The position numbers and the translations under genes were made by a program. From assembly GCF_013032505.1 (NCBI RefSeq), contig NZ_WQCG01000001.1:1054001-1118000 (forward strand): a DNA stretch of 64,000 nucleotides, given 5' to 3'. Origin of the DNA: Ruegeria atlantica (GTDB lineage: Bacteria > Pseudomonadota > Alphaproteobacteria > Rhodobacterales > Rhodobacteraceae). Positions within the stretch are counted from its first letter, which is position 1. Every line of letters begins with the position of its first letter. Below, in pieces: positions 1-64,000 of the stretch. A model generated the notes under the pieces. It was not told the DNA's origin and searched no databases. It worked only from the letters and a program-made list of their open reading frames with translations.

Positions 1-33
1 AGATTGCGTGGGATCGGCAACCAGGAAAATCTG

Positions 34-444
34 ATGCAGCGCTACGAATACAAAGTTGTCCCCGCTCCGCAAAAAGGCACAAAAGCCAAGGGCGTCAAAA
101 CTGCCGAAGGGCGGTTTGCTGTGTCGATCGAACAGATTCTGAACCAGATGGGGCAGGATGGCTGGGAATACCAAAGGGCGGAACTTCTGCCAAGCGAGGA
201 ACGCTCAGGGCTGACCAGTTCCAACGTGAACTGGCGCAATGTCCTGGTGTTTCGGCGTGAGATTGCAGCTGAGTTTTCTGCGGAGCGCGAGCCGGTTGAA
301 GACAGCGATGATGCCGCCGTGGCTCAGCCGGTGCCCGGACCAGAAGAAGTGCAGGCGCCTGCACCGATTTCAGAAGAGGTCAAAGATCCGCCATTGACCC
401 TGAAGCCAACAGACCTGTCCGAAAAGGACAAAGAGCAGACCTAA
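34..444 (+). CDS. DUF4177 domain protein
   Basis: A 136-residue soluble protein. The first 80 residues look like the DUF4177 family, with an MQRYEYKVV opening and a QMGQDGWEYQRAE centre; the family function is unknown. The C-terminal 50 residues are Glu/Pro-rich and low in complexity. An in-frame TTG at 4 exists, but the ATG at 34 has AGGAA about 7 nt upstream and matches the usual family start. The stop codon sits in the loop of a hairpin (433-455). Confidence 0.75.
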   Translation: MQRYEYKVVPAPQKGTKAKGVKTAEGRFAVSIEQILNQMGQDGWEYQRAELLPSEERSGLTSSNVNWRNVLVFRREIAAEFSAEREPVEDSDDAAVAQPVPGPEEVQAPAPISEEVKDPPLTLKPTDLSEKDKEQT

Positions 445-463
445 GCGGTCTGCTCCGCGTTTT
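433..463 (+). terminator. Terminator hairpin after the DUF4177 gene
   Basis: Perfect 9-bp stem GAGCAGACC / GGTCTGCTC around a 5-nt loop that contains the stop codon, followed after CGCG by TTTT. A short T-run makes it a moderate intrinsic terminator. Confidence 0.5.
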
Positions 464-482
464 CATAGCCTGCAGCTGAATT

Positions 483-872
483 TTACTCGGCAGCGCTTGC
501 TGCTTGGCTCAGATCCTGCGCCAGCATCAGTGCATTTCCGTCCGGGTCGTAGAACGTTGCGGTGCTGACCATGCCCTCGATCGTTTCTGTCGCGCCATCG
601 AACCTGACGCCCGAGGATTCGAGGGCCTGACGCGCCGTCGCAATATCCGACACCCCGAACACCGGCACAGTATTGCCCGGCGCAGGCTCGGCCTGCTCAC
701 CCAGGCCCAAGGTCACACCTTCGGTTTTGGTCTTCATCTCACTCCAACCGGCCTCGTCAATATGGTGGATCAGTTCGAACCCCAACTTGGCTTGATACCA
801 GTCGGCACTGACATGTCTGTCTCGCACGGACATGGCCAACGTGATTGTGTTTTCCAATGAAACAAGTGGCAT
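483..872 (-). CDS. VOC (glyoxalase/bleomycin-resistance) family protein
   Basis: A 129-residue single-domain vicinal oxygen chelate protein. The repeats read ITLAMSVRDRHVSADWYQAKLG and, near the end, TATFYDPDGNALMLAQ, the usual Glx-type closing strand. The substrate cannot be told from sequence; relatives are glyoxalases, dioxygenases or antibiotic-binding proteins. The start at 872 (MPLVSL) has AAGGAT upstream; a longer frame to 965 would run into the divergent regulator gene. It shares a 40-nt divergent promoter region with the HxlR-type regulator and is probably its target. Confidence 0.75.
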   Translation of the reverse strand: MPLVSLENTITLAMSVRDRHVSADWYQAKLGFELIHHIDEAGWSEMKTKTEGVTLGLGEQAEPAPGNTVPVFGVSDIATARQALESSGVRFDGATETIEGMVSTATFYDPDGNALMLAQDLSQAASAAE

Positions 873-895
873 TGAACTATCCTTTTGGCAAAAAT

Positions 896-935
896 TAAAG
901 TAACTATACTTTATGGACATAGCGATTCTTGTCAA
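896..935. promoter_or_regulatory. Divergent operator/promoter between VOC gene and HxlR-type regulator
   Basis: A perfect 7-bp inverted repeat TAAAGTA-ACTA-TACTTTA lies at 896-913, its last base being the A of the regulator ATG. On the minus strand TTGACA (935-930) and TAAAGT or TATAGT (913-903) resemble -35/-10 boxes for the VOC gene, though the spacing is 16 or 21 nt. A regulator bound here would cover both promoters. Confidence 0.5.
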
Positions 936-1449
936 GCTTACGTCCCGCGCCTGGTCTCTGAACATTATGGCGTTGATGCACGCGGGAACCCCGGGGCGAC
1001 AGGCCCCCCTACTGGCGGCGACAAGCGCCAGCAGAACGGCTTTTGCCCAAAGCCTTGATCATTTGATTCAACTGGGTTTTCTGGAACGAAATCCCGGCCA
1101 CGGCCATCCGTTGCGCCCGGAATTTCGACTGACCCATATCGGCGCCTCAGTGGCCGAAACTGCCAGCCGGATCGTAAACGCCGTGCCGGAGGACAATGAT
1201 TTCGCGTTGCTCAGACGCAGCTGGACAGCCCCAATTCTGGCGCTGACCGATAAGCCCCAACGTTTCTCGACGCTCAAGTCCGGTCTGATCTCGATCTCAG
1301 ATCGCGCCTTGTCGACGTCTCTTCATCGACTCGAGGAGCAGGAGTGGATACAGCGGGAAATTGATGCGACGCACCGACTTCCTTTTCCCACCTATCGCGC
1401 GGTGAACCAGGGGATCACGGTTAACAGAGCCATTTCTCTGGTCGCCTGA
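913..1449 (+). CDS. HxlR-like winged-helix transcriptional regulator with two DNA-binding halves
   Basis: A 178-residue protein with two HxlR-like winged-helix modules. The first covers roughly residues 10-75 (W14, then SRTAFAQSLDHLIQLGFLER, then FRLTHIG). The second covers roughly 100-165 (RRSWTAPILALTDKPQRFSTL, then ISDRALSTSLHRLEEQEWI). Typical HxlR proteins have one such domain and act as dimers, so this looks like an internal duplication. No Shine-Dalgarno sequence precedes the ATG at 913 and a TAA lies in frame at 901, so the message may be leaderless. It is divergent from the VOC gene and likely controls it through the inverted repeat over its own start. Confidence 0.65.
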   Translation: MDIAILVKLTSRAWSLNIMALMHAGTPGRQAPLLAATSASRTAFAQSLDHLIQLGFLERNPGHGHPLRPEFRLTHIGASVAETASRIVNAVPEDNDFALLRRSWTAPILALTDKPQRFSTLKSGLISISDRALSTSLHRLEEQEWIQREIDATHRLPFPTYRAVNQGITVNRAISLVA

Positions 1450-1471
1450 CCATCGGCAAAAATAGGTCCGT

Positions 1472-1726
1472 TCAGTCATCAATGTCCAACGCCAGCGCAT
1501 GAATGCGGGGTACAATGTCGCCAAGCGCCTTATGCACGGCGCGGTGGCGGGCGACGCGGGATTGCCCCTGAAAGGCACTGGAACGGATGCGGACATTAAA
1601 ATGGCTTTCACCGCCTTCCTGAAACCCCGCGTGTCCGCGGTGGCTTTCGCTGTCATCCACGACCTCCAGCTCACGCGGGTCAAATGCAGCCTGCAGGCGG
1701 GTACGGATCTCGTCGGTCACAGTCAT
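1472..1726 (-). CDS. bolA: BolA family protein
   Basis: An 84-residue BolA-like protein, the normal length. It has the typical N-terminal TDEIRTRLQAAFDPRELEVV helix and strand, and the conserved RVARHRAVHKALG stretch with the His expected to share an iron-sulfur cluster with a monothiol glutaredoxin. BolA proteins take part in iron-sulfur and iron regulation. It is divergent from the J-domain gene, a pairing I recall from Rhodobacteraceae upstream of cobST. Confidence 0.85.
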   Translation of the reverse strand: MTVTDEIRTRLQAAFDPRELEVVDDSESHRGHAGFQEGGESHFNVRIRSSAFQGQSRVARHRAVHKALGDIVPRIHALALDIDD

Positions 1727-1834
1727 TTTTTTGCTCAGCGGCGAAAATTTTACCGCATCCCCTCTTCTACTTTCGGCTGCTTAGACTAAACTGCTGCCTC
1801 CGAGTCGAAAAGATGTGTTCGTAAGGATCAGAGC

Positions 1835-2461
1835 ATGACGAAATCAGACCCCTTCGGATTCGATATGTCCGTTTCCAGCGCCAAGAAAAAAAACCCGCGC
1901 GGGCGTCGGGGTATGTCCGGCGCGTCTGAAACCTCGACACGTATCTGCGATCACGAGGGATGTAACGAACCCGGCAAGTTCCGTGCACCCAAGGCGCCTG
2001 ATGTACTGGACGACTTTTTCTGGTTCTGCCAGCAGCACGTCCGCGAATACAACAATAAGTGGAACTTCTTCGACGGCACCACGGAAGCCGAACTAAACGC
2101 GCAGCGGTCCAAGGACAAAGTGTGGGAGCGTGAGACCAAGCCGATGGGTGATCCCGAAGCACGCGCATGGGCGCGTCTAGGCATTGAAGACCCGCATCAG
2201 GTGCTTGGCGCGAACAGCACGCAAAACAAAGGCCGCACCACGGGCGGCGGCGGCCGTCGCCTGCCCCCCACCGAACGCCGTGCGATCGAGATTCTGGAAG
2301 CCAATGATAGCTGGACCAAGGCCGAAGTGCGCAAAGCCTACAAGAAGCTGATCAAGGTTCTGCATCCGGACATGAACGGCGGTGACCGAAGCCAGGAAGA
2401 GCAGCTGCAAGAGGTCGTTTGGGCTTGGGATCAGATCAAGGACAGCCGGAACTTCAAATAA
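1835..2461 (+). CDS. J-domain (DnaJ-like) protein
   Basis: A 208-residue protein whose C-terminal 60 residues form a J domain: VRKAYKKLIKVLHPDMNGGD carries the HPD tripeptide needed to stimulate DnaK ATPase. The N-terminal 130 residues hold an ICDHEGCNEPGKF motif and a later Cys-His pair (FCQQH), a likely small zinc site, then a Gly-rich linker. Start at 1835 is preceded by AAGGA 7 nt upstream. The last 144 nt are duplicated in diverged form at 4447-4590. Confidence 0.8.
   Translation: MTKSDPFGFDMSVSSAKKKNPRGRRGMSGASETSTRICDHEGCNEPGKFRAPKAPDVLDDFFWFCQQHVREYNNKWNFFDGTTEAELNAQRSKDKVWERETKPMGDPEARAWARLGIEDPHQVLGANSTQNKGRTTGGGGRRLPPTERRAIEILEANDSWTKAEVRKAYKKLIKVLHPDMNGGDRSQEEQLQEVVWAWDQIKDSRNFK
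2318..2461 (+). repeat. Copy A of the J-domain 3' end
   Basis: The final 48 codons of the J-domain gene. They align without gaps to 4447-4590: 120 of 144 bases match by hand count, and 13 of the 20 differing codons are synonymous. Confidence 0.85.
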
Positions 2462-2665
2462 GCCGGATTAACCCCGCCAGCCATTGCTGGATGGGCGGGT
2501 ATCTGATGTGGTTGTCAAATCAACCAGTGCCAGACGGATCATGATTTTTTGCACCATTGCGAGACCGGTGGATACCGGACGCCGTTTCCGAAGCAAATTC
2601 TTCGGACTCACAGGCTGGAATTGGTCCGCCAAATCCGGCCGAAATTGGATCTGACAGGCAGAAAT

Positions 2666-3583
2666 TCAGCAATACGATTGATTGAAAAGTATGTTGAATT
2701 GTCTTTGAGCCCGCCGCCAATTGAACCTGAATAATGGATCGGGGACCGGCCAATTGGCACCATAACTGCTGATCAGCAGTTTCTCAGGCTTGCTTGGCAA
2801 CAGAATTTCATAGTCGCCAAACATGTTTCTGGTTCTCTGGAGGTCAGATTTCAGCGGCAGAATATCTGCAGAATCCATTGCATGATATGAATAAGGGTAA
2901 ACAGAAAATCTGGTTTTCGTTGTCCATGACGGAAACAGGTCCACGGTTACATTCTGATCATTCTGCACCTTGAAAACCGGCGGATTGTTGGACGTTGGCC
3001 CATAGGCCACCAATCCAGCAGCGCAGAGATCTTCTTTGTATTTCTGCCATTTTTTGGCGGCTTCTTCGTCCGTGCACTCGCCCAGATAAACAGCCAGGTC
3101 AATGTCGTCATCATGCGCAATGTACTGCCCATCCCGCACCAACCCCAAAAGCGCACCTGCGTAAAGAAAGAAGGGGCAATCGAATGCCTCTAAAGGCTTT
3201 AGAACTGTCCCGACAGTCTGGGACATCTGATCGGTGTCCTGAACTGCAAAGGTACTGCAGTAGCCATGGAACGTCAGCGATTCAGGGAACATCAGTTCGT
3301 TGAGTTCGGCAAAAAACGTTTCGAATTGTTCATCCCGCCCCTGCTCTTGGTACATCTCGCGCAAACGGATGAGTTGCGCATATGTTTTCGCCGGGCGGGA
3401 TCGGCCAGCACAGTTGAAATAGATTGACAGCCTGAGCCAGTCTTCCTCCCATTCCGAACTGAAAACCGCTTCCAGTTTCGGGAAAACTACCCGTGGGCGC
3501 AGTCGCTTTCCCAAGCGAATTGCCGCCAGCAAGTCGTCGCGAAGCGCGTCAAATGCTGCCCGGTCGGCATTCTCGCTGCTCAT
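2666..3583 (-). CDS. LicD-family nucleotidyltransferase-fold protein
   Basis: A 305-residue protein with the LicD signature: GALLGLVRDG at 143-152 followed by HDDDID at 157-162, the metal-binding Asp cluster of this nucleotidyltransferase fold. LicD-type proteins transfer phosphocholine or similar groups onto surface glycans; the acceptor here is unknown. The N-terminal 120 residues are helical and unassigned. Its ATG overlaps the stop of the upstream methyltransferase gene by 4 nt, so the two are translationally coupled. Confidence 0.7.
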   Translation of the reverse strand: MSSENADRAAFDALRDDLLAAIRLGKRLRPRVVFPKLEAVFSSEWEEDWLRLSIYFNCAGRSRPAKTYAQLIRLREMYQEQGRDEQFETFFAELNELMFPESLTFHGYCSTFAVQDTDQMSQTVGTVLKPLEAFDCPFFLYAGALLGLVRDGQYIAHDDDIDLAVYLGECTDEEAAKKWQKYKEDLCAAGLVAYGPTSNNPPVFKVQNDQNVTVDLFPSWTTKTRFSVYPYSYHAMDSADILPLKSDLQRTRNMFGDYEILLPSKPEKLLISSYGANWPVPDPLFRFNWRRAQRQFNILFNQSYC

Positions 3584-4233
3584 CGATCTGCCTTTACATA
3601 AATGCCACGAGCAACATGAGCATCTTCATCCATAAATTTTGCCAGACCCTGCCCTTGCGTCCCGTATAGCTTGTCAAACCCCAAGCCGTTCAGCTGTTCG
3701 TCAAGATCATGCATCGACTGATACCGCCGGTAATGGGGTGAGGCCACCTTAAGCAGGTTTTTGTCCTCCAGAGTTCTGTATTCAAATGCCACTTTTTGGC
3801 CGGGTGACAACGTTTCGGAAAGCAGCCCCAGAAGTTCATCTTGCTCTTCCTGTGTGATCGCGTGCAGGAAGAAACGCCCGTAAATGCAAAGATCTTGACC
3901 TTCACGCTTTTTGATTTCGGATGTCAGGCGATCCGACGCAGCCAGGCTGCAATGAAACTGCGTCTCCTTGAAACCAAAGGAATTGGCGTTTGCGCGCGCT
4001 ACTGCGATGCCTTTCTCGCAAGCATCCAGTCCGGTAACGTCAAAGTTCAACAAACTGAAAAAGATCGTGTCCCTGCCGTTTCCGCAGCCAACGTCGATAA
4101 TACTGCTGCGAGACGACAATTCTTGCGCGATGAATGCCGCAAACTGCGATGGTGGCGAAAGGGTGTTATCTTTCAGCTGACCGTCATAAAAATTTTGCCA
4201 GAAAGTTTCGTTCTGCGTTCCGGATTGTGTCAT
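3580..4233 (-). CDS. Class I SAM-dependent methyltransferase
   Basis: A 217-residue protein with motif I IDVGCGNGRD at residues 46-55 and an acidic post-I strand (FDVTGLDACEKGI), the normal layout of a small-molecule methyltransferase. The substrate is unknown. I chose the ATG at 4233; a TTG at 4287 would add 18 residues without a better ribosome binding site. The gene overlaps the licD-like gene by 4 nt, suggesting both modify the same surface or secreted molecule (inference). Confidence 0.75.
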   Translation of the reverse strand: MTQSGTQNETFWQNFYDGQLKDNTLSPPSQFAAFIAQELSSRSSIIDVGCGNGRDTIFFSLLNFDVTGLDACEKGIAVARANANSFGFKETQFHCSLAASDRLTSEIKKREGQDLCIYGRFFLHAITQEEQDELLGLLSETLSPGQKVAFEYRTLEDKNLLKVASPHYRRYQSMHDLDEQLNGLGFDKLYGTQGQGLAKFMDEDAHVARGIYVKADR

Positions 4234-4446
4234 TAAGTCAGCCTTTCGTTGCCGTCGACTAAAGCCACGAGACGCCTGATTGTGCAATATGTTTTGCCTG
4301 GCTCTTCATTTAACGCCGCAAGAAGAGGTTTCGGTCTAGTGACGAGACGTCGAAGCTGTCATACGGACTAGCATATCGGCGTGAACACCCCCCACTTGTT
4401 TACTTGCGAGCCATCCTATGAGGACCATTTGATAAGCGCAGGTCTG

Positions 4447-4590
4447 GAGGCGAAGGTGCGCAAAGCCTGCAAAAGGCTGATCAAAATTCTGCACCCAGAC
4501 ATGAACGGCGGTGACCGCTCGCAGGAAGAGCAGTTGCAAGAGGTCGTCTGGGCCTGGAAACAAATCGAGGACAGCAGGAACTTCAAGTAA
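4447..4590 (+). pseudogene. Copy B: diverged 3' fragment of a J-domain gene
   Basis: Forty-eight codons that match the end of the J-domain protein at 1835-2461, including the HPDMNGGD motif, the QEEQLQEVVWAW stretch and the terminal SRNFK before the stop. An open frame from 4381 could give a 69-residue product, but it lacks helix I of the J domain and has a Cys for the Tyr after VRKA. Mostly synonymous differences suggest it evolved as part of a functional gene elsewhere and is a recombination scar, not a decayed local copy. Confidence 0.75.
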
Positions 4591-4595
4591 TCGGC

Positions 4596-5501
4596 TTATC
4601 GACGGTACATGCCCAAAAGCGCCTCTGCTTCGGGGCGTTTTAGGCACCGTACACGAGTTTGCTCCGAAGTCGGTTCAGGGCTGAAACGATCCGGGAATAG
4701 CATACGGAGCTCGTTGATATCTTCGCGATCGAATGACAAAAGCGCCATGTCCCCCAGAAACAAACTTTCTGTCGGCAAACCGTGCGACATCAGTATGGCA
4801 TGGCGATCACAGGCAATGTGGAAATACGTCACGGCCTCATCAGACCGCACTTGTCGAATGGTTTTGTCATTGACCAAATGAACTGCCGCAGAAAAAACTC
4901 TGGGCTCTCCAAACAGCAATTCAGCGCGCCACCCTTCGAGAACAATCCTATGCTGTGGGGACACGTATAAATCACGATCAGGCAAACCGTCCCCGATTGC
5001 CCCTTTCTGGATGCAAACAGGGCGCAATCGCGGGTTTCGCTGCAACGCTTCCGCGCTCATAGTCTTTTTGCCAATCCACTTGACAGGCAGTAGCTCGCCG
5101 CTAGAAACACGAACCCTGTCCCCAACCGACAGCTCTTCGACAGGGCGAGGGCCTTTTTCGGTTTCTATCAAAGTGCCTTTTACAAAACACGGCACTGTTC
5201 CAGCAGGAAGGTCGACTGTCACATTCAGGATGGCATTGTTTCCGGCTCCTGGCTGCCCAGTCGTCGCCCCTATTCTAACCGTGAGTTGCGTATTCGGAGG
5301 GATGTCTGCCCCCTCAGTAAGCTCAACGGTCAAAACTCCGCTAGGTGAAATTGAAACAGTGTAGTCGGAAGGGTCCAATCCGCCATCGCCAGTTACGGTC
5401 ACGCTCCACGTCACAGCTTTGGTCGTGGTATACTGCTGCATAACCGAGGTCGACCCACTGGGGATCGAGATAGAAGTCGGACCTGAGATTACTAACGACA
5501 T
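4596..5501 (-). CDS. Hint-domain (Hedgehog/intein-type) protein
   Basis: A 301-residue protein. Residues 1-100 are a Ser/Thr/Gly-rich beta-sandwich-like region. A Hint_2-type domain begins at Cys105 (PCFVKGTLIETEKGPRPVEE) and includes LSVGDRV and SPQHRIVLEG. Hint domains perform self-splicing or cleavage from the N-terminal Cys. Such proteins are frequent in roseobacters, often as exported products without a cleavable signal peptide; the role is not established. No partner protease or secretion gene lies beside it. The start at 5501 has TAGG 7 nt upstream. Confidence 0.7.
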   Translation of the reverse strand: MSLVISGPTSISIPSGSTSVMQQYTTTKAVTWSVTVTGDGGLDPSDYTVSISPSGVLTVELTEGADIPPNTQLTVRIGATTGQPGAGNNAILNVTVDLPAGTVPCFVKGTLIETEKGPRPVEELSVGDRVRVSSGELLPVKWIGKKTMSAEALQRNPRLRPVCIQKGAIGDGLPDRDLYVSPQHRIVLEGWRAELLFGEPRVFSAAVHLVNDKTIRQVRSDEAVTYFHIACDRHAILMSHGLPTESLFLGDMALLSFDREDINELRMLFPDRFSPEPTSEQTRVRCLKRPEAEALLGMYRR

Positions 5502-5820
5502 TTGTACCTACACTCTTAAAAACAAAATCGGGAACCGTTTTTGCACAATCATATGTGCATATTTAACTTATCATATCTTGCTATTGCAATATTAATGCTT
5601 CACAGGACTGCTTGGCGGCGTTCTGGACCCAAAATTCGTGCTATCAAAGTTTTGAAAGAATAGCCCGAGACATCCGACGCAATATCGATAAGGCCAGTTT
5701 CAAAGAAACATCCGCCTAAGGCCTTACGAGCACGGCTTTCCCTTGCCCTTGCCCGCAATATGTTGCACCACACACGGGTTCAAACCCGGCAATGCGGGCC
5801 AAAGGATAAGGACAAGGCGA
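5502..5820. other. AT-rich divergent intergenic region
   Basis: Separates the Hint gene (minus) from cobS (plus). It is AT-rich between 5510 and 5680. No gene, cobalamin riboswitch or clear terminator is visible. 5711-5726 (TCCGCCTAAGGCCTTA, containing the palindrome TAAGGCCTTA) recurs at 44115-44130. Confidence 0.5.
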
Positions 5821-6807
5821 ATGGCTGACGGATCGATCGACGTAAACGCAAAACCCACCGAAGAAATTTCGGTCCGTGACGTGTTCGGTATTGATACCGA
5901 CATGGCGATCAAAGGCTTTGCGGATCGCAGCGACCGAGTGCCTGCGATTGACCCGACCTACAAGTTCGATCCAGAGACAACACTGGCGATTCTTGCAGGC
6001 TTTTCGCACAATCGTCGTGTGATGATCCAAGGCTATCACGGCACGGGCAAATCGACCCATATCGAACAGGTCGCCGCCCGTCTGAACTGGCCTGCGGTGC
6101 GTGTGAACCTGGACAGCCACATCAGCCGGATCGACTTGATCGGTAAAGACGCCATCAAACTGCGTGACGGCAAGCAGGTTACAGAGTTCCACGAAGGCAT
6201 CCTGCCTTGGGCGCTGCGCAACCCCGTTGCCATCGTGTTCGACGAATACGACGCGGGCCGTGCTGACGTGATGTTCGTGATCCAGCGCGTGCTTGAGCAT
6301 GACGGCAAGCTGACCCTGCTGGACCAGAACGAGATCATCACACCAAACCCGAATTTCCGCCTGTTCGCCACTGCCAACACTGTGGGTTTGGGCGACACAA
6401 CTGGCCTCTATCACGGTACGCAGCAGATCAACCAGGCTCAGATGGACCGCTGGTCGCTGGTCTCAACGCTGAACTACCTCAGCCATGATGCCGAAACGAT
6501 GATCGTTCTGTCCAAGGCGCCGCACTACAATACCGAGAAGGGCCGCAAGACCGTCAGCCAGATGGTCACTGTTGCCGATCTGACCCGGACCGCCTTCATG
6601 AACGGTGACCTGTCCACAGTTATGAGCCCTCGGACCGTTATCAACTGGGCCCAGAACGCCGAGATTTTCCGCGATGTAGGCTATGCCTTCCGCTTGTCCT
6701 TCCTGAACAAGTGCGATGAGCTTGAGCGTCAGACCGTGGCCGAGTTCTATCAACGTTGTTTTGATGAGGAACTGCCGGAAAGTGCAGCGAGCGTAAGCTT
6801 GGGGTGA
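5821..6807 (+). CDS. cobS: Aerobic cobaltochelatase subunit CobS
   Basis: A 328-residue AAA+ ATPase. Walker [10 protein letters not shown] is at about 71-79 and Walker B IVFDEYD at about 138-144. With CobT and CobN it inserts Co2+ into hydrogenobyrinic acid a,c-diamide in aerobic B12 synthesis. Start 5821 gives the family N terminus [12 protein letters not shown] and has AAGG just upstream; an upstream in-frame start at 5743 adds non-conserved residues. The stop overlaps the GTG of a small membrane-protein gene. Confidence 0.95.
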
Positions 6808-6995
6808 AAGCCTTTTTTGTCATAGCATCGATCTGGGTCGTTTTTGATTCATTTTGGCTATTTGACAAAGTAGGTTGGAAAAAGTCGGCGCCTTCAGACA
6901 TGACGGCGTCGCAATATGTTCACCTGATACGGCTGCGTTGGGAGTACGCAATACTTTTCCTAGCAGCAATGATCTGGAGTACGTTCATTGTCTAA
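6804..6995 (+). CDS. Small two-helix membrane protein between cobS and cobT
   Basis: A 63-residue reading frame with a GTG start that overlaps the cobS stop (GTGA) and an end that overlaps the cobT TTG start by 8 nt. It has hydrophobic segments at about 2-20 ([17 protein letters not shown]) and 47-62 ([16 protein letters not shown]) with a charged middle. I do not recognise the family. The tight coupling on both sides argues that it is translated; a link to cobalt chelation is only inferred from position. Confidence 0.55.
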
Positions 6996-8865
6996 ACCAA
7001 ACGACAACCCCGCCGATCCGTTTAAGAAGGCCTTGGCCGAGGCCACCAAGGTTATGGCCGACGATCCAGAGCTGTCTGTAAGCTATACGGTCGACCCCTC
7101 GGGGCTGTCGGGCGAGTCGATGCGTTTGCCGCAGGTCTCGCGCCGAATGACGCGAGAAGAAGTGCTGCTGGCGCGCGGAACGGCGGATGCCTTGGCACTG
7201 CAGCGCAAGTACCATGACGATGCAACGCACAACCGCTATGCGCCACCGGGCGATATGGCGCGCGACTTGTATGAAGCGATGGAGGTCGCCCGGTGTGAGG
7301 CAATGGGCGCGCGGGACATGCCCGGCACCGCTTCGAACATTGATGTAAAGATCGGACACGAGGCACTGCGCCGCGGTTACGACCAGTGCAAGCAACCCGC
7401 AGATGCCCCTTTGTCGGTGGCCGCGGGTTATCTGATCCGCCACTTGGCAACCGGACGCGACCTGCCGCCTGCGGCCGAGAACATCATGAACCTCTGGCGT
7501 GGGTTCATCGAAGAGCAGGCTGGTGGCACGCTGGAAAAATTGCAGGACATCCTTTCGGATCAGGCCGAATTCGCCAAGTTTGCCCGTCAGATGATCAAGG
7601 ATCTTGGGTACGGTGATCAGTTGGGCGAAGACCCGGATGAGCTGGACGAAGATCAGGAAGATCAGGCTGAGGACGACGCCGAAGAACAGCCCGATCCCGA
7701 CAGCACCGGTCAGGATGATCAGGACGAACAGGACGCCGACGCGACCCCTGAGCAAACTCAGGAAGAGCAGCAGGATCAGTCCCAGGCCCAGGTCTCGATG
7801 GACGAGATGGCCGAAGATGAGATGGGTGAAGAGGCCGAGATGCCTGATGGCGAGGCGCCACTGGAACCCCCTGCCCCGCCGCCTGCATCCGAAGCCGACC
7901 CGGATTACAAGGTTTACCTTGGAACCTTTGACGAAGAGATCGCAGCCGAAGACCTGGCAGAGCCTGCCGAATTGGAACGGTTGCGCGCCTACCTGGATCA
8001 GCAGCTTGAGCCGCTGAAAGGCGCAGTAAGCCGTTTGGCGAATAAATTGCAGCGGCGGTTGCAGGCGCAACAGAACCGCAGCTGGGAATTCGATCGCGAG
8101 GAAGGCATTCTGGATGCGGGTCGTCTCGCACGCGTAGTTGCGAACCCAACCACTCCGCTAAGCTTCAAGGTCGAGAAAGACACTGAGTTCCGGGATACAG
8201 TGGTGACGCTGTTGCTGGACAACTCCGGCTCGATGCGGGGTCGTCCGATCTCGATCGCTGCCATTTGTGCCGACGTTTTGGCCCGTACGCTGGAGCGCTG
8301 TAATGTGAAGGTCGAAATCCTTGGTTTTACCACTCGGGCGTGGAAAGGCGGTCAGGCACGTGAGGCTTGGCTGAATGATGGTCGCCCCCAGCAACCCGGG
8401 CGCCTGAATGATCTGCGGCACATCATTTACAAGGGTGCAGATGCCCCGTGGCGCCGCGCGCGACCCAACTTGGGTTTGATGATGAAAGAAGGCCTGCTGA
8501 AAGAGAACATCGATGGTGAGGCTTTGGAATGGGCACACCGCCGGATGCTGGCGCGGCGTGAGCAACGCAAGATTCTGATGGTAATCTCGGACGGTGCGCC
8601 GGTTGATGATTCAACGCTCAGCGTTAACCCCGCGAATTACCTGGAGAAACACCTGCGTGACGTGATCGGAATGGTCGAAAAGCGCAAGATGGTCGAGCTT
8701 TTGGCCATCGGTATCGGCCACGATGTGACCAGGTATTATGATCGCGCGGTGACGATCACAGATGTCGAACAGTTGGCGGGTGCTATGACCGAGCAACTGG
8801 CGGCTCTGTTCGACAGCGATCCTCGGGCACGTGCGCGTGTGATGGGGATGAAGAAGGCCAGCTGA
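6988..8865 (+). CDS. cobT: Aerobic cobaltochelatase subunit CobT
   Basis: A 625-residue protein with an N-terminal CobT domain, a very acidic Asp/Glu/Gln linker at about 212-290, and a C-terminal von Willebrand A domain with MIDAS motif DNSGS at 411-415. It pairs with CobS as the ATPase part of cobaltochelatase, like BchD in magnesium chelatase. The start is a TTG at 6988 with GGAG 8 nt upstream, giving [16 protein letters not shown], which fits the family. The stop lies in a terminator hairpin. Confidence 0.95.
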
Positions 8866-8896
8866 CGCTGGCCTTGCCTCCGGCAGGAGAATTTTT
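8854..8896 (+). terminator. Terminator after cobT
   Basis: Perfect 9-bp stem AAGGCCAGC / GCTGGCCTT (8854-8862 / 8867-8875) with the TGA in its loop, overlapping a second short stem around TCC (CTTGCC / GGCAGG), then AGAATTTTT ending at 8896. Confidence 0.65.
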
Positions 8897-8940
8897 CAAA
8901 AGATAGAAATGGGGCGTCCCCCGTTTGCAAGAGGTGTCAC

Positions 8941-10731
8941 ATGATTCAGTCCTTTGCCGTCACCGCACGTCCGGAACAGGGACCGCCAAGACTAGCCGCT
9001 TTGCGATCCCAGATGGCAAAGGATGGGCTGGACGGTTTCCTGATCCCGCGCGCAGATGCGCATCAGGGCGAGTATGTGGCCCCGCGCGATGAACGGCTGG
9101 CATGGCTGACGGGTTTTACCGGTTCGGCCGGATTCTGTGCGGCGTTGTCCGATATTGCGGGTGTGTTCATCGATGGCCGATACCGCACCCAGGTCAAGGC
9201 GCAAGTTGCGGAAGAATTCACGCCTGTACCCTGGCCCGAAACCAGCCTTAGTGCGTGGCTCAAGGAGCAACTGCCGAATGGCGGAAAGGTTGGTTTTGAT
9301 CCTTGGCTGCATGCAGCCGGGCAGATTTCCAGCCTGAAGAAAGAGTTGAACGCGAGCGGCATCGAGCTGGTTCGGTGTGACAATCTGGTGGATCGGGTTT
9401 GGCCGGATCAGCCTGAGGCCCCGTTAAATCCGGTCAAGGCACATCCAATTGAGTTTGCCGGGGAAACCGCAGCAAGCAAAATCGCGCGACTGGCGGATGA
9501 TCTAAAGCAGAACGGGTGTGAGGCGGCGATCATTTCCTTGCCGGATTCGATCATGTGGCTGCTTAACATTCGCGGATCGGACATCGGGTATAACCCGGTT
9601 GCCCATGGATTTGCCATTCTGCACGCCAACGGTCGAGTTGATCTGTTCATGGCGGCACAAAAACTGGCGGGCTTGGACGATCATCTTGGTGGGCAGGTGC
9701 AGGTTCACGACCCTCTATTATTTCTTGAGTCAGCAGCGGATCTGAGCGGCACGGTACAAGTCGATTTGGGAACCCTGCCGCAGGCCGTTGCCGATGTGCT
9801 AGGGGAAAAAATGTTGGATGCGGGTGATCCTTGCGGCCTTCCCAAGGCCCGCAAGAACGCGGCTGAAATTGCTGGTAGTGCCGAAGCGCATCTGCGCGAT
9901 GCAGTGGCTGTTATTGAGACTTTGTGCTGGCTGGACACTCAGGCCCCGGGAACGGTGACAGAGACTCAGGTGGTCACGCAGCTGGAGGAAAACCGCCGCC
10001 GGGACAACACGCTTCAGGACATCTCGTTCGATACAATTTCGGGAACCGGGCCTAACGGTGCAATCATGCATTACCGGGTGACCGAAGAAACCGACAGCCG
10101 GCTGGAGAATGGTCACTTGTTGGTTCTCGATAGCGGCGGACAGTATCTGGACGGCACAACCGACATCACCCGCACGATAGCGATCGGAGTAGTGGGCGAC
10201 GTAGAAAAGGCCTGTTTCACTCGCGTGCTGAAAGGGATGATCGACATGTCCTTGTTGCGCTGGCCTGCCGGTCTGACCGGGCGTGACATCGAGTGTATCG
10301 CGCGCGCGCCCCTGTGGGCGGCGGGTCAGGATTTCAATCACGGCGTCGGCCACGGGGTCGGCGCATACCTAAGCGTGCACGAAGGACCGCAGAGACTGTC
10401 CAAAGTCAGCCACGTGCCGCTTGAGCCGGGGATGATCCTATCTAACGAGCCGGGATATTACCGCGAAGGCGCGTTCGGCATTCGTATCGAAAACCTTGTA
10501 GTGGTGCAGGATGCCCCGTCCCTACCCACTGCGGATACCGAGCGTTCGATGCTGAACTGGCGGACACTTACATACGTACCGATTGACCGGCGGCTGATAG
10601 TGGTTGATATGCTTACGGTAGTTGAGCGCGCGTGGCTGAACTCATATCACCGCGACGTTGCGGAAAAAGTCCGGCCAAGGCTGGGCGATGACGCTCAACT
10701 GTGGTTGGATGCCGCAACTGCGCCGATCTGA
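8941..10731 (+). CDS. pepP: Xaa-Pro aminopeptidase (M24B family)
   Basis: A 596-residue, three-domain aminopeptidase P that removes an N-terminal residue preceding proline. Two creatinase-like N-terminal domains precede an M24 pita-bread catalytic domain. Metal ligands are visible: Asp in VLDSGGQYLDGTTDITRT (about 396 and 407), His in FNHGVGHGVG (about 467), and Glu in SNEPGYY and RIENL (about 503 and 517). The length matches the long eukaryote-like bacterial form. AGAGG precedes the start. The product is probably cytoplasmic. Confidence 0.9.
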   Translation: MIQSFAVTARPEQGPPRLAALRSQMAKDGLDGFLIPRADAHQGEYVAPRDERLAWLTGFTGSAGFCAALSDIAGVFIDGRYRTQVKAQVAEEFTPVPWPETSLSAWLKEQLPNGGKVGFDPWLHAAGQISSLKKELNASGIELVRCDNLVDRVWPDQPEAPLNPVKAHPIEFAGETAASKIARLADDLKQNGCEAAIISLPDSIMWLLNIRGSDIGYNPVAHGFAILHANGRVDLFMAAQKLAGLDDHLGGQVQVHDPLLFLESAADLSGTVQVDLGTLPQAVADVLGEKMLDAGDPCGLPKARKNAAEIAGSAEAHLRDAVAVIETLCWLDTQAPGTVTETQVVTQLEENRRRDNTLQDISFDTISGTGPNGAIMHYRVTEETDSRLENGHLLVLDSGGQYLDGTTDITRTIAIGVVGDVEKACFTRVLKGMIDMSLLRWPAGLTGRDIECIARAPLWAAGQDFNHGVGHGVGAYLSVHEGPQRLSKVSHVPLEPGMILSNEPGYYREGAFGIRIENLVVVQDAPSLPTADTERSMLNWRTLTYVPIDRRLIVVDMLTVVERAWLNSYHRDVAEKVRPRLGDDAQLWLDAATAPI

Positions 10732-10796
10732 CACTGAACTGTCACATAAACCGGGCAGAGGAGTGATCCGTACAAAAGACGAGGGAAGAAGCAGAG

Positions 10797-11138
10797 ATGA
10801 CAGAGATAACGATCCGCAAAGCAGCCGGTAAATGGAGTGTTCGTTCCGGGGGCGCCGTTCTGGGCGAAAGCGTGAATGCACTGGAACTGCTGGAAGGTGA
10901 TCTGGACCCAGTGATCTACTTCCCCCGCGTCGACATCGGAATGGCGTTTTTGGATCGTACAGATAAGATCACGAATTGCCCGCACAAGGGCGATGCAACG
11001 CATTTCTCAATCGTCAACAAATCCTCGGTGACCGAAAACGCAGCGTGGAGCTATGAAGATCCGGTTGCCGCAATGGGCGAGATCAAGGGTTATGTCGCGT
11101 TCTATCGCGTCGACTCCGTTAAGGTCGAACAGATCTGA
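10797..11138 (+). CDS. DUF427 domain protein
   Basis: A 113-residue protein that fits the DUF427 family along its whole length: IYFPRVDIGMAFLDRTD, CPHKGDATHFSI, and AWSYEDPVAAMGEIKGYVAFY. The family is a small beta-barrel of unknown function. It lies 65 nt after aminopeptidase P and is convergent with the FAD oxidoreductase; the two stops share a 7-bp hairpin (11133-11149). Confidence 0.8.
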   Translation: MTEITIRKAAGKWSVRSGGAVLGESVNALELLEGDLDPVIYFPRVDIGMAFLDRTDKITNCPHKGDATHFSIVNKSSVTENAAWSYEDPVAAMGEIKGYVAFYRVDSVKVEQI

Positions 11139-11143
11139 CCCTG

Positions 11144-12469
11144 TCAGATTGCCTCTCTGACCCGCTCGGTTGAGGCCAGGTCGTGACGCACACGCCCATA
11201 GGCTTGCGCCATTGAGGTCAGGGTGTGCGGCGCGCAACCAATTTCCGTTAGGCAAGAAGCATCAATCACGCGAACCCGCTGTTGAAACGCTGTATCAACC
11301 AACTGATCCACAGGCTCGCGACCCGGCCCAAAGGTCAGGTTGTGATAGTGAAACCCTTGACCCGGCGCAGTTCTACCCAGATTGTGGCGCACGCGATGCG
11401 AGGCCAACCATTGCAGCAGCTGCTGTAGACCGTCATCCTGTTCCGGTTCCGGTACATGCGTCACTTCGATCTGACTCTGCTGAGGTTGGAAACGAAACTG
11501 CACAAATGTCTTGGGCGTCCAAATCCGAACGGGTTGCACGAAATCAATAAAACGCCCCACGCGCCAACCGCGCAGGCGCGGGCCCAGACCCAAAGTTGTC
11601 GTCACAAGGCTGACCGGCGCCTGCGAAACAGCGTAAACGGACGCAAAAAGATCACACCGTCCCTCTCTTTTCAGCTTGAGTGTCAGCGCGTGGAAGTTTC
11701 CGCGGTTCCTGTAATGCCGCGGCGATCCCAACGCCCGACCCAGCCTTAGGCAGTTAATTGTATGTGGCGCGTGGTCTACGAAACCTATCTCGGTGATCTG
11801 CGGCAAGCTACGCGCAAGCAGAGTTGCAGTGCCCAGCACACCGGCCGCCACGAACACTTGGCGGGCCTGAACGCGTGTCCCATCCGCCATTTGCAAGTTC
11901 ACGCAATTCTGGTCGTTTTCGATCCGTTGCACACGTCCCGCACGAACTTCTACACTTGGCATTTCGCGCAGGCGATTTTCAACGGCCCGTGCCATGGCCC
12001 CCAAGCCGATATCCGGGGCGTCCTTCGTCCCCGCCAAAAGACGCGGGGCGCTTTTTTCCAGGCCATCACCCAGATTTCCAAGCCTGGCGCCGCCAATGAC
12101 CTGAAGGTCACTTTGCACGGTGTCACAAGCGGTGGCGTAATCTGTCCACGTCTCAAGATACCGCCCGCGTCCCCAAGAATCTTCGCTATTGTAGACTTGC
12201 AATTGTCTGCCCCAATAGTTGGCAAGCCCTCCTATTTCGGCGGCAACAAACAATGGGGGCGCATCCCCGGATACATCCGTGCATTCTGTCATAAACGCAG
12301 GTTGCTGTCGCTCATACGCAACGGAAACCATCTTGGCTGGACCGCCTTCAAATGGCTCGGAAGCCTCTCCTGTGACCACCACCACCGAGCCTGAAACCGC
12401 CCGCATGGCGGTTAGAGCAGCATAGCTAGCGGGGCCAGCACCTATCAACGCAACATCAAAAACTCGCAT
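11144..12469 (-). CDS. FAD-dependent oxidoreductase, GMC-like
   Basis: A 441-residue flavoprotein. The dinucleotide-binding motif DVALIGAGPASYAAL is at about 5-19. The C-terminal half resembles the GMC oxidoreductase C domain: HYHNLTFGPG near 375 and IDASCLTEIGCAPHT near 405, followed by the TSMAQAYGRV helix that closes the FAD site. The substrate is unknown; relatives act on sugars, sterols or alcohols. Its ATG lies within the last codons of a 25-codon reading frame (12456-12533), overlapping by 14 nt, which suggests translational coupling. Confidence 0.7.
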   Translation of the reverse strand: MRVFDVALIGAGPASYAALTAMRAVSGSVVVVTGEASEPFEGGPAKMVSVAYERQQPAFMTECTDVSGDAPPLFVAAEIGGLANYWGRQLQVYNSEDSWGRGRYLETWTDYATACDTVQSDLQVIGGARLGNLGDGLEKSAPRLLAGTKDAPDIGLGAMARAVENRLREMPSVEVRAGRVQRIENDQNCVNLQMADGTRVQARQVFVAAGVLGTATLLARSLPQITEIGFVDHAPHTINCLRLGRALGSPRHYRNRGNFHALTLKLKREGRCDLFASVYAVSQAPVSLVTTTLGLGPRLRGWRVGRFIDFVQPVRIWTPKTFVQFRFQPQQSQIEVTHVPEPEQDDGLQQLLQWLASHRVRHNLGRTAPGQGFHYHNLTFGPGREPVDQLVDTAFQQRVRVIDASCLTEIGCAPHTLTSMAQAYGRVRHDLASTERVREAI

Positions 12470-12533
12470 AATATGAACCTTTGCCCGGCCCCCACCACGG
12501 TTTCCCCCAGACGGGCACGATAAAATCGCTCAA
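12456..12533 (-). CDS. Candidate 25-residue Trp/Gly/Pro-rich peptide upstream of the FAD oxidoreductase
   Basis: A TTG-started frame with a weak AGG 5 nt upstream encodes MSDFIVP, then VWGKPWWGPGKGSYY, and ends in ASF-stop inside the oxidoreductase gene. It has three Trp, five Gly and three Pro in 25 residues and no Cys. I do not recognise it. It could be a leader for translational coupling, a modified-peptide precursor or a chance frame. An open frame extends upstream to 12710, but that part looks non-coding. Confidence 0.3.
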   Translation of the reverse strand: MSDFIVPVWGKPWWGPGKGSYYASF

Positions 12534-13221
12534 ACAAACCTGTGGGAGTGGTTGAGAACAACTGTTACTAAAATTGACGTCTCGGGAAACCTTTGCGCCA
12601 GAAGCATGAAAGCCAGCGACGCACCTACCCGCTGACGTGACGAAACACGGACCGCATCGTGCCGAAAATAACGACCCGTTGATCCGCTTGTCATCTTGGG
12701 AGACCTTCAAATCAGATCTCCAGGTCGGATATCTGTAAAATTGTTCTCGCGACTGGGTCGTGGACGTGAATGACGCGCGCAGGCAACGAGAATCCAGGCG
12801 TGCAAATCAGGATGCAGAAATAGCATTTTCAAATTACTCCCGTTCGCGCGAGTTTCAGTTCAAAAATAATTCAATACAGTTAGGTCGTTCAAGATTCTGA
12901 AATTACTCGGTTCCCGACACGTGCTATGGGAATAAAATTTCCTTTGGTCACGTAGGGATAACGCTGCAATCGTCACCAATACTAACGATTTTTTGGCCTT
13001 TTGATCAAGAAAACCGAGAAAACTGAAAGATACTTAGCTGATTCCCGGGTGCAACTGACCAGCAAAATATCGCCAAGACATGCAGCAAATTGGGCTTTGT
13101 TGGCAGAGTGATACCAGCAAGCCCCCTGATACATCAGGCTCACGGTCTAATCACGGGGCTGTTGCATGCATGTGAGGCATCAAGAGTGCACAATGTCCCT
13201 GAACATCGCCCAGAGGATGCC
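12534..13221. other. Long gap between FAD oxidoreductase and DUF3179 genes
   Basis: About 690 bases with no convincing protein gene. 12740-13080 is AT-richer than its surroundings, with runs of A and T, and probably holds the promoters of both neighbours. I see no riboswitch, repeat or terminator that I can support. Confidence 0.5.
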
Positions 13222-14589
13222 ATGCCAATTAACCGTCGCAGATTCGCAGGATCAATGGGGGCCCTGCTATTGTCACCCGGAACGCTTTCCGCACAACAAG
13301 ATCCGGTGCTTGATGCCGTGCGTTCCACCCTGTTCGGAAGCAACGCAGAATTTGAGGAGGGAATGGCCTTTCTTGCCCAACGCGGCAACCCGGATGTGGT
13401 GCCCGCTTTGCTGACCGGTATGCGATACGCCAGACGTCGCAGCAGCGAGATCGCGCAGGTCATGCAGACCCTGACAGGTGAGAGGAACGGCCAAGACTGG
13501 TTTGACTGGATGTTGTGGCAAGAAAAGAACCCACAAATCGTCCCGCACCCCTCGCTTATCCCGTTCAAGCGCGAGGTACTTCTGGGTATTGATACGAATT
13601 TCGACGTCTTCCTGAAACCAAAGTACCTTCAACGTGACAAGATGAAGATACGGTTTGAAGAGATCGCATGGGGTGGCGTGCACAAGGACGGCATCCCGTC
13701 GCTGGACAATCCGGCGCTGATTTCAGCAGTTCGTGCGGATTACCTTAAGGACGATGATCTGGTCTTTGGCGTTTCGATCAATGGCGACGTGCGCGCTTAC
13801 CCTTTGCGGATCATGGGCTGGCACGAGATGTTTAACGAGGTGATTGGCGGGGTTCCGGTGGCCTTGGCGTATTGCACCCTGTGCGGCTCAGGAATTCTAT
13901 TTGAAACACAGGTTCCGGGCCGCGGCAAACCGCTGATTTTCGGTTCATCGGGATTTCTGTACCGATCCAATAAGCTGATGTTCGACCGCCAGACGCATTC
14001 TTTGTGGAACCAATACACCGGCAGGCCGGTCGTCGGCCCGCTTGTCGACAGCGGCATCGAACTCAAGCAGCGCCCGGTGGTCATCACCACCTGGCAAAGT
14101 TGGAAAACATCGCATCCGCAAACCAAGGTTCTGTCGCGCAATACCGGCTACCGTCGGAACTATGGCTCCGGCGTGGTCTACCGTGACTACTTTGCGTCAT
14201 CTGAGTTGATGTTTCCTGCCCTCGTTGACCAGTCACAGCATCGGCAAAAGGACTATGTGTTCACCATCCGCCAGTTCGGCGCGGCGCGAGCATGGCCGAT
14301 GGATGCGTTCAGTCGGGCACGGGTGATCAATGACGCGATCGCCGGCCGGCCGCTGGTCTTGGTCGGTAACTCAGACAAACGCGCTGTGCGGGCATATGAG
14401 CGCGGATCTCACACGTTTGCCGCGTCGGGCGGCGGGCTGGTGGATGAAACGGGCCAGAAGTGGACAATGACCGAAGAGGCGCTGATCGCGCCTGATGGTG
14501 CCGAATTGCCCCGGGTCGCTGGTCATGTCTCATACTGGTTCGCGTGGGACAACTATCTGGGTGATACAGCGACCGTGTACCGACGCTAA
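13222..14589 (+). CDS. Tat-exported DUF3179 domain protein
   Basis: A 455-residue protein. It opens with a twin-arginine signal (NRRRFAGSMGALLLSP) and a likely cleavage site after LSAQ. The rest matches the DUF3179 family, including GDVRAYPLRIMGWHEMFNEV, CTLCGSGILFE with two Cys that may bind metal, and FGSSGFLYRSNKLMFDRQT. The function is unknown and the site is periplasmic. Start 13222 has AGAGGA upstream; a longer frame from 13090 lacks one. Its 3' end overlaps the convergent ClC gene by 4 nt. Confidence 0.75.
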   Translation: MPINRRRFAGSMGALLLSPGTLSAQQDPVLDAVRSTLFGSNAEFEEGMAFLAQRGNPDVVPALLTGMRYARRRSSEIAQVMQTLTGERNGQDWFDWMLWQEKNPQIVPHPSLIPFKREVLLGIDTNFDVFLKPKYLQRDKMKIRFEEIAWGGVHKDGIPSLDNPALISAVRADYLKDDDLVFGVSINGDVRAYPLRIMGWHEMFNEVIGGVPVALAYCTLCGSGILFETQVPGRGKPLIFGSSGFLYRSNKLMFDRQTHSLWNQYTGRPVVGPLVDSGIELKQRPVVITTWQSWKTSHPQTKVLSRNTGYRRNYGSGVVYRDYFASSELMFPALVDQSQHRQKDYVFTIRQFGAARAWPMDAFSRARVINDAIAGRPLVLVGNSDKRAVRAYERGSHTFAASGGGLVDETGQKWTMTEEALIAPDGAELPRVAGHVSYWFAWDNYLGDTATVYRR

Positions 14590-16271
14590 GAGTGTTCTTC
14601 GGCTGCTGTAGCCGCTAAGGCGCGGTTATAAGCCTTCAACGCATCTATATGGTACAGCGCCCCAACCGGGCTTTCGCTGCCGTCTTCATCGACAACCACA
14701 ACCGGAATGCAGGGGATGTCATCCCGGTCGAAATAGGGCATCGCGGCCTCCAGCGTGGCGCTGGCCTGAACACATAAACCCTGTTCAATCAGTTCTTCCG
14801 CTTGCTCCTTGGTGATCGAGCGGGCGTCGCCAAGGGGCCGCATGACGGCCCCAGCCCGCAGCATAGCCAACAAATACGCTTGCGGCCCAGCGGCTAAATG
14901 CACGTTGCGGCGTTCCAGCTGCGTCAGGAAAAAAGACCGGTCCACAAGGCGCGAAGCCAGCGCCGTCGACATCGAAACCGAAACCATCACAGCCAAGCCG
15001 ATCTGCCAATCTCCCGTGAGTTCAAAAACGATCATCGTGGTCGAAATCGGTGCGCCCAGTACGGCAGCGGCAACGGCCCCCATTCCGGCAAAGGCATAAA
15101 GCGTATGTGTGCCAGATACATCCGGTAACAGCCCAGTTGCGATCAAGCCAAAAGCCAACCCGGTCAGCGCTCCTATCATCAACGAAGGCGAGAACACTCC
15201 GCCGCCCATTCGCCCACCCATGGTGATCGCAACAGCTATGGTCTTGATCACGGCGAACAGAATGGCAATGCCAAGGGTCAGATCGCCTGTCAGAGCGCGG
15301 ATCGTCGTCTCATACCCGACGCCGATGATGTGCGGAAACCAGATCGCCAGAAGCCCCAGCATCGCCCCCGAAACCGCCGGTCGCAGCCAACGTGGCAGGG
15401 AAAGCCGGTTCTGGACATGGTTGCCGATATCCTCGGCAAAGAAGATCGATCGCATCAGCAACAACGAGACCAAGCCACATATCAGGCCGAGGATCAGAAA
15501 GGCCGGCAATTCCACGTAAAATTGGAGTGAACCGGGTGTATCCAGAACAAACTCGGTCACATCGCCATATTCCAACCGGTTGATGACCGTACCTGCAACC
15601 GAGGCAATCACGATAGGAGCGAACGCATGTACCGCAAAGTGGCGCAGCACAACCTCAAGCGCGAAGAGTGCACCAGCGATGGGGGAATTGAAGCTGGCCG
15701 AAACAGCAGCGGCCACAGCGCACCCCAACAGATCGCGCCCAGTGATACCGTCGGCATGGATCCGGTTGCTGACCCAGGTCGAGATTACACCAGCCATATG
15801 CACGACCGGCCCTTCCCGCCCCGTAGAGCCACCCGTGCTGAGCGTAATGAGCGAGGCAAAGAACGAGGCAATACCCGCCTTGCCCTCGACCCGGCCATCG
15901 GTCACTGCAGCGCCTTCTATCACGTCAGCGACGGATCGTACCCGCCCATCATCCGTGAACTTGTGCAAGATTACACCCACGATCAGGCCACCTATGATCG
16001 GCGTGATCAAGATGACAATCCAAGGCAGTTTTTCCGCGTGGCTATGCAACAGCAAAATGTCTTCGGTGTCGTAGACATAAGCCTGAAGCCAGCGGATCGC
16101 CTTGCGGAAGCCCAACGCCATGAAACCGGCTGCAATCCCAATGGCCAGCGCGATGAACCAGAATTGAATCTGGCTGGGCCCACGACGCAGCATCACCCGC
16201 CAGGCATCCTTTATCGCGGCCAGAGCCTGATTGAGCTGGTTGCGCAGAACGGTGCGGGTTGATTGGGTCAT
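14586..16271 (-). CDS. ClC-family chloride channel/transporter with C-terminal CBS-like region
   Basis: A 561-residue membrane protein with about ten or more helices. Selectivity motifs are visible: GREGP at 151-155 with the gating Glu, and GGVFSPSL near 365; the usual GSGIP is changed to GRVRSVAD. The last 90 residues resemble a CBS domain. Members move chloride or exchange Cl-/H+ at the inner membrane. It stands alone, convergent with the DUF3179 gene. Confidence 0.85.
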   Translation of the reverse strand: MTQSTRTVLRNQLNQALAAIKDAWRVMLRRGPSQIQFWFIALAIGIAAGFMALGFRKAIRWLQAYVYDTEDILLLHSHAEKLPWIVILITPIIGGLIVGVILHKFTDDGRVRSVADVIEGAAVTDGRVEGKAGIASFFASLITLSTGGSTGREGPVVHMAGVISTWVSNRIHADGITGRDLLGCAVAAAVSASFNSPIAGALFALEVVLRHFAVHAFAPIVIASVAGTVINRLEYGDVTEFVLDTPGSLQFYVELPAFLILGLICGLVSLLLMRSIFFAEDIGNHVQNRLSLPRWLRPAVSGAMLGLLAIWFPHIIGVGYETTIRALTGDLTLGIAILFAVIKTIAVAITMGGRMGGGVFSPSLMIGALTGLAFGLIATGLLPDVSGTHTLYAFAGMGAVAAAVLGAPISTTMIVFELTGDWQIGLAVMVSVSMSTALASRLVDRSFFLTQLERRNVHLAAGPQAYLLAMLRAGAVMRPLGDARSITKEQAEELIEQGLCVQASATLEAAMPYFDRDDIPCIPVVVVDEDGSESPVGALYHIDALKAYNRALAATAAEEHS

Positions 16272-16371
16272 TGGCCCTCGGGGATCACGTCTTTCCCCTT
16301 AGTAAGCCACGGAGCGCCCTTATAAAAGTGGGATCGCGACGGATTGAACACAGGAAAGCGTCAGAAAAGCC

Positions 16372-18021
16372 TCAGGCATCCAAAAGGGCGCGAGCGGCCG
16401 CACGGGCCTCGTCGGTGATTGTATCGCCTGCAACCATACGGGCGATTTCATCCACGCGGTCGGGCTCAGCCAGCGGTACAACGGTAGACAGTGTCTGCCC
16501 GTCGGTGACCTGTTTCTGCACGCGCCAGTGATGTGCCGCGCGGGCCGCCACCTGCGGCGAGTGCGTCACGACCAGAACCTGTCCGCCATGCGCTAACGAT
16601 GCAAGGCGCCGCCCGACAGCATCAGCGGTCGCGCCGCCAACGCCGCGGTCGATTTCGTCGAAAATCATCGTGCGCGCGCTGTCATCTCCGGCCAGACAGA
16701 CCTTGAGCGCCAGAAGAAAACGACTGAGTTCACCACCCGAGGCGATCTTGTTCAGCGGACCTGATGGCGCGCCGGGGTTGGTGGCAACAGTGAACGCCAC
16801 GGCGTCAATCCCCTCGGGGCCCGGGTCTGCGACCGTGATTTCGGTTTGGAACACAGCGCGTTCCATTTTCAACGGAGCGAGCTCGGTCACAACTGCGGCA
16901 TCCAGTTGCCCGGCCGACTTCTGTCGCACTGCGCTTAGATTTGCCGCTGCGGCGTCATATGCGGCCTGTGCTGCATCTACCGTCGCTCTCTGATCGGCCA
17001 GATCCGCGTCGCCCGCGTCAAGCCGGTTCAGGCGGTCGCGCAATGTATCGGCGAAGGTGCCCAGATCGTCAGGCCCGACGTCATGCTTTCGCGCGAGTGC
17101 GCGGATGGCAAACAGGCGTTCTTCGGCCTGCTCCAATTCCGCCGGATTGAAATCCAATTTTTGCAGGCATGCATCGACACCATCCTGCGCCTCGCCCAAC
17201 TCGATCAAGGCGCGTCCCAGTGCGGCGATTGGCTCTTCCAATTGGCCGCCCGCACTATCCGACACCCCTTCGAGCCAGCGCACAGCGTCAGCCATCGCCC
17301 CCTCGGCCCCGTCACCACCCAGCAGAGCGAAGGCGCGGGCAACGTCATCGCGGATACGTTCGGCCCCTTGCATCATACGACGACGGGCGTCGAGTTCGGC
17401 GTCCTCGCCCGGTTGCGGGTCCAGTTGATCCAGTTCGGACACCGAATGCCGCAGAAACTCCTCTTCCGCCCGCATAGAGGCCAAGGCCGACTCTGTCTGT
17501 GCCAGTGCCTTGCGTGCGCGGGACATCTCGGACCAAGCTGACCGCACCTTTGCCAGATAGGGTTCTGCTCCGGCGTAATCGTCCAGCATTGCCCGGTGGC
17601 CACGCGGGTTAAGCAGGCCGCGGTCATCATGCTGACCATGCAGCTCGATCAGTGTTTCGGACAAAGCGCGCAGCACCTCGCCCGAACATCTGCGGTCATT
17701 GACCCAAGCGGTCTTGCGGCCCTCGGCCGTGTTCACACGGCGCAGGATCAACTCTTCTCCGCCGGGCAGTCCCGCCTCGGCTAGAATCGCATGTGCGGCG
17801 TGATCCTCAGTCAGCTCGAACTCGGCCACGACTTCGCCTTGGGCGGCACCCTGCCGCACCAGTTCAGCCCGGCCGCGCCAGCCCAGAACAAACCCCAGCG
17901 AATCCAGAAGGATCGATTTGCCCGCGCCAGTTTCACCAGTCAAAGCGTTCAGGCCCGGCTGAAACGTGAGTTCCAGCCGGTCGATGATCAGCATGTCGCG
18001 GATATCGAGGGCGCGCAGCAT
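16372..18021 (-). CDS. recN: DNA repair protein RecN
   Basis: A 549-residue SMC-like ATPase. Walker A GETGAGKS is at 29-36, central coiled-coil heptads run from about 150 to 360, the signature region is SGGELSRFLLALK, and Walker B is MIFDEIDRGVGG. It acts early in double-strand break repair. It lies 35 nt downstream of bamD, an arrangement I recall from Rhodobacterales. Confidence 0.95.
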   Translation of the reverse strand: MLRALDIRDMLIIDRLELTFQPGLNALTGETGAGKSILLDSLGFVLGWRGRAELVRQGAAQGEVVAEFELTEDHAAHAILAEAGLPGGEELILRRVNTAEGRKTAWVNDRRCSGEVLRALSETLIELHGQHDDRGLLNPRGHRAMLDDYAGAEPYLAKVRSAWSEMSRARKALAQTESALASMRAEEEFLRHSVSELDQLDPQPGEDAELDARRRMMQGAERIRDDVARAFALLGGDGAEGAMADAVRWLEGVSDSAGGQLEEPIAALGRALIELGEAQDGVDACLQKLDFNPAELEQAEERLFAIRALARKHDVGPDDLGTFADTLRDRLNRLDAGDADLADQRATVDAAQAAYDAAAANLSAVRQKSAGQLDAAVVTELAPLKMERAVFQTEITVADPGPEGIDAVAFTVATNPGAPSGPLNKIASGGELSRFLLALKVCLAGDDSARTMIFDEIDRGVGGATADAVGRRLASLAHGGQVLVVTHSPQVAARAAHHWRVQKQVTDGQTLSTVVPLAEPDRVDEIARMVAGDTITDEARAAARALLDA

Positions 18022-18056
18022 CGGGTCTTAGCGTCCCAACCCATTGGCCATAGCGA

Positions 18057-18899
18057 TTACAACCACTCACCCTTGACCGTCTGACGGTAAATCGTGCTGA
18101 GCCAGTTGTTTCCACGGCTCTTGAGATCCAGCCCGCGCGACGTCAACAATTTATAGCCAGCATCATACCATTCGGACGACTGATAGTTGTACCCCAGAAT
18201 GGCCCCCGCCGACTGTGCCTCGTCCACAAGACCCAGTGCCAGATAGGCCTCGATCAAGCGATAGAGCGCTTCGGCAGTGTGGGACGTGGTCTGGAAATCC
18301 TCGACCACGACGCGGAACCGGTTGATGGCTGCGGTATAGTGGTCCTGACGCAAATAATAACGCCCGATTTCCATCTCTTTGCCAGCCAGGTGATCAAAGG
18401 CCAGATCGAATTTCAAAACAGCCGAGGTCGCGTATTCACTATCGGGATAAACTTCGATCACGGTGCGCAGTGATTGCAACGCCTGAAAAGTCAGGCCCTG
18501 ATCGCGCCCGACCTCGTCAATCTGGTCATAGTAGCTGAGCGCCAGAAGATATTGGGCATAAGCTGCATCTTCGTCTGTCGGGTAGAAATCAATGTACCGC
18601 TGCGCTGCACCTCGGCTTTCTTCGTAGTTTTTGTCCGTGTGGTACGAGAACGCCTGCATGATCAGCGCGCGCTTGGCCCAATCGGAATACGGATACAGAC
18701 GTTCTACTTCTGAAAAATACCACGCTGCATCGTCCGAACGATTCTGCGACAGCTCATATTCGCCGCGCGTGAAAATCTGTTCAGGAGTGAACCCTTCCAG
18801 GTTCTGATTGCGGTCTGCGCCTTTTCCAGCGCACGCCGTCAAAACTGCTGTCAGAAGAATCGCGCCTGCGAGCCTGACTGCCGCTTTGGTGCCAACCAT
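18057..18899 (-). CDS. bamD: Outer membrane assembly lipoprotein BamD
   Basis: A 280-residue lipoprotein. The signal peptide ends in LLTAVLTAC with Cys23 as the lipid attachment site, followed by tetratricopeptide repeats (ARGEYELSQNRSDDAAWYF-like units). BamD is the essential non-barrel partner of BamA in outer-membrane protein insertion. ATG 18899 is chosen because it gives the signal peptide; the frame is open to 19118 into lpxC. Confidence 0.92.
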   Translation of the reverse strand: MVGTKAAVRLAGAILLTAVLTACAGKGADRNQNLEGFTPEQIFTRGEYELSQNRSDDAAWYFSEVERLYPYSDWAKRALIMQAFSYHTDKNYEESRGAAQRYIDFYPTDEDAAYAQYLLALSYYDQIDEVGRDQGLTFQALQSLRTVIEVYPDSEYATSAVLKFDLAFDHLAGKEMEIGRYYLRQDHYTAAINRFRVVVEDFQTTSHTAEALYRLIEAYLALGLVDEAQSAGAILGYNYQSSEWYDAGYKLLTSRGLDLKSRGNNWLSTIYRQTVKGEWL

Positions 18900-19026
18900 T
18901 CCGCCTATCCTTGTCGTATTACTTGACGGGGTTAAGCCCCGATTTAGGCCAAGGTCTAGCACATATAATTCTGGTGCAAAACGTCTTATGCGCCCGTTCG
19001 CGGAATTGTCGTCAGACTTGATCCAA

Positions 19027-19947
19027 TCACGCGACTTCTGGGATTTCGTTCCAGACAAGGCCCTGCCCGGGAAGGCGGGCTGCTTGTTCGGGGGTGCACA
19101 GGATCGGCCGGACCGCACCCGGTGTTTCGAACAGTTTGCGCAGCAGAGTATTGGTCATTGCATGGCCGGATTTGTCACCCGTGAAGTGACCAAAGATCGG
19201 GCCACCTGCCAAATAGAGGTCTCCAAGGGCGTCCAACATCTTGTGACGCACGGCCTCGTCCGCGTGGCGAAAGCCACCCGGTGTAAGGACTTCGTCACCC
19301 TGAACGACGACTGCGTTTTCCAATGTACCGCCCAATGCCAAGCCGTTTTCACGCATCGCCTCAACATCAGTGCGGCGACAGAACGTCCGGCAGTCGGAAA
19401 GCTCGCGTGCGAAAGAACCATTGCGCATATCCAGCGTCTTGGTCTGATTGCCGATTGCACCGTCTTCGAAATCAATGTGGAAGTCGATGATCAAACCATC
19501 CGCGGGGGCAATCGATGCGCTTGCACCCTCGCGCACAGCGGTCACCGGTTTAAGAACCTCATAGGCAAGAACCGGGCTGGCCTGACGGCGCACGCCTTTC
19601 GCCATGATACCGCGAACGAAATCAATCGAGGACCCGTCCATGATCGGAACCTCGGGACCATCAATCTCGATCAGTGCGTTATGTATGCCGCAACCGGCCA
19701 GCGCAGCCATGATATGTTCTACCGTGGACACTGAGACACTCGCGTCGTTGATCAGGCGGGTGCACAGCGGGGTACGCTCGACCACGTCATAGATCGCAGG
19801 GATGAGGGCATTGCCCAGCTCAATATCCGTCCGTTTGAACCAGATGCCGTGACCGGCGGCTGCCGGTTTCAGGACCATCGTCGCAGGCTTACCGCTATGC
19901 AGTCCGACGCCTTTAAACGTGACCGGAGATTTGAGCGTATGTTGCAA
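19027..19947 (-). CDS. lpxC: UDP-3-O-acyl-N-acetylglucosamine deacetylase LpxC
   Basis: A 306-residue zinc deacetylase, the committed step of lipid A synthesis. It starts at TTG 19947 (then QHTLKSPVTFKGVGLHSG) with GAGG about 6 nt upstream; an open frame to 20019 adds residues not typical of the family. Zinc-site motifs are VSTVEHIMAALAG and DALGDLYLAGGPIFGHF, followed by a KSGHAMT catalytic loop. It lies downstream of ftsZ but behind a terminator. Confidence 0.93.
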   Translation of the reverse strand: MQHTLKSPVTFKGVGLHSGKPATMVLKPAAAGHGIWFKRTDIELGNALIPAIYDVVERTPLCTRLINDASVSVSTVEHIMAALAGCGIHNALIEIDGPEVPIMDGSSIDFVRGIMAKGVRRQASPVLAYEVLKPVTAVREGASASIAPADGLIIDFHIDFEDGAIGNQTKTLDMRNGSFARELSDCRTFCRRTDVEAMRENGLALGGTLENAVVVQGDEVLTPGGFRHADEAVRHKMLDALGDLYLAGGPIFGHFTGDKSGHAMTNTLLRKLFETPGAVRPILCTPEQAARLPGQGLVWNEIPEVA

Positions 19948-20100
19948 GGTGAACCTCGAAGAGTGGTGTCCGGCCTCGGTTGGCCGTGTTGGACACTCAG
20001 TTAAGGAAGGCGGCGTCAAGGCTCAACTCACTCTTTGTAACCGAATGAAACATGTATGTAACAGATCGGCAAATCCCTGCTTACCCCCCCTTAAAACCCT

Positions 20101-20139
20101 ATAAAACAAAAGAAAAGGGCCGCCATTCGGCGACCCCTT
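20101..20139 (-). terminator. Intrinsic terminator after ftsZ
   Basis: An 11-bp stem with two G-T pairs (20129-20139 / 20114-20124, loop of 4) followed on the minus strand by TCTTTTGTTTTAT. It separates ftsZ from lpxC, so lpxC probably has its own promoter in 19948-20100. Confidence 0.75.
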
Positions 20140-20160
20140 GTAATCATTTTGTTACCGCGA

Positions 20161-21780
20161 TCAGTTGGCCTGGCGCCGCAAAAAGGCGGGAATTTCGATC
20201 CGATCCTGCTCCGGGTCCGCCTCATCCCTTGCGGGTGCCGTAGCGTCAGATTGGCGCATTACGGGCTGCTGGCGGGGTGGTTGCGCCGGAGTATCTGCCG
20301 CGTGACCGGTCATCCGGTCGATCAGGCGGTTAAAGCCAAACCGGGGACGGTCATGGGACTCATCCTGCGGAGCCGGGGCTGGTTGTGGGGTCGCAGGACG
20401 GACCATCGAAGGGCTCCGTTCGGACGGCGGAACGTTCTGAACGGCGGCCTGCAAGCGCTGCAGTGCTTCGGGCGACGGTGTTCCCGCTGCCGGTTGAGGC
20501 TGCGGCGCGACATAGCTCTCGGGCGCAGGCTCAACCGGTTCGGGGGTCGGCTCGAATTCGGCAACGCGCGGCTGATAGGCCGGCGGTGGCAAACCATCAT
20601 CATCCTGTTCGACACGAGACTGAAATTGAGGCTGTGCAGGCTCTTCAGGTGTTTCGAACAGCGAGGGTTCGCGATTCATCTCTTGCTGCGGTGCTTGCTC
20701 AGCGACTTCTGCAGCAACAGGTGCTTCTTCCTGCACTGGCTCCTCAGCCGAAACGGTGCGAGTCAGCGGTGCCGACATAGAACGGCGCGCGACGGGAACA
20801 TCTTCCTGCTTTTCACTGGCATCGATACCGGTCGCAACAACCGATACACGCATGCCGCCTTCCATCACGGTATCCAGTGTCGAGCCAACGATGATGTTTG
20901 CCTCGGGGTCCACTTCTTCGCGGATGCGGTTGGCAGCCTCGTCCAGTTCGAACAGGGTCAGGTCGTGCGAACCGGTGATGTTGATCAGAACGCCCTTTGC
21001 ACCCTTGAGGCTGATTTCGTCCAGCAGCGGGTTGGCAATTGCCTTCTCGGCGGCCTGAACGGCGCGATCTTCGCCTGTGGCCTCGCCGGTACCCATCATC
21101 GCCTTGCCCATCTCGTCCATCACGGCACGAACGTCGGCAAAATCGAGGTTGATCAAGCCCGGACGGACCATCAGGTCGGTGACACCTTTGACACCCTGAT
21201 ACAGAACATCGTCGGCCATCGAGAACGCCTCGGTGAACGTGGTCTTTTCGTTGGCCAGGCGGAACAGGTTCTGGTTAGGGATGATAATCAGAGTGTCGAC
21301 GACCTTTTGCAGCATCTCAACGCCGTCTTCGGCCTGACGCATCCGCTTGGCGCCTTCAAACTGGAAAGGCTTGGTCACGACACCAACGGTCAGCACACCC
21401 AGTTCCCGAGCGGCCTGCGCGATGATCGGAGCGGCACCAGTTCCAGTGCCACCGCCCATACCGGCGGTGATAAAGCACATATGCGCACCAGCAAGGTGAT
21501 CTACGATCTGCTCAATACTCTCTTCGGCTGCTGCGGCACCCACGGTCGGACGTGCCCCTGCCCCCAAACCTTCGGTGACTTTCACACCCAGTTGCACCCG
21601 CGCCGAGGACTGGCTTTGTTGCAGCGCCTGCGCATCGGTGTTGGCGACCACAAAATCGACGCCATCCAGCTGTTTCTCAATCATATTGTTGACAGCGTTG
21701 CCGCCTGCACCGCCAACGCCAAATACCGTGATCCGAGGCTTCAGTTCGTCGTGCCCGGGCATCGAAAGATTCAATGTCAT
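20161..21780 (-). CDS. ftsZ: Cell division GTPase FtsZ
   Basis: A 539-residue tubulin-like GTPase that forms the division ring. The nucleotide site has [12 protein letters not shown] and GGGTGTG (about 109-115). Residues about 320-500 are a long Pro/Glu/Gln-rich linker, longer than in E. coli, and the protein ends in the conserved tail [11 protein letters not shown] that binds FtsA. It is preceded by a 348-nt gap, so it may have its own promoter in addition to read-through from ftsQA. Confidence 0.97.
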
Positions 21781-22128
21781 GCTCTGTCCGCCTGTTTTTT
21801 GTTCCCGCCAAAGCGGTGTTTTTCTTACCTATCCACTAACAATCCTACCGTTCGAAACAGCAAACGTCACGCCAAAAATCGCGCAATTCCACAAAATATG
21901 GAGGAAATAAGGCGCTGACCGGCAGTATTTCGCATAAACTGCCAGATGTTGCGTAAAGAACTCAATGTAGCACAAAACAGGCGATTTGCACGCGGCACTC
22001 AACCGACGCATCACCAAAGGGACTCATAAACTGTCAAACTGCGGAAAACTGCTCAAGTCCTGCCGCGGGCCTCTGTCGGGCCTTGTGGATATCTTGCGGG
22101 ATAAATGAGTCTGCTGCAACCCGTTTCT
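21781..22128 (-). other. ftsZ upstream region
   Basis: 348 bases between the small exported-protein gene and ftsZ. It probably contains the ftsZ promoter. Two GANTC methylation sites lie at 22021-22025 and 22107-22111. I see no gene and no confident -35/-10 pair. Confidence 0.45.
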
Positions 22129-22554
22129 TTAGCTAATCGGGGCACTTGGACAATTCAGACCTTCAGTTGTGATGCGGCGAACCTCTTGAATCTCCGAGTT
22201 TGCAAGGGTCGCCAGCCGGACCATCAATCTGCCTTCATACTCGAACGGCCACCAGCAAACCGCCGGACCTTCGATTTCATCATCGTAAAGGAAACAAATC
22301 TGTCCGTTCGGCGTGGTGATTTGTCCGTAAACACACCCCCTGCCCTCACGGCGCCAAACCGACACCGTCGAGCTGAGGAATTCTTCGGTCCCAACAATCT
22401 CACCGCTGTGGAAGTCATGAAAATCAACGGTTTTCCCCATGACCGCCGCCAGAAACGCCTCGGGTGAAATGCGCGTCTGCGCTGCTGCCTCCAATGGCGC
22501 AGCTGCGCCCAGACAAGCGATCAGCGTCGCGGAAATGCGTTTACCAATTGTCAC
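22129..22554 (-). CDS. Small exported protein between ftsA and ftsZ
   Basis: A 141-residue protein starting at GTG 22554 inside the end of ftsA (14-nt overlap). A signal peptide is clear (IGKRISATLIACLGAAAP, then cleavage near EAAAQ). The mature part includes MGKTVDFHDFHSGEIVGTEEF and a CVYGQITTPNGQICFLYDDE stretch ending with CWWPFEYEGRLMVRL, with four or more Cys that may form disulfides. I do not recognise the family. Placement in ftsQAZ suggests an envelope role, by inference only. Confidence 0.65.
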   Translation of the reverse strand: MTIGKRISATLIACLGAAAPLEAAAQTRISPEAFLAAVMGKTVDFHDFHSGEIVGTEEFLSSTVSVWRREGRGCVYGQITTPNGQICFLYDDEIEGPAVCWWPFEYEGRLMVRLATLANSEIQEVRRITTEGLNCPSAPIS

Positions 22555-23878
22555 GGAACCAACGCACGGCACGCTTGAATGGGCGCGCGGCATAGGTATC
22601 GACCGGGATTTCAAAGTCCCACCATTCGTCCTGCGGGTGCGCAGCAAACAGGCTGAGCCCCACCGCCGACGAGAACCCCGGCCCCGTTGCCGATTGCGGT
22701 AGGCCATGCACACGCAGCGGCCGACCCAGGCGAACACGCTGCCCGAGGATGCGGGTGGCCAGACCATCCAGCCCCATGATCTGGCTGCCGCCGCCGGTCA
22801 GGACGATCTGCTGGCTCGGCATGTGCTCGAACCCGGCGGCATCCAGACGAACACGCACCTCTTCAAGGATCTCCTCAACACGCGGACGCATGATCCCGAT
22901 CAGTTCAGCACGGCTGACCGTGCGGCGATCATGTTCCCAGTCGCCGGTATCGCCGCCGATATCAATCAGGTCGCGATCATCAGCGCCAGTGGCATGGACG
23001 CCGCCGTTGAAGGTTTTGATCCGCTCGGCCACGGAGGCCGGGATGCCCAGCCCCATCGAGATGTCAGAGGTCACGTGATCACCACCCATGCGCACGCAGT
23101 CGGCATAGATCATGTGCTTTTTCATGAAGATCGACACGCTTGTCGTGCCGCCGCCCATGTCGATACAGGCGGCACCCAGCTCTTGTTCATCCTCGACCAG
23201 CGCGGAAACACCGGACACATAGGCCGAGTTTGCAATTCCCGCCAACTCCAGATCGCAGCGCTTGATGCAGCGCACGATGTTCTGGATCGCTGTCGCGTCA
23301 ACCGTCAGCATGTGCATGTCGACGGCAAGGCTCTGACCCATTTGCCCTCGCGGGTCGATCAGACCCGAACGGTTGTCCAGCGCGAAATTCACCGGTTGGG
23401 CGTGCAGAACCTCGCGTCCTGCGCCGTAATCCGGCACGTCGCAGGCATTCAGAACACGGCCCACTTCGGCCTCGGTCACTACCTGACCTTCAAGGTCAAC
23501 CTGCGCATCCAGACCGTAGGAACGTGGGTTCGCCCCTGAGAAGCTGGCGATCACATGATCAACACGAATGTCAGCCATCTTCTGCGCCGCCTGCAAGGCG
23601 GTTCGGATGGCCCGTTCGGTTTCCTGCATGGCGGTGACTTCGCCAAACTGAACACCGCGTGACCGTGTGGTCGCGGCACCGATCACACGAAAGCCGGTCT
23701 GACCGGCCATCGATCCGATTGTGTTGTCCTCGCTCAGGCGGCCCGTTCCGTCAAAGCGCAGCACAAGACAGGCAATCTTGGAACTGCCAACATCCAGAAT
23801 GGCGACAACACCGCGTTGCATCGCCTGTCTGCGCATCTGCCGCATGGCCCGCTGGGACTGATAAAGATCGGTCATCAT
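22541..23878 (-). CDS. ftsA: Cell division protein FtsA
   Basis: A 445-residue actin-like ATPase that anchors FtsZ to the membrane. Motifs are AILDVGSSKIACLVLRF at the N terminus, ACIDMGGGTTSVSIFM, and QQIVLTGGGSQIMGLDGLA. The C terminus (PFKRAVRWFRDNW) is an amphipathic membrane-binding helix. It starts 4 nt after ftsQ. Confidence 0.95.
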   Translation of the reverse strand: MMTDLYQSQRAMRQMRRQAMQRGVVAILDVGSSKIACLVLRFDGTGRLSEDNTIGSMAGQTGFRVIGAATTRSRGVQFGEVTAMQETERAIRTALQAAQKMADIRVDHVIASFSGANPRSYGLDAQVDLEGQVVTEAEVGRVLNACDVPDYGAGREVLHAQPVNFALDNRSGLIDPRGQMGQSLAVDMHMLTVDATAIQNIVRCIKRCDLELAGIANSAYVSGVSALVEDEQELGAACIDMGGGTTSVSIFMKKHMIYADCVRMGGDHVTSDISMGLGIPASVAERIKTFNGGVHATGADDRDLIDIGGDTGDWEHDRRTVSRAELIGIMRPRVEEILEEVRVRLDAAGFEHMPSQQIVLTGGGSQIMGLDGLATRILGQRVRLGRPLRVHGLPQSATGPGFSSAVGLSLFAAHPQDEWWDFEIPVDTYAARPFKRAVRWFRDNW

Positions 23879-23882
23879 TGTC

Positions 23883-24878
23883 TTACTGCTCGCTACCCAC
23901 TGTCACTTTTGTATTCCACCAGTCTTCGCTGGCAGCTTTGGTCATTCTTATTGTCGGACGTTGGCCAAGGCGCATGTCGACCACCGCCACGTCGCGTTCC
24001 AAAAGGTCCTGCACTTCATTGACGGCCAGGACGCGCTCCAACGCGCGCACGGGACGCTCGGTCGGCAACATGATGCGTTGACCGCGGTCCATAACCAGAT
24101 CCCAGCGGCGCTCACCGATCCGGACCAACCCACGCACGCGGCCACCAAGGCTGCGAGCGGTTGTCATCAACTCAAGCGCCTCACGCACGTGGGCATCAGC
24201 GCCCTTGCCTGCGATCAGAGGTAAATTGGCGTGATCCTTACGCGACGCGATGCGCTCCACGTGGGCACCGGTTTCGTCCAGCAACTCGATCCCGTTCCGC
24301 GTACGCCAGACGATGACGGGCTGACGCTCGACTACATCCACCTGCAGAATGCCGCCCGGGCGCACCCGTACCGTGGCGGATTTGACCGGATTCAGCCCGG
24401 TAATCGTATCGCGGATTTGCTCAACATCCAGATCCCATGAGCTGACAGGGAAATCCAGCGGCACGACCTCACGAATATCCTCGGACAGGTTGGTCCCTGC
24501 CCCGTCAATGGCCATCAGATTGACCATGAACTCTGGCCGTTGCTGGATTGAAGTCTTGATGTCGATGACATAGGCCACCACCGCATCGCGACGCTCTTGC
24601 GAGCCGAAATAGATGCCAACTGCGGCGCAAACGGCAAACACCGGCAGGCCAATCTTTAGGCTACGCCGAACGCCTCGCGTCAGCATCCAGCGCTGCAGGC
24701 GGTAGTTGAGGCGCGACGGGGCCGGGTCGAGGCGATCACCCTTGCGGCCAAACATCCCGCGCAGCCGCAATTTGGGTTCCGCTCCTGTACGCGCGCCGGA
24801 TTCGAAATCGGCATCAGGGCCGGCCAATTGCTTGGGCCGGTGAACCACAGGTGCTCGGGTGGCTCTTAGCGGTCGCAT
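23883..24878 (-). CDS. ftsQ: Cell division protein FtsQ
   Basis: A 331-residue inner-membrane divisome protein. It has a basic cytoplasmic N terminus (about 1-75), one transmembrane helix near 78-95 ([20 protein letters not shown]), then a POTRA domain ([20 protein letters not shown]) and the FtsQ beta domain. The start overlaps the end of ddl by 13 nt. Confidence 0.93.
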
Positions 24879-25783
24879 GATGCGTCCTCCACCATCCAGG
24901 CGCAGAGCTGACCAAAAGACATCCCCAGATGCGCGGCTTGTTCAGGCACCAGCGATGTTGGCGTCATGCCGGGCTGTGTGTTGGTCTCCAACAGGAACAG
25001 CCCATCCACGCCAATGCTGTCATCCCAGCGAAAATCCGTGCGACTAACGCCCTTGCAACCCAATGCGGTATGGGCGCGCAACGCATAGTCCATACAAAGA
25101 TCAAATATCTCGGCCGGAACGTCAGCGGGCAAAACATGCCATGATCCGCCGGGCTTGTACTTGGCGTCATAGTCGTACCAACCGCCATCGGTCATGATCT
25201 CGGTAACGGTCAACGCCTTGTCATTCATCACCGTTACGGTCAGCTCGCGCCCGGCAATGTACTTCTCGACCATAACCTGATCGGGCATCTCATCCGACAG
25301 TTGCGGAGGACCGTTGGACCCCTCGTGTACGATGTAGATCCCGACGCTGGAACCTTCGTTGTTGGGCTTGGCCACGTAGGGCGGCTCCATCACGTGAACC
25401 TCGACCACTTCGATCTTGGGGACGATCACGCTGGGAACAACGGGCAGGCCAACAGCCTCATAGACCTCTTTGCTGCGTTGCTTGTCCATCGCCAGAGCCG
25501 AGGCAAGAACGCCGGAATGCGTGTACGGAATGCGCATCCATTCAAGTAACCCCTGAACGCAGCCATCCTCGCCCCAACGGCCATGCAGGGCATTGAACAC
25601 TACGTCTGGCTTGATGTCCAAAAGGCGCGCATAGAGGTCAGGACCTGCGTCCAGCTCAACCACTTCAAAGCCTTCTCCCACAAGGGCGGCTGCGCATTCG
25701 CGCCCAGAGCTGAGAGACACCTCGCGTTCCTTCGAGGGCCCACCCATCAATACCGCCACTTTGGGGCTTGTCCTGCTCGACAT
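24866..25783 (-). CDS. ddl: D-alanine-D-alanine ligase
   Basis: A 305-residue ATP-grasp enzyme that makes D-Ala-D-Ala for the peptidoglycan stem. Motifs are [38 protein letters not shown], and [20 protein letters not shown] near the end. ATG 25783 is chosen; TTG starts at 25789 and 25801 are possible since GAGG lies at 25795-25798. Confidence 0.94.
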
Positions 25784-25891
25784 ACCCAACGTGCGCCTCA
25801 ATGTCCCCGGACCTTATGTGGTGGTCCGTACTGCGTTTATGCCTTTGATCCGTCGCCTTAATTTGCCTGTTATGGTCTGACGGTTAGGGCT

Positions 25892-26821
25892 TTATTCTGT
25901 CAACGGATCACCGACCCGCATGATTTCCCACTCTAGCGTGATGCCGCTTGTTTCGTAAACCTTTTTTCGCACCTCTTCCCCCAGACCTTCGAGGTCCGCG
26001 GCAGAGGCATCACCGGTATTGATCAGAAAGTTCGAGTGCTTTGGACTCATCTGCGCGCCGCCTTTGGTTGCGCCGCGCATGCCCGCATCATCAATGACCT
26101 TCCACGCCTTGAGGTCGTGCACGTCATCCGCCCGCCCGGTCGAAGAAAACCCCGCCGGATTGCGGAAGGTAGACCCAGCGCTGCGATCTTTGGTCGGCTG
26201 GGTTTCATCGCGTTTTTGCAATTGCGCCGACATCCGGGCATGCAACTCGTCCGGATCGCCGGATGGTCCTTCGAACGTTGCCGAGATCAGCACCCCACCT
26301 TCGGGCAGATCGGACTGGCGATAACGGAAATTCAGGTCTTCGGGCGTCAGGTCCACGACCTCTCCACCCCGAGTGACAATAGTCGCCTTGCGCAGCACAT
26401 CCGCCGTGTAACTGCCATAACACCCTGCATTCATCCGCACGGCACCTCCGACTGAGCCTGGGATCGTGCGTAAAAAGGTCAGATCCACGCCCGCATCCGC
26501 GGCCTTTCGCGCCACATGCGCATCCAGCGCCGCAGCACCTGCGGTGACGGTATTGCCTTCGACTGAGATATTGTTGAATCCACGTCCCAGCCGGATCACC
26601 ACTGCGCGCAAACCGCCATCACGAACGATCAGGTTCGAACCAACACCCATCGGGAAAACGGGTCGGTCTGCCGGCAAATTGCGCAGAAAGGCTTGCAGGT
26701 CTTCGACATCGGCCGGCTGGAAAAAATAGTCCGCAGGACCGCCAACACGAAGCCATGTCAGGTCGTTGAGTGATCTTTGTTCGGTTAGTTTTCCGCGAAC
26801 CGGAAGCGAAGTCAGTGTCAT
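25892..26821 (-). CDS. murB: UDP-N-acetylenolpyruvoylglucosamine reductase MurB
   Basis: A 309-residue FAD enzyme that reduces UDP-GlcNAc-enolpyruvate to UDP-MurNAc. It has the FAD domain motif [11 protein letters not shown] and ERSRRR-like [16 protein letters not shown], the catalytic Ser in AGSTFRNP, and a C-terminal [12 protein letters not shown] with the acid Glu. This is a type I MurB of normal length. Confidence 0.95.
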
Positions 26822-26874
26822 AGGCTCGTTCTATATCCGGCTTTCTGGGATGTCATCCATCGAACGAAAAAAGA

Positions 26875-27165
26875 TCAGCAATTGCGACGCATCTTTCTAA
26901 TGGTCCCCATCAACGCACCCAGGATTGCGCCTGACAGGGCAGGAAAAAACAATGACCACGCTAAGAGGACCAACAAATAATCAGCGTCCTTTGGCGGACC
27001 TTCACCATTGGCGAGTAGCAGATACGTGATGCTCACAGCGGATACTGTGATTGCTGAAAACACGGTCCATGCAAGTCCGCGCTTGGATAACAAATGGGCT
27101 ATGGCCAAAGCGGAAAGGAATGAAACAACAGCTAGGCAACAAAAAGCTATCAGTGCAGCCATCAT
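26875..27165 (-). CDS. Small membrane protein in the murB-murC interval
   Basis: A 96-residue protein with three hydrophobic segments at about 3-27, 33-51 and 62-88. The start overlaps the stop of the DUF2484 gene upstream by 4 nt (ATGA), so it is probably translated with it. I do not recognise the family. Confidence 0.6.
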   Translation of the reverse strand: MMAALIAFCCLAVVSFLSALAIAHLLSKRGLAWTVFSAITVSAVSITYLLLANGEGPPKDADYLLVLLAWSLFFPALSGAILGALMGTIRKMRRNC

Positions 27166-27416
27166 TCAAAACTGCGACCGACTCGCCGCAACCAGCGCCC
27201 CAGATAGATCACCGGCCACCGTAGTACCGACATACCTGCCGCCAGAACGATCAGCCCGATCCACGGGCCGTTCTGCAAGGTTACATACCCCAGGATCGGA
27301 ATTCCGAGCGCAATCAAAACATACGCGCGGGTCCAGTGGTTATCCTTGCTGGGGATCATCGCCAGAACATTCGCGGCGATCCCCCACAGCGCGGCCAAGG
27401 CGATTGACCAGTTCAT
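27162..27416 (-). CDS. DUF2484 family membrane protein (copy 1)
   Basis: An 84-residue protein with about three hydrophobic segments, matching the DUF2484 pattern: ALWGIAANVLAMIPSKDNHW, then GIPILGYVTLQNGPW and VLRWPVIYLGRW. The family is restricted to Rhodobacteraceae as far as I recall and sits between murC and murB; function unknown. The ATG at 27416 is chosen over a frame open to 27515, because it overlaps the previous stop by 4 nt. Confidence 0.75.
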   Translation of the reverse strand: MNWSIALAALWGIAANVLAMIPSKDNHWTRAYVLIALGIPILGYVTLQNGPWIGLIVLAAGMSVLRWPVIYLGRWLRRVGRSFE

Positions 27417-27661
27417 CCCTCGACCTCCTGCCCTGTCCAGCGACGCCAATAAAAACGAATGGGATTGCGGAACATGGATGCAAAAGCAGCAAATGCTAGC
27501 ACCGAGAAGAACCAACCAAAGTCATGGCCCAGCCAGACGATCAGCGCAGGTGCAGAAACGAAAAGAACCACGCCGGGCGGAAACTGAAGGCGCATCGGCA
27601 ACATGGCCACGGCCGTTGAAGCCAGAACCCACAAGCCAGCAAAAAGCACTGAATATACCAA
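27413..27661 (-). CDS. DUF2484-like membrane protein (copy 2)
   Basis: An 82-residue membrane protein. LFAGLWVLASTAVAMLPMRL lines up with the start of its neighbour, and both end in a basic Trp/Arg-rich tail (RFYWRRWTG). This looks like an old tandem duplication. ATGA overlap with the next gene; 76 nt after murC. Confidence 0.65.
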   Translation of the reverse strand: MVYSVLFAGLWVLASTAVAMLPMRLQFPPGVVLFVSAPALIVWLGHDFGWFFSVLAFAAFASMFRNPIRFYWRRWTGQEVEG

Positions 27662-27737
27662 CTGCCCCTCCGAGGACGATCATTGCTGCAATTGCAACAT
27701 CACACTTTAAAGTTGCACTGCCGGGGAGTCCATTCCG

Positions 27738-29147
27738 TCAAACGGCTTGTTTTTGTCGCAGCCTATCGGGCAGCCCGTTGGCCCAAGCGCTGATCGTACC
27801 GGCACCAAGGCAAACCACCATGTCACCGGGGCGGGCCTGTTCGCGCACAAGGCGCTCCAGATCATTTTCATTCAGCAATGCGCGCGCATGGCGGTGGCCG
27901 TGACGGATCAAACCTTGCACCAGATCATCTCGGCCGGCCCCTTCAATCGGGTCCTCTCCGGCCGCAAAGACATCGGCGATGGCGACAACGTCCGCGTCAT
28001 TGAAACAGGTGCAAAAATCGTCAAACAGGTTGGACAGACGCGAATAACGGTGCGGTTGGTGCACGGCGATAACGCGCCCGTCGGTTGCTTGACGTGCGGC
28101 TTTCAAAACGGCTGCGATTTCTACCGGGTGGTGGCCGTAATCGTCGATGATGGTAACTCCATCGACCTCTCCAACCTTAGTAAAGCGGCGGTTGACGCCA
28201 CCGAAATTGGCCAGCGCCTCGCGGATTTCCGAGGCCTTCATACCCAGGTGGCGGGCGACGGCCACGGCAGACAGCGCGTTCGAGACATTGTGGTCGCCTG
28301 GCATCGGCAATGTGCAGCCCTCAATCATCTTATCTTCGTACTGAAGGTGGATGTCGAAATGCGCCACGCCGCCCTTGTAAGTCAGGTTCAAGGCGCGCAC
28401 ATCGGCCTGTGCATTGAAGCCATAGGTCCGGACCCGGCGGTCGGTGATACGTCCAACCAACGTCTGTACTTCGGCGTGGTCCGTGCAGCACACAGCCAGC
28501 CCGTAGAACGGCAGGTTCGAGACGAATTCGTAAAAGCCGTCACGCAGTTGGTCGAAATCACCCCAATGCTCCATGTGCTCAGGGTCGATATTCGTAACAA
28601 TGGCAATGGTCGCGGGCAGCCGATTGAACGAGCCGTCGGATTCGTCGGCCTCGACCACCATCCACTCTCCCTGCCCCATCCGTGCGTTCGAGCCATAGGC
28701 GTGGATGATGCCACCATTGATGACGGTCGGATCGAAATCGCCGGCCACCATAAGCTCGGCCATCATTGTGGTCGTGGTGGTCTTACCGTGCGTGCCCGCA
28801 ATAGCGATGTTCGACTTCAGGCGCATCAGCTCGGCCAACATGTCAGCGCGACGGACGACCGGCAGGCCCTGCGCCCGGGCGCCATCCAGCTCGGGGTTAC
28901 CCGGTTTAATGGCAGTCGACACAACGACAACGGCCGCATTTTCTAGGTTTTCAGCGCGCTGGCCGACAAATATCTCAGCCCCCAGGCTCGCCAGACGATC
29001 GGTGATCTTAGACGCTTTCAGGTCAGATCCCTGCACACGGTAGCCCAGATTCAGCAGAACCTCGGCAATGCCCGACATCCCTATCCCGCCGATCCCTACG
29101 AAATGGATCGACCCAACGTCCTGCGGCAGTTTAGTTGCTGGATTCAT
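27738..29147 (-). CDS. murC: UDP-N-acetylmuramate-L-alanine ligase MurC
   Basis: A 469-residue Mur ligase adding L-Ala to UDP-MurNAc. N-terminal [20 protein letters not shown]-loop GTHGKTTTT, and EADESDGSF with the catalytic Glu, then the C-terminal domain with [13 protein letters not shown]. The start overlaps the murG stop by 4 nt. Confidence 0.96.
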
Positions 29148-30241
29148 GTGGTCTCCTTCTGCGCCAGTTGTTCGACGAGGGCCATCAGACGTTCGGTCGC
29201 GTCGGGGGCACCTGTCGAGAGGGCGGCATGGGCCATCTTTTGCGCGGCTTCGGGGTTGGTCAGAACTGCGGTGATTTGCTCTGTCAGCGCGGCAACGTCA
29301 AGCGCGTTTTCAGGGATCATGATCGCCCCGCCCGCCTGAACCAGTCCCCGCGCGTTGGCGGTCTGGTGGTCGCCTGCGGCGGCGGCAAACGGGATCAGGA
29401 TTGCAGGACGTCCGATAACCGAGATATCGGCAACGCTGGACGCGCCCGCACGGGAGATAACCAGTTGCGCGTCAGACATGCGGCGCGGGACATCGTCGAA
29501 GAAAGGCAGGACTTCGGCCCGAATTCCGTGCTCGGCGTAAAATGCGGTCACCCTCTCACCATCTTCGTCCCGGGCCTGATGGGCAACGCGGATGTGGCTG
29601 CGCAGGTCTTCGGGTAAGGCCGCGATTGCTCCGGGGACAACATCGCTGAGGATGCGAGCGCCTTGAGAGCCACCCATTACAAGGATCGACATCGGATAGT
29701 CGCCAGGCGGAATGTATCCTGCTGCCGCACGTTCCAGAACTGCCGCGCGAACCGGGTTGCCGGTGTGGATTCCGTGCGCGCCTTCGGGCAGATCTGTCGG
29801 CCAAGCACCGCAGGCCACATTGGCAACGCGTGTGGCAAAAACTTGGTTTACGCGACCCAGGACCCCGTTCTGTTCGTGGATCATGCGGGGAAGTTTCAGC
29901 ATAGTGGCCGCCCCTAGCGCCGGGATCGACGGATATCCGCCAAAGCCGACCACCACATCCGGTTTGTCCCGCGTCATCTGAAAGGCCATACTAGCAACGC
30001 CGCCCGCGATTTTGGGTCCAGCCATTGCCTTGGCCGCAAGACCGCCGCGCGCAAAAGTGGCCGAGGCAACTTCGACAATCTCGACCGTTTGCGGAAAGCC
30101 ACCAGTGTAACGCGCGCCACGCTCATCCGTAGACAGGCGCACACGCCAGCCTTTCTTCAGCATCGCTTCAGCCAGCGCTTGCGCCGGGAACATGTGGCCC
30201 CCGGTGCCGCCCGCCGCTATCAACAGGTAAGGTGTCCCCAT
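29144..30241 (-). CDS. murG: UDP-GlcNAc:lipid I transferase MurG
   Basis: A 365-residue GT28 glycosyltransferase that makes lipid II at the inner face of the membrane. It begins [20 protein letters not shown], the acceptor-binding G loop, and has the second G loop [16 protein letters not shown] and [13 protein letters not shown] in the donor site. It overlaps ftsW by one base (TAATG). Confidence 0.96.
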
Positions 30242-31404
30242 TATCCTCTTCCGCGCAGAATATCGCCAAGTTCGCCCTGTGGGCGGCTTCGGGTGAACGC
30301 CAGCAACATGCCAACCGCGATACCACCCGCAATCAGCGACGAACCACCATAGCTGACAAAGGGCAGCGTCATACCTTTGGCTGGCAGCAGGCGCACAGCC
30401 ACACCCATGTTAATCATGGCCTGAACGCCGAACATGCAGGCCAGACCGGTCCCGGCCAATCGGATGAACATGTCACGTTCCCGCATCAGCCGCAGCAGTG
30501 ACCGCACCACGATCAGTGAATAAAGCGCGATGATGATCAGCACCAGGATCAGACCGTATTCCTCGGCCGCGACAGCAATGATGAAATCCGTGTGCGCATC
30601 GGGCAAAGACCACTTCACCTGCCCCTCACCGACGCCAACGCCGAACAATCCACCCTCACGAATGGCGTTGGTGGCATACCCAAGCTGAGTGGTCGGGTCG
30701 ACCTCCTGGTTCAGAAAACCATCAATGCGGCGGGCAAAGTGTTCCGAGTTCGAATAGGCAAACATGCCACCCAAAACCACGACCCCGGCCATGCCAACCA
30801 GCAACAGCATCGGCGCGCCGGCCACAAAGTACATCACGCCCCATCCGAACAGGATCAGGCAGGCCTGCCCGAAGTCTGGTTGCAAAACCAGCATCGCGAC
30901 AATCGCTATGCACAGCGCGAAAGACCACAACCGCCCCGGAGGGCCGTTGATCTGCTGCGACGCGGCCAGCAGCCAAGCGGCCACGACGACAAATCCGGGT
31001 TTCAGGAACTCTGACGGCTGCAGCGACGCAAAACCCAGTGAATACCAACGGACGGCACCTTTACCGAAGTCCGTCCCAAAGACCGGCAGGAAAGCCAATG
31101 CAACGAAAGAAGCAAGGAAGCCAAGCACAGCCAAACGCCGCACCAGTGTCGGCGACATCATAGAGGTCAACAACATGGCAATAAGCGCCAAACCGCCGAA
31201 CAGCACCTGCCGCTCGACATAGTGGAATGGATCAAACCCATTGCGCCCGGCCAGCGGCGGCGATGAGGCCAGCCCCAGCAACAACCCGATGACAAACAGG
31301 ATCAGAACACAGGACATCGTCCAGCGATCAATCGTCCGCCACCACTTTGGAAGAATCGGTTCTCCGCGCTGGTCCTGAACCGCGCCATACACCATCTCAG
31401 TCAT
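30241..31404 (-). CDS. ftsW: Peptidoglycan glycosyltransferase FtsW (SEDS family)
   Basis: A 387-residue, ten-helix SEDS protein that polymerises lipid II with FtsI at the division site. Motifs are [21 protein letters not shown] with the conserved PSE, and [20 protein letters not shown] near the end. It is separated from murD by three unrelated genes and a 151-nt leader, so it probably has its own promoter. Confidence 0.95.
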
Positions 31405-31555
31405 GAGATACCGCCACTATCTGCCTCGTTAACGTCCCGTTTTTCGGGATCTGATTGAGAGTCTACAGACATTTTTGCGTTTGGGCTAGCGGAATGAATG
31501 ACGCTTGCCAATTCTGCTTGGCTTTAAGTCTGAAAGGCGGAATCGCAAGCCGGTC

Positions 31556-32359
31556 TCAGACAGCAAAAAGTTCTTGATGACTGGTTTTGATCTTCGGCCA
31601 GATGTCGGCGATTTCGGGGACATCAAGGCCAAAATCATACTTCAGGCTGTCCACCAATTCCTTTGGCGTCGAAAGGACTTCCTCACGTATTCCCACGGCA
31701 TCAATCGTCCTGATGACCAGACCGCGCAGTATGACATGCCGGTTGGCGTAACGTCTTTGCGCGGTCAACGTCCGTAAAAACGGCGAGTTTGGATCGGATT
31801 GCAATTGCGTGCTGGCCGACTGAAACACATGGGGCTCTACACCTTCCTGAACAAACCAATAGCCTGCATCCGCACCGCCCGCGCTTTCTAAGTATTGGAT
31901 AAATCCACCACGTCGGGCTGAAATAGTAAGATCATAAGGCTGCTGCAAAACCATGGCTGGCTTGAGCGGCAGCGGAGCGGACATCGCGCCACCAAACCCA
32001 ACATCGACCAGCAATAGCTCATCACATTCGACTTTGAGCAGCATGTGATCCGGCGCCTGATTTGGTAAAGGTTTATCGGGACCGACGTATCCTGCCAAAT
32101 ATGACACCTCAAATCCGATTTCCCTCAGGACCCAACTGAAGAGAGTGTTGAGCTCGAAACACCACCCGCCGCGCTTTCGGAGAACTATTTTCTCAAACAC
32201 GTCGCTCAGATCAAACGACACTGGAACACTCATTTGTTGATCAATGTTTTCGAAAGTGACCATCCTTAGCTGGGCCGCAAAGAGGCTATCTAGTGTCGCC
32301 CGATCCGGCTTTAGGTCGCCCGTATAGGCAATATGGCTTAAGTAGTTTTCCAAATCCAT
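31556..32359 (-). CDS. Arylamine N-acetyltransferase
   Basis: A 267-residue NAT enzyme that moves acetyl from CoA to arylamines or hydrazines. The Cys-His-Asp triad is visible: Cys67 in RGGWCFELN, His105 in APDHMLLK, and Asp119 in LLVDVGFGG. The length is normal. The start at 32359 (MDLENYLSHIAYTG) is preferred to a longer frame from 32398. It lies inside the interrupted dcw cluster with no functional tie to cell-wall synthesis. Confidence 0.88.
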   Translation of the reverse strand: MDLENYLSHIAYTGDLKPDRATLDSLFAAQLRMVTFENIDQQMSVPVSFDLSDVFEKIVLRKRGGWCFELNTLFSWVLREIGFEVSYLAGYVGPDKPLPNQAPDHMLLKVECDELLLVDVGFGGAMSAPLPLKPAMVLQQPYDLTISARRGGFIQYLESAGGADAGYWFVQEGVEPHVFQSASTQLQSDPNSPFLRTLTAQRRYANRHVILRGLVIRTIDAVGIREEVLSTPKELVDSLKYDFGLDVPEIADIWPKIKTSHQELFAV

Positions 32360-32509
32360 CTTTGCACCTTCAGCATTTCTTCGCGGTTTCAGCCGCACAA
32401 GTTAGCTTGTAATTCCTCAAGTTAGGTTGAGCTCAAGTCTAAACACTGGGTCATGCGCCGCAAATATTGCCCCCTTGCCTTCACCCACAATCCACGCCAT
32501 GCGCAGCGT

Positions 32510-33691
32510 ATGAGATTTGACACGATCATCCTTGGTGCCGGTGCTGCCGGTATGATGTGCGCCGCCCATTGCGGCGGGCGCGTGTTGGTGATCGACCATG
32601 CCAAGGCCGCCGGAGAAAAGATCCGCATCTCGGGCGGCGGGCGTTGCAACTTTACCAATACGTACGCAGGATCCGGAAACTTCCTGTCGCAGAACCCACA
32701 TTTCTGCAAATCCGCGCTGGCGCGGTACACGCAATGGGACTTCATTGATCTTGTCGGCCGGCATGGCATCGCGTGGCATGAAAAAACACTGGGGCAGTTG
32801 TTCTGCGACGGGTCATCAAAACAGATCATCCAGATGCTGCTAGACGAAATGGGGCGGGCCGGTGCCGAGCTGTGGGTTCGGACCGAAGTGAAGGATCTGC
32901 GCAAGACCGACAGCGGTTTTATTCTCGACGTAGAACGAGAAGGCCAGCGGCACGGTCTGAGCTGCACCAATCTGGTCCTTGCCACTGGCGGCAAGTCGAT
33001 CCCAAAGATGGGCGCGACCGGGATGGCCTATGACATCGCGCGCCAATTTGGACTGGGGATAACAGAGACACGCGCGGCGCTTGTGCCGTTCACCTTCTCT
33101 GATGGTCGGTTCAAAGATCTGTCTGGCGTTTCACTGCCTGCGCGGCTGTCAAATGACCGAACCAGCTTTGACGAGGCCCTGCTATTCACCCACCGCGGTC
33201 TCAGCGGGCCAACGGTACTGCAGTTGTCTTCTTATTGGCGCGAGGGCGAGGCGATCCGGATAAACCTGGTCCCGGACCTGCCGCTGTTTGATTTGCTGCG
33301 GGAACAGCGGCAAAGCGGTGGGCGCAAGGCATTGACAACAGAACTAGCGCGCCATCTGCCCGCGCGGCTGGTCGAACACCTAAGCCACAACATCCCCATG
33401 TCCGGCAATCTGGCCGATCAATCGGATGCCGCGTTGTCGGAGCTGACTGCCGCCCTGTCCAACTGGCAGCTAACCCCATCGGGCACCGAAGGATATCGTA
33501 CCGCCGAGGTCACTCTGGGTGGGATCGACACAGATGATCTGTCCTCAAAAACGATGGAGGCCAGGGATGTCCCCGGCCTCTATGCAATCGGCGAAGCGGT
33601 GGATGTCACCGGCTGGCTTGGCGGTTACAACTTCCAATGGGCGTGGTCCTCAGGCCACGCCGCTGGAACTGCTATCGCCAAACAGAGTTAG
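32510..33691 (+). CDS. BaiN/RdsA-like (HI0933 family) flavoprotein
   Basis: A 393-residue NAD(P)/FAD-dependent oxidoreductase. The N-terminal motif DTIILGAGAAGMMCAAHC binds FAD and is followed by KIRISGGGRCNFTN, the family signature. The C-terminal motif GLYAIGEAVDVTGWLGGYNFQ-like closes the FAD site. The biochemical role is not established. It is on the strand opposite to the dcw genes and overlaps the glycine-zipper gene by 4 nt at its end. ATG 32510 gives the standard N terminus. Confidence 0.85.
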   Translation: MRFDTIILGAGAAGMMCAAHCGGRVLVIDHAKAAGEKIRISGGGRCNFTNTYAGSGNFLSQNPHFCKSALARYTQWDFIDLVGRHGIAWHEKTLGQLFCDGSSKQIIQMLLDEMGRAGAELWVRTEVKDLRKTDSGFILDVEREGQRHGLSCTNLVLATGGKSIPKMGATGMAYDIARQFGLGITETRAALVPFTFSDGRFKDLSGVSLPARLSNDRTSFDEALLFTHRGLSGPTVLQLSSYWREGEAIRINLVPDLPLFDLLREQRQSGGRKALTTELARHLPARLVEHLSHNIPMSGNLADQSDAALSELTAALSNWQLTPSGTEGYRTAEVTLGGIDTDDLSSKTMEARDVPGLYAIGEAVDVTGWLGGYNFQWAWSSGHAAGTAIAKQS

Positions 33692-34062
33692 CCGACGACG
33701 TTGTAACCACGTCCGCGCATGCAGTTGCGCACGATGACTTCTTTGTTCTGGTTCTTCGCATAGACATCTGCACCGGCACCGATGAGGGCACCTGCAGCCG
33801 CTGCGCGGCCCAGATTGTCGCTGCTGTCCTGAATGATCGCTGTGGTCGCTGCGGCACCAGCCGCACCAAGGGCGGCATTCCCGGCAGTGGACCCATCAAC
33901 GCTGGCCTGCGATGCCGCCAACTGTTGGCACTGCTGCAGATCCACGTTGTAGTTCGGGCCGATCGGGCCGTCGACGATAGGCTGGTAGTTAGCACCTGTG
34001 TTGGTGCAGGCACCGGCAACGAGAATGGCAGGCAGGATCAGAGAAAACTTACGAAATGGCAT
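33688..34062 (-). CDS. Glycine-zipper exported protein or lipoprotein
   Basis: A 124-residue envelope protein. The signal peptide is FRKFSLILPAILVAGAC with a weak lipobox (AGAC). The centre is Ala/Gly-rich (GNAALGAAGAAATTAIIQ, then AAAAGALIGAGADVYAKN), a glycine-zipper membrane-associating motif. Two Cys and a GRGYNVVG tail follow. ATG 34062 has GAGG 8 nt upstream; ATG 34068 is too close to it. It lies downstream of murD. Confidence 0.7.
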   Translation of the reverse strand: MPFRKFSLILPAILVAGACTNTGANYQPIVDGPIGPNYNVDLQQCQQLAASQASVDGSTAGNAALGAAGAAATTAIIQDSSDNLGRAAAAGALIGAGADVYAKNQNKEVIVRNCMRGRGYNVVG

Positions 34063-34167
34063 ATTCATGACCTCGTGTTGAATTTGCAGGCAAGCAAAAC
34101 CAATAATGATGGCGCGTCAAGCTGATAGCATCCTAGCTTGGCTCAACCGGCGGTCTATTGCAAACAG

Positions 34168-35568
34168 CTATTCCGAAAGCCTTTGCCTGACTTCTGCCAC
34201 GAAATCCTCTCCGCGCTGTTCGAAATTGTCATACTGATCGAAACTGGCCGCTGCTGGTGCAAGCAGGACGGTCTCGCCGGATTGGGCGTCCTTCATGGCT
34301 TGCTCAACGGCCTCGGACATGGTGACACAGACCTGAGCATCAGTTTCTAATTGCATGGCAAATTTCGCAGCTTCGCGCCCGATGACATAGGCTTTGACCA
34401 CTTGGCCTGAAGCTGCGTTTAGGGCCTCAACACCACCTTCTTTCTCAAGCCCTCCGCAAATCCAGCGAACCTTCTTGAAGGCGCTCAACGCCTTGAGCGC
34501 GCTGTCCACATTGGTGGCTTTGGAATCGTTCACGTAAGTAACACCATCCACTTCGGCAATGACCTGACTGCGGTGCGGCAGGCCCGGATAGCTGTGCAGC
34601 GCGTCTTCGATCACTCGCGGTGCCAGCCCAAGCGCCCGGCAAGCGGCATAGGCAGAACAGGCGTTTTGATGGTTATGCGCCCCCGGCAACCCTTTGATCC
34701 CGCGCAAATCAATCGAGCCTGCCTGCCGTCCCTTGCGGTATTCTGACAGGAACCCTTTGCGCGCAAATACCTGCCATCCAGGGCCTGTCAATTTACGTGC
34801 AACCGACACGCGGATGACGCGATCGTCGGCGGGGCCTTCGGCCAGTTGACCAGCCAGAAACGTCCCCTCTTTCTCATCAACGCCGATCACGGCGCGATCC
34901 GGGCCGCCTTCGGCGAACAACCTTCGCTTGGCCGCGAAATAGCCCCCCATACCGCCGTGGCGATCCAAATGGTCAGGTGAGAGGTTGGTGAATACGGCCA
35001 CATCCGGGGTCAGGGAGCGGGCAAGTTCCGTTTGATAGCTGGAAAGTTCCAGCACAACGACCGAACCGTCACCGCCCGGATCAATATCCAGCACCCCACG
35101 TCCGATATTGCCCGCCAATTGCGCCTCGCGCCCAGCTTCGGTCAGGATGTGGTGGATCAGGGCCGCCGTGGTCGATTTCCCATTGGACCCGGTCACCGAG
35201 ATGACACGCGGAGGCGTGTCATAGTTGTTCCACTCGGGCCCCGCAAAGGATCGGAAAAACAACCCGATGTCGTTGTCGACCGGTACGCCCGCTTCCAGCG
35301 CTGCAGCTACAACCGGGTTCGGTTCGGGATAAAGGTGCGGAATGCCCGGCGAAACAATCAGCGTGGCGATGTCATCAAAAACCCTGTGACGGCGCAGATC
35401 GGTGCATTTGAACCCTTCGGTCTCGGCTACCTCTCGGGCGGCAGGGTTGTCATCCCAGCACACAGGCTCAGCATTGCCTGCCTGGAGCGCACGAGCCGTG
35501 GCTAGCCCCGACCGGCCAAGCCCCAGAACCGCAACTTTTTGCCCTGAAAACCCTTTGACCGGGATCAT
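34168..35568 (-). CDS. murD: UDP-N-acetylmuramoylalanine-D-glutamate ligase MurD
   Basis: A 466-residue Mur ligase adding D-Glu. N-terminal [19 protein letters not shown]-loop [13 protein letters not shown], and [15 protein letters not shown] in the C-terminal domain, all typical of MurD. ATG 35568 with AAGG 8 nt upstream is chosen over a GTG at 35577. A terminator-like hairpin lies 73 nt upstream, between it and mraY. Confidence 0.95.
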
Positions 35569-35640
35569 TCTGCCCACCTTTTATTGATTTTGAATTGGCC
35601 GCCACACTGCACCGAAGAAATCCCTGATGGCAAGGGCGGC

Positions 35641-35666
35641 AAAAGGCTCGCGCAACAGCGCGAGCC
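35641..35666 (-). terminator. Terminator-like hairpin between mraY and murD
   Basis: Perfect 9-bp GC-rich stem GGCTCGCGC / GCGCGAGCC with a 4-nt loop (35645-35666), followed on the minus strand by TTTT. It could reduce read-through from mraY into murD, or be a processing or stability element. Confidence 0.5.
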
Positions 35667-35718
35667 GGGCCCAACAGGTAGCAGGTGGACCGCAGGTCCG
35701 CTGAACCTGGCGGGAGTG

Positions 35719-36801
35719 TTACCGAACTTTCAACGTGGCCAGGCCGATCATCGCCAGGATCAGCGAGATGATCCAGAACCGGATCACGATCGTAGGCTCC
35801 GCCCAGCCCTTTTTCTCATAATGATGATGGATCGGAGCCATCAGGAACACGCGCCGTCCGGTGCGTTTGAAATAAAGGACCTGAATGATCACGCTCAGCG
35901 CTTCAACGACGAACAAACCGCCGACGACCGCCAGAACCAGTTCGTGCTTTGTGGCCACGGCGATGGCACCCAAAGCCCCGCCCAAAGCCAGCGATCCTGT
36001 ATCACCCATGAACACAGCAGCCGGTGGTGCGTTGTACCAAAGGAACCCAAGGCCCGCGCCAAACAAAGCCGAAGTAAAGATGAAAATCTCACCGGTGCCC
36101 GGCACGTAATGCACGTCGAGATATTCGGTAAAGTCAACCCGCCCCACGGCGTAGGCGATTACCCCCAGCGTCGAGGCAGCAATCATTGCCGGCATAATTG
36201 CCAAACCATCCAAACCATCTGTCAAGTTCACCGCATTGGCCGCGCCAACGATCACGACGATCGAGAAGGGAATGTAGAATATGCCCAGATTGACCAGCGT
36301 ATCCTTGAAAATCGGCAAAGCCAGCTGGTTTTGCAGCGCTTCGGGATGATGCAGCGTAGCCCACGCAGAAGCCAAAACTGCGATGATCACACCCAGCGCC
36401 ATACGCATTTTGCCCGAAACGCCCTTAGTGTTCTGCTTCGACACCTTTGCGTAGTCATCTGCAAACCCAATCGCCGCATAGGCCAGCGTCACAAACAAGA
36501 CCATCCAGACATATGGATTGTCCCAACGCGCCCAGACCAATGTCGATGTCACCAGCGCGCCTACGATCAAAAGCCCGCCCATTGTCGGTGTGCCAGCCTT
36601 TGAAAAATGCCCCTCCGGACCGTCATCACGGATCGGTTGGCCCTTACCCTGTTTTTTGCGCAGCACGTTGATCAGCGGCTTGCCGAAGATAAACCCGAAA
36701 ATCAGCGCAGTAAGAAAGGCGCCGCCAGCGCGGAACGTAATATAGCGGAAGAGGTTGAAAAAATCCCCTCCGTCCGACAGGGCGGTCAACCAATAGAGCA
36801 T
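35719..36801 (-). CDS. mraY: Phospho-MurNAc-pentapeptide transferase MraY
   Basis: A 360-residue, ten-helix membrane enzyme that forms lipid I on undecaprenyl phosphate. Motifs are [22 protein letters not shown] with the catalytic Asp pair, [10 protein letters not shown], and [11 protein letters not shown], ending in [11 protein letters not shown]. Confidence 0.97.
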
Positions 36802-36837
36802 TACAAAACCTTTCTCACACTGAGGTCGCGGGCGCGG

Positions 36838-38232
36838 TCATCGATCAAACGCGCCCCCTTGCCCCATTTTATGCAAACCGTCAACAATCTGCGCCAAGGC
36901 CATGCTCAGCGATCCCTTGGCCAAGACCGTGTCGCCGGGCTGAATAAGCTCAGGCAGATGCGTAACCATTTCGGCGCTGGTCTCAAACCAAAGCCCGCGT
37001 TTGTCCGCCGGAAGCGCGTCGTACAGGGATTTCATCAGCGGACCAACGCAATGCACTTGGTCTACACGCGGCATAGCTGATACATCCGCCATTGCCGCAT
37101 GCATGGCGATCTCTTCGGCCCCCAACTCTTTCATGTCCCCAAGAAAAGCGATGCGGCGCTGGCCTTGCGCGGCGGCCAAAACGTCCAGCGCTGCCTCCAT
37201 CGAGGTCGGATTGGCGTTATAGCTGTCATCCAGCAATTCGATCCGGCCACCGTCTGCCAGCGCGATCTGTTCACGTACCCCGCGGCCCTTCACCGGCGAC
37301 CATCCGCCGAGACCTGCAATTGCCTGATCCAAATCGACGCCCATTTCAGCGCAGGCAGCCAAAGCACCCAGCGCATTCATGGCGAAATGCGTGCCCGCTG
37401 ACCGAACGTCAAACGCAATCGCACGCTCTGCAACCGTCGCCGTTGCATGAACCGAGTCGGCCTCTTGCGATACTTCAGTCAGTGTGTAGTCGGTGCCATT
37501 GCGGCCAAAATTTACCGTCTTTACACCCAAGTCATGCGCGATGGTGCGCAAGACGTCCGCGTGTTCGATATCCGCGTTTACGATAGCCGAACCGCCCTCG
37601 GTCAGGCCGTCAAAGATTGCAGCTTTTTCACGCGCGATACCGGCCACTGAATCGAAAGCCTCAAGATGCACCGCTGCGACCGTTGTTACCATCGCCACGT
37701 TCGGGCGAGCCTGACGCGCAAGCGGAGAAATCTCTCCGGGATGGTTCATACCGATCTCGATCACGGCGAACTCTGTGTCGCGCGGCATCCGCGCCAGTGT
37801 CAGTGGAACACCCCAATGGTTGTTGTAGCTGGCGACGCTGGCATGAGTTTTCCCCTGCGTTTCCAGTATTGTGGCCAGCATTTCCTTGGTCGAAGTCTTG
37901 CCAACGCTTCCCGTAACGCCCAGCACCCGCGCGTTGCAGCGGTCACGGCCCGCGCGGCCCAACGCTTCTAGCCCCAGCTGCACGTCTTTAACGATCAACA
38001 GCGGCGCATCCTCAGGCAGGCCTTCTGGAACATGGCTCACCAGAGCCGCGCCTGCGCCTTTTTCCAAGGCTTGCGCCACAAAATCATGCCCGTCGCGCGC
38101 AACTTTGAGCGCGACAAAAAGATCGCCGGGCTGGATCGTGCGCGTATCGATGGAAACCCCATTGGCCACCCATTCCGTGGTGGCGCGCCCGCCGGTTGCC
38201 TCGGCAGCCTCAGCCGCGGTCCAAAGCGTCAT
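36838..38232 (-). CDS. murF: UDP-MurNAc-tripeptide D-Ala-D-Ala ligase MurF
   Basis: A 464-residue Mur ligase that adds D-Ala-D-Ala to the stem. P-loop VTGSVGKTSTKEMLATIL, then SYNNHWGVPLTLA and DDSYNANPTSMEAALDVL, the MurF signature. Overlaps murE by 4 nt (ATGA). Confidence 0.95.
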   Translation of the reverse strand: MTLWTAAEAAEATGGRATTEWVANGVSIDTRTIQPGDLFVALKVARDGHDFVAQALEKGAGAALVSHVPEGLPEDAPLLIVKDVQLGLEALGRAGRDRCNARVLGVTGSVGKTSTKEMLATILETQGKTHASVASYNNHWGVPLTLARMPRDTEFAVIEIGMNHPGEISPLARQARPNVAMVTTVAAVHLEAFDSVAGIAREKAAIFDGLTEGGSAIVNADIEHADVLRTIAHDLGVKTVNFGRNGTDYTLTEVSQEADSVHATATVAERAIAFDVRSAGTHFAMNALGALAACAEMGVDLDQAIAGLGGWSPVKGRGVREQIALADGGRIELLDDSYNANPTSMEAALDVLAAAQGQRRIAFLGDMKELGAEEIAMHAAMADVSAMPRVDQVHCVGPLMKSLYDALPADKRGLWFETSAEMVTHLPELIQPGDTVLAKGSLSMALAQIVDGLHKMGQGGAFDR

Positions 38233-39710
38233 GCCACCCTCCCGTCCAATGCCGCCACACTGATGCTGGCTTGTTCGACATCATCAAAAGGCAGAACCTG
38301 ATCGCCAACGATTTGACCGGTTTCATGCCCCTTGCCCGCGATTAAAAGCGCGTCGCCGGGTTGCAGCGCGTCGATACCGCGCAGGATTGCTTCGGCGCGG
38401 TCACCGACTTCTGTCGCCTCCGGCGCCCCCCCCATTACAGCCGCGCGTATGGTTGCTGGATCTTCGCTGCGCGGATTGTCGTCCGTGACGAAAACCAAGT
38501 CTGCGTGATTGGCGGCGGCTTGCCCCATCAAAGGGCGCTTGGTCGCGTCGCGATCACCACCCGCGCCGACAATGGCGATAAGGCGGCCCATTACGTGTGG
38601 GCGCAATGCCTTGAGGGCTGTCGCCACCGCGTCGGGTGTATGTGCGTAGTCCACGAATACCGCCGCCCCATTCTCTCGTGTCGCCGCCAGCTGCATGCGC
38701 CCGCGAACCGTCGTAAGATGCGGCAAGGTTTCAAAAACGCGCTCTGGACCCTCGCCAGCCGCGATGACCAGACCGCAGGCCAACAGAATGTTCTCAGCCT
38801 GAAATCCGCCGATCAGATTCAGACGAGTTTGAAAGACCTTACCCCGCCATGAAAACCGCAAGTCCTGACCCGTCGCATCGAACCGCTGATTGATCAGGCA
38901 CAGGTCGGCATCTCCAAGCCCAACGGTCAGCACCTTTTGACCGCGGTCTTTGGCAATCCGACTTACCAAAGCGCCTTTAGGATCGCTGAGGTTGACGACG
39001 GCAGTACCGTCTTGAGGCAGAACCCGATCAAACAGGCCTGCCTTGGCGTTGAAATACGCGTCGAAGGTTTCGTGGTAATCCAAATGGTCCTGAGTGAAGT
39101 TGGAAAACCCAGCTGCCGCCAGTTGCACGCCGTCCAAGCGGCGCTGTTCCAACCCGTGCGAGGACGCCTCCATCGCCGCATGGGTCACTCCGTTCTCCGC
39201 AGCCTCCGACAAGCAGCGATGCAAAGTTATCGGCTCGGGCGTTGTATGGGCCAGCGGTGCGGTCCACGCGCCCTCGACGCCTGTGGTCCCAAGGTTCACC
39301 GCGGCATGACCGAGTTCTGTCCATATCTGGCGTACAAACGTCGCGACAGAGGTTTTGCCATTGGTTCCGGTGACCGCCACAATGTTCTGGGGCTGTACAC
39401 CAAACCACAACGCAGCCGACCCGGCCAGCGCCTGACGGGGGTCTTCGACCACGATCAACGCCGCATCGGATTCGGCCAGTTCATCGGCGGCGATCTCGGC
39501 CCCTTCGGCATCCGTCAGAATGGCTGCGGCCCCCATGCGCAACGCGAACTGAATGAACTCACCGCCATGAACACGCGTACCTGGAAGCGCTGCAAACAAA
39601 AAACCGTCTTTGACTTCGCGACTGTCTACCGCCAGCCCAGTGATGTCAGGATTGACACCACCGCGCGCAGTCAGGGCCAGCTGGCTTAGTTTCTTCGTCC
39701 TTGTGCCCAT
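38229..39710 (-). CDS. murE: UDP-MurNAc-dipeptide meso-DAP ligase MurE
   Basis: A 493-residue Mur ligase. P-loop VTGTNGKTSVATFVRQIW, and VTDDNPRSEDPATIR, whose DNPR motif specifies meso-diaminopimelate instead of lysine, as expected for a Gram-negative wall. Its start lies 22 nt after ftsI. Confidence 0.96.
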   Translation of the reverse strand: MGTRTKKLSQLALTARGGVNPDITGLAVDSREVKDGFLFAALPGTRVHGGEFIQFALRMGAAAILTDAEGAEIAADELAESDAALIVVEDPRQALAGSAALWFGVQPQNIVAVTGTNGKTSVATFVRQIWTELGHAAVNLGTTGVEGAWTAPLAHTTPEPITLHRCLSEAAENGVTHAAMEASSHGLEQRRLDGVQLAAAGFSNFTQDHLDYHETFDAYFNAKAGLFDRVLPQDGTAVVNLSDPKGALVSRIAKDRGQKVLTVGLGDADLCLINQRFDATGQDLRFSWRGKVFQTRLNLIGGFQAENILLACGLVIAAGEGPERVFETLPHLTTVRGRMQLAATRENGAAVFVDYAHTPDAVATALKALRPHVMGRLIAIVGAGGDRDATKRPLMGQAAANHADLVFVTDDNPRSEDPATIRAAVMGGAPEATEVGDRAEAILRGIDALQPGDALLIAGKGHETGQIVGDQVLPFDDVEQASISVAALDGRVA

Positions 39711-39732
39711 GACCCACCTCTTGCCGGACAGT

Positions 39733-41520
39733 CTAATTTGAGGTCAGCGTTATAGCAGCGCCCGCATCAGGCTCAAGCCGGGGACGCAGCCCTAGCAAAG
39801 GTGCAATGCGCCCGATCAGTTCGGCGGCAACTGGAACCGCCGTCCAACCCGCCGTGCGCCGTTTTTCCCCATAGGCGACGATGGATGGTTCATCGAGCGT
39901 CACGATCAGGACATACTTAGGATCATAAGCCGGAAAGAACGTCGCAAAGGTCGCGATCACTTTGTCATCGTAGTACCCGCCGCGAGGTTTTGGCTTGTCC
40001 GCTGTGCCGGTCTTACCGGCCACATCATAGCCTGCCACATCACCAAAACTGGCGGTGCCATCCGTTACCACCCGGCGCAACATGTTCTGTGCCTGTTTCG
40101 CGGCGTTGTCGGACATTACCCGAGGACCGTATTGCGGCCCGTTTTTGCGCAGGATGGTCGGGCTGACGTAATGCCCGCCATTGGCAATCGCCGCGTAGCC
40201 CGCAGCCAAATGCATCGGGCTGGTCGACAGGCCATGACCATATGAGATGGTAACCGTGCTCAGTTCGCCCCATTTCTTGGGCTTCAGCGGCTCGCCGCCC
40301 TTGGCCTCGACGATTTCAAACGGAGTCGGATCAAACATGCCAAGAGATTCCAGGAAATCCTGCTGCCGTTGCGCGCCGATCTGTAGCGCCAGTCGCCCGG
40401 TGCCCCGGTTTGAACTGTGGACGATCACATCGGCCACGCTGATCTTGCCGTAATTCTTGCCGTTGAACTCACCAATTGGGAAACGGCCGATCTTCATTGG
40501 CCCCGAGGTATCGATGATGGTGTTCGAATTCACCAAACCTAGCTGAACCGCCTGCGCTGCGGTGAAAATCTTGAAGACGGACCCCAGTTCGTAAACGCCC
40601 TGTACATAGCGATTAAACAGCGGACTGTCGGAGGGGTCGAACCCCGAGGTCGGCGGACGCGGACGGTCATTGGGGTCGAAAGACGGCAGTGAAGCCGCCG
40701 AGATCACTTCACCTGTGTGCGCATTCATCAGAACCGCCGATGCCCCCTTGGCGTTCATGATCTTCATGCCACCAAAAAGCACCTGTTCCACTGCGGCCTG
40801 AACAGTCAGGTCCAGGGAAAGCTGCAGCGGCTTAGTCCCATTCGCAGGGTCGCGTAGATAGTCGTCGAATTGCTTTTCGACGCCCGCCACGCCAATCACT
40901 TCGGCCGCGCTGACGCCTTCGCGCCCAAAACTTGATCCACCCAGGATATGGGCCGCCAGACGGCCATTCGGGTACAGACGCATCTCTCGCGGGCCGAACA
41001 GAATGCCCGGATCACCGATATCGTGTACGGCTTGCTTCTGCTCGGGCGAGATACGCTTTTTGATCCAAAGGAACTTGCGGTTGCCGGTGAAGTCCTTGAC
41101 CAGACGTTCTTTTTCGAGATCAGGGAAAATCGCGACAAGTTGATCAGCCGCGGCAATCGGATCGATCATCAAAGGCGGCTGCGCATAAACCGAATAAGTG
41201 TCCAGGTTGGTCGCCAGAATGCGGCCTTCCCGATCGACAATGTTGGCGCGCTGCATCGCGATGGCGGCACCGGGGGCCGAGGCAACAGGTTCCTGCGCTT
41301 CAGACGTGGCCAACATGCCCATGCGCACGCCCACCACCGAAAACGCACAGAAAAAGAAAAGACCCAGTACCAGCAAGCGGCCCTCGGCCCGGGTGCGGGC
41401 ACGGTCTTTCATGTCTTCGTGGCGCTGTCGGATGTTTTCACGCTCGATGGATTTGGGGTTCTCACCCCGCGCACGCGCATCAAGGATTCGGGCCAGAGGG
41501 CGCAGTGGCGTCCGGGTCAT
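39733..41520 (-). CDS. ftsI: Septal transpeptidase FtsI (PBP3)
   Basis: A 595-residue class B penicillin-binding protein. One membrane helix near 48-68, a pedestal domain, and a transpeptidase domain with catalytic Ser314 in SVFK (314-317), SSN at 369-371, and AGKTGTADK. It crosslinks septal peptidoglycan with FtsW. Its start overlaps the ftsL stop by 4 nt. Confidence 0.95.
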   Translation of the reverse strand: MTRTPLRPLARILDARARGENPKSIERENIRQRHEDMKDRARTRAEGRLLVLGLFFFCAFSVVGVRMGMLATSEAQEPVASAPGAAIAMQRANIVDREGRILATNLDTYSVYAQPPLMIDPIAAADQLVAIFPDLEKERLVKDFTGNRKFLWIKKRISPEQKQAVHDIGDPGILFGPREMRLYPNGRLAAHILGGSSFGREGVSAAEVIGVAGVEKQFDDYLRDPANGTKPLQLSLDLTVQAAVEQVLFGGMKIMNAKGASAVLMNAHTGEVISAASLPSFDPNDRPRPPTSGFDPSDSPLFNRYVQGVYELGSVFKIFTAAQAVQLGLVNSNTIIDTSGPMKIGRFPIGEFNGKNYGKISVADVIVHSSNRGTGRLALQIGAQRQQDFLESLGMFDPTPFEIVEAKGGEPLKPKKWGELSTVTISYGHGLSTSPMHLAAGYAAIANGGHYVSPTILRKNGPQYGPRVMSDNAAKQAQNMLRRVVTDGTASFGDVAGYDVAGKTGTADKPKPRGGYYDDKVIATFATFFPAYDPKYVLIVTLDEPSIVAYGEKRRTAGWTAVPVAAELIGRIAPLLGLRPRLEPDAGAAITLTSN

Positions 41521-41885
41521 GGGATCTGCACCTCACCCAATGCCTGAATGTTCGTTATGGCCTGCAACTCGATCGGGTCGACAATAGGTAGGTCGGGATC
41601 TTCAGCATAGGCAATCTGGTCGGCGCGACCGAACTGCTCGGCCCGCAGGGGCAAAAGGCCCAGCCTTTCAAAGTTGAGATCGGCCAGCTCGCGCAACCTG
41701 TCGGGGCGGTTCAGATAGGCCCATTCAGCGTTCAAAACCGCCAGCCTAACTTGCGCCATGCCAATTTCGCGCTGCAGTTTCTGCGTTTCTTTCACGACCT
41801 GTTGCGTACGGTAATTTTCCTGATACGCCCACAGCGCCAGTCCGAACACGGACAGAGCAGTCAACACATACAAAACACTCTTCAT
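41517..41885 (-). CDS. ftsL: Cell division protein FtsL
   Basis: A 122-residue bitopic protein. One N-terminal membrane helix (about 3-20, [18 protein letters not shown]) is followed by a short coiled coil ([20 protein letters not shown]) and the [14 protein letters not shown] motif common in alphaproteobacterial FtsL. Coupled to rsmH and ftsI by 4-nt overlaps on both sides. Confidence 0.88.
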
Positions 41886-42874
41886 TTTGCTCTTCCCCCT
41901 AATTGCGGCATGCCAACAGCGCGGGCCTCAATTTCCCCCGACGGCGCATCCGTTCGAATTGCCACACGCAACTTCGCCGAGCGCGAGCGCGGATTTTCTT
42001 GCAGCTCCTGATCATCCGGTCCCACGGCCTTGCGTGTCTTAAGCGTAAACTGCGGCTGTTCCTGCTCAATCTCTGGCGCGTAACGGTTGGCCCGACCCGT
42101 TTTGCCCGCACGAGATTGAAGGAACCGTTTGACCATCCGATCCTCGATGGAATGGAATGTCACTACAGCCAACTGCCCGCCCGGCCTCAGTGCCCGTTCA
42201 GCGGCCATGAGGCCCTGGTACAGTTCTTCATATTCAGCATTCACCGCGATCCGCAGCCCTTGAAAACTGCGCGTTGCAGGGTGCGACTGCCCCGGCTTGG
42301 GGCGTGGCAGACAGGATTCGATGATCTCAACCAGGCGCAGGGTCGTCGTAATAGGTTCGTCAGTGCGCGCTTTGACAATGGCCTTTGCGATGCGGCGGCT
42401 GGCACGTTCCTCGCCGTAGTGAAACAAGATGTCGGCCAGTTGCGCCTCGGTTGCGTTGTTAACCAGATCGGCGGCACTTTCCCCCTCCTGGCTCATCCGC
42501 ATATCGAGAGGGCCGTCTTTCATGAAGGAAAAGCCACGCTCGGCCAGATCCAGCTGCATCGACGACACGCCCAAATCAAGGACAATTCCATCCAGATCCC
42601 GCGCGTATTCGTCCATGCGCGAAAATACACCCGGCTGCATCACCAGCCGATCACCATAGTCTTCAGACCAATCCGCCGCCATTTCAAAGGCCAGTGGGTC
42701 CCGGTCCACGCCGATGACTTTCTTTGCCCCGGCGTCCAACAGACCCCGCGTGTAACCGCCAGCACCGAAGGTTCCATCCAGCCAGACACCAGACACAGGT
42801 GCCACAGCTGCCAGCAACGGGCGCAACAGAACAGGGATATGAGGTTTATCGGAAGGGGTTTCAGCGCCGGCCAT
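41882..42874 (-). CDS. rsmH: 16S rRNA C1402 N4-methyltransferase RsmH (MraW)
   Basis: A 330-residue SAM methyltransferase. [13 protein letters not shown] at the N terminus, [18 protein letters not shown] binding [21 protein letters not shown], and [14 protein letters not shown] 42874 follows mraZ by 4 nt; the open frame upstream overlaps mraZ and is not coding. Confidence 0.95.
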
Positions 42875-42878
42875 GCCG

Positions 42879-43382
42879 TTACGCATCCCCGGTGCCGTCA
42901 AGGAACTCCAAAGGATCGAAATCCTCGGGCTGTTCATCCAACCACTCTTCGGCCGCGGCCAGTTCTTCGGAATCGTAGGTTTCCGGCTTCCATATCTGGA
43001 ACGTGTCCCCTGCGGCGATAAAGAATGCTTCGCCCTCGAGATCGATCTTGCTGCGCAGTTTTGCGGGCAACACCAAACGGCCGGTTTCATCTACTGTTGT
43101 CGGAAAGGATTGACCGTGGAACATCCGCTGCAACATCTTCCGCTGCATCGACCCGCGCGGCAGCGCATCAATCTTGGCATCAACTTCGTCAATTGCCTGC
43201 ATAGTATAGCATTCAAGGAACTTGCGGCGGTGATCACCGTAGACAATTACAAGTTCAGGAGTGTCTCCGGGCTGCCAGTTGGGGTCAGAGGCCTCAAGCA
43301 CACGGCGAAACGAGGCCGGGATTGACACCCTGCCCTTCGTATCCACCTTGTGGTGGCTTTCACCTCTAAACCTGCGCGCCAA
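42879..43382 (-). CDS. mraZ: Transcriptional regulator MraZ
   Basis: A 167-residue protein with two AbrB-like SpoVT folds: [20 protein letters not shown] and [20 protein letters not shown]. MraZ binds repeats in its own promoter and controls the dcw cluster. TTG 43382 with AAAGGGA 8 nt upstream gives the expected N terminus [11 protein letters not shown]-like; longer frames run into the leader RNA. I could not find the regular TGGG repeats of MraZ boxes near the start. Confidence 0.92.
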
Positions 43383-43434
43383 GACGACTGTCCCTTTCGC
43401 TTGCGCCCCACCTAAATTTCTCGCCCCCCGGATG

Positions 43435-43475
43435 AAAAACGGCGGGTTGATCTGCTGCCACTGATCAACCCGCCG
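43435..43475 (-). terminator. Terminator in the mraZ leader
   Basis: Perfect 13-bp stem CGGCGGGTTGATC / GATCAACCCGCCG (43440-43452 / 43463-43475), loop of 10, followed directly on the minus strand by TTTTT (43439-43435). It lies 53 nt before the mraZ start, so transcription entering from upstream must pass it. Confidence 0.85.
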
Positions 43476-43667
43476 CATTGACCCGCTGTGCGGGATGTCC
43501 AGCTGCGCGCGCCACCTGGGGGGATGTCTGCTCGCCCGCGCGCCGGATCTCTTGATTGATGAAAGCGAGATGCCTGTATGAAACCTGTTTTTATTGGTTC
43601 GGGGTCGTTTGGCGCCCCATGTGCCTCGTCCTCATCGGATGAACTAGGGATGGCATGGGAATTTATG
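43435..43667 (-). ncRNA. UpsM-like small RNA in the dcw leader
   Basis: In Rhodobacter sphaeroides the dcw leader yields UpsM, an RNA of about 200 nt that ends at an intrinsic terminator just upstream of mraZ. The same layout is present here: a strong terminator at 43435-43475 and a GC-rich foldable stretch above it (for example GCGCGC arms around 43500-43545). The 5' end is uncertain; CTTGAG (43702-43697) and TCTATT (43679-43674), 17 nt apart, could be promoter boxes placing the start near 43667. Homology is inferred from position and structure, not alignment. Confidence 0.55.
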
Positions 43668-44298
43668 GAAATCAATAGAAATTTTCTGAGCCATTCCTCA
43701 AGAATCACGGTCTGACTGTTCGTATTCGAAAAAATACCACACCAAATACACAATTTGTAGATGCAGTCTCCACACTCCCTACCAAATATGCCAAAAATAG
43801 TCGGTCCCCAATAGTTCCCATAATTTCCCGTATATTTTCCATCGAAAAGAAAAATCGGGGCAAGAGTGGCCAAAAAGAACCAGTTGAGTGCCGAATCGCG
43901 CCACCGTCGGAGCCAAATTAAGAGCGACACCCACCGCAACCCAGCAGGCGCCCATGAAATCCCATGAGCCGGAATATTTGTGTCAGTCGCCGCAGGCTTC
44001 GCCCACTCCGCTCACAAAGCGCACAAAGCGCACAAGAATTGACAAATCCTACTTAAGTAACACGCAACCTTCCGAAGTCGAAATATCAGATTGAAACCTC
44101 CCCCAGCGGAAGCTTCCGCCTAAGGCCTTATTTTGTTGACGCTTCCGGACCCACGTCAGCAAACGTTTGATATCTATGCATTTGCTGCATAGCGGCATTG
44201 ATGTCATCAGGTATTGTGCAATTGCAGCATTTGCCTATTTTCAATCTCAAGCAAGCGCCGGGCAACACCGGCAACAACGAATACATCGAGTTAAGCAA
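43668..44298. other. Intergenic region between dcw leader and DUF1127 gene
   Basis: AT-richer region. A weak minus-strand open frame (43412-43939, TTG start, one hydrophobic segment) crosses its left part but overlaps the leader RNA and terminator. On the plus strand, TCCGCCTAAGGCCTTA (44115-44130) precedes TTGACG at 44136-44141, a possible -35 for the DUF1127 transcript. Nothing else can be supported. Confidence 0.45.
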
Positions 44299-44523
44299 AT
44301 GGCTGTAGCAACACATAACACCGCGCTCAAAGGCGCACCGGTAACAAGCCTGGCTTCGCTGATTGAGGCGGCAAAGACCCGGTTTGTGCGGTATCGCATC
44401 TATCGCCAGACAGTTAACGAACTGTCTGATCTGTCAAACCGCGAACTGGCTGATCTGGGGCTTCACCGCTCAATGATCCGCCGCCTGGCCCAGCAAGCGG
44501 CCGAAGAACACGTCGCACGTTAA
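44299..44523 (+). CDS. DUF1127 small protein preceding the CcsR-type RNA array
   Basis: A 74-residue basic protein with the DUF1127 motif: RYRIYRQTVNELSDLSNREL, then ADLGLHRSMIRRLAQQA. Such proteins are Arg-rich and in alphaproteobacteria affect RNA turnover and stress adaptation. In R. sphaeroides the homologue RSP_6037 is co-transcribed with the CcsR1-4 small RNAs; here a hairpin array follows 20 nt later. ATG 44299 fits the family; upstream in-frame residues do not. Confidence 0.85.
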   Translation: MAVATHNTALKGAPVTSLASLIEAAKTRFVRYRIYRQTVNELSDLSNRELADLGLHRSMIRRLAQQAAEEHVAR

Positions 44524-44532
44524 GCGACACTG

Positions 44533-44844
44533 AAATACGAGATCAGGTCCTTCCTCCTCCCTTTTGGACCTGTATTTTAGCGGCGACATCTCTCCTCCTC
44601 CCTGATGTCGCCGCCCTTTATACCGGCCTTGAACGCCGGAACGTGACACACCGGGTACTCCTCCCTTTTCCTGGTGTTGAAAGCGCGCGGCGACGTCTCT
44701 CCTCCTCCCTGACGTCGCCGCGTCTTCCTCATACCGGGCTCGAACCCGGGTTCAGATACATCGGGGCTCTCCTCCTCCCTGCCCTGATGTTGAAAAGAAC
44801 GGCGGTTTCCTCTCCTCCTCCCAGGGAACCGCCGTTTTTGTTTT
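44533..44844 (+). ncRNA. CcsR/cuckoo-type small RNA array with six CTCCTCCC-loop hairpins
   Basis: Six consecutive hairpins, each with CTCCTCCC in the loop: (1) 44544-44550/44566-44572, 7 bp; (2) 44580-44590/44604-44614, 11 bp; (3) 44648-44655/44670-44677, 8 bp with one G-T; (4) 44686-44697/44711-44722, 12 bp; (5) 44758-44767/44781-44790, 10 bp with one G-T; (6) 44798-44810/44824-44836, 13 bp, ending in a T-run. Short hairpins (CCGGC at 44623, CCGGG at 44734) lie in two spacers. The loop is complementary to Shine-Dalgarno-like GGGAGGAGG. The same design downstream of a DUF1127 gene is known as CcsR1-4 in R. sphaeroides (cuckoo RNA family), where the units are processed from the DUF1127 mRNA. 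Confidence 0.88.
44798..44844 (+). terminator. Terminator formed by the sixth array hairpin
   Basis: A 13-bp stem (AACGGCGGTTTCC arm) with CTCCTCCC in the loop followed by TTTTTGTTTT (44835-44844). It ends the DUF1127-array transcript and is itself the last array unit. Confidence 0.85.
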
Positions 44845-44853
44845 CTCAGGCAA

Positions 44854-44882
44854 GAAAAAAACGCCGCGGTCAAAACCGGGCG
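44854..44882 (-). terminator. Terminator after uvrD/pcrA
   Basis: Eight-bp stem with one bulge (CGCC CGGT / ACCG GGCG; 44875-44882 / 44862-44870, loop of 4) followed on the minus strand by seven T (44860-44854). It faces the array terminator 10 nt away. Confidence 0.7.
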
Positions 44883-44928
44883 CTTTTCAATAGGATCAAG
44901 CATGTGCCGTCAGGCACATTCAATTTGA

Positions 44929-47325
44929 CTAAAACGGAACATCATCCTTGGCGGAGAGAAAGCGGGAAACCACCTTTTTGGTACCAGCCTTGTCAAAATC
45001 GACCTCGACCTTGTCACCCTCGATACCAATAACGGCGCCATAGCCGAATTTCTGATGAAACACGCGCTCGCCCATGGTGAAACTCGCAACTGCGGTCGCG
45101 TCGATCACCGTATTTCGGCTTTCGCGGGGTTGAGATGTCCCATATTGCCCCTGCCGCGCCTGCATCCGCCTCCAACCTGGCGAGTTGTACACATTCGCTT
45201 CAGCCGCACGGGTCTCAATACTCGCCGTCGGCTGCCCGCCCCCGTACAACCCGGGTGGCGTCAGAACTTCGACATGGTCTTCAGGCAACTCATCAACGAA
45301 GCGTGACGGCATTGCATTCTGCCACTGGCCAAACACCCGACGATTGGCCGCAAAGGAAATCGTACAGACTTCTTCCGCGCGGGTGATGCCCACATAGGCC
45401 AGTCGCCGCTCCTCTTCGAGGCCCTTGATCCCGGACTCGTCCATTGATCTCTGTGAGGGAAACAGCCCGTCTTCCCACCCCGGCAAGAACACGGCCGGAA
45501 ACTCAAGCCCCTTTGCCGCGTGCAGAGTCATGATGGAAACCTTGGCCCCATCGCCCTCTTGCTCATTGTCCATGACTAGGCTGACATGCTCAAGAAACCC
45601 TTGCAGGTTCTCGAAATTGTCCAGCTGGTTGACCAGTTCCTTGAGGTTTTCCAACCGTCCCGGAGCTTCCGGAGTCTTTTCGTTCTGCCAGTGGGCCGTG
45701 TAGCCGGATTCGTCCAGAATGATCTGTGCCAGTTCGATATGTGAGACCTCGGGCTCACCAAACCGCATCGGAGCGGAGCCATCATCAATTACAGAATCAT
45801 CGTCAACCTCGATCCGAGGACCTCGGGTCATCGCATTCCAGCGGGCCAACCCATCAATCAACTCGCGCAGCGCTTTGCCGCCCTTACCCTTGATCAGCCC
45901 GTTATCGACTGCAATGCGCGCGCCATCGACCAGAGACACGCCATTTTCCCGTGCCGTCATCTGAATCGTCTGCTGCGCCTTGTCACCAAGCCCACGCTTC
46001 GGAGTGTTTACAATCCGCTCGAACGCGAGATCGTCACCGGGGCTGACCACCAGCCGGAAATACGCCATTGCGTCGCGAATCTCCATCCGCTCATAGAATC
46101 GCGGGCCGCCTATGACCTTGTAGGGCAGACCAATGGTCAGAAAACGGTCCTCAAACGCCCGCATCTGATGGCTGGCCCGCACGAGAATCGCAATTTCATC
46201 CAGATTGAAGGGTCGCACCCCGCGCGTTCCGCCCTGCATCGCGTCGATTTCTTCACCGATCCAGCGGGCCTCTTCCTCGCCATCCCAGTGGCCGATTAAC
46301 CGTACCTTTTCGCCATCCTGCGCATCAGTCCACAGTTCTTTGCCCAACCGGCTTTCATTGCCGCGAATTACATTGGACGCAGCCGCCAGAATATGTGGGG
46401 TTGAACGATAATTTTGTTCCAGCCGGACAACATAAGCCCCGGGAAAATCCTTCTCAAACCGCAGGATGTTGCCCACCTCGGCCCCTCGCCAACCATAAAT
46501 TGATTGATCGTCATCCCCAACGCAACAAATGTTCTTGTGCGCCCCGGCCAGCAGCCGCAGCCACAGGTATTGCGCGACGTTGGTATCCTGGTATTCGTCC
46601 ACTAGGATGTAGCGGAACCAACGTTGATATTGCTCCAACACATCCTGATGGGTCTGGAAGATCGTGACCATGTGCAACAGCAGATCACCGAAATCCACCG
46701 CATTCAGCTCGCGCAGCCGGATTTGGTACTGAGCGTAGATCTCAATTCCCTTGTGGTTATAGGCGCCGGCATCGGCAGTAGGCACCTTGTCGGGCGTAAG
46801 CGCCCGGTTCTTCCAGTCATCAATGATTCCGGCCAACATGCGCGCAGGCCAGCGTTTGTCATCGATATTGGCCGCCTGAATCAGCTGTTTGAGCAGCCGC
46901 AGTTGATCATCCGTATCTAGAATGGTGAAATTCGATTTCAGATCGACCAGTTCTGCGTGCCGCCGCAGCAGCTTGACGCAGATCGAGTGGAATGTGCCCA
47001 GCCAAGGCATCCCTTCGGCCGGTTGCCCCAACAAACGGCCCACGCGGTTCTTCATCTCGCGCGCGGCCTTGTTGGTGAAAGTCACCGACAAGATTTCGTT
47101 CGGGCGCGCCCGCCCGGTACTAAGCAGATGCGCGATACGCGCGGTCAGTGCCTTGGTTTTGCCCGTACCTGCGCCTGCCAGCATCAGGACAGGCCCGTCC
47201 AAACGCTCGACCGCATCGCGCTGCGCGGGGTTCAGCTCGTCCAGATAAGGCATAGGGCGCGCGGCCATGGCCCGCGCGGACAGGGATGCGCCCTCGAAGG
47301 CGTCCATTTCGTCAAAACTGCTCAT
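44929..47325 (-). CDS. uvrD: DNA helicase UvrD/PcrA
   Basis: A 798-residue SF1A 3'-5' helicase used in nucleotide excision and mismatch repair. Walker A GAGTGKT is at 51-57, then DEYQDTN, VGDDDQSIYGWRGA, the VRLEQNYRST motif, and TLHAAKGLEFPAVFL. The C terminus (GERVFHQKFGYGAV) is the Tudor-like tail that binds RNA polymerase in PcrA/UvrD. Either symbol could be used. Confidence 0.92.
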   Translation of the reverse strand: MSSFDEMDAFEGASLSARAMAARPMPYLDELNPAQRDAVERLDGPVLMLAGAGTGKTKALTARIAHLLSTGRARPNEILSVTFTNKAAREMKNRVGRLLGQPAEGMPWLGTFHSICVKLLRRHAELVDLKSNFTILDTDDQLRLLKQLIQAANIDDKRWPARMLAGIIDDWKNRALTPDKVPTADAGAYNHKGIEIYAQYQIRLRELNAVDFGDLLLHMVTIFQTHQDVLEQYQRWFRYILVDEYQDTNVAQYLWLRLLAGAHKNICCVGDDDQSIYGWRGAEVGNILRFEKDFPGAYVVRLEQNYRSTPHILAAASNVIRGNESRLGKELWTDAQDGEKVRLIGHWDGEEEARWIGEEIDAMQGGTRGVRPFNLDEIAILVRASHQMRAFEDRFLTIGLPYKVIGGPRFYERMEIRDAMAYFRLVVSPGDDLAFERIVNTPKRGLGDKAQQTIQMTARENGVSLVDGARIAVDNGLIKGKGGKALRELIDGLARWNAMTRGPRIEVDDDSVIDDGSAPMRFGEPEVSHIELAQIILDESGYTAHWQNEKTPEAPGRLENLKELVNQLDNFENLQGFLEHVSLVMDNEQEGDGAKVSIMTLHAAKGLEFPAVFLPGWEDGLFPSQRSMDESGIKGLEEERRLAYVGITRAEEVCTISFAANRRVFGQWQNAMPSRFVDELPEDHVEVLTPPGLYGGGQPTASIETRAAEANVYNSPGWRRMQARQGQYGTSQPRESRNTVIDATAVASFTMGERVFHQKFGYGAVIGIEGDKVEVDFDKAGTKKVVSRFLSAKDDVPF

Positions 47326-47506
47326 CTTTCCAAACTACGCTGGATGAAGGCTGAGGGAAAGGGTTTGTTCACGCCTTGTTCGCACAGTTTTTGATGCAGT
47401 GTTACGATCAATTCTATTCAAAACTTTTGACCTGCGGACGACCACGTTAACCATCTGTAAAACCCCCGGCGCGATGATCAGTAAACTGCTGTGGGAGCGC
47501 AAAGAA

Positions 47507-49291
47507 ATGACTCAGGAGAAACGGGGGGGCGTAAATCACCGGCTGAAATGGATCGGCATCAGCATGTTGCTGATTTCTCTGGCAATTGGAAGCGGTTGGG
47601 GCGTGTACAAATTACCCGCCCCGCTGGTCGACAGGATGTTGAAGACCGACATTTTAAAGCAGGCCGAGCTGTGGAAACGCCGTGTCGTGTTGCACCTGGA
47701 GGACCCCGAAAGTGCCCTGGAAACCGGCGTAATCGATGCCCACGACGCCGAGTTTCTGACCTCGATGCCGGAGGCATCCGATGTTTACCGGTTCAAATTG
47801 TTTGATACGAATGGACGGGTCACGTGGTCGACTCGCCCGACTGAGATCGGCAGTGTCGAAAACCGCGATTTCTTTCGCAGCGACGTTGCCCGAGGGATGA
47901 TTCACTACATTCAGGAAATTGTTCCTCTGTCCGAGATCGACGGGCTTGATCTACACACCGACAATATTGGAAACGCAACTCAGCACCATGTCGCAGAAGT
48001 CTTCATGCCCGTGACCAAGAACGGTCGCTTTATCGGCGCGATTGAATTTTTTACGGACATCTCTGATTTGCGCACCACTTTTGTTTCGCGGCTCAGAATT
48101 TCTTTAACAGTCCTGAGCGGTATCGCCCTGCTTGCTTTGGCTGCGGTTTCTTTTGCCAGCTACAGGACCAACCGCTTGCAAATGCAGGCACTTCAAAAAC
48201 AATCGACCAAAGAGCGTGACCTGATGGAAGACCAATTGCGTCTGGCCCGCGAAGTCCGCTTGCTGGGCGAATTGAATGAGTGGCTGCAATCCAGCCGCTC
48301 TTTGGACGAGTTGTTCGATATGGTCTCGCGTTTCATGACACATATCCTACCTGAGGCCGAGGGCAGCGTTTACGTTTATTCCAACTCCCGCGATGTCCTG
48401 GATGGGTGTGCCAGCTGGAACGGCGGAACACACAAAGCACACATCCACCCCGAAGGGTGCTGGGGCCTTCGACGCGGCCGAACCTATGAATACGGCGCTT
48501 CAGAGATCGATTTTGTTTGTGAACATGCAGAACCCCATGATGGAAGGCCCTATTTCTGCTTTCCGATCCTCGCGCATGGGGAAACGGTCGGTCTCTTACA
48601 TCTTCGTGCTCTCGAAAGCATGGATGTGGCGTTTCATGCTAGCAAAAAACTGGCTCAGCTTTGCGCCGAACAGATCAGTATGGCGATTGCCAATGTAAGA
48701 ATGCGCGATCAACTGCATGACCAGTCTGTCCGGGATCCCCTAACCGGGCTGTTCAACAGGCGGCACATGATCGAAACACTGCGCAAATCCATCAACCGCA
48801 GTCAGCAAACTGGCGCGCCGCTGAGCCTGATAGCCGTAGATGTCGATCACTTCAAAAAGTTCAACGACACCCATGGGCATGATGCCGGTGACATGGTGTT
48901 GCGCGCAGTTGGCGCTGCATTGGAACAGGGCTGCGACCGGGACGAGGTTGCCTGTCGCATCGGTGGTGAGGAATTCATGCTGATCCTACCCGACAACACA
49001 TCTGACGACGCGGTTACACGTGCCGAACAATTGCGGCAGGCGGTCGAGGCCGTCTCGGTGCGCTACGGTGAGAAATCCCTGCCCCGTATCACGATCTCAG
49101 TTGGGGTTTCGCATTATCCGGCGCATGGCACTATGCCGCAGGATCTGATGCGCTCTGCGGATGATGCGCTGTATGCGGCAAAAGACAAAGGTCGCAATCA
49201 AGTTCAGGTCGCAGGCAGCTGGGACGACGCACGGCAGATTTCCAAGCTCAAAAAGCCGATAAAAGCCGTTGTGGGGCAATCAACGGCTTAA
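47507..49291 (+). CDS. Membrane diguanylate cyclase with periplasmic sensor, GAF and GGDEF domains
   Basis: A 594-residue protein. Helix 1 at about 12-34, a periplasmic sensor to about 190 (includes SRPTEIGSVENRDFFR-type Cache features), helix 2 near 195-215, a GAF-like region around 250-400, and a GGDEF domain from about 420. RDPLTGLFNRRHM opens the cyclase domain and the active site reads CRIGGEEF, so c-di-GMP synthesis is expected. The inhibitory RxxD site is not intact. Start is uncertain; ATG 47507 has GGGAG 11 nt upstream, and the frame is open from 47399. Confidence 0.82.
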   Translation: MTQEKRGGVNHRLKWIGISMLLISLAIGSGWGVYKLPAPLVDRMLKTDILKQAELWKRRVVLHLEDPESALETGVIDAHDAEFLTSMPEASDVYRFKLFDTNGRVTWSTRPTEIGSVENRDFFRSDVARGMIHYIQEIVPLSEIDGLDLHTDNIGNATQHHVAEVFMPVTKNGRFIGAIEFFTDISDLRTTFVSRLRISLTVLSGIALLALAAVSFASYRTNRLQMQALQKQSTKERDLMEDQLRLAREVRLLGELNEWLQSSRSLDELFDMVSRFMTHILPEAEGSVYVYSNSRDVLDGCASWNGGTHKAHIHPEGCWGLRRGRTYEYGASEIDFVCEHAEPHDGRPYFCFPILAHGETVGLLHLRALESMDVAFHASKKLAQLCAEQISMAIANVRMRDQLHDQSVRDPLTGLFNRRHMIETLRKSINRSQQTGAPLSLIAVDVDHFKKFNDTHGHDAGDMVLRAVGAALEQGCDRDEVACRIGGEEFMLILPDNTSDDAVTRAEQLRQAVEAVSVRYGEKSLPRITISVGVSHYPAHGTMPQDLMRSADDALYAAKDKGRNQVQVAGSWDDARQISKLKKPIKAVVGQSTA

Positions 49292-49330
49292 ATTCCTTGC
49301 CGAATCGCGCCTTTGGCCCGATCAATCCCC

Positions 49331-50485
49331 ATGGACCTTCATAGTCGCTTTCCCGGCATCGCCGATCTGAAACACCGCGCCCAGCGCAGGATACCTCACT
49401 TTGTCTGGGAGTATCTGGACAGTGGAACCGGCGTTGAGGCCACGTTGCGCCGCAATCGCGACAGCTTGGACCGCGCCGGCTTTCTGCCTTCGATCCTCCA
49501 CGGGCCGTTGGAATTTGACACCTCGACCAAGTTTCTGGGGCAGACCTACCCTTTGCCTTTCGGCGTTGCTCCGATCGGTATGGCAGGCTTGATCTGGCCC
49601 GATGCCGAAGGCCACTTGGCCCGTGCCGCTGCCGAAGCTGGGTTGCCCTTTACCTTGAGCAATGTCGCCTGCCAAAGCCCCGAGGACGTCGCGCCCCATC
49701 TAGGTGAAAACGCTTGGTTTCAGCTGTATCCGCCTAAAGATCCGGACATTCGTAAAGATCTTCTGAATCGGGTCCGGGATGCTGGCTTTACGACGCTTGT
49801 AATGACTGCAGACGTTCCGGTTGCATCCAGACGCGAACGTCAGACACGCTCGGGCCTGACCAATCCACCACGATTGACACCGCGCTTGCTGGCCCAAATC
49901 GCAATGCGGCCTGAATGGGCGCTTGGAATTGCGCGCAGTGGGCCTCCGCGGATGCGGACACTGGACAAATATACGGACAACTCCAGCAACCTGCCACCAA
50001 CCGCACATGTTGGATATTTGCTCCGTACGTCTCCGGATATGGACTATGTTCACTGGCTGCGCGATGCCTGGGATGGTCCACTGATCGTGAAAGGCGTACA
50101 GCGCCCTGAAGATGCCGAACCGTTGCAGAAGGCGGGTGTGGACGCTCTGTGGCTATCAAATCATGGCGGTCGGCAATTTGACGGCGCCCCGGCCAGTATC
50201 GACGCCCTTCCCGCCATTCGCGCGGCCACCGACTTGCCCCTGATCTTCGACAGCGGGATTGAAGGTGGTTTGGACATTTTGCGAGCCAAGGCCTTAGGGG
50301 CCGATTTCGTGATGTTGGGCCGTGGCTTCATGTACGGGCTTGCCGCCCTGGGCGCAAAAGGCCCAGCCCACGTTATCGACATTTTGCGGCAGGACATGCA
50401 CGCGAACATGGGCCAATTGGGCGCCGAGTCGCTGAATCACCTACCGCCCATTACCCCGCTTGTTCATGCCGCGATGCAGCGTTAA
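49331..50485 (+). CDS. lldD: FMN-dependent alpha-hydroxy-acid oxidase / L-lactate dehydrogenase
   Basis: A 384-residue FMN TIM-barrel enzyme. VWEYLDSGTG, PFGVAPIGMAGLIWPDAE, FQLYPPKD, and the active-site LSNHGGRQFDG with the catalytic His, then FDSGIEGGLDILRAKALGAD binding the FMN phosphate. It likely oxidises L-lactate or a related hydroxy acid to feed pyruvate, in keeping with pyruvate carboxylase downstream. ATG 49331 gives MDLHSRFPGIADL. The specificity is not certain. Confidence 0.8.
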   Translation: MDLHSRFPGIADLKHRAQRRIPHFVWEYLDSGTGVEATLRRNRDSLDRAGFLPSILHGPLEFDTSTKFLGQTYPLPFGVAPIGMAGLIWPDAEGHLARAAAEAGLPFTLSNVACQSPEDVAPHLGENAWFQLYPPKDPDIRKDLLNRVRDAGFTTLVMTADVPVASRRERQTRSGLTNPPRLTPRLLAQIAMRPEWALGIARSGPPRMRTLDKYTDNSSNLPPTAHVGYLLRTSPDMDYVHWLRDAWDGPLIVKGVQRPEDAEPLQKAGVDALWLSNHGGRQFDGAPASIDALPAIRAATDLPLIFDSGIEGGLDILRAKALGADFVMLGRGFMYGLAALGAKGPAHVIDILRQDMHANMGQLGAESLNHLPPITPLVHAAMQR

Positions 50486-50527
50486 TAAGTAGATAGCGCT
50501 AACAGGGGGCGTTTGCGAGCGTTAACA
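50478..50527 (+). repeat. Three AGCGYTAAYA direct repeats upstream of pyruvate carboxylase
   Basis: AGCGTTAATA (50478-50487, at the end of lldD), AGCGCTAACA (50495-50504) and AGCGTTAACA (50518-50527). The starts are 17 and 23 nt apart, so they could be sites for a regulator, but no known motif is matched. Confidence 0.4.
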
Positions 50528-50612
50528 TGCCGGTTCTACCCAGAACGACTGATATACGTACGCGTATTGTCCGCCTATCAACACGGCCAAACAAGTAGGA
50601 CCGGGACCCGAC

Positions 50613-53600
50613 ATGACTGAATTCAACAAGATCCTGATCGCCAACCGAGGCGAGATTGCCATTCGCGTGATGCGCGCAGCTAATGAGATGGGCAAGCGTA
50701 CTGTTGCCATCTTTGCCGAAGAGGACAAGCTGGGCCTGCATCGTTTCAAAGCGGATGAGGCATATCGCATTGGCGAGGGCATGGGGCCTGTTGCCGCCTA
50801 CCTGAGCATCGACGAGATCATCCGCGTCGCGAAGGAATGCGGGGCGGACGCGATCCACCCCGGCTATGGCCTGCTGTCCGAAAACCCGGACTTCGTGGAT
50901 GCTTGCGTGCAAAACGGTATCACCTTCATTGGCCCCAAGGCCGAAACCATGCGCGCCCTGGGCGACAAGGCCAGCGCGCGCCGGGTGGCCATCGCCGCGG
51001 ATGTACCTGTCATCCCGGCGACAGAGGTTCTGGGCGATGATATGGATGCAATCCGCGCCGAGGCCAAAGAAATCGGTTATCCACTGATGCTCAAAGCGTC
51101 CTGGGGCGGCGGCGGGCGCGGTATGCGCCCGATCCATTCGGAGGATGAGCTAGAAGAGAAGGTTTTGGAAGGTCGCCGCGAAGCCGAGGCCGCATTCGGC
51201 AATGGAGAGGGTTATCTGGAAAAGATGATCATCCGCGCGCGTCACGTCGAGGTGCAGATCCTGGGCGACAAGCACGGTGAGATCTATCACCTGTATGAAC
51301 GCGACTGCTCAGTCCAGCGCCGGAACCAAAAAGTTGTCGAACGCGCCCCTGCCCCTTACTTAAGCGAAGAACAACGCGCCGAGATCTGTGAACTGGGCCG
51401 CAAAATCTGCGCGCATGTGAATTATGAATGCGCAGGCACGGTTGAATTCCTGATGGATATGGAAACCGGCAAGTTCTACTTCATCGAAGTGAATCCGCGC
51501 GTGCAGGTGGAACACACGGTTACCGAAGAGGTCACCGGTATCGACATCGTTCAAGCTCAGATCCTGATCGCCGAGGGCAAAACCCTAGCCGAAGCCACAG
51601 GTGCCGCCAGCCAGGCAGACGTGCATCTGACCGGCCACGCGCTGCAAACCCGGATCACTACCGAAGATCCGCAAAACAACTTTATCCCCGACTATGGCCG
51701 TATTACCGCCTATCGATCGGCCACCGGCATGGGAATCCGTTTGGACGGCGGCACGGCTTATGCAGGCGGGGTCATCACGCGGTACTATGACTCGCTGCTG
51801 ACCAAGGTGACCGCCAAGGCACCAACGCCCGAAGCGGCGATCGCCCGGATGGACCGCGCCCTGCGCGAGTTCCGTATTCGGGGCGTCAGCACCAATATCG
51901 ACTTTGTCATCAACCTGCTGAAACATCCGACTTTCCTGTCGAATGAATACACCACCAAGTTCATCGACACGACGCCGGATCTGTTCACCTTCAAGCGCCG
52001 CCGCGACCGGGGCACCAAGGTGCTGACCTATATCGCCGACATTACGGTGAACGGCCATCCCGAAACCAAAGACCGCCCCGAACCACGCGCTGACTTGAAA
52101 GAGGCCAAGGCACCTGCGCCAAAAGCCGAGGCACAGATGGGCACCCGCAACCTGCTGGAACAAAAGGGCCCGCAAGCCGTGGCCGACTGGATGAAGGCGC
52201 AGCGTCAGCTTTTGATCACCGACACCACCATGCGGGACGGCCATCAGTCTTTGCTGGCGACCCGGATGCGGTCGATCGACATGATCAAGGTCGCGCCAAC
52301 CTATTCGGCCAACCTGCCACAGCTGTTCTCGGTCGAATGCTGGGGCGGTGCAACATTCGACGTGGCCTATCGGTTCCTGCAAGAATGCCCCTGGCAGCGT
52401 CTGCGCGACCTCCGCGAAGCGATGCCGAACCTGATGACCCAAATGCTGCTACGCGGTGCAAATGGGGTTGGCTATACCAACTATCCCGACAACGTGGTGC
52501 AGGAATTCGTTCGTCAGGCGTCGCAGAATATCGACGTGTTCCGCGTGTTCGACTCTCTGAACTGGGTTGAGAATATGCGCGTCGCCATGGACGCAGTTGT
52601 TGAGAACGGCAAAATCTGTGAAGGAACGGTCTGTTACACCGGTGACATTTTGGACCCGGATCGCGCCAAGTATGACCTGAAGTACTATGTCGGCATGGCG
52701 AAAGAGCTGCGCGATGCGGGTGCTCATGTCCTTGGCCTCAAGGACATGGCGGGGCTATTGAAACCAGCCTCGGCGCGCATCCTGATCCGTGCACTGAAGG
52801 AGGAGGTCGGGCTACCGATCCACTTCCACACACACGACACCGCAGGCATTGCCAGCGCGACCATTCTGGCGGCATCAGAGGCCGGCGTGGACGCGGTTGA
52901 TTGCGCGATGGATAGCTTCTCAGGCAACACCTCGCAGGCGACGCTGGGGACGGTGGTCGAAGCGCTGCGGCATACCGAGCGTGACACTGGGCTGGACATC
53001 AAATCCATCCGTGAGATCAGCGATTATTTTGAGGCGGTCCGTGGGCAATATGCGGCCTTCGAATCCAGCCTGCAGGCCCCGGCATCCGAGGTCTATCTGC
53101 ACGAGATGCCCGGCGGTCAGTTCACTAACCTCAAGGCGCAGGCGCGGTCGTTGGGGCTGGAGGAACGCTGGCACGAAGTCGCCCAGATGTATGCGGACGT
53201 GAACCAGATGTTCGGTGACATTGTGAAAGTGACACCGTCGTCCAAAGTTGTGGGTGACATGGCGTTGATGATGGTCAGCCAGAACATGACCCGAGAGCAG
53301 GTCGAAGATCCGAATACAGATGTCGCCTTCCCCGACTCGGTCGTGGACATGATGCGCGGCAATCTGGGTCAACCACCGGGCGGGTTCCCAGACACCATCG
53401 TCACGAAAGTACTTAAAGACGAAGCGCCCAATACAGATCGCCCCGGCAAGGATGTCCCGCCGGTTGACCTTGAGGCTACACGTGCCGAGCTGTCCAAACA
53501 GCTGGAAGGCAAGGAGGTCGATGACGAGGATCTGAACGGTTATCTGATGTACCCCAAGGTTTTCCTGGACTACATGGGGCGCCACCGGACCTATGGCCCT

Positions 53601-54050
53601 GTTCGAACGCTGCCGACCCGCACATTCTTCTATGGAATGGAGCCGGGCGAAGAAATCACGGCTGAGATCGACCCAGGCAAAACGTTGGAAATCCGCTGTC
53701 AGGCCATCGGTGAGACCGATGAAAAGGGCGAGGTCAAAGTATTCTTTGAGCTCAACGGCCAACCACGTGTGATCCGGGTGCCGAACCGTTTGGTCACCTC
53801 AACGACACAGTCCCGACCAAAAGCTGAGGCCGGTAATCCCAACCACATCGGCGCACCGATGCCTGGCGTTGTTGCCACCGTTGCCGTGACTGTCGGCCAA
53901 GAGGTCAAGGAAGGCGATATGCTGTTGACCATCGAAGCGATGAAAATGGAAACCGGCATCCATGCCGAGCGTGATGCGACGGTAAAGGCCGTTCACATCC
54001 AGCCGGGCGGTCAGATTGACGCAAAGGACCTACTGGTCGAACTGGAATAA
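50613..54050 (+). CDS. pyc: Pyruvate carboxylase
   Basis: A 1145-residue four-domain enzyme that carboxylates pyruvate to oxaloacetate. The biotin carboxylase domain covers about 1-450 (KILIANRGEIAIRVMRAA; KASWGGGGRGMR; FIEVNPRVQVEHTVTEE), the carboxyltransferase domain about 530-800 (ITDTTMRDGHQSLLATRMR; HTHDTAGI), the PC tetramerisation region follows, and the biotinyl domain ends the protein with EAMKMETG, Lys1111 being the biotin site. Full length, single chain. A terminator follows. Confidence 0.97.
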   Translation: MTEFNKILIANRGEIAIRVMRAANEMGKRTVAIFAEEDKLGLHRFKADEAYRIGEGMGPVAAYLSIDEIIRVAKECGADAIHPGYGLLSENPDFVDACVQNGITFIGPKAETMRALGDKASARRVAIAADVPVIPATEVLGDDMDAIRAEAKEIGYPLMLKASWGGGGRGMRPIHSEDELEEKVLEGRREAEAAFGNGEGYLEKMIIRARHVEVQILGDKHGEIYHLYERDCSVQRRNQKVVERAPAPYLSEEQRAEICELGRKICAHVNYECAGTVEFLMDMETGKFYFIEVNPRVQVEHTVTEEVTGIDIVQAQILIAEGKTLAEATGAASQADVHLTGHALQTRITTEDPQNNFIPDYGRITAYRSATGMGIRLDGGTAYAGGVITRYYDSLLTKVTAKAPTPEAAIARMDRALREFRIRGVSTNIDFVINLLKHPTFLSNEYTTKFIDTTPDLFTFKRRRDRGTKVLTYIADITVNGHPETKDRPEPRADLKEAKAPAPKAEAQMGTRNLLEQKGPQAVADWMKAQRQLLITDTTMRDGHQSLLATRMRSIDMIKVAPTYSANLPQLFSVECWGGATFDVAYRFLQECPWQRLRDLREAMPNLMTQMLLRGANGVGYTNYPDNVVQEFVRQASQNIDVFRVFDSLNWVENMRVAMDAVVENGKICEGTVCYTGDILDPDRAKYDLKYYVGMAKELRDAGAHVLGLKDMAGLLKPASARILIRALKEEVGLPIHFHTHDTAGIASATILAASEAGVDAVDCAMDSFSGNTSQATLGTVVEALRHTERDTGLDIKSIREISDYFEAVRGQYAAFESSLQAPASEVYLHEMPGGQFTNLKAQARSLGLEERWHEVAQMYADVNQMFGDIVKVTPSSKVVGDMALMMVSQNMTREQVEDPNTDVAFPDSVVDMMRGNLGQPPGGFPDTIVTKVLKDEAPNTDRPGKDVPPVDLEATRAELSKQLEGKEVDDEDLNGYLMYPKVFLDYMGRHRTYGPVRTLPTRTFFYGMEPGEEITAEIDPGKTLEIRCQAIGETDEKGEVKVFFELNGQPRVIRVPNRLVTSTTQSRPKAEAGNPNHIGAPMPGVVATVAVTVGQEVKEGDMLLTIEAMKMETGIHAERDATVKAVHIQPGGQIDAKDLLVELE

Positions 54051-54074
54051 CCGACCTAACGTTCTCAGGAACAA

Positions 54075-54108
54075 GGGCCGTTCGGGTAACCGGGCGGCCT
54101 ATTTTTTT
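54075..54108 (+). terminator. Terminator after pyc
   Basis: An 11-bp stem with three G-T pairs (54075-54085 / 54090-54100, loop GTAA) followed by A and seven T (54102-54108). Confidence 0.85.
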
Positions 54109-54122
54109 GAAAGGAGCAGACC

Positions 54123-54506
54123 ATGCTGTCCATCACCCCTGTCTACGCCGCGTTGCTGGCACTTCTTTATGTCACGCTCAGTGTGCAGGTCATCCTGCAA
54201 CGCCGCAGCGACAAGATTTCATACGGTGATGGTGGAAACACTGGCATGCTCAAAGTAATGCGCACCCATTCCAACTTTGCCGAATACGCGCCGTTCGCAC
54301 TGCTGCTGATCGCCATGGTCGAGCTTCAGGGTGCCGGTGCGTGGCTGGTCAACCTATTGGGCCTTGGTATTCTGGCCGGGCGGGTGCTGCACGCTTATGG
54401 GTTCGGGCGCCAACCGCAGATTGTGATTCTGCGCCAGATCGGCATGTTGTTGACCTTCGCGGTGATGGTAATTGCGGCAATATCCAGCCTTTTGATGGCA
54501 CTATGA
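54123..54506 (+). CDS. MAPEG family membrane protein
   Basis: A 127-residue, four-helix protein of the MAPEG type: N-terminal VYAALLALLYVTLSVQVI, then RTHSNFAEYAPFALLLIAM with the family N-x-x-E pattern, and GRVLHAYGF. Eukaryotic members use glutathione; the bacterial function is mostly unassigned. AAGGAG precedes the start. It lies right after the pyc terminator and has its own promoter or read-through. Confidence 0.85.
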   Translation: MLSITPVYAALLALLYVTLSVQVILQRRSDKISYGDGGNTGMLKVMRTHSNFAEYAPFALLLIAMVELQGAGAWLVNLLGLGILAGRVLHAYGFGRQPQIVILRQIGMLLTFAVMVIAAISSLLMAL

Positions 54507-54522
54507 GCGGGCGGCGGGGTCA

Positions 54523-54675
54523 TCACCCCGCCAAAATCCGCGTTTCGATTCGGGGCGCTTCCATAAAGAAAGGCTCCGCTTCGCCCAAACGATTCTGATC
54601 CGTGTCTCCGATGGTTGACGCCAGCAAAATCATCGCCGCTAGAGCCGCCATCTTCAGGTCCTTAAAATACGTCAT
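54523..54675 (-). CDS. Small 50-residue protein with strong ribosome binding site
   Basis: A frame starting at ATG 54675 with GGAGGTGA about 6 nt upstream, near-perfect Shine-Dalgarno. The product begins MTYFKDLKMAALAAMILLAS, a basic stretch then a hydrophobic segment, and continues with an acidic part (IGDTDQNRLGEAEPFF) ending in RILAG. It may be a small exported or membrane-anchored protein; I do not recognise the family. It converges with the MAPEG gene, and a GGCGGGGT/ACCCCGCC hairpin (54513-54532) covers its end. Confidence 0.55.
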   Translation of the reverse strand: MTYFKDLKMAALAAMILLASTIGDTDQNRLGEAEPFFMEAPRIETRILAG

Positions 54676-54824
54676 TTATGTCACCTCCACAGTTTCTATT
54701 CTTGGATGCTTTGGTTCTTGAACGGTTGAGAGGCACAATTCCGTCGCAAAGAATTTTCCTCTTTTTTGCTTTTTCCGCTTGCAGGCATGCGTGGGAATTT
54801 ATACATCCCTCCTCACTCAACGGC

Positions 54825-54899
54825 GCGGGCGTAGCTCAGGGGTAGAGCATAACCTTGCCAAGGTTAGGGTCGGGCGTTCGAATCGCCTCGCCCGCTCCA
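54825..54899 (+). tRNA. tRNA-Gly(GCC), copy 1
   Basis: 75 nt with acceptor stem GCGGGCG / CGCCCGC, a D arm with AGCTCAGGGGTAGAGC, anticodon loop TTGCCAA (anticodon GCC), TTCGAAT T loop, and encoded CCA. Identical to the copy at 54935. Confidence 0.97.
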
Positions 54900-54934
54900 T
54901 TGAGAGACCGAAAGGTCGAAAATATGTATCTGAT

Positions 54935-55009
54935 GCGGGCGTAGCTCAGGGGTAGAGCATAACCTTGCCAAGGTTAGGGTCGGGCGTTCGAATCGCCTCG
55001 CCCGCTCCA
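54935..55009 (+). tRNA. tRNA-Gly(GCC), copy 2
   Basis: Identical 75-nt gene with encoded CCA, 35 nt after copy 1. The spacer contains a GACC-GAAA-GGTC hairpin, perhaps a processing site for a joint transcript. Confidence 0.97.
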
Positions 55010-55095
55010 GATACAAACCTCTCTGAACATGCTGGTTCTTTCGGTGCCGTTGCGGCATCCTCGTGATTACACGCAGTCACGACAGAGGTGCGCCC

Positions 55096-55962
55096 ATGCC
55101 AGAATACGTAATTCGTGCTTTGACAGAAGACGAGGTTCAAACGGCCGTCGATTGGGCTGGTCAGGAAGGCTGGAACCCCGGCCTGCACGATGCTGTTTGT
55201 TTCCGCAGTTCCGATCCCGAAGGGTTTAAGGGTGGATTTTTAGATGGGCAGATGATCGCATCGGCTTCGGCCGTGAATTACGATGATAACTACTCGTTTT
55301 TAGGGTTTTATATCGTGCGTCCCGAGTATCGCGGATCGGGATATGGGTTGCAGGTTGCCGAGGCCGTCAAATCGCATTGCCAGGACCGGAACATGGGTAT
55401 GGACGGCGTAGTCGAGCAGCAGGACAATTACCGCAAATTCGGGTTCGATCTGGCCTATGACAACTATCGTTTCTCAGGCACAGTCGGCGGAATTCTGGGT
55501 CAGTTAGGCCGGTCGCAGCACGATCAGGTCATCCCTCTGAACGCCCTGACGGATGAGTTGAGGCAGTATGACCGTGGCTTGTTCCCTGCCCCGCGCGACA
55601 CATTCCTTCACGCATGGCTGGATGCGCCCAATCACGCCTCTCGGGTGTTTGAGGAAGACGGTCAAATCAGGGGATATGCAACGCTGCGCCGTTGCCTGAG
55701 TGGTTACAAGGTCGGCCCTTTGTTCGCAGATAGCCCTGAGATCGCTCAGACCCTTTTGGTGTCGCTGCTGTCGACACTTCCCGCCGATCAGTCGGGGGCC
55801 GAGGTGTTCATCGACATGCCAAACCCCAATGCGCACGCTATGGCAATGGCGCAACAGTTGGGGTTGACCAAAGTATTCGAAACCGGCCGCATGTACTCCA
55901 GCCATGCGCCGGACATTGATCTGGACCGAATTTATGGGATCACGACATTCGAATTGGGATAA
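55096..55962 (+). CDS. GNAT family N-acetyltransferase with C-terminal second domain
   Basis: A 288-residue protein. The N-terminal half is a GNAT fold: YVIRALTEDEVQTAVDWAG, then FYIVRPEYRGSGYGLQVAEA with the acetyl-CoA P-loop (R/Q-x-x-G-x-G/A pattern as RGSGYG). The C-terminal half resembles the extra domain of YitH-like acetyltransferases (GYATLRRCLSGYKVGPLFAD). Substrate unknown. Start 55096 has AGAGG 8 nt upstream. Confidence 0.82.
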   Translation: MPEYVIRALTEDEVQTAVDWAGQEGWNPGLHDAVCFRSSDPEGFKGGFLDGQMIASASAVNYDDNYSFLGFYIVRPEYRGSGYGLQVAEAVKSHCQDRNMGMDGVVEQQDNYRKFGFDLAYDNYRFSGTVGGILGQLGRSQHDQVIPLNALTDELRQYDRGLFPAPRDTFLHAWLDAPNHASRVFEEDGQIRGYATLRRCLSGYKVGPLFADSPEIAQTLLVSLLSTLPADQSGAEVFIDMPNPNAHAMAMAQQLGLTKVFETGRMYSSHAPDIDLDRIYGITTFELG

Positions 55963-56001
55963 GCGCGTTCCGCGCGCGACATTTTAAAAGGAAATCAAAC
56001 T

Positions 56002-56604
56002 ATGCCCGGCACCACCCAAAAGCGATTGCTGCTTGAGATGTTTGAGAACCTGCCGGGCATAGCTTTCATGCTTTTGTTTCGGGCCACAGACGATCTGCAA
56101 TTGGCTGGGTGGGTCGGAACGGTTCTGGCCGCCTCGGTTTGCGTCACCTATGTCAGGAATACGCTGCGCCCTCAGCCCATTTTACTTGGGATCAACGTCT
56201 TCATGGTGGCTATCACGCCGGTCATTGAAGGCTTGATCATGCTAGGTTACCGCAACGCTGCAACCCTTTTGACCGGGAACATCGCAACTCTCGTTCTGAT
56301 CAGTGTGTTTTTTACGGGTGCCATTTTAACCCGGTTCAGAACGGACGGTTTTCTGAACTATCAGACCAGCGGAACGAAACAAAAACGCGCGCATTCTGCC
56401 GTTTTGCTGTTTGTCTGCGCAATCGCAATCGTGTGGTCGCTCCTGGCCGGAGACAATTATTTGATCTCACTTGGCATTCCGCTGATGGTGTTGTTTGGCG
56501 TACATCAGTTGCTCCGGGCGGGAACAACTGATCAGCAAGCACGCAATGGCGCGATTCTGGCCTGTACTTCTTCACAAAGCTCGGTGTCCGAGGCGTCGAT
56601 CTGA
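56002..56604 (+). CDS. Membrane protein of unknown function, about six helices
   Basis: A 200-residue hydrophobic protein with segments at about 17-30, 35-51, 58-78, 85-108, 128-145 and 150-166. AAAAGGAA precedes the ATG. I do not recognise a family. It lies 39 nt after the GNAT gene and may be co-transcribed with it. Confidence 0.6.
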   Translation: MPGTTQKRLLLEMFENLPGIAFMLLFRATDDLQLAGWVGTVLAASVCVTYVRNTLRPQPILLGINVFMVAITPVIEGLIMLGYRNAATLLTGNIATLVLISVFFTGAILTRFRTDGFLNYQTSGTKQKRAHSAVLLFVCAIAIVWSLLAGDNYLISLGIPLMVLFGVHQLLRAGTTDQQARNGAILACTSSQSSVSEASI

Positions 56605-56605
56605 C

Positions 56606-56845
56606 TCAGAACGCCTTGAAGGTCATGGTAGTTAAAGACCGTTCGATATTCGGTATCACCAGCAGGTTTTCATTGATGAAATGGCCGACATCGTCCGTTT
56701 CCGGGATGTATAGCTTGAGCATCAGGTCATATTCGCCGCTGGTTGAATACAGCTCGGAATGAATTTCGCGCAGCGCGATCTCTTCGGCGACCTTGTAGGT
56801 GGTGCCAGGTTTGCAGCGGATCTGGATGAAAACGCAGGTGGACAT
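56606..56845 (-). CDS. Stand-alone Lrp/AsnC ligand-binding (RAM) domain protein
   Basis: A 79-residue protein that is only the effector domain of Lrp-type regulators: [40 protein letters not shown], then [19 protein letters not shown]. It lacks a DNA-binding helix-turn-helix. Such proteins form oligomeric rings and may sense amino acids or assist full-length Lrp proteins. It is divergent from hisB. Confidence 0.8.
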
Positions 56846-56998
56846 GATTTTGACCTGTTGATTGAGTTTCCGGCAGGCTGGCATGGCAGGACACCGGGTG
56901 CAATCCCCTGCAACAGATTGCAGCGAAAGCAACGGTTGGACTGGATAAGCCGGTCAAACCCCGTCTATAAGCGCGCCTGTAGCAAAAGGAATTCGCCC

Positions 56999-57586
56999 AT
57001 GCGCAGCGCAAAGATCAGCCGTCAGACCGCCGAGACCGAGATTACGGTCGAAGTCAATCTTGACGGGACCGGCACCTATGACAACCAGACCGGTGTTGGG
57101 TTCTTCGATCACATGCTGGACCAGCTTGCGCGCCATTCGCTGATCGACATGACGATTAGCGCCAAGGGCGATTATCATATCGACGACCACCACACTGTCG
57201 AAGATACCGGCATTGCACTGGGCCAGGCGTTGACGCAGGCCTTGGGCGACAAGAAAGGCATCCGTCGCTATGGCGAGTGCCACTTGCCCATGGATGACGC
57301 GCAAGTACGCTGCGCGCTGGATCTGTCGGGTCGCCCGTTCTTGATCTGGAACGTGGACCTGCCGACCCCTAAGATTGGCAGCTTCGATACCGAACTGGTG
57401 CGTGAGTTTTTTCAAGCGCTCAGCACGCATGGCGGCATCACGCTGCACATCGACCAACTACACGGCTTCAACAGTCACCACATTGCCGAGGCCGCGTTTA
57501 AAGCCGTCGCACGTGCTTTGCGTCTGGCGGTTGAAACCGATCCGCGCAAAGCGGATGCGATTCCGTCCACGAAGGGCGCGCTGTAA
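56999..57586 (+). CDS. hisB: Imidazoleglycerol-phosphate dehydratase HisB
   Basis: A 195-residue manganese enzyme of histidine synthesis. [31 protein letters not shown], and [15 protein letters not shown] carry the metal-binding His clusters. It is the mono-functional form. AAAGGA lies 8 nt upstream of ATG 56999. The stop is followed at once by hisH. Confidence 0.96.
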
Positions 57587-58225
57587 ATGCTGACGGCCAT
57601 TATCGACTACGAAAGCGGCAACCTGCACTCGGCCGAAAAGGCGTTTCAGCGCATGGCGCGTGAGGTGGATGCCGGTGAGGTTGTCGTGACCTCTGACGCC
57701 GACGTCGTTGCACGTGCGGACCGGCTGGTTCTGCCCGGTGACGGTGCTTTTCCGGCCTGTGCAGCCGAGTTGCGCGGCCACAAAGGTATCTATGACGCAA
57801 TGGTTGAAGCGGTCGAACAGAAAGGCCGACCCTTTCTAGGCATCTGCGTGGGTATGCAATTGATGGCCTCCAAAGGCCATGAATACTCCGAAACCGACGG
57901 CCTGGGTTGGGTCGCGGGTGACGTCGTGCGGATCGAACCGGCAGACAAAGCACTGAAAGTGCCGCATATGGGCTGGAACGATCTGGTTCTGGAAAGCGAT
58001 CATCCGGTCTTTGCTGGCGTAAGAACGGGCGACCACGCCTATTTCGTGCACTCCTACCATTTCCGGGTCAGCGATCCGTCGCAACGGCTGGCCTATGTGG
58101 AATACGGGCAGGAAGTCACGGCCGTGATCGGCCGTGACACTATGGTTGGTATGCAGTTTCACCCTGAGAAGAGTCAGGAAGTCGGGCTGCGCATGATCGG
58201 AAATTTCCTGACCTGGAAACCCTGA
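57587..58225 (+). CDS. hisH: Imidazole glycerol phosphate synthase glutaminase subunit HisH
   Basis: A 212-residue class I glutaminase. The triad is Cys87 in GICVGMQL, His192 and Glu194 in QFHPEKS. It supplies ammonia to HisF. It follows hisB with no gap and converges with the DUF2147 gene. Confidence 0.96.
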   Translation: MLTAIIDYESGNLHSAEKAFQRMAREVDAGEVVVTSDADVVARADRLVLPGDGAFPACAAELRGHKGIYDAMVEAVEQKGRPFLGICVGMQLMASKGHEYSETDGLGWVAGDVVRIEPADKALKVPHMGWNDLVLESDHPVFAGVRTGDHAYFVHSYHFRVSDPSQRLAYVEYGQEVTAVIGRDTMVGMQFHPEKSQEVGLRMIGNFLTWKP

Positions 58226-58229
58226 TCGG

Positions 58230-58631
58230 TTACTGAACCCGCGTCCAGTCCTGCCCGCGGCACACCAGACCGCCCGCGACACAACCTTTGACTGTCAGTT
58301 TGTTCTGGCTGTCCAGTGTCATTTTCGAACTGTAAGTTTTGTCGCGGTCCGGGGCCCAGATCTTGCCGCCGCCATAGTTGCCGCCGCCGTCGGGCACCAT
58401 ATCCCAGATGATCTGCTTGCCGAGGTTTTCATACTCCAACTGCTCATTTCCGTCTTTATCAAAAGCGGTGTCAATGGTGCCACAGATCGCGCTGCCACAT
58501 TCAGCGATCGAGACATGCAGATAGCCCCCTGTGTCGCCCGGCTCGGTCTTCCAAAGCCCGTCAACCGGATCAGCGGCAAAAGCAGCGCTGGCCAGTACAG
58601 CGAATCCAGCTGCGAGTGTAAATGTCTTCAT
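58230..58631 (-). CDS. Exported DUF2147 protein
   Basis: A 133-residue periplasmic protein. Signal peptide KTFTLAAGFAVLASAAFA, then DGLWKTEPGDTGGYLHV, and a KIWAPDRDKTYSSKMTLDSQ stretch that ends in CVAGGLVCRGQDWTRV, typical of the DUF2147 lipocalin-like family. GGAGGAAATC precedes the ATG. It is on the strand opposite to the his genes. Confidence 0.82.
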   Translation of the reverse strand: MKTFTLAAGFAVLASAAFAADPVDGLWKTEPGDTGGYLHVSIAECGSAICGTIDTAFDKDGNEQLEYENLGKQIIWDMVPDGGGNYGGGKIWAPDRDKTYSSKMTLDSQNKLTVKGCVAGGLVCRGQDWTRVQ

Positions 58632-58765
58632 GATTTCCTCCCTTATTTCCGCTCAGTCTGGCCCGGCTGGGCAATTCCGGCAAGATTGACTTGGCGTCGC
58701 GTTGCATCCCCTGCCCCGCATGTGCGATATCCCGCGCGAACAGTTTTGATATAGGGCCGCCTGAC

Positions 58766-59485
58766 ATGATCCTCTACCCCGCCATCGACCTCAAAGACGG
58801 CCAGGCCGTACGCCTGCTGCGCGGTGAAATGGACCAGGCGACCGTGTTCAACGATGACCCTGCCGCGCAGGCACGGGCCTTTGTGGACGCTGGCTGTGAA
58901 TGGCTGCACTTGGTCGACCTGAATGGCGCATTCGCAGGTGAACCCGTGAACGCCGCCCCGGTCGAGGCGATCCTGAAGGAATGCAATGTACCTGCGCAGC
59001 TTGGTGGCGGGATACGTGATATGGCCACGATCGAAACCTGGATCGAAAAAGGCTTGGCGCGAGTTATTCTCGGCACCGTAGCAGTCGAAAACCCCGATCT
59101 GGTGCGCGAGGCCGCTAAGGCTTTTCCGGGCAAGGTTGCCGTCGGCATAGACGCGCGCGACGGGATGGTCGCCACTAAAGGCTGGGCCGAGGAAACCAAC
59201 GTCAAGGTCACCGACCTGGCCCGCAGCTTCGAGGACGCGGGCGTTGCGGCCATCATCTATACCGATATCAACCGCGACGGGGCGATGCAGGGCCCGAACA
59301 TACAGGCAACGGCGGATTTGGCCCGCGCTGTGTCCATCCCCGTTATCGCCTCGGGTGGGGTCAGTTCTTTGGATGATCTAATCGCCCTGCGTGATTGCGG
59401 CGTGGCGCTGGATGGCGCTATCTCGGGGCGGGCGCTTTATGACGGCGCGATTGACCTGTCGCAGGCCATTCGCGCCCTAAGCTGA
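58766..59485 (+). CDS. hisA: ProFAR isomerase HisA
   Basis: A 239-residue TIM barrel. [17 protein letters not shown] with catalytic Asp8, QLGGGIRD, and [14 protein letters not shown] with the second acid. Start 58766 gives the standard N terminus. It is separated from hisH by the opposite-strand DUF2147 gene, so it needs its own promoter. Confidence 0.96.
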
Positions 59486-59932
59486 TCACTCGGCCGCGAC
59501 CGAAGTCAGTTTGGCAAGCGCACCTCGCATCTTTTCTATGACAGGTGACTTCTCGACTTCGTCAAACTCGTCCATCGTCTCTTTGGGATCCTCGTAGGCC
59601 AGCCAGACCTGTCCGTTCGCGTCTTCGTATGCCTGCACTTTGAGCGGGAGGAAAAGCCCCGCGCGTGGATCTATCTGCATCGCGGGGGTGCCCAGTGCCG
59701 GGTTGCCAAAGATCAGTACCTGGTTTGCAGGGATGCTCATGCCAACCTTTTCCGCACCCGCCGCGTGATCAACGCGGGCAAAGACAGTCGCGCCCGCATT
59801 GCCGACAGCCGCTTCCAGAGCGTCCATCGCCTCTTGTACCGATTTACTTGTGTTTACCTTGATGATGTCATCGGCCATTGCGGACATCGCCCCTCCAAAA
59901 GTCAAAATTGTTGCCAGTATCAGATTTCGCAT
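59486..59932 (-). CDS. Exported DUF302 protein
   Basis: A 148-residue periplasmic protein. Signal peptide RNLILATILTFGGAMSAMA, then a DUF302 domain (TSKSVQEAMDALEAAV; LIFGNPALGTPAMQIDPRAG; KVQAYEDANGQVWLAYEDP). Function unknown. It converges with hisA with no gap. Confidence 0.8.
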   Translation of the reverse strand: MRNLILATILTFGGAMSAMADDIIKVNTSKSVQEAMDALEAAVGNAGATVFARVDHAAGAEKVGMSIPANQVLIFGNPALGTPAMQIDPRAGLFLPLKVQAYEDANGQVWLAYEDPKETMDEFDEVEKSPVIEKMRGALAKLTSVAAE

Positions 59933-60175
59933 ATCGGGTTTCCTTCTATGATTTCCAAACAAATTGTCTCAGTTTTTCACTATCTTACAATCACAACTCC
60001 GGCATCAGCGGAGCGTTGCCACGTACCCGAAAATTCGCTGCTCGACGTTCGCACGGACCGTTCCGCATTCAGGGACAATAACCCATTCTGACAGATATTT
60101 TACCTAGCTTAGCCTAAACTTGGTCTTAATTGGCCTGTAGCAATTCGCCAACGACCTCGAGCAGGGATTTCCGCC

Positions 60176-62398
60176 GTGAGTATTGCGAGCACAGAGTATT
60201 CGAACAATTCTTGGTTCAGAATTGCAATCATATTTAGTTTTTGCGTGACGGTATTTGTCAGTGCTGCTTTGTTGTTTTTTGTCCAGCCCCTGTTTGCCAA
60301 GCTGGTCTTGCCGCAAATCGGTGGCGCGCCAGCGGTTTGGACGACTGCGATGCTTTTTTTTCAGGTGGTTTTGATCGTGGGCTACATTTACGCTCACGTG
60401 CTGACGAAATGGATACCCCTGCGCTGGCAGTTGGTTACTCATCTGGCCCTTTGGGCGGCTGCACTCACCTACCTGCCCCTCTCAATAAGCGATGGCTGGA
60501 GCTATGACGCATCCAGCTCCACTGCACTGCAAACCCTAAAATTGTTTGCCGTGGGCGTTGGCCTACCATTTGCGGTTCTGTCAGCGAACGCGCCTTTGCT
60601 TCAAGCGTGGTATTCGCGGTCCGGCGGACCTTCGGCTGACGACCCCTATTTTCTCTACAGCGCAAGCAACGTGGGGTCACTTCTGGCCCTTTTGGCCTTC
60701 CCACTACTTGCGGACCCCCTGCTGGGTGCGAGTGCGACCAGTGATATTTGGTCCATCGGGTTTGTCGTCTTCGGCGGACTGATGGCGATCAGCGGCCTGT
60801 TTGCACTCCGCGGATCAAGCAGCGTCAATGCCCCAATCGCAACCGATATCGCGATTAGCACTCCAAAGCTGAAGCAGATCGCAACCTGGATTGTGATCGC
60901 CTTTGTACCTTCATCTCTGATGCTTTCTTTCACCACGAAAGCCAGCACGGATCTGGGTTCAATCCCATTGATTTGGGTTGTACCTCTGGCGACTTACCTT
61001 CTGACCTTCATTTTCGCCTTTGCAAAACTGAAATGGTTGAGTGTCAAATCCCTGCACATTCCAATGATTTTGGCGCTGGCGACTGGCGCAGTCCTTTTGT
61101 CCAATCTGATCGACCATCACAAAACCCCGATCGTATTTTTGCTGTATGTTCCGGTTCTTTTTGTAATCGCCCTCTTTGCGCACAGATTGCTATACGAAAT
61201 GAGACCTGCGGCAGAGCAATTAACAGTGTTTTACATCGCATTGTCGGTGGGCGGTGCATTCGGCGGATTGTTCAATTCCATTCTCGCCCCGTTGGTGTTT
61301 GCCCAGGAAGTCGAGGCGCACCTGACATTTATTTTGGCTGCTGGATTGCTCTTGATCGGACAAGGCGCAGTTACCCCCAGGAACCTGGCATTTGGTCTGA
61401 TCGTCAGCTACCCGATCCTTTTCGCCTTCGGTATGATTGATGGAATAGAGCCACTTGGAAAGGGCGCTTTGCGCGCGGTTGTTGCATCCGCGATGCTGCT
61501 GACCGCATTAATCCTGTTCCGCAATCAACCTGCACGCATCATCGCCGTTGTCGCAGCACTCATGTTGCCGGTTCTTTGGCCGCAAAAGGGCGCGCTACTT
61601 CAAGATCGAAGCTTTTTTGGAACCCACGGTGTGTACTCGAAAGCGGGTCTCAGAGTTTACCGAAACGGAACTACGCTGCACGGTTTGCAGTTGGAATCGG
61701 ACTTTGGCAAGAAACCTACGCCTAAGTCTTACTACTACCCCAATGGGCCAATGGCTCAGGTCATAACGTCTGAATTCGGGCGCCAAGCCGACAGCATTGG
61801 CATTGTCGGCCTCGGGGTCGGCGCTCTGTCCTGCTACAAGCTTCCAACTCAGGAATGGGCATTCTTTGAAATCGATGCCTTGGTCAATCAGGTGGCACGC
61901 GACCCATCCCTTTTCACCTATATCTCAGAATGCGCGCCGAATTCGCCAACGCATCTTGGTGACGCGCGCATCGTTCTGGCTCAGACAGACTATTCCTTCG
62001 ATATTCTGGTCCTGGACGCATATAGTTCTGACGCGATCCCTTTGCACCTGACAACAGAAGAAGCAGTGCAGATGTACACAGAACGACTGGCTGACGACGG
62101 TATTCTGGTCTTCCACATTACCAACCGCTACTACGATCTGCTCGACCCACTTGCGCGGATTACGGACAAGCTTGGTCTTCATATGGCACACCAGTTTCAT
62201 CAAATCGAAACGGGTAGCCAAGAAATTGGCGCACATAAATCGCACGTTGTGATCGTTAGCCCAGAACAAGCTAGGATCGACAGTTTTGTCCAGAACGGCA
62301 AATGGCAGCCCGTGGTTTCGGATGGGGGTGAGCCGTGGACGGATGACAAGGCCAACCTACTGTCCGCGCTCAGATTGCTTAAAGACAAACAGCAGTAG
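60176..62398 (+). CDS. Membrane fusion protein with C-terminal spermidine-synthase-like domain
   Basis: A 740-residue protein. About 400 residues of multi-helix membrane domain (first helices [20 protein letters not shown] and [20 protein letters not shown]) are followed by helices to about 470, and then a methyltransferase-like spermidine synthase domain from about 530: [46 protein letters not shown]. Such fusions are annotated as membrane spermidine synthases, but a polyamine product is not proven. GTG start 60176 with AGGGA upstream. Confidence 0.78.
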
Positions 62399-62427
62399 AA
62401 CCGGCGCTGTATCTCAGCCAGTGATTT

Positions 62428-62480
62428 ACCCCGCCGATTTCCGAAAGGTGTCCCAACGCCACTGGAAACGGCGGGGTTTT
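62428..62480 (+). terminator. Terminator between the spermidine-synthase-like gene and hisF
   Basis: ACCCCGCCG (62428-62436) pairs with CGGCGGGGT (62469-62477), and TTTCC/GGAAA extends the stem past one bulged A; TTTT follows. hisF starts 34 nt downstream, so its promoter is probably within or beyond this hairpin. Confidence 0.65.
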
Positions 62481-62513
62481 GCCGATACAGGTGCGTCAAC
62501 AAAGGACGCTGGC

Positions 62514-63275
62514 ATGCTAAAAACTCGTATCATTCCCTGTCTGGATGTCGCCGATGGACGCGTTGTCAAAGGTGTCAACTTCGTTGGCCTGCGTGACGCA
62601 GGCGATCCTGTGGAATCAGCCAAAGCCTATGATGCGGCAGGCGCGGATGAGATCTGTTTTCTGGACATTCATGCCACTCATGAAAATCGTGGCACCATGT
62701 TCGATGTGGTTCAGCGCACGGCAGAACAGTGCTTTGTTCCTCTGACGGTCGGCGGAGGTGTCCGCACCAAAGACGACGTGCGTGCGCTGTTGCTGGCGGG
62801 TGCCGACAAGGTCAGCTTCAATTCGGCCGCAGTCGCCAACCCGGATGTCATCGCAGAAGCTGCCGATCAGTTCGGCAGCCAGTGTATTGTGTGTGCCATC
62901 GACGCAAAAACAACGAGCCCTGGCAAGTGGGAGATCTTCACCCATGGCGGCCGCAAGCCAACAGGCATCGACGCGGTTGAGTTCGCCAAAACTGTCGTCG
63001 CCAAAGGCGCTGGAGAAATCCTGTTAACCTCGATGGACCGCGACGGCACCAAAGCCGGGTTCAACCTGCCCCTGACCCGCGCAATCTCGGACGCGGTGGA
63101 CGTGCCGGTGATCGCCTCCGGCGGTGTAGGCAACCTAAACCATCTGGTCGAAGGTGTGACGGAAGGCGGGGCCAGTGCCGTGCTGGCCGCTTCGATCTTT
63201 CATTTCGGCGAATACACCATTCGCGAAGCCAAGGAACACATGGCAGCGGCTGGTATCCCCATGAGGTTGACATGA
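62514..63275 (+). CDS. hisF: Imidazole glycerol phosphate synthase cyclase subunit HisF
   Basis: A 253-residue TIM barrel. [19 protein letters not shown] with Asp11, CAIDAKT with Asp130, [14 protein letters not shown], and [13 protein letters not shown]. It makes IGP and AICAR with ammonia from HisH. The stop overlaps hisE by 4 nt. Confidence 0.96.
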
Positions 63276-63589
63276 GCATCCTGCACGAACTGGCCGCTAC
63301 GATCGAGACCCGCAAAGATGCGGCACCTGATTCCAGCTGGACCGCAAAGCTGCTGGCCAAAGGTCCGGAGAAATGCGCCGAAAAATTCGGCGAGGAAGCC
63401 GTTGAGGCCATCATCGAAGCCGTTAAAGGCGACAAAGACAAGCTGACGGCCGAGGCGGCAGATGTCCTCTATCACTTGCTGGTCATGCTGGCAGCGCGAG
63501 ACGTTGCACTGGACGACGTACTGGCCGAAATCGCCCGACGCCAAGGCACAAGTGGCATCGCAGAAAAAGCATCACGCCCCAAGACCTAA
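63272..63589 (+). CDS. hisE: Phosphoribosyl-ATP pyrophosphatase HisE
   Basis: A 105-residue all-alpha NTP pyrophosphohydrolase. [35 protein letters not shown], and [13 protein letters not shown] carry the Glu/Asp metal-binding pattern. Stand-alone form, not fused to HisI. Overlaps hisF (ATGA). A 7-bp GGGCGGG/CCCGCCC hairpin (63590-63617) follows without a T-run. Confidence 0.95.
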
Positions 63590-63661
63590 GGGCGGGTTCC
63601 GTCCTGCCGCCCCGCCCTATATAGTCAGGGATCAATGTGGGACCGACCGAGGGGCGCGGGA

Positions 63662-64000
63662 ATGACCAGAGCTTTTGCCAGTTTAATGGCTTTGCTTTCG
63701 CTTGTGATGATTGCCGCGTGTTCGGCACCGCCGCGCACGACAGGTGATGAGGTCCAAAGGTTGGCAACGGAAATCCGAAACCTTGGTCCGGATATAGACC
63801 CCGAAGAGGCCGACCGAGCAGCCCGCATAGCCTATTCCTATACCGCGCAACTGGTACAGGAATATGAAATCACCGACCCTCCGCTGATTCACAATGCCAA
63901 GGTCAACAAAGGTCTGCGACCGCGCGGGCTGTGCTGGCATTGGGCAGAGGATATCGAACGTCGACTGAAGCAAGAGAACTTCCGGACATTGGAATTGCAC
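63662..64000 (+). CDS. Lipoprotein of unknown function (3' end beyond the window)
   Basis: Starts at ATG 63662 and stays open for 113 codons to the end of the window. The signal peptide MTRAFASLMALLSLVMIAAC has a good lipobox (IAAC, Cys20). Further on are RLATEIRNLGPDIDPEEADR and GLRPRGLCWHWAEDIERRL; I do not recognise a family. A TATATAG at 63618-63624 may belong to its promoter. Confidence 0.75.
   Translation, partial: MTRAFASLMALLSLVMIAACSAPPRTTGDEVQRLATEIRNLGPDIDPEEADRAARIAYSYTAQLVQEYEITDPPLIHNAKVNKGLRPRGLCWHWAEDIERRLKQENFRTLELH

Follow-up and report, generated by a model that had tools for sequence, protein, structure and literature searches.

The window (the whole 64-kb stretch of Ruegeria atlantica DNA analysed here) contains a DUF1127 gene that is followed, on the same strand, by an array of six RNA hairpins. 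The features of this locus and its neighbours, with the evidence for each in brackets, are as follows.

42879 to 43478, minus strand: mraZ, divergent neighbour, start codon unsettled (NF001476, 223.4 bits, cut-off 162)
44177 to 44190, plus strand: box 1, TGCA-N6-GCAT, predicted LsrB-type site (sequence match)
44186 to 44200, plus strand: VtlR-like box TGCATAGCGGCATTG (13 of 15 bases, reverse complement of the Brucella VtlR motif)
44217 to 44230, plus strand: box 2, TGCA-N6-GCAT (sequence, genus alignment)
44299 to 44523, plus strand: DUF1127 gene, 74 aa, CcaF1-like by position (PF06568, E 1.3e-15)
44539 to 44839, plus strand: six-hairpin array, 3′ of the DUF1127 gene
44539 to 44578, plus strand: hairpin 1, module 1 (fold)
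44580 to 44614, plus strand: hairpin 2, module 1 (fold)
44623 to 44639, plus strand: plain, motif-free spacer hairpin (CCGGC...GCCGG), between modules 1 and 2
44648 to 44677, plus strand: hairpin 3, module 2 (fold)
44685 to 44723, plus strand: hairpin 4, module 2 (fold)
44734 to 44749, plus strand: plain, motif-free spacer hairpin (CCGGG...CCCGG), between modules 2 and 3
44758 to 44790, plus strand: hairpin 5, module 3 (fold)
44795 to 44839, plus strand: hairpin 6, module 3, likely a terminator too, with a U-rich stretch next to it (fold, sequence)
44929 to 47325, minus strand: UvrD/PcrA-type DNA helicase, convergent (best TIGR01073, 775.5 bits, below the cut-off of 911.2)

We observed that the motif CTCCTCCC was present six times on the plus strand (starts at 44554, 44595, 44658, 44702, 44772 and 44815, the last copy ending by 44822). 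No other exact copy was found in the window, and six copies were reached in 0 of 100 shuffles of it. The array region (44480-44880, 401 nt) had a folding energy of -170.2 kcal/mol, whereas its shuffles averaged -123.2 (z -8.5), and none of 100 shuffles equalled it. When modules 1, 2 and 3 were folded singly the z values were -7.7, -7.8 and -5.3, with every copy of CTCCTCCC in a hairpin loop. The loop reads CCTCCTCCC in five of the six hairpins and ACTCCTCCC in unit 3. The original prediction of six hairpins presenting one shared loop is thus borne out by the fold. It had also described the stems as unrelated in sequence, and this is true only in part: the stems are variable, but those of units 2 and 4 are nearly identical (GCGGCGAC[A/G]TC) and those of units 3 and 5 are similar.

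Hairpin 6 runs into a U-rich stretch, so the terminator role that had been suggested for the last unit is plausible. It was not called by a consensus terminator scan of 44080-44930, since the scan takes loops of up to 8 nt and the loop of hairpin 6 has 11 nt. That scan gave one weak terminator-like site, on the opposite strand, and no consensus sigma-70 promoter was found in the same region.

As for the flanks, the helicase match is strong, yet it lies under the curated cut-offs. A G+C-rich inverted repeat 3′ of the helicase gene (44856-44926, minus strand) is probably that gene's own terminator; a SorX match within it is weak (E 0.025, below the gathering score) and at chance level. Between mraZ and the promoter region of the DUF1127 gene lies a long stretch (about 43480-44160). 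The sRNA UpsM of R. sphaeroides is described as a product of the dcw cluster leader (PMC8625941); a term search of the UpsM paper gave no link between mraZ and CcsR. For R. pomeroyi and P. denitrificans, the main texts of the sRNA studies contain neither mraZ nor uvrD nor DUF1127, and are therefore silent on this locus.

The repeat unit and its family

The copy number and spacing of the hairpins were compared across the genus (GTDB Ruegeria). Paired motifs were present in 54 of 54 genomes, and 44 of these, among the matches listed, were read in detail. Hairpins within a pair were 38-44 nt apart (142/142), while the distance from pair to pair was 63-71 nt (98/98). Of the 98 spacers between pairs, 96 carried the plain hairpin CCGG-N4-14-CCGG, and in the other two the stem was kept by one G-U pair (as read by eye); CTCCTCC was found in 0 of 98 inter-module spacers. 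This spacing rules out the single hairpin as the repeat unit in Ruegeria, and what is conserved is a pair of hairpins (here called a module) rather than the one hairpin that had been proposed.

Arrays of six hairpins, or three modules, were the commonest (34/44), and the remaining 10 of the 44 genomes had eight hairpins, or four modules. An expanded array is thereby ruled out, as three modules are the norm of the genus and larger arrays exist in other Rhodobacterales, with up to 15 hairpins in related loci. The original prediction had arrived at an expansion by counting CcsR1-4 of R. sphaeroides as four single hairpins. One R. sphaeroides RNA, RS0680a, is presumably the RNA later named CcsR1. 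RS0680a is described as two stem loops with the motif in each (PMC3927594); CcsR1-4 would then hold about eight loops, and the window corresponds to three two-loop RNAs, not to the expansion of a four-hairpin array. The array is ordinary for its genus, and this settled the main claim made for it.

To look beyond the genus, named genome contigs were scanned for three spaced motifs, which gave at least 118 loci; by titles and neighbours these were sorted into 44 Rhodobacterales, 40 Rhizobiales-type and 34 other loci. Leaving out loci without an array or with less than 450 nt upstream kept 41, 38 and 23, respectively. Among the 41 Rhodobacterales loci listed, 8 had six hairpins and 18 had eight or more, with a maximum of 15, although small arrays are under-counted in these figures because three motifs were required. 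Hairpins up to 160 nt apart were joined as one array by the script, and by this count the largest arrays among the loci listed had 15 (L031), 14 (L106), 12 (L028) and 12 (L130) hairpins. The pairing of hairpins was less regular outside Ruegeria.

The DUF1127 gene that had been placed upstream of the array was confirmed by its PF06568 match, and the layout recurs: 41 of the 44 Rhodobacterales loci listed have a same-strand DUF1127 gene no more than 400 nt upstream. mraZ was found upstream on the opposite strand in 29/44 of them, a helicase downstream on the opposite strand in 26/44, and both neighbours in 16/44; these neighbour counts are lower bounds, since the loci span at most 8 kb.

One alignment was made for each module class, with 44 distinct rows for the first modules, 54 for the middle and 43 for the last. 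The predicted pairs were formed in 99.7, 99.1 and 99.5% of cells, and two-sided changes were seen at 8/20, 9/22 and 4/20 pairs, that is, at 21 of 62 overall. Of 300 shuffles, no more than one came up to the observed value on any of the three measures; these shuffles ignore relatedness, and the alignments tested were also the source of the predicted structures. The last stem of the last module showed hardly any variation, and the consensus of this module has three loop bases paired, in contrast to the fold of the window sequence itself. A lack of covariation in relatives had been named as the outcome that would speak against the array; covariation was found instead. Across the 44 Ruegeria genomes, 281 of the 284 loops carried CTCCTCCC without a mismatch.

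We then considered the family assignment. An Rfam scan at the curated threshold gave nothing at the array, its sole matches in the window being two tRNA genes (54825-54896 and 54935-55006, plus strand; identical in letters, equal in Rfam score and 38 nt apart). Below that threshold the CcsR1 model (RF02791) matched three times in register, at 44535-44619 (E 3.8e-11, 50.0 bits), 44666-44726 (E 3.2e-8, 40.2 bits) and 44755-44840 (E 5.9e-5, 29.1 bits), all under the gathering score of 65.3 bits. As a yardstick, eight of eight related loci that were scanned also matched CcsR1 below the cut-off (best 56.2 bits), so this threshold does not discriminate here. The gathering score of ar14/NfeR1 (RF02344), 58.8 bits, was not reached in the window (best 51.7 bits), and was reached in 2 of the 8 related loci. 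In the rest of the genome a single further CcsR1 match appeared at E up to 1, a weak one (E 0.076), in a loose search that also gave matches in 8 of 14 control genomes, none of them above the cut-off.

The features by which CcsR loci are described were present in the window: neighbouring hairpins with variable stems and a CCUCCUCCC-type loop; the tandem two-hairpin units, seen in all 44 Ruegeria genomes too; and, as for CIN1, a DUF1127 gene immediately 5′ of the array and in the same direction. We file the locus as CcsR-type by its structure, E-values and locus rather than by the gathering score. The cuckoo/CcsR name given to it originally can stand, and the array is a known kind of locus with its unit and count corrected.

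Upstream boxes and an LsrB-like regulator

The approximately 100 nt before the DUF1127 gene were conserved above the rest of the upstream region in the genus alignment, and contain the two TGCA-N6-GCAT boxes and the VtlR-like box. In the NfeR1 promoter TGCA-N6-GCAT is the reported LsrB site, and the gel shift seen with it was lost after trimming or point mutation (PMC10746234). TGCA-N6-GCAT was found upstream in 44 of 44 Ruegeria genomes, two or more times in 33 of them. The Brucella VtlR motif is given as CAATGCAGCCATGCA (PMC12595884), which on the opposite strand reads TGCATGGCTGCATTG, and the window agrees with it at 13 of 15 bases. In 40 of the 44 genomes the best such stretch had two mismatches or fewer, and in the other four it had three, as compared to 0 and 3, respectively, in 880 mononucleotide shuffles.

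Among the Rhodobacterales loci listed, the VtlR-like pattern was present in 24/41 and TGCA-N6-GCAT in 35/41, while the reversed VtlR-like pattern, used as a control, was present in 0/41. The corresponding figures were 5/38 and 12/38 for the Rhizobiales-type loci listed, and 0/23 for either pattern in the other loci listed. Family-wide, the double box was seen in 219 of 295 genomes among the matches listed, which is an upper bound since a good part of these rows are other, unrelated sequence. The relaxed box pattern matched exactly at four further places in the genome (L232, L234-L236), and the 3 kb taken at each contained no DUF1127 match better than E 3.8.

One paper, drawing on selected species, calls LsrB unique to Rhizobiales (PMC11975290), and another describes VtlR/LsrB as present in many Alphaproteobacteria (PMC7486931). 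In the window's genome no LsrB-like gene lies beside trxB, as it does in rhizobia, and a whole-genome search was therefore made. The query was the gene that follows trxB in one genome of Rhizobium, and five genomes were searched, including three of other genera chosen for showing the box (G063, G217 and G321). The window's genome had one standout protein (C1:375325-376182; 43% identity to LsrB, 247 bits, the next at 126), and likewise one was seen in each of the three comparison genomes. In the reverse search LsrB came first (244.6 bits, the next at 136.1), making the two reciprocal best matches. The DNA-binding domain was 75-77% identical to that of LsrB in the four genomes, as against 38-42% in eight other LysR-type proteins, and the remainder of the protein was 30-32% identical. 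The Ruegeria protein is a candidate LsrB/VtlR orthologue, a reciprocal best match with a 77% identical domain, but it has no trxB neighbour, and in a small tree another Rhizobium protein fell inside the LsrB-like group, on a long branch. Among the curated NCBIfam models shown, none was at cut-off for LsrB or the LsrB-like protein. The gene itself (L256:1504-2409, at about 375 kb of C1) encodes a LysR-type regulator that is 31% identical to LsrB outside that domain.

The LsrB-like regulator is likely linked to the upstream box. In the literature searched, which did not include the principal CcsR and cuckoo publications, no link between LsrB/VtlR and CcsR was found; among the papers listed, only PMC12501420 uses terms from both sides, with LsrB confined to its reference list.

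As regards control, we also weighed whether the boxes might be no LsrB/VtlR-type site at all, with a heat-shock-type sigma factor driving the operon. The R. sphaeroides operon is reported to have an RpoHI/RpoHII promoter (PMC10253847, PMC8625941, PMC8307010). Such a reading would also fit the regulator's own locus, where no box with up to two mismatches was found in 3.9 kb, and the position of the regulator gene away from trxB. Against it stand the motif with at most two mismatches upstream in 40/44 Ruegeria genomes (0/880 shuffles) and the LsrB-like DNA-binding domain of the candidate regulator; moreover, the two kinds of control can coexist at one promoter. We regard sigma-factor control in place of LsrB-type control as a real possibility, though less likely than not. 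The upstream element and the LsrB-like regulator, as a control circuit in Rhodobacterales, are the part that deserves tests.

Loop-complementary sites and the proposed mechanism

The sequence GGGAGGAG, complementary to the loop, was found 3-10 nt before an ATG or GTG at 39 sites in the genome, as compared to 6 for the reversed pattern; among the 39, four lie antisense to the array. Pairing of the loops with Shine-Dalgarno sequences, as originally suggested, is therefore plausible. To see which genes follow these sites, 37 with a start codon in range were taken, and 11 with an ORF below 80 aa (three of them antisense to the array) were dropped, leaving 26. A control site, AAGGAGAA, gave 25 sites, of which 7 were dropped to leave 18 ORFs, the control being taken with ATG only and the target set also with GTG.

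Solute-binding proteins of the ABC or TRAP type made up 8 of the 26 ORFs led by GGGAGGAG and 0 of the 18 led by AAGGAGAA (Fisher p 0.009), in a test that is small, has a single control site and may reflect transporter Shine-Dalgarno sites that are strong for other reasons. The other GGGAGGAG-led ORFs included acetyl-CoA synthetase, two further AMP-binding enzymes, an SBP56-family protein and a molybdopterin-binding dehydrogenase. The control set included genes for a chaperonin (Cpn60) and for a Clp-type ATPase (L274, L290), and two of its 18 ORFs were without a Pfam match. A second genome (G321) had three GGGAGGAG sites only, leading two transporter receptors and one ORF without a Pfam match; the pooled figure (10/29 against 0/18, p 0.004) mixes two genomes and was set aside as the main figure. 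The bias towards solute-binding proteins agrees with the candidate targets of NfeR1, which are reported as mostly ABC transport systems (PMC10746234).

These results led us to conclude, with a probability of about 0.8, that the window carries a DUF1127-CcsR ('cuckoo', CIN1) locus, in which one transcript gives three two-hairpin CcsR-type sRNAs that mask Shine-Dalgarno sites and dampen nutrient uptake. From the anatomy, covariation, conservation and complementarity to Shine-Dalgarno sites observed above, we infer how transcription, processing, repression and the DUF1127 protein would fit together. Transcription would start upstream of the DUF1127 gene, run through the three sRNAs and end at hairpin 6. 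An endonuclease (RNase E, by analogy with R. sphaeroides) would cut the linkers and free the sRNAs, and the ends of these are probably marked or protected by the plain hairpins, which are conserved. Each loop would display CUCCUCCC, pair with GGGAGGAG Shine-Dalgarno sequences and lower translation, with the solute-binding proteins of uptake systems as the putative main target class. The number of modules would set the sRNA dose, and the DUF1127 protein would aid maturation and turnover, as CcaF1 does.

The analogies come from published work. In R. sphaeroides the ccaF1-CcsR transcript is reported to be cut by RNase E, with an effect of CcaF1 on maturation (PMC10253847, PMC8625941, PMC8307010), and the CcsR RNAs are described as stress-induced and processed from the ccaF1 transcript (PMC10253847, PMC8625941). 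CcaF1 was also reported to complement an Agrobacterium defect that acts through the kinase PhoR, so DUF1127 proteins may act through protein partners as well (PMC12501420).

A near-invariant loop on variable stems, in a copy number that differs among relatives, could alternatively mean that the loops are chiefly a decoy, mimicking the 16S anti-Shine-Dalgarno (CCUCCU) or binding a protein such as DUF1127, with copy number as sponge capacity; a protein sponge was part of the original suggestion, and it gained no separate support here. We consider the decoy reading improbable, since the loop-complementary sites are concentrated before start codons and at transporter genes in this genome, and since the family member NfeR1 represses a specific mRNA through its loops: mutating its three loops in S. 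meliloti was reported to abolish repression of an ntrB fusion (PMC10746234). That the hairpins, lying directly in the DUF1127 3′ UTR and ending in a terminator-like one, mainly stabilise the 3′ end of the mRNA and give no separate sRNAs is very improbable, as an invariant loop (281/284) would be unneeded for stability and the R. sphaeroides relatives are reported to be cut into sRNAs (PMC8625941).

A wider proposal can be made, which we hold tentatively and at slightly less than even odds. An LsrB/VtlR-type regulator, with a nearly identical DNA-binding domain and a different sensing domain, would exist in Rhodobacterales also and control the DUF1127-CcsR locus. It would be part of an ancient alphaproteobacterial nutrient-uptake switch, made of a LysR-type regulator, a DUF1127 protein and anti-Shine-Dalgarno sRNAs repressing solute-binding proteins, with its strength set by the number of two-hairpin modules. 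Binding of the LsrB-like protein to the conserved double box would mean that the rhizobial AbcR/NfeR1 sRNAs and the Rhodobacterales stress sRNAs have a regulator type and a target class, the solute-binding proteins, in common. Two separate literatures would then be joined, and marine roseobacters would gain a testable switch for substrate uptake.

Comparison with known systems

The closest known system is CcsR1-4 with ccaF1 of R. sphaeroides (RF02791; CIN1 or cuckoo RNAs), where a DUF1127 gene is likewise followed by several two-hairpin RNAs. The loop motif is the same, and RF02791 matches three times in register here. The R. sphaeroides locus differs in having four modules instead of three, and the window's matches lie below the gathering score. 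The LsrB/VtlR-like boxes were noted upstream of the Ruegeria locus, R. sphaeroides being known here from published descriptions.

The NfeR1/ar14 sRNAs of rhizobia (RF02344) share the loop motif and, as reported, the loop-to-Shine-Dalgarno mode; their targets are predicted to be mostly transport systems, and their promoter has an LsrB site (PMC10746234). They are described as having three hairpins per RNA and their own promoter, whereas in Ruegeria the hairpins come in pairs within the DUF1127 3′ UTR.

VtlR/LsrB of Rhizobiales, which controls DUF1127 genes and AbcR sRNAs there, compares with Ruegeria in two respects: a similar box lies upstream of an sRNA-linked DUF1127 gene, and a Ruegeria protein has a 77% identical DNA-binding domain. 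The Ruegeria gene differs in lying away from trxB, and its protein in being 31% identical over the rest of its length.
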